This document shows positions 1 through 33,341 of a DNA stretch of 33,341 bases, piece by piece. Source of the DNA: an uncultured delta proteobacterium. GTDB lineage: Bacteria > Myxococcota_A > Polyangia > Haliangiales > Haliangiaceae. Where the stretch lies: assembly GCA_900696455.1 (NCBI GenBank), contig CAADGB010000479.1, positions 1 to 33,341 on the forward strand, in the 5' to 3' direction. Position numbers and translations under genes: made by a program. The notes beneath the pieces were generated by a model. It saw only the letters and a list, made by a program, of their open reading frames with translations. It was not told where the DNA came from and searched no databases. Within the stretch, counting starts at the first letter, position 1; every line of letters begins with the position of its first letter.

Positions 1-1214
1 CGCCGCCGGCGACCGTCGGCGGCGCCCGTCGGCGGACCGGGCTCGTGCTGGCCGCGCTGGCGGCGGGCGTCGGCGTCGGCGTCGACGTCGCCGCGGCCGC
101 GCCCGGCGACGGGCCGGTGGGCCGCGTCGTGTTCGCTCGCGACCGCTCGCTGTGGCTCACCGATCCGCTCGGCAAGCGGCCGCCGGTCGAGGTGGCAACG
201 CTGCCGGCGGCGGCCAGCGAGGTGCGGGCGATCCGCTCCGACGCTGCCGGGACCCGGCTGCTGGTGGACGTCGCCGGGCGCTGGTACTGGGCGCCGGTGC
301 CCGATGCCGGCGCGGGCCCGGTGACGCCGAGCGCGCTGCCGTGCGGTCCCGGGCCGGCGCGCCTGGCGGCGCGCGGCGACCTGGTGCTGTGCGCGACCCC
401 GGCGGGCAGCGCCCGGCTGGTGCGGCTCGGCGATGGCAAGTTGTTCGACCGGCCGGCGCCGGCGGCCGCGGCGTCGGTGGTCGAGCGCGGCGGCGTGCGC
501 GAGCTGGTCTGGGACGGTGGCGCGGCCGGCGTGCTGGCGGCGCCGCTGTCGCGGCCGGGCGACACGCGGGTGGTGGCGCCGACGGCGCCGCTGCGCGGGC
601 TGCTGGCGGCGCCCGACGGCAGTCGCGGCGTCGGGGTGTACCGGGCACAGGTCAAGAAGCCAGCCAGCCCGGGCGAGCGCGACGAGCTCGTCGGGTTCGC
701 GCTCGACGGCACCGCGGCGCGGCGGCGGCTCATCCGCGACGGGGTGGTGCTGGACTGGTCGTGGGACTCGCGCTGGCTGCTGGTCCAGGACGGCGCCAAG
801 GCGTGCATCGCGCGCGCGGTGGGCGGCCAGTTCAAGTGCTGGAAGGGCTACACCGCGGTGTCGCTGGCGCCCGATGGGAGCTGGGCGCTGGTGGTGGGCC
901 CGCGCGCGGGCGCCGCCGAGGCCGAGGCCGCTGGCCGCGCCGGCGCCGACGCCGGGGGCGCCGACGGCGAGCGCGCCGAGGACGAGGTCGAGGTCGAGGA
1001 TGGCGACGAGGACGGTCAGGACGGTCAACCCCGGAGCGCCGCCCCGGCCGACATCGCCGTGCCCCTGCCCCACGGCCCCTTCTCGCTCTACCGGGCGCGA
1101 CTCGCCGGCCCGTACACCGAGCGCCCGGCCCTCATCGAGACCGTGGTCGATGGCGCCGCGCTCTGGCTACCCGCGGCGCCGCCGCCTGCACCTGCGTCCG
1201 CGCCGGCGCCCTGA
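1..1214 (+). CDS. Exported protein of unknown function, probable beta-propeller (5' end outside the window)
   Basis: The frame is open to the left edge. The first possible start inside the window is GTG at 45, but the codons before it read an Arg-rich stretch (ARRRTG) followed by LVLAALAAG. That is the basic n-region and hydrophobic core of a signal peptide, so the true start is probably upstream and the protein is cut here. The mature part has short repeated segments of the type RxLWLTDP, TRLLVDVAGRWYWAP and SRWLLVQDG, which suggest the blades of a TolB- or WD-like propeller; this is inference from pattern only. A very acidic run (DEVEVEDGDED) lies at about residues 321-331 counted from the GTG, and the C-terminus is a Pro/Ala tail. 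No catalytic motif was seen. The gene ends 567 bp before the transposase and is followed by repeats rather than another gene on its strand. Confidence 0.6.
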   Translation, partial: PPATVGGARRRTGLVLAALAAGVGVGVDVAAAAPGDGPVGRVVFARDRSLWLTDPLGKRPPVEVATLPAAASEVRAIRSDAAGTRLLVDVAGRWYWAPVPDAGAGPVTPSALPCGPGPARLAARGDLVLCATPAGSARLVRLGDGKLFDRPAPAAAASVVERGGVRELVWDGGAAGVLAAPLSRPGDTRVVAPTAPLRGLLAAPDGSRGVGVYRAQVKKPASPGERDELVGFALDGTAARRRLIRDGVVLDWSWDSRWLLVQDGAKACIARAVGGQFKCWKGYTAVSLAPDGSWALVVGPRAGAAEAEAAGRAGADAGGADGERAEDEVEVEDGDEDGQDGQPRSAAPADIAVPLPHGPFSLYRARLAGPYTERPALIETVVDGAALWLPAAPPPAPASAPAP

Positions 1215-1781
1215 CGACAAGGCCCTCAGCGCCTTCCGGGGTTGCTCCGCCCGGCCGCTCCCCCCGGCCGCCCCCCCCCTCCGGGGTTGCTCCGCCCCGC
1301 TCCGGCCCTACCGGCCCCTTCTACCCTTCCGGCCCCCTTCCGGGGTTGCTCCACCCGGTTGCTCCACCCGGTTGCTCCACCCCGGGGTTGCTCCGCCCCC
1401 GCTCCCCTCGGCGTCGCCCCGGCCCCCTTCCGGGGTTGCTCCGCCCGCTTCCCTCGGCGCCGCCCGGCCCCTCCCGGGTTGCTCCGCCCGGCCGCTTCCC
1501 CTCGGCGCGGACCGGCGGGGTCGCTCCGCCCCGGCTCCGCCCCGCTCCGCCCGCTCCATCCCCTTCCAGGGTTGGCCCGGACCGCCCCGGGCCGCCGCCC
1601 CCTCGCCCCCGGGGCCCCATCAGGGTGGAGATCCGATGGAACCCGGCCGGATTTCGGACGCGTCCGGAATCCGGCCGGGGACCCGGCCGGATTCCGGACG
1701 CGTAGCGTCGCAACGACTGCAGATCACACGCGCCGACGACCGGCACGCGCTGTGCTTCATCCGCGGCGCGAGCGTGAAGCC
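1215..1781. repeat. Gene-free stretch holding degenerate ~13-bp repeats
   Basis: No convincing gene lies here. Eight exact copies of GGTTGCTCC(G/A)CCC start at 1240, 1285, 1344, 1357, 1370, 1386, 1434 and 1477, and a ninth with one change starts at 1519. The copies at 1344-1382 are directly tandem with 13-bp spacing; the others are 16-48 bp apart and embedded in C-rich filler, including a run of nine C at 1272-1280. The spacing is irregular, so this is not a CRISPR array. The frames open through this tract give only Arg/Pro/Gly-rich products with no recognisable fold and look like composition artefacts. The last 140 bp hold a separate palindromic element, listed on its own. Confidence 0.75.
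1641..1705. repeat. REP/BIME-like palindrome plus a third half-copy upstream of the RAYT transposase
   Basis: Positions 1642-1660 and 1661-1679 form a 38-bp inverted repeat whose 19-nt arms match at 18 of 19 positions and are centred on ACG|CGT. A third copy of the left arm follows as a direct repeat at 1681-1700, again with one difference (C for T at the fourth position of ATTTCGG). The third copy runs into CGTAG at 1701-1705. The cluster ends 77 bp before the transposase start. Known RAYT enzymes act on REP palindromes that are often paired as BIMEs and carry a GTAG or GGAG foot. The proximity makes these the likely substrate sites, but that link is inference. Confidence 0.6.
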
Positions 1782-2678
1782 ATGACACTCCCCCGACAGG
1801 TCATTCCGGGCTCCTTCTACAAGATCACGCGTCGTTGCACGCAACGGCAGTGCTTGCTCCACCCGAACCCGGTCACGAACGAGATCTTCCTCTACTGCCT
1901 GGCAGAGGCCGCTCAGCGTTTCGACATCGAGGTCATGCTCCCTACTGCCCTCTCCAACCACCATCACACCGACATCTTCGACCGGTACGGCAACGTCATC
2001 CCGTTCGTCGAGCACTTCCATAGGCTGCTCGCGAAGTCCATGAACGCCTATCTCGGACGTTCCGAGAACTTCTGGTCGAGCGAGCAGGTCTCTATCGTTC
2101 GGATCGAGGACCCCGCCGACGTGATCGACAAGCTCGTCTACACCGCGCTCAACCCGGTCGCCGCCGACCTCGTCGAGCGCGTCGCCGACTGGCCCGGGGT
2201 CTCGGGGCTCGAGGACCTGCTCGCCCAGCGCACCATCACCGTCAAGCGTCCGAGCTGCTTCTTCAGCGCCAGCGGCTCCATGCCGGAGACCGTGACGCTG
2301 AGCCTCGTGATCCCGCCGGAGCTCGGCGATAGCGACGCGGTCCGGCGAGAGCTGAGGGAACGCGTCGCTGCCGGTGAGCAACGGCTGGCCGCGGAGCGGA
2401 CGCAGGCGGGCAGACGCGTGCTCGGGCGTCGTGGCATCCTGAAGCGTTCGTGGCGCGACTTCCCGGCAACCGAAGCGCCACGCCGAGGACTGCGGCCTCG
2501 CTTCGCCGCGCGCTCGCGCGCCGTCCTGGAGGCCGCGCTCCAGCGGTACCACGAGTTCCTCTGCGCCTACCGACAGGCGCGCCGAGCGTGGCTGGAAGGC
2601 GAAGCTCCGCATTTCCCGGCGGGGACGTACTGGCTCCAGCGCTTCGCGGGGGTCACCGTGGCGCCCCTCGTACAATGA
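1782..2678 (+). CDS. REP-associated tyrosine (Y1/HUH) transposase, IS200-like
   Basis: The 298-residue product has the landmarks of the Y1 transposase family. A His triplet (SNHHHTD, H60-H62) supplies the HUH metal site, and Y120 in VYTALNPVAADL fits the Y-x3-NP motif that holds the catalytic tyrosine. It is followed by the usual ERxxDWPG segment. Such enzymes nick one DNA strand and join it covalently to tyrosine. RAYTs are single-copy domesticated relatives that spread REP palindromes, and a palindrome cluster sits just upstream. The protein is longer than IS200 TnpA (about 150 aa) and has an extra C-terminal basic helical region from about residue 185. ATG 1782 is chosen because the conserved part starts right after it (PGSFYKITRR); the longer open frame upstream is repeat sequence. 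Its codons use A/T at third positions more often than the neighbours do, consistent with acquisition by transfer. Confidence 0.85.
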   Translation: MTLPRQVIPGSFYKITRRCTQRQCLLHPNPVTNEIFLYCLAEAAQRFDIEVMLPTALSNHHHTDIFDRYGNVIPFVEHFHRLLAKSMNAYLGRSENFWSSEQVSIVRIEDPADVIDKLVYTALNPVAADLVERVADWPGVSGLEDLLAQRTITVKRPSCFFSASGSMPETVTLSLVIPPELGDSDAVRRELRERVAAGEQRLAAERTQAGRRVLGRRGILKRSWRDFPATEAPRRGLRPRFAARSRAVLEAALQRYHEFLCAYRQARRAWLEGEAPHFPAGTYWLQRFAGVTVAPLVQ

Positions 2679-2701
2679 GCGCGCGACGAACCGAGTGATC
2701 A

Positions 2702-2720
2702 CGCGGCCCGTCAGGCCGCG
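2702..2720 (+). terminator. Hairpin after the transposase gene, possible terminator
   Basis: A perfect 7-bp G+C stem (2702-2708 with 2714-2720) with a 5-nt loop begins 24 bp after the stop codon. No T-run follows, so it may be a factor-dependent terminator or only a stable hairpin. The remaining gap to the TetR gene (2721-2900) shows nothing else recognisable. Confidence 0.3.
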
Positions 2721-2900
2721 CCGTCGCGGCGTGGTGCGGAGCGCGCGAGAACCGCGCGCCCGCGTGGCTGCAGCGGCACCGCCGACCAGGCTTCGCCCGG
2801 TGGCCATCGAAACAACCCCGGTGGGGCGCTGGGAGGGCGTCGGAACTCCGGACCCGCTGCGACGTTGGCGGGCGCTGGACCGCGCCGACGTTGCGCCGGT

Positions 2901-3659
2901 TCAGGCGAGTGCGGCCGTGACGTAGTGGGCGACGCGCGGCGCCAGGACGGAGGGATCGCCGCGGGCGCCGCGGCGCAACCAGCGCTGGGTGAACGCATGG
3001 ATGATGCCGGCCACGACCGCGGCGGCGTCGGCGGCGTCGGCGCGGGCAACCCCGGTGTGGCGGTAGAGCCAGGTCGCGAGCGCTAGCAGGTAGCGCTCGG
3101 CCCCGGACCGCACCGCCTGCGCCAGCCGCGGGCAGGCGGCGACCACCGGGAAGACGAGGAGGGTGTCGCGCCAGGCGGCGGCGACGCGGAGCTGATGGGA
3201 GACGAGCAGCTCGAGGGCGTGGCGCCGCGACAGGCCGGCGGGCACCGGCTCGGCGAGCGTGCCGGCGAAGGCGTGCCAGAGCTCGGCGTGGAGCGCGAGG
3301 AACAGGTCGTCCTTGCCGCGGAAGTGCTCGTAGAGCGACGATGCCGCCATGCCCGCTGCCCCGGCGACGTCCTGCATCGAGGTGTCCGCGCCCCGGCGCG
3401 CCATCGCCCGGGCCGCGGCCTCGAGGATGCGCCCCCGCGCCCCGCCAGACCGCGCCCCGCTCGACCGCGCCCCGCTCGACCGCGCCGCCCCGCTCGACCG
3501 CGTCGCCCCGCCTGACCGCGTCGCCCCGCCTGACCGCGCCGCCCCGCCTGACCGCGCCGCCCGGCCCGACCGTGTCGGCGTGGCGGGCCGTGCAGATCTC
3601 GCAGACCGTGCAGATATCGCAGACTTGCGGGCGGAGGTGGCCATGCTACGAACGAGCAT
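2901..3659 (-). CDS. TetR/AcrR-family transcriptional repressor with a repeat-built N-terminal extension
   Basis: The 252-residue product has a TetR helix-turn-helix at about residues 75-125 (RGRILEAAARAMARRG, then MQDVAGAAGMAASSLYEHF and GKDDLFLAL). An Ala-rich helical C-terminal domain that should bind a ligand follows. It is divergent from the efflux operon, the usual place for a local repressor that is released by a pump substrate. The first ~73 residues are abnormal for the family: Ser/Gly/Ala/Arg repeats (SGGATR, SSGAR) coded by tandem 15- and 18-bp units. No start codon exists between this repeat and the HTH, so the extension seems to be translated. Two starts are possible: ATG at 3659, which lies inside the inverted repeat, or ATG at 3644 (residue 6), outside most of it. 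A perfect -35 TTGACA on the minus strand at 3717-3712 could serve the gene, with only a weak -10. Confidence 0.85.
   Translation of the reverse strand: MLVRSMATSARKSAISARSARSARPATPTRSGRAARSGGAARSGGATRSGGATRSSGAARSSGARSSGARSGGARGRILEAAARAMARRGADTSMQDVAGAAGMAASSLYEHFRGKDDLFLALHAELWHAFAGTLAEPVPAGLSRRHALELLVSHQLRVAAAWRDTLLVFPVVAACPRLAQAVRSGAERYLLALATWLYRHTGVARADAADAAAVVAGIIHAFTQRWLRRGARGDPSVLAPRVAHYVTAALA
3451..3570. repeat. In-frame minisatellite inside the tetR gene (2 x 15 bp + 5 x 18 bp)
   Basis: Read on the plus strand, units start with CGCGCC or CGCGTC and end with TCGAC or TGAC. There are two 15-bp units (3451-3480), then five 18-bp units (3481-3570) with few differences. All units are multiples of three, so copy-number change keeps the reading frame. 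They code for the basic Ser/Gly/Arg extension in front of the DNA-binding domain. Confidence 0.85.
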
Positions 3660-3683
3660 TCGGAGCGCCCGAATGACCGTTCG
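3649..3683. promoter_or_regulatory. Inverted repeat between tetR and the efflux operon, probable TetR operator
   Basis: The arms 3649-3663 (CGAACGAGCATTCGG) and 3669-3683 (CCGAATGACCGTTCG) are inverted copies with 13 of 15 positions paired, around a 5-nt spacer. The element spans the ATG of tetR (3659-3657) and the ATG of the TolC gene (3673-3675), which are only 13 bp apart. TetR-family repressors bind palindromes in divergent intergenic regions, so it is the natural operator for controlling both directions. No other palindrome of this quality is seen nearby. Confidence 0.65.
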
Positions 3684-5046
3684 GCTCGAAGTTGACCCCC
3701 GCTCGCTGCGCTGTCAAGCCGCCCTCCGTCGCGCGGCCGTGGCGCTGCTCGTGCTGCTCGCCCTCGCCGGCGGCGCCGCCGCCGCCCCCCTCACTCTCGA
3801 CGAGGCGGTGCGCCTCGCCCTCGACACCTCCGAGGACGTACGCGCCGCGCGCGCCCGCCGCGCCCAGGCCGACGCCGGCGTCACCGCCGCGCGCGCCGCG
3901 CTCCTGCCCGGCCTCACCCTCACCGGCTCGTACACGCGCCGCGCCCGCGAGGTGACGCGCAACGTCGGCGGCGAGGACGTCACGATCCAGAGCGCCAACG
4001 CCCTGGGCGCCAACCTCACCGTCGCCACCACGCTCTTCGACGGCCGCGCCTACCCGCTCCTGCGCGCGGCCCACCGCCAGCGCGACGCCGCCACGCTCGA
4101 CGAGCAGGAGCGCCGCCGCCAGATCGCGTTCGGCGCGGCCGCCGCCTTCCTCACCGCGCTCGGCCACGAGCGCGTCGTCGACGCCGCTGTCCGCCGCCAG
4201 GAGTTCGCGGTCGCCCGCCAGCGCGACGCCGCCGCCCGCGTCGACGCCCGCCTGGTCTCCACCAACGATCGCACCCAGGCCGATCTCGAGGTCGCCACCG
4301 CCAGCCGCGAGCTCGCCGGCGCGCGCGCCGCCCTCGCCGTCGCCTACGCCGAGCTGGCGTGGTGGATCGGCGGCGACGTGGCCGGCCCCCTGGTCGAGCC
4401 CGACCGCCTCCACGCGACCGCGAGCGCGCCCCCGCCCGATCCCGCCGGCCTCGCCGACCTCGCCCGCCGGCAGCGGCCCGACCTCGCCGCCACCCGCCTC
4501 CGCGTCGACGTCGCCCGCGAGCTCGCCGCCGAGCCCGGCCGCCGCGCCTGGCCGACCCTCGACCTGATCGGCCAGTACCGCCTCACCAACGAGGCCGGCC
4601 TCTCGGGTCACAACACCGACTGGCTGGTGACGCTCAGCGCCACCTGGGAGGTGTGGGACGGCGGTCGCCGCGGCGCCGACGCCCGGGCCCGCGCGCTCGA
4701 CGTCGAGCTGGCCCACCTCGACGTCAGCGCCGCCGATCGCCGCGCCCGCGCCGAGCTCGCCGCCGCCCAGGCCCGCCTCGACGGCGCGCGCGCCGCCCTG
4801 CCCCCCGCCGAGCAGGTGGCGGCGGCCGCGGCCCAGCACGCCGACGAGGTCGCCGTCCTCTACGCCCAGGGCCTGGCCCGCGCGCTCGACGTGGTCGACG
4901 CCGGCGCCCGCCGCTACGATGCCGAGGTGGCGGTCGCCCGGGCCCGCGTCGAGCTCGCCGCCGCCTGGCTCGAGCTGGGCCTGGCCACCGGCGCCCCGCC
5001 CCTCGCCGCCCCGACCTCGCCCTCACCCGCAGGAGACTCGCCGTGA
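3673..5046 (+). CDS. TolC-family outer-membrane efflux channel protein
   Basis: The 457-residue product starts with a basic segment and a hydrophobic core (VALLVLLALAGG), then AAAA before PLTLDEAVRLAL, typical of a signal peptide followed by the first TolC helix. Two similar halves follow, each with long Ala/Arg-rich helices and a beta-strand segment (LTLTGSYTRR near residue 85; LDLIGQYRLTNEAG near 300), as in the OEP family, whose trimers form the outer-membrane and periplasmic duct. GLAxxLDVxDA near the end is the usual last-helix motif. ATG 3673 is chosen because it gives a full signal peptide. The start lies inside the operator palindrome, and a later GTG at 3739 would leave no basic n-region. 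Its stop overlaps the next start (GTGA at 5043-5046). Confidence 0.9.
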   Translation: MTVRLEVDPRSLRCQAALRRAAVALLVLLALAGGAAAAPLTLDEAVRLALDTSEDVRAARARRAQADAGVTAARAALLPGLTLTGSYTRRAREVTRNVGGEDVTIQSANALGANLTVATTLFDGRAYPLLRAAHRQRDAATLDEQERRRQIAFGAAAAFLTALGHERVVDAAVRRQEFAVARQRDAAARVDARLVSTNDRTQADLEVATASRELAGARAALAVAYAELAWWIGGDVAGPLVEPDRLHATASAPPPDPAGLADLARRQRPDLAATRLRVDVARELAAEPGRRAWPTLDLIGQYRLTNEAGLSGHNTDWLVTLSATWEVWDGGRRGADARARALDVELAHLDVSAADRRARAELAAAQARLDGARAALPPAEQVAAAAAQHADEVAVLYAQGLARALDVVDAGARRYDAEVAVARARVELAAAWLELGLATGAPPLAAPTSPSPAGDSP

Positions 5047-6359
5047 ACCGCCCCGCCCGCCTCGCCCTCTGTGCGCTCCTCCTCGGCCCGGCGCTGGGCT
5101 GCGGCGACGGCAAGGCTGGCGGAAAGCCACCGGCGCGCCGCGAGGTCAAGTTCCCGGTGGAGGTCCGCCCGGTCGAGCTGCGCGCCGTCGAGTACGGCGT
5201 CAATGCCCTGGGGACCATCGACGTGTTCGAGCGGGTCCAGGTCACCGCGCGGGTCGCCGGCGTCGTCGACGCGGTCAAGTTCACCGAGGGCGACGTCGTG
5301 ACGCGGAACCAGGTCCTGGTCGCGATCGATCCGGCGCGCTTCGCCCTCGCCGAGCGCCAGGCCCGAACCGCCGTCGATCGCGCGCGCATCGCCGTCACCG
5401 ACGCCGAGGCCGGCCTCGCCCGCCGCGAGTCGGCGGACCGTAGCAACCCCGGCCTCATCCCCGGCGAGGAGCTCGAGACCTGGCGCAACCGGGTGGCCGC
5501 GACCAAGGCCGACCTCGCCGAGCGCGCCGTCGCCCGCGATCGGGCCGCCCTCGACCTCAAGGACGCCTACGTCCGCGCCCCCATCGCCGGCGAGATCGAG
5601 TCGCGCCAGGTCGCGACCGGCGCCTACGTCCAGCCCGGCACCGTGCTGGCCACGATGGTCCGCCGCGAGCCGCTGCGCCTGCGCTTCGACGTGCCCGAGG
5701 CCGAGGCCGCGCCGATGGCCAAGGGCGGGATCGCCCGCTTCACGATCACCGGTCACGACCACGTCTTCACCGCCACGATCGTGCACGTGGCGGCCGCCGC
5801 CGAGCCGACCTCGCGCATGGTCCGCGTCACCGCCGAGATCGATGACCCCGAGCGCGGCCGCCTGCGCGCCGGCGGATTCGCCCAGGTCGTCGTTCCGGTG
5901 GGCGGCAACGCCCAGGCCCCGGTCATCCCCGAGACCGCGATCCGCCCCAGCGAGCGGGGCTTCCTCGCCTTCGTGGTCGAGGGCGAGGTCGCCCGCGAGC
6001 GCATCCTCGAGCTCGGCCTGCGCACCGCCGACGGCCTGGTCGAGGTCCGCCGCGGCCTCGCCTCCGGCGAGCAGCTCGTCGTCCGAGGCGCCGAGGCGCT
6101 GCGCGACGGCGCGCCGATCCGCCTCGGCGTCAAGCCGGGTCAGGGCGGCCCCGGCGGCAAGGGCGGCCCCGGCGGCAAGGGCGGCCCCGGCGACAGGGGC
6201 GGCCCCGACGCCAGGGGCGGCGACATGCCGGGCCCGCCCGCGGACGCGCCCGCCCCCACCGCGCCGGCGCCCGACGCGCCCACCCCGACCTCGCCGCCTC
6301 CGGCCGCGCCCACCCCAGCCGCGCCCGCCCCCGCCGCGCCGCCCGGGGGACCGCGGTGA
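5043..6359 (+). CDS. RND efflux periplasmic adaptor (membrane fusion protein), probable lipoprotein
   Basis: The 438-residue product begins at GTG 5043, preceded by AGGAG at 5031-5035, and overlaps the TolC stop. The N-terminus ends in PALGC with Cys20 as the likely lipidated residue; Leu at -2 and Ala at -3 make it a slightly unusual lipobox. Then come the barrel-sandwich half-motif (RVAGVVDAVKFTEGDVV), a helical hairpin (ARTAVDRARIAVTDAEAGL), the second half-motif (YVRAPIAGEIESRQVATGAYV), a beta-barrel and a membrane-proximal domain. This is the order in AcrA/MexA-like adaptors that join the pump to TolC. The last ~75 residues are unusual: four GGPGGK-like units from an 18-bp DNA repeat, then a Pro/Ala/Thr tail. 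The stop overlaps the start of the pump gene (GTGA at 6356-6359), indicating translational coupling. Confidence 0.93.
   Translation: MNRPARLALCALLLGPALGCGDGKAGGKPPARREVKFPVEVRPVELRAVEYGVNALGTIDVFERVQVTARVAGVVDAVKFTEGDVVTRNQVLVAIDPARFALAERQARTAVDRARIAVTDAEAGLARRESADRSNPGLIPGEELETWRNRVAATKADLAERAVARDRAALDLKDAYVRAPIAGEIESRQVATGAYVQPGTVLATMVRREPLRLRFDVPEAEAAPMAKGGIARFTITGHDHVFTATIVHVAAAAEPTSRMVRVTAEIDDPERGRLRAGGFAQVVVPVGGNAQAPVIPETAIRPSERGFLAFVVEGEVARERILELGLRTADGLVEVRRGLASGEQLVVRGAEALRDGAPIRLGVKPGQGGPGGKGGPGGKGGPGDRGGPDARGGDMPGPPADAPAPTAPAPDAPTPTSPPPAAPTPAAPAPAAPPGGPR
6143..6214 (+). repeat. Tandem 4 x 18-bp repeat in the adaptor gene
   Basis: Units at 6143, 6161, 6179 and 6197 have the form GGGCGGCCCCGGCGGCAA; the first two are identical and the last two carry a few changes. 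They code for GGPGGK-like collagen-style residues in the C-terminal tail, downstream of the conserved adaptor domains, and keep the reading frame. Confidence 0.85.
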
Positions 6360-9300
6360 ACATCACCGAGATCTGCATCCGGCGACCCGTCTTCGCCTGG
6401 ATGATCATGCTGGCGACCGTGCTGTTCGGCGTGGTCGCCATCGGCCGGGTCGGCGTCTCGCAGTACCCCGACGTCGACTTCCCGACGATCAGCGTCGGCG
6501 TCACCTGGGAGGGCGCCGCCCCCGACGTGATGGAGGCCGAGGTCATCGAGGTCATCGAGGAGGCGGTGATGCAGGTCGAGGGCGTGCGCGCGGTCAACTC
6601 CAGCGCGCGCCAGGGCCAGGCCTCGGTGACCATCGAGCTCGACATCGACCGCCCGGTCGATCTCGCCCTGCAGGACGTGCAGACCCGCGTCGCCCAGGCC
6701 CAGCGCCGGTTGCCGGTCGACATGGATCCGCCGACGATCTCCAAGACCACCCCCGAGGACCAGCCCATCATGTGGGTCGGCCTGTCGGGGCCCTACTCGC
6801 GCGCGCTCCTCACCGACACCGCCAAGTACGAGATCAAGGAGCGCCTGCAGACCCTGCCCGGCGTCGGCGAGGTCACGCTCGGCGGCTTCCTCGAGCGCAA
6901 CGTCCGCATCTGGCTCGACGCCGCCGCCCTCGCGCGCCACAAGCTGACCCCCGCCGACGTCCAGGCCGCGCTCCAGCGCGAGCACGTCGAGCGCCCCGCC
7001 GGCCGCATCGACGCCCGCGGCCGCGAGATCACCGTGCGCGTCCTGGGCGAGGCCTTCGACCTCGCCACGCTGCGCGACATCATCATCACCCGCATCGACG
7101 GCGCGCCCATCCGGCTCGGCGCCGTCGCCGTGGTCGAGGACGGCTTCGAGGACGAGCGACGCATCGCCCGCAGCCTCGGCTTCCCGGTCCAGGGCATCGG
7201 CATCCGCAAGCAGCGCGGCGCCAACGCGGTGGCGGTGGCCCAGGCGGTGCGCGCCGAGCTGGTCAAGATCAACGACCGCCTGCCCGAGGGCATGGTGGCC
7301 GCGGTCAACTTCGACTCGGCGCGCTTCATCGAGGACACCGTCCGCCACATCGAGATCGAGCTGATCATGGCGGTCCTGCTCACCGCGCTGGTGTGCTGGA
7401 TGTTCCTGGGCTCGCTGTCGAGCACGCTCAACGTGATCCTGGCGATCCCGATGTCGTTACTCGGGACGATCGCCGCGATCTACTTCCTCGGCTTCACCCT
7501 CAACACCTTCACCCTGCTCGCGCTGTCGCTCGCGGTCGGGATCGTCGTCGACGACGCCATCATGGTGATGGAGAACATCTACCGCCACGCCGAGATGGGC
7601 AAGCCCGCGGCGCAGGCCGCCCGCGAGGGCACGCGCGAGATCACCTTCGCCGCCCTGGCCGCCACCATCGCCGTCGTCGCCATCTTCGTGCCGGTGGTGT
7701 TCATCGAGGGCGTCACCGGCAAGTACTTCATGCAGTTCGGCGTGACCCTGTCGATCGCCGTGCTCCTGTCCTACGTCGAGGCCATCACCCTGGCCCCGGC
7801 CCGCTGCGCCCAGTTCCTGCGCGCCGGCCGCCACGACCGCATGTGGCTGGGGCAGCAGGTCGACCGCGGCTTCGCCACCCTGGCCCGCGGCTACCGCTGG
7901 CTGCTCACCCGCGCCCTGCGCTGGTCGTGGGTCGTGCTGCTCGCCGCCGCCACCTCGATCGTCGGCCTCGTCCACGGCGTGCAGTCGCTGCCCAAGGAGA
8001 TGGTGCCGGCCCAGGACCAGAGCCGGCTCATGGTCCGCATGTTCACCGAGGTCGGGACCTCGCTCGAGGAGACCGACCAGGTCTTCCGCCAGGCCGAGGA
8101 GTTCATCAACGCCCAGCCCGAGGTCCGCCGCACGATGGCGATCGTCGGCGGCTTCGGCGGCGGCAACGTCAGCCAGGTGATCGTCATGACCTCGCTGGTG
8201 CCGCGCTCCGAGCGCCAGGTCAGCCAGGCCGAGTTCGCGACGCGGCTGCGGCGCAACCTCTCCGGCATCGCCGGCCTGCGGGTGGTGGTCCAGGACCTGT
8301 CGCAGTCGGGCTTCACCGCCAACCGCGGCTTCCCGGTCGAGGTCAGCGTGCGTGGCCCCGACTGGCCGACGCTGGTCGACGAGGCCCTGCGCCTGCGGGA
8401 CGCGCTGGCCGAGAGCGGGATGGTGATGGACGTCGACACCGACTACGAGCTCGGCATGCCCGAGCTGCGGCTGCTCCCGCAGCGCGACCGTGCCGCCGAT
8501 CTCGGCATCTCCGTCGACGACATCGCCACGGCGGTCAACACGATGATCGGCGGCGTCCGCGCCGGCAAGTACAGCTCCGGCGGCCGCCGCGTCGACGTCC
8601 GGCTCAAGGTCCGCCGCGATCAGCGCGCCAGCCCCGACGCCCTGGGCCAGCTCTACCTGCGGGCGCGGACCGGCGAGATGATCCCGCTCTCGACCCTGGT
8701 CGAGCTCGAGGAGCGGCCGGCGCTGCAGTCGATCACCCGGCGCGACCGCGAGCGCGCCATCACGATCACCGCCAACGTCGCCCCCGGCTACTCCCAGCAG
8801 GACGCCCTGACCAAGGTCCGCGAGCTGAGCAAGACCCTGCCCCCCGGCTACAAGGCGGTGCTGGGCGGCGCCAGCGCCAGCTTCCTCGAGTCGTTCGCGG
8901 GGCTCGGCTTCGCCTTCCTGCTCGGCGTGGCCGTCGCCTACATGGTGCTCGGCTCGCAGTTCAACTCGTTCCTCCACCCGGTCACCGTGCTGACGATCCT
9001 GCCGCTGTCGCTGGTGGGCGCGGTGTTCGCCCTGCTCTACAGCGGCCAGACCCTCAACATCTTCTCGATGATCGGCCTCCTCCTCCTGGCCGGCATCGTC
9101 AAGAAGAACTCGATCATCCTCGTCGAGTACGCCAACAACGCCCGCGACCGCGGCCTCGACGCCCGCGCCGCGATGATCGAGGCCGGCCCCACCCGGCTGC
9201 GCCCCATCCTGATGACCTCGATCGCGACCATGACCGCGGCGGTGCCCGCCGCCCTCGGCCTGGGCGAGGGCAGCGAGACCCGCACCCCGATGGCGATCGC

Positions 9301-9418
9301 CGTCATCGGCGGCCTGGCGGTGTCGACCGCGCTCAGCCTGTTCGTGGTCCCCGCCTTCTACGTCGTCGCCGACGCCGTGCGCCGCCGCCTAGGACTGGGC
9401 GGCTCGGCCGCGCCCTGA
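6356..9418 (+). CDS. RND-type (HAE1) multidrug efflux inner-membrane pump
   Basis: The 1,020-residue product is a full-length AcrB/MdtB-like pump (family about 1,030 aa). TM1 follows the typical ICIRRPVFAWM start. The proton-relay pair D399-D400 lies in GIVVDDAIMVMEN (TM4), and K917 in GIVKKNSIILVEY (TM10) completes the conserved relay. Two periplasmic porter halves lie between TM1-TM2 and TM7-TM8, with the conserved PTISVGVTWEGA segment after TM1. It uses the proton gradient to expel substrates through the adaptor and TolC duct encoded just upstream. The substrate cannot be read from sequence. The GTG start overlaps the adaptor stop, so the three genes form one coupled operon under the divergent TetR. 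Confidence 0.96.
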   Translation: MNITEICIRRPVFAWMIMLATVLFGVVAIGRVGVSQYPDVDFPTISVGVTWEGAAPDVMEAEVIEVIEEAVMQVEGVRAVNSSARQGQASVTIELDIDRPVDLALQDVQTRVAQAQRRLPVDMDPPTISKTTPEDQPIMWVGLSGPYSRALLTDTAKYEIKERLQTLPGVGEVTLGGFLERNVRIWLDAAALARHKLTPADVQAALQREHVERPAGRIDARGREITVRVLGEAFDLATLRDIIITRIDGAPIRLGAVAVVEDGFEDERRIARSLGFPVQGIGIRKQRGANAVAVAQAVRAELVKINDRLPEGMVAAVNFDSARFIEDTVRHIEIELIMAVLLTALVCWMFLGSLSSTLNVILAIPMSLLGTIAAIYFLGFTLNTFTLLALSLAVGIVVDDAIMVMENIYRHAEMGKPAAQAAREGTREITFAALAATIAVVAIFVPVVFIEGVTGKYFMQFGVTLSIAVLLSYVEAITLAPARCAQFLRAGRHDRMWLGQQVDRGFATLARGYRWLLTRALRWSWVVLLAAATSIVGLVHGVQSLPKEMVPAQDQSRLMVRMFTEVGTSLEETDQVFRQAEEFINAQPEVRRTMAIVGGFGGGNVSQVIVMTSLVPRSERQVSQAEFATRLRRNLSGIAGLRVVVQDLSQSGFTANRGFPVEVSVRGPDWPTLVDEALRLRDALAESGMVMDVDTDYELGMPELRLLPQRDRAADLGISVDDIATAVNTMIGGVRAGKYSSGGRRVDVRLKVRRDQRASPDALGQLYLRARTGEMIPLSTLVELEERPALQSITRRDRERAITITANVAPGYSQQDALTKVRELSKTLPPGYKAVLGGASASFLESFAGLGFAFLLGVAVAYMVLGSQFNSFLHPVTVLTILPLSLVGAVFALLYSGQTLNIFSMIGLLLLAGIVKKNSIILVEYANNARDRGLDARAAMIEAGPTRLRPILMTSIATMTAAVPAALGLGEGSETRTPMAIAVIGGLAVSTALSLFVVPAFYVVADAVRRRLGLGGSAAP

Positions 9419-9448
9419 CGCCGGCGCGCGCGTCGTGGCGTGCCGGCG
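9419..9448. terminator. Strong hairpin between convergent genes
   Basis: Positions 9419-9429 pair with 9438-9448 (11 bp, one G-U) around an 8-nt loop, directly after the pump stop and just before the receiver gene that converges on it. It is a likely shared terminator for both operons, though it lacks a T-run on either strand. Confidence 0.45.
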
Positions 9449-9460
9449 CGCCGCGCGCGA

Positions 9461-9844
9461 TCAGCCGGCCGCGGCCGCGATCAGCGCCAGCACCCGCGCC
9501 CGCAGCGCCTGCGGCGCCCACGGCTTGGCGATGACCTCGTCGACGACACCGGCGGCCTGGGCCGCGACCAGGGTCGGCTCGTCGTCGAAGCCGGTCACGA
9601 CCACGACCCGCAGGCGGGGCCAGCGCGCGCGCGCGGCCCGGGCCAGCTCGACCCCGCTCGGCCGCCCCAGGGCCAGATCGCTGACCAGGGCGTCGGCCGG
9701 CCAGCGCTCGAGCACCGCCAGGGCCTCGGTGGCGTCGGCGGCGGCCACCACCTCGGCGGCGCGGGCGAAGGTCCGCACCATCAGGTCGCGGTTGTACAGC
9801 TCGTCGTCGACGACCAGGATGCGCGGCGGCGGACCGTCAGCCAC
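9461..9844 (-). CDS. Single-domain response regulator (receiver only, CheY-like)
   Basis: The 127-residue product is only a receiver domain: acidic pair D13-D14 (ILVVDDE), phospho-acceptor D56 (ALVSDLALG), T84 (VVVTGFDD) and K107 (VIAKPWAP) are all in place. GTG at 9844 is chosen because it leaves a normal short N-terminus and overlaps the end of the kinase gene by 8 bp. A longer frame upstream adds only Arg-rich sequence that is the kinase C-terminus in another frame. It is the last gene of the six-gene operon and the obvious phosphoryl acceptor of the kinase. With no output domain it should act through protein contact or as a relay. Confidence 0.92.
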
Positions 9845-11207
9845 CGCCGACCTCGTCGCCGAGGCCCGCGGCCCGTGACCCTGGCGCGACCGCGAGCGGC
9901 GCCGAGGCCTCGACCCGCGGCCGCTCCGCCGCACCGTCGCTCGGGCCGCGCACCGGGATCGTGACCACGAACTCGGCGCCAGCGCCGGCGCGGTTGGCCC
10001 AGCGCAAGGAGCCGCCGTGGGCGCGCACGATGTTGGCGCAGATCCACAGCCCGAGGCCGGTGCCCTCGCCGACCTCCTTGGTGGTGAAGAACGGATCCGA
10101 GATCTTCTCCATCAGGTCGGGCTTGATGCCGGGCCCCGAGTCACAGATGGTGACGCGGATCGCCGCCCCGTCGTCGACGGTCTCGATCGCGACGTCGATC
10201 CACCCGGTGCCGGTGATGGCCTGGGCGGCGTTGGTCAGGATGTTCATGAACACCTGGTTGACGTGGCCGGCGTTGCACAGCACCCGCGGCACGCCGGGCG
10301 CGATCCGGCGCCGGACCTCGACCCGGTTCTTGAGCAGGGGCCCGATCAGGTTGAGCGTGGTGTCGATGCCGCCGACGATGTCGGTCTCGGCCAGCTCGTT
10401 ACCCCCGGTGCGCGCGAAGCTCTTGAGATCGGCGACGATGTCGGCGGTGCGCTCGGCGCCGGCCCGGATCGACCGCAGGAGCTTGCGCCAGTCGGCGACC
10501 AGGAAGTCGAGCTCGACCTCGGCCTTGAGCGCGTCGAGCGCGGCCCGCAGCTCGGACGGCAGCGCCGCGCCGTCGACCAGCGCCACCAGCCGCAGCAGGT
10601 CCTCCATGTACTGGCCGAGGAAGTCGACGTTGCCGTAGACGAAGTTGATCGGGTTGTTGAGCTCGTGGGCGATGCCGGCCACCAGCCGGCCCAGCGACGA
10701 CATCTTCTCCTGGTGGACGAGCTGGGCCTGGGCCGCGCGCAGCTCGTCGGTGCGCTCCCGCACCTTCTCCTCGAGGTCGCCCTTGGCCCGCCGCTCGTGC
10801 TCGAGCGCGACCTTGAGCCGGCGCTGGATGCGGACGTCGGCGGTGACGTCGCGGTAGGTCTCGACCAGCACCGCCTCGCCGTCGTCGAGCTCGACCGGGG
10901 CCGCGGTCACGATGAAGGTGAGGTCCTCGCCGTCGCCGCGGCGGGCGCCGATCTCGTCGACCCGAAGCCGCCGCCCGACCTCGCGCACCTTGCAACCCAG
11001 GCACGCCTGCTCGCAGATCTCGAGCTTGAACAGCTCGTGGCAGCGGGCCCCGGCCTTGACCTTCTCGGCGAGCTGGCGCCCGCGCAGGCCGGTCAGCGCC
11101 TCGTAGGCCTGGTTGTAGTGGAGCACCCGACGCTCGGCGTCGAGGCCGACGGCGGCGTCGACGCTGCCATCGAGGAGCTGGGTGATCTGGTGGAACAGCT
11201 TGGCCAA
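9837..11207 (-). CDS. PAS-domain sensor histidine kinase with a four-Cys motif, cytoplasmic
   Basis: The 456-residue product has no signal or membrane segment. A PAS domain (about residues 10-125) carries C56-x8-C65-x3-C69-x2-C72. A coiled coil (125-165) leads to the H-box ([15 protein letters not shown]181), an extended helical hairpin, then the N-box ([14 protein letters not shown]), G1 ([10 protein letters not shown]), F-box (DPFFTTK) and G2 (GEGTGLGL): a complete HisKA-HATPase. The Cys motif could bind metal, an Fe-S cluster or sense redox; that is inference. The only in-frame start giving a whole PAS domain is TTG at 11207, with no clear ribosome site. It lies 49 bp after the STAS-zinc-ribbon gene and overlaps the receiver gene. 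The C-terminal ~45 residues are a low-complexity tail. Confidence 0.93.
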
Positions 11208-11256
11208 GCGGGGGGCTCGGGGGGCGGAGCGCGGGATGGTTCCGGATCGGTCCGGA

Positions 11257-11754
11257 TCAGGCCTCCGCCAGGAACGACAGGTAGCGCTCGGGCAGGTCGT
11301 CGAACTCCATGGTCGCGCCGCACTGCGAGCAGGCGAACTGCGGGATCTCGTGCTTGCCGCCGGTCTGCGTGACGTCGACCAGCTTCTCTTCCTCCTGGCC
11401 GCAGCGGTCGCACACGTAGGGCGCGAAGAAGGAGCGGATGCGAGCGTTGCCGCGGAAGTTGTAGATCATGTTGAGCTGGGTCACGATCGCCGGCGAGCAG
11501 TGCGAGAACGACAGCTCGGTGACGTGGGGCAGATCGCGGACGAAGTTGACCCACTCGCGCACGCCGCAGCTGTTGATGCGGCGGACCTCGCCGAGCTGGA
11601 ACGCCACCGCGCCGCGCAGGCGCCGCCGCAGCTCGACGAAGTCGGCATTCTCGTCGATCTCCCCCACGAACTCGACGGTGGTCAGGCCGGGGCGTTCGCG
11701 GATGCGCCACGACAGCGCGACCGGCTCGGGCCCCCGCACGTCCGCCGTCGCCAT
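11257..11754 (-). CDS. STAS-like domain fused to a zinc ribbon (paralogue of the protein at 17872-18819)
   Basis: The 165-residue product has an N-terminal STAS/SpoIIAA-like fold: a strand with [12 protein letters not shown], then [18 protein letters not shown]. In anti-sigma antagonists the motif DSSG holds the phosphorylated serine; here S62 in INSCGV occupies that place. Two CxxC pairs follow (C115/C118 in CDRCG, C142/C145 in CSQCG), as in a zinc ribbon, and the end reads [19 protein letters not shown]. The second copy in this window shares the same order, including INSCGV(R)xWVN, CSPAIV and xMxFDDxxxxYxxFL, so this is a real family. It starts 4 bp after the binding-protein gene, with a GAGG-rich leader. 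A partner-switching role is inferred from the serine and from the SpoIIE phosphatase encoded in the same operon. Confidence 0.8.
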
Positions 11755-11758
11755 CGCC

Positions 11759-12682
11759 TCACTCCATCCGCTCGGGCGACTTCTCGAAGTGCTGGCGGAC
11801 CTCGGTCCGCGCCGCCTCGTCGAGCGACGCCGGCTCGATCAGCACGTCCTTGACGTCGAAGCGCACCGGCTCGGGGCTGGCGAAGACGCCGCGCTTGACG
11901 ACGCGGCCCATGCGCCCGGCGAGGCCCTGGTAGGCGGCCTTCGACGGCGAGGCCCAGCCCGAGATCGCGCCGCCGCCGCCGAAGCGGGTCACCGCGGTCC
12001 CGACCGAGGCGACCGTCGCCGCCGGCACCTTGGCGTTGACCTGGACGAAGGCGGGGTTGGGCACCGCGCCGGTGTCGAACAGCTTGGCCAGGCCCTTCTG
12101 CGAGCCGATGGGCGCGAACACCGCCTGCGCGCCCTTGTACGACGCGACCTCGGCGACCGCGGCCGTCAGGTCGGGCTTGCCGACCCGGCTGGCGAAGAAG
12201 CCGGCGTCGACCTCGGACTCGAGCATGGCGTTGTCGACGAAGCCGTTGTCGTTGCAGCCGGTCTGCACGAACGCCAGCTTCTTGCCCTCGAGCGCCTTCA
12301 TGTCGCCGCCGGCGCCCGAGAACAGGGCGTAGGTGCGGGCGCCGCTGCCGCCGATCTGGGCGTTGGCCAGCAGGTTCCAGCCCAGGTTGGTGGCGTAGCA
12401 CTGGGCGTCGACGATCGCGAAGTCGACGCCGGCGCTCTTGAGGGCGCCGAACGAGGCGAACGACTTGGCCTCGGTCTTGACCCCGGTCTGGGCCTCGATC
12501 GCCTTGGCCAGGCCCTGGACGTAGGACAGGCGGTCCTGGGCGGTGCCGAACTCGACCGACGGCGCGTAGATGCCGATCACCAGCTTGCCGGGCGCTGGCT
12601 GGGTGGTGCCGGGACGGACCACCAGGGCGACGGCCAGGGCGACCAGGCAGAGCGTCGGGATGATGATGCTGAGCTTGCGCAT
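11759..12682 (-). CDS. PhnD-like periplasmic substrate-binding protein, orphan
   Basis: The 307-residue product begins with [10 protein letters not shown] and a hydrophobic segment to about residue 23, a signal peptide or N-terminal anchor. The remainder resembles the phosphate/phosphonate (PhnD) type of binding protein: [14 protein letters not shown], then [17 protein letters not shown] (the site where such proteins give D-x-A in the hinge/ligand region), [21 protein letters not shown], and ALFSGAG. No ABC ATPase or permease is adjacent, so it probably works as a sensory ligand receptor rather than for transport. It stands between a TPR protein and a STAS protein in the phosphatase/kinase operon. 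ATG 12682 has AGGAG six nucleotides before it. The ligand is unknown, and two extra Cys suggest a variant subfamily. Confidence 0.7.
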
Positions 12683-12701
12683 GGTGTGCTCCTGGGTGCC
12701 G

Positions 12702-15353
12702 CTAGTAGCCGTAGATCCGCTTCTTGGCGTCGATCCACTTCTGGAGATCGCGCGCGCCGGCGACCCGGCCCGACGCCGAGCGCCAGGCCTCGTAGGCGTC
12801 CTTGGGCCGCCCCGCCTGGTCGTAGAGGATGCCGAGGTTGACCAGCGCCTCGGGCGGCTGGCCGCGCAGCGCCTCGAGGGCGCCGATCTTGCTCTTGTCG
12901 AGCGACAGCACCGCGCGGTTGTTGACCAGGCGACGCTTGGCGTCGTCGCTGGCGAAGCGCTCGGCGCTGTCGAGGGCCTTGGCCGCCGGCCCGGTGCGGC
13001 CGTTGCGCCAGTGGTCGAACGCGACGTACTCCCACGACGACGCGATCAGGTCGCGGACCTTGGTGCTGAAGGCGCCGGTGGCGCTGCCGAGCAGGCGGGT
13101 GAAGGTCGCGGCCGCTCGCTCGCGCAGGGTGGCGTTGTTCGAGCGGTAGTCGGCGTAGGCGCCGAAGAACTCGGTGCCGACCTTGGCGTAGGGCGCCTTG
13201 AGGTACGCGGCCTGGTTGCCCTTGGCGGCGAGCTGCTTGAAGTACTTGCCGGCCTCGGCGGTGTCGCCCTTCTCGAGCAGGGCCAGGGCGTAGCTGAACT
13301 CGAAGGCCGCCGGCTCGGTGCCCTTGAGCAGCGAGGGCTCGCGGGTCGCGCGCTCCAGGTCGGCCACCGCCTCCGCGTCCTTGCCGGCCTTGATCGCCCG
13401 CCAGCCGCGGCGGAACAGGGCGAGGGCGAGGTTGCGCTTAGCCGCGGGCGCCACCTCCGGCGACTGGGCGGCGAAGCCCACGGCGATGCCGAGCTTCTCG
13501 ACCGCCTCGTCGAGCTTGGTGTCGACCAGCAGCGGCGCCCACTCGGTGTAGATCTCGGCCTTCATCAGGTTGGCCTGGTTCTTGGTGGCCTCCTCGTCGG
13601 CCTCCGCGAAGTGCTGGGCGGCCCGCGCCTTGTCCGGCTTCTTCGCGCAGAGGTGGGCGCGGCCGGCCAGGCGGTTGTAGAGCATGGAGTAGCCGCGGCG
13701 GTTGTCCTTGATGCGGTCGAGGTAGCGCAGCCCGCCGTCGCAGTCGCCGCGGTCGATGGCCAGGACCGCCAGGTTGAGCGCGACCATCGGCGAGCGGTCG
13801 TCGACCTTGAGCGCCTCCTCGAGGAAGGCGGCCGCGGTCTTGCCGTCGCCCTTGGTGAAGGCGCCGGCGGCCTGGGCGTTGATGGTCTCGACGAGCGCGC
13901 GCCGGATCTGCAGCTCCCTGGGTCGCAGGGCCACCGCGGCCTCGAAGCGCTGGCGCGCCACCACCAGCTTGCCCTGGTTGTACTGGGCCTTGGCGCTGAC
14001 CAGGTAGAGCTCGGCGGCGAGCTCGGGCGGCGCGCTGGCGAACGCCTTGCCGGCGATGAGCTGGTCGGCGGTCTTGGCGGCGTCGCCGTCGCGCCGGGCC
14101 GCCAGGTAGGCGCCGCCGAGCTCGATGCCGAGGTCGAAGCTCGACGGGTCGAGCTGGCGGCCGGCCTCGAGCTTCTCGATGGCCAGCGCCAGGTTGGTGT
14201 TCTGGGCGCCGGTCGACGGCATGCGGCGGTAGGTCTTGCCCAGCCGCACGCTGAGCTCGCTGGCGCCCGCGCCGCCGCGCATGAGCTTCTCCGCCTGCAG
14301 GTACGCCGCCAGGGCCTGGCCCCAGTCGCGCTCCTGGAAGTAGGCGTCGCCGATGAGGATGTAGCCGCGGGGCTCGTTCTTGCGCTTCTTCAGGTACTCG
14401 TTGGCGGCCTGCCGCGCCCGCTGCGGCAGCTTCTTGGCCAGGTACGCCGAGCCGAGGTTGAAGTAGACCGAGCCGTTGCTGTCGATGTTGCGCGGGTTGC
14501 CCTGCAGGCGCTCGCACACGGTGATGGCCTGGTCGAACTTGCGCAGGCCGGTGTAGGCGGCGCACAGGCCGATGTCGGCGTTGGGCTGGGCGTACTGGGC
14601 CTTGCCGTGCTTGCGGACGACGGTCTCGAACTCCTTGACCGCGCGCTCGTAGTCCCGGTTGGCGGCGTCGTGCTGGCTCTCGCGCACCGCCATGCGGCCG
14701 CGCGCCAGGTACGAGAAGCCGAGCCGGATGCGGGGCAGGACGTCGCGGCTCTCGCGATCGGCGGGCCGCGCCGCCAGGTAGGCCTCGTAGGCGGTGATCG
14801 TCTTCAGCGGATCGCGGTTGAAGTAGAACTCGCCCAGGATCTGCTGGTTGGAGAACAGCGACGCCAGCTTGGCCACCGCCTTCTCGGCGACCGCGACCGC
14901 GCCCGGCTTGTCGCCGGTCGCCCACAAGAGCAGCGCCTCCTGCTCGAGGACCTCGGCGGCCTCGGGGTGGGTGCGCTTGGCCACGGTGCGGATGAACTCG
15001 AGGCCGCCCTTGTAGTCGGCCTGGATGATGAAGATCGCCGCCCGCTTGCCGTAGGCCTCGGGCGGGACCTGGGTGGGGGCCGAGCGGATGGCCGAGTCGA
15101 AGGCCGCGGCGGCGCGTCGCCAGTTGGCCTCCTCGAAGTAGCGATCGCCCTCCTTCAGATCCTCGGCCACGTCGGCGACGGCGGTGCCGGCGGCGAGGAG
15201 GACGAGCACGAGCCCGAGGGCGGCGGCCCAGGTGCGGGCCAGGCCGCGCGTGGCGCAGGACGTTCGCGTTGGTTCGTTCACGGGTTCCTCGTTCACGGGT
15301 TCCTCCACGGGGGCCGTCGCGGCCCGGGCCTGCCAGCGCTCAGCGGTGCGCAC
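12702..15353 (-). CDS. Exported TPR-repeat protein
   Basis: The product is up to 883 residues. After an N-terminal signal sequence ([20 protein letters not shown]) it is almost all tetratricopeptide repeats. Examples are [60 protein letters not shown] and [20 protein letters not shown], reaching the C-terminus. Such arrays are protein-binding scaffolds, here in the periplasm. The start is uncertain: ATG 15353 gives a long hydrophilic leader, but GTG at 15296 and GTG at 15281 each follow GAGGA inside a duplicated 15-bp unit and give a normal signal peptide. I favour 15281 or 15296. It is the second gene of the operon, 16 bp (or 70-90 bp with the later starts) after the phosphatase and 19 bp before the binding protein. 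It could present a signal to the phosphatase sensor domain; that is inference. Confidence 0.85.
15276..15305 (-). repeat. Duplicated 15-bp unit carrying a ribosome site and GTG start
   Basis: Two perfect copies of GTTCACGGGTTCCTC (plus strand) at 15276-15290 and 15291-15305. Read on the minus strand each is GAGGAACCCGTGAAC: a Shine-Dalgarno-like GAGGA, four nucleotides, then GTG. The TPR gene can therefore start at either GTG (15281 or 15296) in the same frame, five residues apart. Confidence 0.7.
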
Positions 15354-15369
15354 CGGTGCTCGCCGGTGC

Positions 15370-17046
15370 TCAAAAGACCTTGCCGATGACGAGCGTGATG
15401 TCGTCCTTGCGGATGTTGTCGCCGAAGAAGTTGGCGGCGTCGGTCACGACGGCGTCGCGGATCTCGCCGGCCTCGAGCGCGGCCGCCCGCCGCACCGAGG
15501 CGCGGAAGCGCTTCTCGCCGTACTCCTCGCCGCCGCTCGACTCGCACTCGACGATGCCGTCCGTGTACCAGACCAGGATGTCGCCGGGCATGAGCTCGGT
15601 GGTCTTGACCTCGTACTTCGACTCCTTGAGGTCGCCGAGCCGGTTGCCGCGGATCATCAGCGAGCCGAACTCGCCCTGGCCGCCCTCCGAGGTCCGGTAC
15701 AGGTAGGGGAAGTTGTGGCCGGCGTTGGCGTACGTGATCGTGCGCCGGCGGGTGTCGATGACCGAGGCGAAGCAGGGCATCACGAACTTGCGCTTGGCGC
15801 TCTGGTAGATCGCCGAGTTCATGATCTCGAGCAGCTTGGCCGGGTCGACGTTGTCGCCGTTGACGGCGCGGGCGACGTCGCACGCCGCCTTGGCCGCCGC
15901 CGTGATCATCGCCGACGGCACGCCGTGGCCGGTGACGTCGCCGATCACGACCAGGACCTTGTCGCCGACCATGTCGTGCCACGTCCACCAGTCGCCGCCG
16001 CACTGCGACGCCGGCTGGAAGTAGCCCGCGAAGCGCAGCGTGCCCTTGTCGACCGGATCGTGGGTCGGCACCAGGGTCTCCTGGATCGTCCGCGCCACCT
16101 CGAGCTCCTTCTCCATCGTCGCCTTCTCGGCGGTCTGCTGGAGCAGCACGACGAGCTGGTCGGCCATGAAGTTGAAGTTCTCGCCGAGCAGGCCGAGCTC
16201 GTCGGTCGACTTGACCTCGACGCGGGCGGCCAGATCACCGCGGGCGATCTGGTCGGCCTTCCACGCCAGGAGCTTGATGGGCTTGGAGATCTGGACGCCC
16301 TGGAAGCTCGCGAGCAGGGTGCCGATGAGCACGAACAGCGCGCCGAAGGCGCCGGTGCGCAGCGCGGCCTTGCGCGCCTCCTCGTCCTTGAGCTTGGCGC
16401 TCTCGCGGGCGAAGGTGTCGACCGGCGACAGGTCGTAGCCGAAGACCACGTAGCCCTGACGGTTCTCGCCCGGGTCGTCGGCCGCGGCGGCGGCCGGGCT
16501 CCAGCCGACCTGCTCGCCCGAGAACACCGGGTAGGCGAACAGCAGCAGCTTGCCGTCCTCGCCGGCGGTCCAGTCGAGCGAGACGCTGATCTCGGGCTCG
16601 GTCGCGGCGGCGCGCCGCTTCCACTCCTCCAGCACCTTGGCCCACGACGCGTGCTTGACCCGCTCGCCCTCGACCTCGCCGGCGGCGTCGCACCGGTCGT
16701 CCTTGCGCCGGCAGTACTTGATGAGGTTCTGGACGCGACCGACGACGTAGACCAGCTTGAGCTCGGCGTCGTGCTTGAGGGTGTCGTCGACGATCTCCTT
16801 GATCTCGACGTCCTGGGTGTTGATGAAGTACGAGCGCAGGCCCTGGCCGAAGAAGATCGTGTTGGTCTCGCCCTTGCTCTCGAGCTGCTTGCGGTACTCG
16901 GTGATCTTGTCCTTGGCCGCGCGATCGTAGGCCTCGCGGATGTTGCACGCGTTCAGCAGACCGAAGCCCACCACCGTGAGGAGGATCAGGAACGTGGTGG
17001 TCAAGATCATCTTGACCGAGATGCTCAAGCCGCCGCGCTTTGCCAT
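15370..17046 (-). CDS. Membrane SpoIIE/PP2C-type serine phosphatase with extracytoplasmic sensor and HAMP domain
   Basis: The 558-residue product has TM1 (residues 11-32), a periplasmic sensor region of about 200 residues, TM2 (232-250), a HAMP linker (251-303, [17 protein letters not shown]), a short coiled coil with [14 protein letters not shown], and a SpoIIE phosphatase domain (340-558). The last has GGDWW at D352, [12 protein letters not shown] at D370, YANAGHN, the WYTDGIVE motif and a final KDDITLVIG. RsbU/SpoIIE phosphatases dephosphorylate STAS-domain antagonists, and a STAS gene lies three genes downstream. The first motif reads GGDWWTW instead of the common GGDxxD, a variant to note. 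It is the first gene of the six-gene operon; ATG 17046 lies only 10 nt after a good -10 box, so the message may have almost no leader. Confidence 0.94.
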
Positions 17047-17056
17047 TGGCCATGCA

Positions 17057-17086
17057 ATGTTACGGCGTCTGGTCGGAAGGGGTCAA
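17057..17086 (-). promoter_or_regulatory. Promoter of the phosphatase operon
   Basis: On the minus strand TTGACC (17086-17081) is followed, after 18 nt, by TAACAT (17062-17057), a good sigma-70-type pair (5/6 and 4/6). The start codon of the phosphatase follows 10 nt later, leaving a leader of only a few nucleotides. Confidence 0.6.
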
Positions 17087-17225
17087 CGAAGCGTCCCCGC
17101 GACCGGTCGGTCCATGTCCGGTGTAAAGTTCCACATGCGCCGATGTGGGTGTCCCGCGCGCACCGCCGCGCGCCTCGGCCGCCGGCCGCCAGGGGTCGCA
17201 TTGGCGAGCGCGCGACGCGCTCTGC

Positions 17226-17231
17226 TACGAT
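17226..17231 (+). promoter_or_regulatory. Extended -10 element before the PAS gene, leaderless arrangement
   Basis: TGC-TACGAT (hexamer 17226-17231) has the TGN extension and lies exactly 7 nt before ATG 17239, so transcription should begin at or next to the start codon. No convincing -35 is present (TTGGCG at 19-nt spacing is weak). Confidence 0.5.
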
Positions 17232-17238
17232 GCGGGGG

Positions 17239-17796
17239 ATGGAGTCCCACCCCGCGCTGACCCAGTTCCTGACCGAGTTCAAGCGCGTGGCCAGCGCCAT
17301 CGTCGACAGCTACTTCATCGTCGACACCGAGCGCCGCATCGTCGACTTCAACCGCGCGTTCTTCGCGATGCTGCCGCGGCAGGTGGCGCGCGGCCTCAAG
17401 GGCAAGCGCTGCTTCGAGGTCATCGAGCTCAACATCTGCCGCAGCGAGTGCATCGCCCAGCAGTGCTGGACCGACAACCGACACGTCCGGCTCGACGAGA
17501 TCAGCGGCAAGGTGCTGGGCGAGCCCGACGCCAAGGAGCTGCGCTTCATCCTGTCGGCGGTGCCGATCACCGACGAGAGCGGCCAGCACGTCGGCGCCCT
17601 CGAGATCCAGCGCAACGTCACCGACGAGGCGGTGGTCCAGGTCAAGTACCAGGAGATGCTCGAGAACGAGGCCCGCGAGCGCGAGCGCCTCGCCAACCAG
17701 ATCCGCGCCCGCACCAAGGAGCTGCTCGAGACCAACCAGCTCCTGCTCAAGACCCAGAAGGAGCTCCTGTCCTACAAGAAGGGCCTCTCGGCCTGA
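17239..17796 (+). CDS. PAS/coiled-coil protein without kinase domain, four-Cys motif
   Basis: The 185-residue product has one PAS domain ([18 protein letters not shown], about residues 12-135) and a C-terminal coiled coil ([20 protein letters not shown] onward), and ends near residue 185. It carries C58-x8-C67-x3-C71-x4-C76, matching the Cys motif of the histidine kinase at 9837-11207. After the motif both proteins continue with R(L/V)DEI, then a strand of RFILSAVP / TFIVTAAP type. It stops where the kinase would have its H-box, so it looks like the sensor half of such a kinase. It may form heterodimers with it or signal through its coiled coil; both ideas are inference. ATG 17239 is chosen from the promoter position; ATG 17230 in the same frame overlaps the -10 box. 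It is convergent with the second STAS gene and divergent from the phosphatase operon. Confidence 0.85.
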
Positions 17797-17871
17797 GCCT
17801 CCGGCGTCCGCGGTCTTCCCGCGTCACGACGCCACGAGCCGCCGCCGCCGACGCCCCGCGGGACCTCGGGG

Positions 17872-18819
17872 TCACTTGCCGCTGAAGAGCAGGAACGCCA
17901 GCACGCCGATGGTCGCGAGCAGCACGACCACGAGCACGTAGATCACGGCGCTCGACTTGGGCTGGGTCAGCGCCGGGCGCTCGGCGGGGACCGGCGTGGA
18001 GAAGCTGCCGCTGCCGGGGTTGGTGCCCGGCGAGGTGAAGTTGCCCGGCCGGCTGCCCGGGTTGGTGCCCTGGAACGAGCCCACCGGGCGCATGCCGGGG
18101 TGGGTGGTGGTCGTCACCGGCGTCATCGACGGCCGGCTGCCCGGCTTGGCGGTGATCGACGGCGAGCTGCCGCTGGGCCGCGAGATCGACGGCAAGGACG
18201 GCACGCTGGGCAACGACGAGACCGACGAGCTGTGCAGGCTCGAGGTGCCGGTGCGCGAGCGGATCTTGGACTTCTCGCCGTTGTCACCGGAGGCGAACTC
18301 CTTGATGACGCCGTTGATCTTGTCGGGCTCGGCGATCTTCTTCTGGTTCGACAGGAACGCGAAGTACGAGTCGGCCATGTCGTCGAAGTCCATGACCAGA
18401 TCGCACTCGTCGCAGCGACAGGTCGGCGGCTCGTGCGGCCCCGAGCCCATGTCGGCCGCCTCGACGAGCAGCACCTTCTCCTCGTCGCACTCGGGACAGA
18501 AGTACGGGACGTAGAAGCTCTTGACCACGCCCGACCCGGTGAAGTTGTTGACGAGGTTGATCTGGGCGACGATCGCCGGCGAGCACTCGACGAGCACCGC
18601 GCGGGTCGCCTGGGTCTCGAGCTTGCCGAGCCAGTTGACCCAGTCGCGCACGCCACACGAGTTGATGCGCTCGATCTCGCCGAGATCGATCACCGCCGTA
18701 CCCGCCGGGATCTTGTCGGTCAGCGCGGTGAGCTCGTTGTCCTCGTCGATGACACCGCTCAGCTTGACGTAGCTGACGTCGTCGCGGTGGTGGACCGACG
18801 CCTGAAACTTCTGGCTCAT
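17872..18819 (-). CDS. Tail-anchored STAS-like/zinc-ribbon protein (paralogue of the protein at 11257-11754)
   Basis: The 315-residue product has an N-terminal STAS-like domain ([14 protein letters not shown], then [19 protein letters not shown]), with S54 at the place of the phospho-serine of anti-sigma antagonists. A zinc ribbon follows (C108/C111 in CPEC and C136/C139 in CDEC, with an extra C134), then a conserved [16 protein letters not shown] Ser/Pro/Thr-rich linker of about 100 residues leads to one C-terminal membrane helix ([19 protein letters not shown]) and a four-residue end. It is therefore the membrane-tethered form of the soluble STAS-zinc-ribbon protein in the phosphatase operon, with the signalling part in the cytoplasm. 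ATG 18819 has GGAG eight bases before it. It sits alone on its strand, 138 bp downstream of the giant TPR gene. Confidence 0.82.
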
Positions 18820-18836
18820 TGCGTCTCCGTCGACAC

Positions 18837-18859
18837 GTAATTCACGTAGCCGTGATTAC
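18837..18859. promoter_or_regulatory. Inverted repeat upstream of the tail-anchored STAS gene
   Basis: GTAATTCACG (18837-18846) and CGTGATTAC (18851-18859) are inverted copies apart from one extra T, around a 4-nt loop, in a locally A+T-rich 60-bp patch that stands out in this genome. It lies 18 bp before the start codon and could be an operator or an RNA hairpin in the leader. Confidence 0.35.
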
Positions 18860-18957
18860 ACCTGTACCCTAGAACCTTCAACTCGCAAAGCATATCGTGA
18901 TCGCGCCAGCGGGATCCACTCCATGGACGTCGATCGTGGCCCGTCCCCCGCCCCGTG

Positions 18958-21900
18958 TCACGCCTGGTTCGGGGCAGCGGTGAGGTAGTCGCGTAGGCGC
19001 TGGTAGTCGTCGGACAGATAGAAGCGCACCAGGTCGGCCCCGCCCAGCACCGCGCCGAGGGCCACGGTGGCGTCGTGAGACAGGAGCATCTCGCCGGTCA
19101 GGCGCGCGATCATCCAGGTGGCGGCGGCGAAGTCGTCGCAGGCGAGGAGCCCGCCGCGCTTGGCGGTGCCCAGCATGCCGTCGATCCAGGCGTCGCCGTC
19201 GACGTCGCGGCCCCAGTTCTGGTGGCGCTCGATGACCTTCTGCGCCCGCTTGGACAGCCCCTTCACGAACTCGTTGGTCGGCGCCGGCCGCTCGCCCTCG
19301 GGCAGGAGCAGCGACTTCATGAAGTTGCCGAGCTCGGATCGCTGGCGACGGCCGAGGTGGTGGAGGAAGGCGTACCCGCCCCGCAGCGCCTCGAAGGCCC
19401 AGCCGAGGAGGAAGCGGCGCGGCCCGTCGCCCTCGCCGACCAGCGACCGGTCGATCACCACCAGACGGCGGGGCGCCGCCACCAGCGCCACCAGGCCCGG
19501 CACGCGCTCGCCCACGAAGACCTCGGCCTCGATGGCGTCGAGCCGGGCGATGTCGGCGACCGCGACCTTGAGCCCGGGGTCGTCCATGCCCTGCACCGGG
19601 ATCAGGTTCTCGCCCAGCATCGGCGGCGGGTACAGGCCGCCCAGCTCGGCCGCGGCCGCCGCCAGCACCTCGCCGAACGGATCGCGCGCCGCCGTCGTCA
19701 CCAGCAGCCGCATCCGCATCTCGTCGTCGAGCGCCCGCCGCATCGGGTGGTAGGGCAACGACGCCCGCACCTTGGCGGCGGCGCCGCGATCGGACTCCTC
19801 GGCGAAGCCGAGCTGCTCCATCACCGTCAGCGCCCGCGCCGCCCGCTCCGGCTCGCCGACGCGGGTGTAGTACGACGACAGGAGGCGGTAGGCCATCGCG
19901 TTGTGGATGTCGCGATCCACGACCTTGCGCAGCTCCGAGATCGCCTTGCCCGGGTCGTCGATGGCGTAGATCTCGGCCAGCGCCACGCGATCGGGCGGGC
20001 TGTCGTCGACGCCCAGGATGCCGCGGTAGGCCTCGATCGCCGCCGGCCGGTCGCCGGACGCGAGGAGGATGCGGGCCAGGCCGCGCTGCAACGGCACCGC
20101 CGCCGGCGGCCCGCCCTTCTCCATCGCGGCGTGGGCGGCGTCGATGAGCAGGCCCTCGGCGCCGCGCTGGTCGCCGGCCTCGGCGGCGCGCCGCGCCAGG
20201 GCCAGGGCCGGCGGCGCGTAGCCCGGATCGTACTCGCTGGCCCGGCGGTACTGCGAGGTCGCGCCGCGAGGATCGCCCGAGGTCTCGGTGATGCGCCCGC
20301 GGTAGTAGTAGTAGCGGGCCAGGTTCTCGGGCGAGATCGCCGAGCCCGGCGCCGCCGCCAGCTCGATCACGCGATCGATCGCCGCCCGGGCGTCGGCGTG
20401 GCGCCCGAGCAGGTAGTGCTCCTGGGCCAGGCGGTAGTAGGCCTCCTCGTGGATCGGGTCGATGCGGATGACCTCGCGCAGGACCGAGATCGCGCGGTGG
20501 GGCTCCATCTCGCAGTCGGCGTGGATCTCGGCCTGCCGCATGAGCGCGCCGACGCGCACCGCCTGCGACACGTCGCTGTGGTTGAGGAACTTGACGATGG
20601 CGTCGACCGCGTGGCTCCACCGCCGCATGTTGAGGTGGAGCGTGATCATCGCCGACAGCACCTCGAAGTCGTCGGGCGCCAGCGCCACCGCCTCGGCGTA
20701 GAGCTGCTGGGCCTGATCGAGATCGCCCTCGCGCTCCTTCATGCCGGCCTGGGCGACGCGGACCCGGGCCAGGAAGGGCCCGGCGTCGTCGCGCTTCTTG
20801 TAGAGCTTGTCGAGCTCGCGGTAGATCGCGTCGAAGTCCCAGGCCTCGGGGTGCTTGCGCTGCAGGTCGAGCAGGCCGTCGAGGGCCGACAGGGTGTTGG
20901 GCTTGATCTCGAGGGCGACGATCAGGCTCTCGGCGGCGCCGCGGGCGTCGCCGGTCATGTGGGCGACCACGCCGCGCCGGCGATAGAACTCGCTGCGGGT
21001 GTTGGGATCGCCCTCGCGCATGGCCTTGACCGCCAGCGCCTGGGCCAGGGGCAGCGCCCGCTGCCACTCCCCGGCGTCGAAGTAGTGCTCGAACAGGGCC
21101 TGGTTGGCGGGCAGGCACTCGGGATCGACGGCGAGCGCGCTCTCGTAGTAGTGCATCGCGCGGTCGGGCTGGCCGAGGCGCGACTCGTAGATGCGGCCGA
21201 TCTGGGCGAAGACGCCGGCCCGCTCCTTGTCGTCCTGCCACAGCTTGACCTCGAGCTCGAGGGTCTGGATGACCCGCGGCCAGTCCTCGCGCCGGCGGTA
21301 GAGGTCGCGCAGGCCGTGGACCGCCGGCAGACACGAGGGCGAGGTCTTGATCGCCGCGTCGTAGTAGCGGATCGCGTCCTCCTCCTTGCCGAACTTGGCC
21401 TCCATCACCGAGCCGCACTTGAAGTAGAGCAGCGCCTTGAGGTTGCGATCGGTGGTGACCCGGATCTGGCGGCGGGTGACGTCGACGAACTCGGCCCACT
21501 GCTCCGTCGACTCGTAGATGCGGCCCAGGGCCTCGAGCGCCTCCTTGTTGGCGGGCGCGATCTCGAGGATGCGCTGGTAGTGCTCGACCGCGCGCGACTC
21601 GTCGCGCAGGCCCTCCTCGCTGATCTGGGCGATGCGCTTGTGCAGGGTGGTCGCGGCGTCGCCGGCGGGGGCGGTGGCCAGACGGTGGCGCAGGACCTCG
21701 ACCAGCTTGCCCCAGTCGTGGTTGCGCTCGTACCAGCGCTCGAGCGCGTCGAGGGCCTCGACGTCGGACGGATCGATGTCGAGGATGTGCTGGTAGAGGC
21801 GGGCGGCCTCGCCGAAGTCGCGCATCTTGGCGGCGGCGACCCGGGCGGCGCGGCGCAGCGACTCGAGGCGGCGCTCGTCGTCGCGGGTCAGCCCGGCCCG

Positions 21901-24900
21901 CTTCTCGTAGACCCCGATGAGCCCGCTCCAGTCACTCTTCTGCGAGAAGATCGACTCCAGGAACTTCACGCTGGTGTCGTTCTCGGGATCGATCTCGACG
22001 ACCTTGACGTAGGACTGCGCCGCGGCGTCGAGCTCCCCCAGGTACTGGAGCTGGACCTGGCCGCGGCGGGCGTAGAGGTCGCCCAGGCGGTAGGCCCGCG
22101 ACGCGCCGCTCTCCACCAGATCGATCGCGCTCTGGTAGAGCTTCATCGCCGACGCCCAGCGCTCGTGCTTGTAGCAGAGCTTCTCGAGCGAGGTGAAGAC
22201 CTCGCGGTTGGCGGGGTCGGCGAGAAACGACGCGGTGAAGGCGGCGATCGCGCCGTCGGGGTCGCCGCGGTTCTGCTTGACCTGGGCGATGCGCCCGTAG
22301 AGCTGGGCCCGCTCCAGCTTGTCGATCGTCGAGTCGGCGCGGGCCTCCAGCACCCGCATCAGATCCTTGTCGCGGCCGAGCCGCTCGTACAGCCGCTCGA
22401 GGGCCTCGAGCGCCGGCACGTACTGGGGGCGGCGCTCGAGGATCGACTCGTAGGCGAGCGCGGCGTCGGCGGGCTTGGCCAGCTTCTCCTCGCGGAGCTG
22501 GCCGAGCCGGGTCAGGATCGCGAGCTGGGCGTCGACGTTGCCCGCCGGCGCCGCCGCCAGCTCGCGCTCGAGCGCGCCGGCCAGGTCGGCCCAGCGCTCG
22601 GTGCGCTCGAGCAGCCGGGTCAGGTCGCGGTGGCTGTCGGTGCTGGCGCTGCCCTGGGCCGCGAGCTGGTGGAAGCGGATCGCGGTCTCGACGTCGCCGA
22701 GCTTGTCCTCGGCCATGCGCGCCAGCGACGCCGCCAGCCGCGGCCGCTCGGCGGCCGGCGTCAGCTCGATCTCGGCCTGCCGGATCTCGGCCAGCTCGGT
22801 CCACTCGCCCCGGCGCTCGAGGGCCTCGGCCAGGACCCGCAGGTTGGCCAGGGTCCGCGGCGCGCGCCGGTAGGCGATCGCCAGCTCGCGCCAGCGATCG
22901 TGGCCGCGGGCGACGCGGTCGACCCCGACCAGGGCGGCGGCGTCGGCGGCGTCGATCGAGAGCGCGTCGTCGTAGGCGGCGAGCGCCCGCTCGGGGTCGC
23001 GCCCGTCCTCGTACAGCTTGCCGGCCTCGAGCTGGATGGCGAGGCGCCGCGACGGCTCGACGCCGCGGGTCAGCTCCTGCTCGAGCAGCGCCAGCAGGCG
23101 ATCGTTGCGGCGGGCCCGGCGGTGGAGCTGTTGCAGGGCGCGCAGCGGCTCGACGGCGCGGTCATCGGCGCGCGCGGCGCGCTCGTAGGCGGCCACGGCC
23201 GCGGCGTCGTCGTTGCGCCGGGTCTCCTCGAGCTGGCCGATCTCCAGGTACATCTGGGCCTGGCGGCGGACGTCCTTGACCAGCTCGGCGACGCGGGCGC
23301 GCAGCTCGATCGCCTTGTCCCACTGCCGGCCGTGCTCGCACAGCCGCGCCAGCTCGTAGGTGACGTCGGGGTCGTCGGGCCGCAGGGCCTGGGCCTGCTC
23401 GAGCACGGTGCGGGCGCGCCGGGTGTCGCTGATGTGCTCGGCCAGGATCTTGCCGTGCTCGCGCAGGAGCACCAGCTTGAGCTCCTCGGAGGTGCACAGC
23501 GCGGTGAGATCGGACAGCGTGCTCGACAGCTCGCGCCAGCGCTCGGCCTTGCGGTAGATCGCGGCCAGCGCGCCCTTGGCCGCGGGATCCTGCGGCGCCT
23601 GGCGCGAGGCCTGGAGCAGGAGCTCCTCCGCCTCCAGCGGCCGGGCGCGGGCGAGCTCGAGGGCGCCGGCGGCGAACAGGAGCGCGGTGGCGGCGCGGCG
23701 GTCGCGGGCCGACTGCGCCGCCGCCCGGTAGATCTCGCCGAGCTGGGCGCGGTCGCGCTGGCGGCGGGCGAGGCGCGCGAGGTGGTCGAGCTCGCTCTGG
23801 CGCGCCGGACCGGGGGCGCGCTCCGACGACGCGACCTTGAGCAGCTCGAGGGCGCGGGCGACGTCGCCCAGCCGGGCCTCGATGACCAGCGCCGCCCGCC
23901 GGTTGCCGGCCCGGGCGCCGTCCTTGGCCTGGGCCAGGAGGTGCGCGACCAGGGCCTCGGGCTCGCCGGCGCGCAGGCGCTCGAGCGTGAGCAGGCCGCT
24001 GGCCGTCCGGGCCCCGGACGTCGCGAGCTGGGCCAGCTCGCCGGCCATGGCCAGCCCGTGGGCGTCGGCGATCTCGAGGGCGCGCCAGGCGTGGGCCGCG
24101 GACAGGCCGCCGGCGGCCTGCGACTCGGCGAGGCCGCGGCGCGCGGTCACGGCGTCGCCCCAGCGGCTGGCGCGGTGGCCGACGCGGGCCATGGCCAGCC
24201 GCGCCAGCACCGGGCCGTAGCCCTCGTCGCCGGCGGCCGAGGCGTAGCCGGAGACCGCGGCGCCCAGGTCGCCGGCGGCGAGCCGGGCGTCGGCGAGGGC
24301 GTGGCGGGTGGCGGCCTCCTCGCGGCGGGCGCCGGCGTCGGCCTCGAGCAGCTCGAGGCGGCGCTCGTGCAGCGCGGCCACGGCCGCGACGTCGGCGCCC
24401 CCGGGCAGGCGCTGGGCGGCGTCGAGGGCGAGGTCGATCGCGCGCAGCCAGTGCACCGGCGCGCCGCGGCCGCGCTCGGGGCGGGCCAGGGCGGCCTGGA
24501 CGATGGCGAGGGCGCCGGCGGCGTCGCCGAGGCGGTCGAGCCGCACGGCGGCCGCGTCGCACGCGTCCTCGGGCAGCGCGCCGGGCGCCGCCGCCGCCGC
24601 CGCCAGCGCGGTCGCCAGCTCGCCCCACTGCCCGGCGCCGGCGCGGGCCAGGGTGCCGAGCGCGCGCATCTCGGCCGCGATCTCGGGGTCACCGCTGACC
24701 TCGCCGCCTGCGGACGCCACCACCGCCGCCGCCCGGACCGGATCGCCGAGCGAGTACAGCCAGGCCTCGACCAGGTCCCGGGTGAGGTGGGCGCGCTCGC
24801 GGGCATCGGCGAGCGCGCCGATCATGCGGCCCGCGGTCTCGAGCGCCTTGGGATCGGGCGCGGCGATGCCGTGCGACACCAGGAGGCGGGCCGCCAGCGG

Positions 24901-25347
24901 GTGCTTCTCGGCCAGCTCGAGGTAGCGGGCGGCGTCCTCGGGATCGTCGAGGATGTCGGCGGTGATGAGCGAGAGCCGGACGTTGATGTCGGCGAGCCGC
25001 TCGTCGGCCTCGGCGCCGCCGCTGAGGAGCGCCTCGGCCTCCGCCGCGAGCAGCTCGACCACCGAGTCGATCAGCGCCGCCGAGCCCGCGCCCATCACCC
25101 GCCGGGTCAGGTCGCCGGTCGAGTCGTCGTCGGGCGGCGGCTCGGCCGCGGCCCGCGGCGGCGGCGGCGCAGGCGCGGGCGGCGCGACCACCGCGGCCGG
25201 GGCCGGGGTCCCGGTCGCCGGCGGCGCCACGCGCGGGGGCGCGGGCGGGACGGGCAACGACGGCAGCGCCCCCTCGGCGGTGCGTCGAGGCAGCGCCGGC
25301 AGCGGTGGCGGCCGCGGCGGGCGGTCACCCGAGGGGGGTTCGGCCAT
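18958..25347 (-). CDS. Giant TPR-repeat protein (about 2,130 residues) with a conserved-looking C-terminal domain
   Basis: The product begins with a Pro-rich segment of about 80 residues, then contains TPR or TPR-like helical repeats through most of its length (for example [60 protein letters not shown]). No signal peptide or membrane helix is seen, so it should be a cytoplasmic scaffold. The last ~300 residues leave the TPR pattern: [40 protein letters not shown], and [20 protein letters not shown], perhaps a degenerate peptidase-M48-like fold without HExxH; this is a weak guess. ATG 25347 (14 residues inside the longest frame) is chosen because it lies 7 nt after a TGA-TACGAT extended -10. 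Similar proteins in myxobacteria are often labelled gliding-motility or TPR proteins; function cannot be assigned here. Confidence 0.88.
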
Positions 25348-25354
25348 CGCAAGT

Positions 25355-25360
25355 ATCGTA
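25355..25360 (-). promoter_or_regulatory. Extended -10 element of the giant TPR gene, leaderless arrangement
   Basis: On the minus strand TGA-TACGAT is followed by exactly 7 nt and then ATG 25347, the same hexamer and spacing as the PAS gene promoter. No good -35 is seen. It fixes the start codon choice for this gene. Confidence 0.5.
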
Positions 25361-25486
25361 TCAGTGGTCCTCTCCGCTTCGCCACTCACCCCGGAGCGGT
25401 GTCGGGGAACGGAGGATGGTGCGAGGGGGACCCCGGCGCTCGCACCCGCCGCCGCCGCCGCTACCCCGCCGGCTCCCGGCCAGGGT

Positions 25487-25516
25487 TTGACCGTCGCGAT
25501 CGGCGTACCGTATCCT
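25487..25516 (+). promoter_or_regulatory. Promoter of the HATPase gene
   Basis: TTGACC (25487-25492), 18 nt, then TATCCT (25511-25516), followed by 7 nt to ATG 25524. The -35 hexamer and spacing are the same as for the phosphatase operon. A GGAGG also lies in these last 7 nt, so a second, longer transcript could use it as a ribosome site. Confidence 0.55.
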
Positions 25517-25523
25517 GGAGGCG

Positions 25524-26462
25524 ATGGTGGCCCCCACGCGCGCCGTGTGCGTCACCTCCAGCGTCGCGTTGCGGCGGCCCCTGCGCCGCGCCTTCCACGC
25601 CACCGGGACCCAGGTCGAGTTCGCCGACGCCGTCGGCGGCGCCGATCCCGCGGACGCCGTCGTCGTGATCGATCAGCCGACCTACGCCGGCCTCGCCGAC
25701 GCCGACCGCGCCACCCTGGAGCGCGGCCGCGCGCTCATCGTCATGGGCGCGTCGCTCGAGGACGAGGCGGTGCTCGACGCCATGCGCCGGGAGCGTTGGA
25801 ACCACGTCATCCGCGAGGCCGAGGACCCCGACGACGACGAGCTCGTCGTCACCTCGGTCAAGCTGTCGTCGGGCGACATCTTCGGGCTCGAGAAGTACCT
25901 GGCGTGGGGCGTGAAGGTGAACGAGACCACGATCGACACCTACGAGGCCAAGCGCGAGGCGCTGCTCGCGGTCACCGCCTCGGCCCGCGACGGCGGCGCC
26001 CGCCGCCCCACGATCGCGCGCATCGAGAGCGTCGTCGACGAGCTGCTGATGAACGCGATGTACGATGCGCCTGCGGTGGCCACCGGCAAGGCCGTGCCCA
26101 CCCCGCGCCGCATCACCGACCCGGTCGGCGACGCCGAGGCCCGCCTGCGCTGGGCCGCCGACGGGCGCTACTTCGCGGTCTCGGTCGAGGACCGCTACGG
26201 CGCGCTGGCCAAGGACGTCATCCTCGACCACCTGCTGCGCGCCCGCCAGGAGCGCGGGCGGCCGCGCGCCCCCGACGCCCCCGGCGCCAGCGGCGGCGCC
26301 GGCCTCGGCCTCTACTTCATCCTGTCGTCGGTGACGCGCTTCATCGCCAACCTCGATCCCGGCGTCCGCACCGAGGTCATCTGCCTGTTCGACCTCAAGC
26401 AGGGCGGCCGCGACGCCGACGCCTGCGCCCGCTCGCTGCACGTCTTCGGTCCGCGCGCGTGA
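25524..26462 (+). CDS. HATPase-domain protein, possible anti-sigma-type kinase
   Basis: The 312-residue product has an N-terminal ~130-residue alpha/beta region that looks like a degenerate receiver (VCVTSSVALRRPLRRAFHA, then VVVIDQP and LIVMGAS) without the acidic pocket. After a linker comes a GHKL ATP-binding domain: N-box IESVVDELLMNAMYDAP with E173 and N177, G1 VEDRYG with D223, and G2 GGAGLGLYFI near residue 260. There is no H-box dimerisation helix, so it is not a classical histidine kinase; stand-alone HATPase domains of this kind are typical of RsbW/SpoIIAB serine kinases and of related myxobacterial regulators. It is divergent from the giant TPR gene. A role as the kinase that opposes the SpoIIE phosphatase is inference from gene proximity and needs a direct test. 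Confidence 0.75.
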   Translation: MVAPTRAVCVTSSVALRRPLRRAFHATGTQVEFADAVGGADPADAVVVIDQPTYAGLADADRATLERGRALIVMGASLEDEAVLDAMRRERWNHVIREAEDPDDDELVVTSVKLSSGDIFGLEKYLAWGVKVNETTIDTYEAKREALLAVTASARDGGARRPTIARIESVVDELLMNAMYDAPAVATGKAVPTPRRITDPVGDAEARLRWAADGRYFAVSVEDRYGALAKDVILDHLLRARQERGRPRAPDAPGASGGAGLGLYFILSSVTRFIANLDPGVRTEVICLFDLKQGGRDADACARSLHVFGPRA

Positions 26463-26478
26463 GGGACCCACACGCGCG
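26454..26478. terminator. Hairpin between convergent genes
   Basis: CGCGCGTG (26454-26461) pairs perfectly with CACGCGCG (26471-26478) around a 9-nt loop. It overlaps the stop of the HATPase gene and lies 24 bp from the end of the permease gene on the other strand. It may terminate both, without T-runs. Confidence 0.4.
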
Positions 26479-26502
26479 GGCGCCGGCGGGCGGATGCCGA
26501 GG

Positions 26503-27752
26503 TCAGCGCCCGAGGCGACCCAGCAGCGCGCCGGCGGTCGCGGCGATCGCGGTGGTCACGGCGGCGGCGAGCGGCCGCGCCGACAGGGCGGCGGCGATCG
26601 CGGCCGGCGCCGCGAGGAACAGGGCGACCCAGGTCGCGACGTAGGCGGTGCGCGCGGCGGCGACGCTGGCGGCGGTCACCGGCAGGGTGGCGGTGAGGCG
26701 CGGCAGCTCGAGCGGTGGGCGGGCCAGCGCCCGCGACAGCCAGCCGGCGAGGAAGCCGAGGGCGGCCGCGGTCACCCCCAGCCACGCCACCAGCTCGGCG
26801 GGGGCGGCCAGCCCGACGACGATCAGGGTCGCGCCGCCGGCGGCGCCGGCGAAGACCACCAGCGGGTAGCGGCGACGGACCAGGCGCGCCAGCCGGTCGT
26901 GGATCGGCGCCGCCGGTCCCAGCCGGTCGCGGACCACGCGCTCGAGCGCGGTCGGCGGGTGGATCTCGAGGTGGGCGTGGATCTGGCGGTCGAGGGCGGC
27001 GACCTCGCGCATGGCCAGGGGATAGACCCGGGCGGCGGCGGCGGTCGCCCAGGCCCCGGCGGCGAGCGCGCCGCCGACGACGACGCCCATGCCGATGGGG
27101 CCGGCCAGGCCGCCGCCGTCCCCGAGCCACGGCGCGCCGTAGATCGCGGCGAGCACCACCCCCGCGATCGCGGTGGCGGGCAGACCGCCGAGCCAGGTCG
27201 TCGTCGGCAGCGCGACCTCGCCGCCGCTCACCGCCGCGGCCAGGCCGCGGGCCTTGCCGGTCGCCACCAGGTCGGCCGCCGCCAGGCACACCGCCGGCAC
27301 CAGCGCGATCGCGGCCACCGCCATGGTCGCCGCCAGCGCGGCCGCGCGCGCCGCGGTCGTCACGTCGACGGCGGCGATCAGGCCCAGGGTCGGCGCGACC
27401 ACCACCGCGCTGCGGCCGGCGGCCCGCGCCGCCCTCGCGACCGCGACGTACCACAGCGCGCGGCCGTCGACGGGCAGGCGGGCCAGGAGCGCGGCGTCGC
27501 GGCGCCAGAACATGCGGTAGGGCGCGCCGAACATCGCCGGCACGAACGCCGCCAGCAGCACCGCGACCACCAGCGTCGTCCCCGGCAGCGCGCGCGCGCC
27601 CTCGAACCAGCCGGCGCGGCGCGCGACCTCGGCGGCGATCGCCAGGCCGAGGCCGCCGGCGACCAGCCAGGCTGGCGCGCCGCCGCGCCGCCGCGCCTCC
27701 AGATCGCCCCAGGCCAGGAGCTCGCGGCCCGTGAGCCCGCTCGACCCGCGCA

Positions 27753-27753
<1 letters not shown>
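26503..27753 (-). CDS. ABC transporter permease (multi-pass membrane protein)
   Basis: The 416-residue product is very hydrophobic, with roughly ten to twelve candidate membrane helices rich in Ala, Val and Leu (LVVAVLLAAFVPAMFGAP, AALAATMAVAAIALVPAV, LIVVGLAAPAELVAWLG). A cytoplasmic basic stretch lies in the middle (RVVRDRLGPAAPIHDRLARL). It resembles no named family that I can identify by eye. Its ATG overlaps the stop of the ATPase gene (ATGA at 27753), so it is the partner permease of that ATPase. The frame continues upstream to 28101, but that part is the ATPase gene in another frame. Substrate and direction are unknown; ATPases of this type with a single large permease are usually ABC-2-like exporters. 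Confidence 0.82.
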
Positions 27754-28496
<743 letters not shown>

Positions 28497-28527
28497 CGGC
28501 GCCGACCCTACCAAGAAACCCGCGGCC

Positions 28528-29778
28528 CTACTCGCGGCGCTCGGGCCCGGGTCGGCACACCCCCTCGTCCCACTCGTAGACGACGCGGTACATGACCGTC
28601 GCCGTCCCGGCCGCCGGCACCGTCACCCCCAGCCCGAGCTGCTGCGCCCCCTCCTTGGCCACGCGCGAGCCGGTCGAGTGGTAGGCCAGGGTCCAGCACT
28701 GCCCGCGGTAGAGGTGCTCGCGCACCAGCACGTCGACCGGGCGCGGCCCGCGGTTGTCGAGGGTCACGGTGATCTCCTCGACCAGCCGCATGGCGTCGAG
28801 GTCGAGGGCGAAGTCGGTGCGGCGCCGGCTGCCGCGCACCGCCGCCGCCCGTCCGATCGCGACCGTGGCGTGGCGCTGGCTGTCGGCGACGGCCGGCAGG
28901 AGCTGGCCCTGACCGCGCCAGCGCAGCGCGCCGCCGTCGCCGTCGACGGCGAGGACCCGCACCGGCCCCGCCGGCAGCGGCGCGGCCGCGACCCGGCCGA
29001 GGGCGACGAGCAGGCTCTCGTCGACCCAGCGCGGCCACCGCGCCACCCCCAGGCGGGGATCGGTGCTCGGGCGCAGGGTGGCCGAGTCGAGGCGCGCGCC
29101 GACCGGGTCGTAGACCAGGGTGGGCACCAGCGGCAGCGCCACCGCCGCGAGCGCGAGGTCGAGGCGCTGGGCTCCGGGCGCGACCGCGTGGACGCCCGGA
29201 ACGATCAGGACACGCGCCGGCGCGGTGGCGAGGACCGCGGTCGCGGTGGCGAGGGGACGATCGGCCACCACCACCTGGGCCCGCTCCCAGCGCCGCCCGG
29301 TGTCGTTGCGGAGGGCGAGCGCGCCGTGGAGCCGGCCCCGGCCGCGCTCGTCGATGAGCGTGTACCCGGCCTGCCACGTCAGGTGCGGCGTGACGTAGGC
29401 CAGCGTCAGCCGCGCGCGGCCGGCGCGGGGCGCGACCACGTCGACCGCCAGGCCGGGGGCGGCGCCGGCGGCCCCGGGGAGGGCCGCCGGATCGATCGCC
29501 GTCCAGCCCCGGACCTGGGCGTCGCGATCGCCCAGCACGATCACCGCGTCGACGCCGCGCGGGCGCGGCAGGTGCACGGTGCTGACGCCGGCGACGACCT
29601 CGATCGCGAAGCGCTCCTCGACGACCGCGCCGTCGCGGTGGAGGAGGAGCCGGGCGTCGGCGTCGACGTCCGCCCCCGCCGCCCCGCTGGCCGCCGGCCC
29701 GCGCCCGGCGCGCCCCGCGCACGCCGCCAGGCCGACCGCCGCGGCGACGGCCGCGACCACCGCCGCCGGCCGGCTCAC
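28528..29778 (-). CDS. DUF4139-like envelope lipoprotein
   Basis: The 416-residue product begins with SRPAAVVAAVAAAVGLAACAG, a lipoprotein signal with lipobox LAAC and Cys20. The rest is predicted beta-rich: TLAYVTPHLTWQAGYTLID, then LALRNDTGRRWERAQVVVAD, and the C-terminal VEEITVTLDNRGPRPVDVLV, VREHLYRG and VMYRVVYEW. This matches the pattern of DUF4139, including the (V/L)RNDxG segment and the C-terminal VREYLYR / YxVVYxW block shared with the next protein upstream. The GTG start overlaps the stop of that gene (GTGA at 29778-29775), so the two are translationally coupled. The function of DUF4139 proteins is not settled. Two coupled divergent copies suggest a heteromeric surface or envelope complex served by the ABC transporter that follows. 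Confidence 0.75.
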   Translation of the reverse strand: MSRPAAVVAAVAAAVGLAACAGRAGRGPAASGAAGADVDADARLLLHRDGAVVEERFAIEVVAGVSTVHLPRPRGVDAVIVLGDRDAQVRGWTAIDPAALPGAAGAAPGLAVDVVAPRAGRARLTLAYVTPHLTWQAGYTLIDERGRGRLHGALALRNDTGRRWERAQVVVADRPLATATAVLATAPARVLIVPGVHAVAPGAQRLDLALAAVALPLVPTLVYDPVGARLDSATLRPSTDPRLGVARWPRWVDESLLVALGRVAAAPLPAGPVRVLAVDGDGGALRWRGQGQLLPAVADSQRHATVAIGRAAAVRGSRRRTDFALDLDAMRLVEEITVTLDNRGPRPVDVLVREHLYRGQCWTLAYHSTGSRVAKEGAQQLGLGVTVPAAGTATVMYRVVYEWDEGVCRPGPERRE

Positions 29779-31169
29779 CACGCGTAGACGACCGTGTACG
29801 ACAGGGTCCGGGTGGCGCCGGCGGGCAGCCGCAGCCGCCACTCGTGGGCCGACGCCCCGGCCCGCTTGCCCGGCTCGTCCTCCTGATCGATCCGCCAGTT
29901 GTGCCACCGGTACAGGTACTCGCGCACGACCACGTCGGCGGCGACCTTGCCCCGGTTCTCGACCTTCACCTCGATGCGCTCGCGCACCGCGCGCCGCCCC
30001 GGATCCTCGCGGCAGTCGAGCTGGCGGCGCTCGCCGACCAGCTCCGGCGCCGCGCCGATCCGCAGCCGCAGCGCGCCGGTGACGCCGTCGACGCGCAGGG
30101 TGTCCTCGCCGAGCGCGGTGAGCGCTCCGCGGTCGTCCCGCCGCAGGAGCCGCACCGTGCCCTCGGGCAGGACCCGACCGGGTCCGTCGAGCTCGAGCAC
30201 GTGCTGGCTGCGCACCCCGGCGGCCTGCGCGGTGAAGCCGTGGCAATCCTGCTGCGGGAACGACGCGGTCTGATCGGCCAGGGCCTCGAACATCACCAGG
30301 CGTCGTCCCGTGACCGCGGTCCGCCGGGGGGCGAGCTCGACCTGGACGGTGGCGCCGGCGGGCACGTCCACCGGCCGCGCCAGGGGGATGGGCGCCGGCC
30401 GGCCCGGCGCCGGCGCCCGCGGCGTCCGTCCCGCCGGGTCGCTCACCAGCGTGAGCTCGGCCGCCGTCAGCTCGAGCCCGGCGTCGTTGCGCACCGCCGC
30501 CCAGGCGGTGAGATCGACGGCGTCGCCGGCCCCGAGCACCGCGGTGTACTCCGGCGTCCAGCCGAGGCCGGCGGCGCGATAGCGGACCTCGAGGGTGTGG
30601 CGGCCCGGGCGGCGCGCGGCCAGCTTCCACACCAGGGTCGGCTCGTGCTCGACGGCGGCGGCGCCCAGCTCGAGGGCCACGACGTGCTCGCCGCGGCGGA
30701 CGATCTCGACGCCCTTGCCGGCGGTCTCGATCACCAGGGCGTCGAGCGTGACGGCGCGCAGCGTGCCCCGGACCTCGCCCCGGCTCAGCACCACCGTGAT
30801 CGGCCGGCCGACGTGGCGGGCGAGCAGCGCCTCGGGCGTGGCCAGGTTGGCGGCGAAGCGCTGCTCGAGCACGCTGGTGCCCGACGGATCGGTGACGCTC
30901 GTGACCTCGACGGTCGCCGGATCGAGCCCGGCGGCGACGCCGACGAAGCGCACCACGCCATCGGCGGCCACCTCGACCTCGCGGCGATGGCTGACGAAGG
31001 CGCCGCCGCCGCCGTAGCCGCTGCCGCCCGCGCGCCAGATCGTGACCTGGGTGCGCGCGTCGCGGCGCTCGGCGGCGGCGTGACCGGCCGCGGCCACCGC
31101 CAGCGCGGCCGCGGCGCCGATCCCGAGCGCGACGCGCCCTCGCCCCACCTGCGCGGCATGGTCCTTCAT
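29775..31169 (-). CDS. DUF4139-like exported protein
   Basis: The 464-residue product has a signal peptide (VALGIGAAAALAVAAAGHAAA) and then the DUF4139 layout: DGVVRFVGVAAGLDPATVEV, DPSGTSVLEQRFAANLATPE, a small beta-barrel (VGRPITVVLSRGEVRGTLRA), WAAVRNDAGLELTAAELTLV, and the C-terminal VENRGKVAADVVVREYLYRW ending in TLSYTVVYAW. The LEQRF motif and the order of the segments are what point to the family. It lacks the lipobox of its downstream homologue. ATG 31169 is chosen because it gives a complete signal peptide and lies 8 nt after a TGC-TATGCT extended -10. It heads the minus-strand operon and is divergent from the STAND-like NTPase gene. Confidence 0.8.
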   Translation of the reverse strand: MKDHAAQVGRGRVALGIGAAAALAVAAAGHAAAERRDARTQVTIWRAGGSGYGGGGAFVSHRREVEVAADGVVRFVGVAAGLDPATVEVTSVTDPSGTSVLEQRFAANLATPEALLARHVGRPITVVLSRGEVRGTLRAVTLDALVIETAGKGVEIVRRGEHVVALELGAAAVEHEPTLVWKLAARRPGRHTLEVRYRAAGLGWTPEYTAVLGAGDAVDLTAWAAVRNDAGLELTAAELTLVSDPAGRTPRAPAPGRPAPIPLARPVDVPAGATVQVELAPRRTAVTGRRLVMFEALADQTASFPQQDCHGFTAQAAGVRSQHVLELDGPGRVLPEGTVRLLRRDDRGALTALGEDTLRVDGVTGALRLRIGAAPELVGERRQLDCREDPGRRAVRERIEVKVENRGKVAADVVVREYLYRWHNWRIDQEDEPGKRAGASAHEWRLRLPAGATRTLSYTVVYAW

Positions 31170-31177
31170 GCCGCGCC

Positions 31178-31183
31178 AGCATA
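31178..31183 (-). promoter_or_regulatory. Extended -10 element of the DUF4139 / ABC operon
   Basis: On the minus strand TGC-TATGCT is followed by 8 nt and then ATG 31169. The TGN extension is present and the -35 region (17-18 nt upstream) is not recognisable. It is the third case in this window of an extended -10 placed directly before a start codon. Confidence 0.45.
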
Positions 31184-31244
31184 GCAGCAGGGCCCCGTCG
31201 CGATCGGGGTCCGGACCGGGGGCGCGCGGCCGGCGGCCCTCGGA

Positions 31245-31250
31245 TATAGT
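31245..31250 (+). promoter_or_regulatory. -10 element of the STAND-like NTPase gene
   Basis: TATAGT (5 of 6 matches to TATAAT) lies 6 nt before GTG 31257, so the transcript should begin at about the start codon. The 61 bp between this and the opposing -10 at 31183 hold no clear -35 for either direction. Confidence 0.5.
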
Positions 31251-31256
31251 CCCGCC

Positions 31257-33341
31257 GTGGCGACGACTCCCGGCACCGCCTGGCGCGGCCTCGCGCCCTA
31301 CCGCGAGGACGAGCACGGTGCGCTGCTCGGCCGCGATCGCGATCGCGACGAGCTGATCCAGATGATCACCGCCACCGGCTACCGCGCCGGGCTGCTCCAC
31401 GGCGAGCGCGGCGTCGGCAAGACCTCGCTGGTGGCGGCGGTGCTGCCCCACCTGCGCGAGCAGGGCGCGGTGGTCGTGACCTGCGCCGATCCGACGACGC
31501 CGGCGGAGTCCCTGGCCGCGGGCCTCGCCGCCACCGGCGCTCAGCCCACCGCCGGCGAGGCGCCCAGCGCCTTCATCGCCCGCGTGGTCTCGAACGCGCC
31601 GCCGTCCCAGCTCTTCCTGTTCGTCCTCGACGACATCGAGCTGGCGCTGGCCGGCCCCAACGGCCTCGGCGACGAGCGGATCACCCAGGAGCTGGCCGAG
31701 GTGTTCGCGCGGTCGATGGCGCGCGCCAGCGGCCGCGCCCGCTTCCTCTACGTGGCGTCGAGCGAGCGGGTCCACGTCTTCGGTCACCTCGAGCACCGCA
31801 CCGGCTCGCTGTTCCCGCCCACCTGCCGCCACGAGCTGCGCCGGCTGCCCCCGGACGAGGCGAGCGCGGTGCTGGGCGGCCTCCTCGCCGGTGCCGGCGA
31901 GCCCGGCCTCCCCGAGGCGGTGGTGGCCGGCCTCGGCCGCGGCGGACCGGTGCTCCCCGCCGACCTGCAGATCGCGCTGCTCGGCCTGCGCGAGCTGCAC
32001 GTCACCAGCGTCGCCCAGCTCGTCCGCGCCGGCGGCGGCGGCGAGCTCGAGCGCCACTGGCTCGAGGGCGCGGCGCGGGCCAGCGGCGACGAGCGGCGCG
32101 CGCTGCGAGCCCTGGCCGAGCTGGCCAGCGACGACGCGGGCGGCGCGCCGGCGGCGCGGACCGCCGCCGACATCGGCGCCCCGCTGTCGCTCCACGCCGA
32201 CGAGGTCGAGCGGATCATGGCCGGCTTCGCCGCGCGCGGCGCGGTGGTGCGCGCCGGCCCGGCGCTCGATCGCTGGCGCCTCGCCCACGAGGTGCTGGCG
32301 GCGCGCGTGCGCGAGCTGACCGCGCCGGCCCGGGCCGCCGCCCGCCGCGCCCACGAGCTGCTCGGGGCGCGCGCCGCCACCGGCACCCGGCTGTCGCCGC
32401 GCGAGCTGTGGGACGTGCGCCTCGAGGGCCTCGCCCCCACCCGCGACGACGAGCGGCGCGTGCTCGACGCCTCGCGCCGCTTCTACAAGACGATCGCGAT
32501 CGCCGTCGCCGCGCTGCCGGTCGTGCTCCTGGTCTTCCTCTGGTTCCTGCAGCGCGGCAACTACTACCTCGCCCTCACCCCGCGTCCCGGCGGCGACCGG
32601 ATCGTGGTCAAGGCCGGGCGCGCCGGCCTGTCGGCGTTCGACTGGCTGCCGAGCTCGCCGGGCTTCGGCGACACCCTGGTCGACACCGGGCTGTCGCGGC
32701 CCATGGTCGAACCCCGGGCGTGGGCGGCGGTGACGCGGCGGGAGCTCGGCGGCGGGCTCGCCGGTTGGGATCGCGTGCTCGATCGGGTCACGGAGCCGCG
32801 GCTGGCCGCGCTCGTCGCCTACGCCACGACCGGCGACGCGAAGGCGCTCGCGACCCTGGCCGCGCCGGCCAAGGCTCCCGACGACCTGGCCGAGGTCCTG
32901 GTCGCCCTCCGGCCCATCGCCCGCGGCGGGGAGGCCGAGGTCCAGCTCGTCGAGCAGGCGCTGGCGACCCCGGCGCCGGCGGTCCAGCAGGCGGCGGTGG
33001 CGGTGGCCGGCGCCGCCGCCCAGCGCAACCCCGACGTCTACCGCGAGACCCTGGTGCGCGCGCTGACCGCGGCCGATCCCGAGCTCCGCCGCATCGCGTT
33101 CGCGGCGGTGCGTCAGCTCGGCGCCGAGCGCGCGGCGCCGCTGTACGCCGCGGCCCTGCGCCGCGACCCCGACGCCGCCATCCGCCGCGAGCTCCTGCTC
33201 GTGGTCTCGATCGAGGAGACCGACGCCGCGCCGCCCTCGGCCGAGGCCGCGCTGCCGGCGCTGGCCGACGGCGCCGCCAGCCCCGCGCTGCGCGAGCGCG
33301 CCCGCGCGCAGCTCCGCCGCGCCTTCGCCGCCGACGCGGCG
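31257..33341 (+). CDS. Membrane-tethered STAND-like NTPase with HEAT-like repeats (3' end outside the window)
   Basis: The frame is open for 695 codons to the right edge. After a start of WRGLAPYREDEHGALLGRDR type, which is typical of nSTAND1-like NTPases, come Walker A HGERGVGKTSL (residues 48-58) and Walker B LFLFVLDDIEL (about 117-127). A sensor-like VASSERVHVF segment and a winged-helix/helical region to about residue 400 follow. A single membrane helix (TIAIAVAALPVVLLVFLWFL, 412-431) divides the protein. The part after it is predicted outside the cytoplasm, with Ala-rich helical repeats of HEAT/PBS type (for example DPELRRIAFAAVRQLGAERA, from about residue 560). STAND proteins are signal-activated switches. 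The usual C-terminal sensor is WD40 or TPR, so HEAT-like repeats across a membrane are unusual. GTG 31257 is chosen from the -10 box 6 nt upstream; no ribosome site is seen. Confidence 0.82.
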   Translation, partial: MATTPGTAWRGLAPYREDEHGALLGRDRDRDELIQMITATGYRAGLLHGERGVGKTSLVAAVLPHLREQGAVVVTCADPTTPAESLAAGLAATGAQPTAGEAPSAFIARVVSNAPPSQLFLFVLDDIELALAGPNGLGDERITQELAEVFARSMARASGRARFLYVASSERVHVFGHLEHRTGSLFPPTCRHELRRLPPDEASAVLGGLLAGAGEPGLPEAVVAGLGRGGPVLPADLQIALLGLRELHVTSVAQLVRAGGGGELERHWLEGAARASGDERRALRALAELASDDAGGAPAARTAADIGAPLSLHADEVERIMAGFAARGAVVRAGPALDRWRLAHEVLAARVRELTAPARAAARRAHELLGARAATGTRLSPRELWDVRLEGLAPTRDDERRVLDASRRFYKTIAIAVAALPVVLLVFLWFLQRGNYYLALTPRPGGDRIVVKAGRAGLSAFDWLPSSPGFGDTLVDTGLSRPMVEPRAWAAVTRRELGGGLAGWDRVLDRVTEPRLAALVAYATTGDAKALATLAAPAKAPDDLAEVLVALRPIARGGEAEVQLVEQALATPAPAVQQAAVAVAGAAAQRNPDVYRETLVRALTAADPELRRIAFAAVRQLGAERAAPLYAAALRRDPDAAIRRELLLVVSIEETDAAPPSAEAALPALADGAASPALRERARAQLRRAFAADAA

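Follow-up and report, generated by a model that had tools for sequence, protein, structure and literature searches.

The palindromes in front of a transposase gene in the window (the whole stretch of 33,341 nucleotides analysed here) look like an on-switch common to the transposase and to host genes for DNA uptake and recombination. We consider it probable, at roughly seven in ten, that the gene belongs to a RAYT/TIRYT-like single-strand transposon which carries a captured sigma54 competence enhancer/promoter of its host, and that an activator, most likely an FHA protein, switches the transposase together with recombination and competence genes. The same dyad module with a sigma54 match precedes transposase and host genes, it recurs across genomes, and in a sister genome it is copied as part of a mobile unit. 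Shared control of the transposase and the host genes is well supported.

The transposase gene and its upstream region

The gene extends on the forward strand from the ATG at 1782 to position 2678 and encodes a RAYT/TIRYT-like HUH single-strand transposase of 298 amino acids (P0001), consisting of a Y1 core and a C-terminal extension. Its identification as RAYT-like in the initial annotation is supported by a significant match to the NCBIfam model NF047646 (E 9.4e-8; 32 bits, with the curated cut-off of 80 not reached), by the match of all 25 aligned homologues to the same model, and by the best solved relative, TnpA-REP 4er8 (E 0.002). In the 10 genomes searched, none of the matches to NF047646 exceeded the curated cut-off, and the Pfam model Y1_Tnp gave no match for the window transposase. 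The HUH motif and the catalytic tyrosine with NP(V) are present as N59-H60-x-H62 and Y120-x3-NP, and all 25 aligned homologues retain N59, H60, H62 and Y120. The NF047646 family core corresponds to residues 5-138 and thus leaves a C-terminal extension of about 160 residues, instead of the approximately 110 given before. Single-sequence structure prediction yielded no usable fold (mean pLDDT 35.8). The gene uses more A/T at third codon positions than its neighbours, as had been observed, to a modest extent (GC at third positions of 0.85 versus 0.94 and 0.91 in the two neighbouring genes). We class the enzyme as a divergent RAYT that comes closest to what has been described as TIRYT.

Upstream of this gene, a 38-bp palindrome reported earlier is indeed present at 1642-1679, with two arms of 19 nt (1642-1660 and 1661-1679) which are complementary at 18 of 19 positions. 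What had been regarded as a third half-copy, at 1682-1703, repeats 1658-1679 in inverted orientation without a mismatch over 22 nt, so the count is three dyads and not a palindrome plus a half. A search for arms of 19 nt with at most one mismatch and a gap of at most 2 returned three matches in the window and none in each of 20 dinucleotide shuffles. Since the gene starts at the ATG at 1782, the repeats lie 78-140 bp upstream of it, a slight correction of the former 77-141 bp, and no copies were found 3′ of the gene. The three dyads (1642-1703, forward strand; approximately 1645-1659, 1662-1676 and 1685-1699) are CCGG-cored and are proposed as an enhancer (UAS) for a sigma54 activator; the same module stands before recA, yifB, radC, the comEA operon and the activator gene.

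Shortly upstream of the ATG, the sequence CCGGCACGCGCTGTGCT (1740-1756, forward strand) matches the sigma54 -24/-12 consensus at 11 of 13 positions, with GG at 1742-1743 and GC at 1754-1755; the shuffle rate for a score of at least 11 is 0.35%. The window locus thereby combines GG-N10-GC in consensus context with dyads upstream, the arrangement of a sigma54 promoter with UAS. Judged by their bases, such predicted promoters would be served by sigma54 in vivo.

Among 32 upstream regions of transposase genes from the host's family, 22 contain a sigma54 score of at least 10 within 80 bp (2.1% in shuffles) and 10 do not, 25 contain enriched half-sites (p <=0.02), and 20 contain both; half-sites amount to 4.8 versus 1.0 expected. 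Outside the host's family, two of eight homologues have a sigma54 score of at least 10, none has enriched half-sites, and none has both. All four transposase copies of the host genome are preceded by both half-sites and a sigma54 match, including one (C331) that is 29% identical to P0001. Neither dyads nor a sigma54 match were found at another Y1 transposase of the host genome (C389), and both the sigma54 match and the half-site enrichment are missing at two copies in the sister genome G006 (L071, L072).

The module at host genes

A dyad model comprising three dyads was derived from eight clusters of the host genome, with the promoter part left out, and was searched in seven genomes of the genus including the host. 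The host genome of 7.98 Mb harbors about 16 dyad clusters at E<1e-3, nearly all of them at promoters. The genes that follow are recA, yifB/comM, radC, a small gene with comEA, and the gene for an FHA-type sigma54 activator, as well as several nuclease-like genes and all four transposase copies. Downstream of dyads, the domains RecA, YifB, RadC, ComEA and FHA-sigma54 activator with HTH were confirmed; a VWA protein, several nuclease-like or mobile genes and a secreted protease-like gene (a label of our own, with no Pfam match) are located there as well. In the host genome, comEA, yifB, radC and recA have the common module, whereas dprA, which was checked as a regulon member, does not. This set of genes resembles competence regulons known elsewhere.

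Although promoters were outside the dyad model, a sigma54-type GG-N10-GC site follows between the dyads and the start codon. In 50 of the 61 dyad-cluster loci of the seven genomes the sigma54 score is at least 10 of 13, and in 40 at least 11, compared to 7.0% and 3.3% of 5000 window pairs drawn at random from these 61 loci, a control that includes some true promoters; 11 loci lack a score of 10. Seven paralogous HNH-like genes in G003 (L126, L131, L135, L140, L144, L147, L153), the scanned one of which has a weak IscB/HNH match, all carry dyads and a sigma54 match. The same promoter module was found before three paralogous genes of the host genome (G000: L088, L090, L098), labelled Rpn-like by motif, the scanned one without a nuclease family match, and before genes of Rpn-like type in G001 and of Uma2-like type (likewise labelled by motif) in G002.

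The small gene before comEA was found once each in 25 of 32 relatives, and of these 25 comEA-operon promoters, 21 show a sigma54 score of at least 10 and 14 show enriched half-sites. This promoter type extends across order and class and includes genomes without detectable RAYT. In G007, G008 and G036, where no match to P0001 or NF047646 was obtained, the half-sites before comEA number 3, 4 and 6 (0.65, 0.24 and 0.69 expected); the comEA promoter of G008 has no strict sigma54 match and that of G007 scores 9. In a comparison across 11 genomes, dyads of the transposase match those of the comEA operon in the same genome better than those in other genomes (p 0.011), which is a weak test of co-evolution. 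The small single-copy protein encoded before comEA (L159:2584-2853, G000:C19) has no Pfam or NCBIfam match, and many of its orthologues have a C-terminal DLPF/IPF/LPF tail that resembles the SSB tip; it is possibly a new competence protein.

The protein encoded at L158:3007-4380 (G000:C121) combines FHA, sigma54-activator (GAFTGA) and HTH parts, and its own promoter has dyads. Dense dyads are located upstream of its orthologues in 10 of 14 host-family genomes (one of the 14 with only 48 bp upstream), in none of five outside the host's family, and in 1 of 11 paralogue controls. We consider this protein a candidate master regulator and, from its domains and its promoter, the probable activator.

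With recA, radC and nuclease-like genes among its members, the regulon might serve DNA damage or other recombination instead of competence, and the transposase would then answer to damage, much as irradiation triggers transposition of a resident Deinococcus insertion sequence according to the extract of PMC2806898. ComEA and YifB/ComM argue against this alternative, and lexA, uvr and dinB were not recognised among the host-genome dyad loci read; we regard it as unlikely.

Copies and ends of the element

In a search of 95 genomes, transposase homologues were detected in 63, with up to 25 matches in the sister genome G006. The G006 copies have in common the DNA from the first dyad, which lies 118 bp before the gene, to a CCCCCGG motif about 180-185 bp downstream of the gene, and they differ in the flanks on either side; most copies are about 96% identical and one (L067) about 89%. 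Near-identical copies which comprise one unit from the dyads to the right end indicate joint movement of this whole stretch, in contrast to typical REPtrons. As the host genome contains only four transposase copies, the evidence for this mobile unit comes from the sister genome and not from the host. Some copy pairs in G006 have further left flank in common, and incomplete 3′ and 5′ portions of the element (L065, L066) adjoin full copies, as if insertions cluster.

In the window, a right-end hairpin, GCGCCGTCGCGGCGTGG, is located at 2718-2734 (forward strand). Its core 15-mer recurs with at most two mismatches at 21 of 38 homologous loci, all 21 among the 30 loci of the host's family and none among the eight outside. 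The right terminal motif CAACCCCGGT (2813-2822, forward strand) corresponds to the right boundary of the unit repeated in G006 and is a terminal motif in relatives. Five exact inverted copies of its core CCGGGGTTG form an array at 1236-1438 (forward strand), and similar arrays flank relatives. This core is present in 10 exact copies in the window versus 0.38 expected, and genome-wide in 210 versus 90 in the control (2.3 times), partly in arrays. A second array, at G000:C106:23418-23591, likewise repeats CCGGGGTTG, the right terminal motif of the transposon in inverted form.

Relatives outside the host's family end close to the gene at an ACCnnGGTTGA-like motif without dyads, and have an inverted copy of this motif downstream (ACCnnGGTTGA...TCAACCnnGGT), often in tandem arrays. 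With regard to terminal inverted repeats, the left copies in the window lie in the array further out, and in G006 a left copy was not seen. Because these outside relatives end without dyads, the promoter module is apparently an internal addition to the element, made within the host's family. The reverse direction, with the dyads as left-end hairpins of the transposon itself and host genes supplied with the module by inserted left ends, would fit the four different left flanks in G006 that break exactly at the first dyad; the ends of the outside relatives and the presence of the comEA-operon module across order and class, also where a RAYT match is absent, render it quite improbable.

Dyad sites of such size fit many regulators, and they could belong to a repressor or a factor unrelated to sigma54; we rate this very low in view of their rather constant position before the -24/-12 site and their occurrence before a sigma54 activator gene.

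The initial annotation had taken the palindrome for a BIME-like element mobilised by the enzyme and had suggested a genome search for the 19-nt arm. With up to three mismatches the arm was found at 56 places versus 9 for a reversed-pattern control, which rules out that it is limited to the window locus. Of these places, 20 belong to dyad clusters in the promoter regions of host and transposase genes; among the loci inspected with context, most isolated matches fall within reading frames of high GC3, and dyads grouped in twos or threes stand directly upstream of genes. The recurrence was therefore confirmed, but the clusters sit at promoters, and abundant dispersed REP copies outside genes were not found in the host genome. 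Solo right ends were also considered as REP-like repeats and rejected: in the host genome GCGCCGTCGCGGCGTGG occurs exactly at two transposase copies only, and with one mismatch at 16 further places versus 6 for the reversed pattern. What repeats with the transposase gene is a promoter module and not a REP. That REP/BIME elements were mobilised by the window RAYT and scattered as non-autonomous repeats, as the symmetry of the palindromes, their vicinity to a RAYT-like gene and the arm count above control might suggest, is scarcely credible and was rejected, since the clusters are few, stand nearly all at promoters with sigma54 sites following, are absent 3′ of the gene, occur at comEA promoters of G007, G008 and G036, genomes that gave no RAYT-family match, and are not enriched at homologous transposases outside the host's family.

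Proposed mechanism and known systems

In the preferred explanation, a single-strand (HUH/Y1) transposon of the RAYT/TIRYT kind would have the sigma54 recombination/competence control region of its host duplicated ahead of the transposase gene, with a -24/-12 promoter and, as sites for an activator, two or three CCGG-cored dyads. This activator, most likely the FHA-AAA+-HTH protein encoded at G000:C121 (the module also stands before its own gene), would bind the dyads and switch on recA, yifB/comM, radC, comEA and the transposase together. Such co-switching would time the transposase to conditions in which single-stranded DNA, its natural substrate, is plentiful. The shared promoter suggests that the transposase may be induced during natural transformation/competence, and transposition may take place on incoming DNA. 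We see even odds for a broader proposal, namely that several unrelated mobile or nuclease families in this Myxococcota group (two RAYT lineages, HNH-like, and Rpn-like and Uma2-like PD-(D/E)XK) each captured the host sigma54 competence enhancer/promoter; single-strand transposition and nuclease activity would then be triggered by natural transformation itself. A single-strand transposase under the switch that imports ssDNA would be a clean case of an element reading host physiology, and a candidate sigma54/FHA-activator competence regulon in Myxococcota would be exposed. Titles and abstract openings of the papers listed in our literature searches contained no description of such a regulon in Myxococcota and none tying RAYT to competence control, nor did these papers show a RAYT or another mobile or nuclease gene that had taken over a sigma54 control region of its host.

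The enzyme shares with RAYT/TnpA-REP (REPtron) the HUH and Y-x3-NP residues, the single-strand transposase core and the NF047646 match, but differs by its long C-terminal extension and the lack of an abundant REP family. RAYT genes are flanked by two inverted REPs according to the extract of PMC2817692, whereas here palindromes are found upstream only. Furthermore, REPtrons do not appear to transpose as a unit (extract of PMC6006769), while relatives of the window enzyme form many near-identical whole copies in one genome (G006). With TIRYT/TIRtron, as described in the extract of PMC3733652, the element seems to have in common a RAYT-like gene together with an inverted motif at the ends that also occurs in clusters; however, the published common motif GGGGWSAS does not fit ACCGGGGTTGA. 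The same extract calls it unknown whether REPs drive RAYT expression and does not mention a sigma54 or competence promoter, whereas the window element has a sigma54 match. In Streptococcus pneumoniae, the late ComX genes likewise include radC with competence genes, and the late competence set co-regulates genes annotated as recombination-promoting nuclease or transposase (extract of PMC6560143). Control there is exerted by ComX, in contrast to the sigma54-type promoters with dyad activator sites, the Myxococcota-like genome and the single-strand transposase described here.
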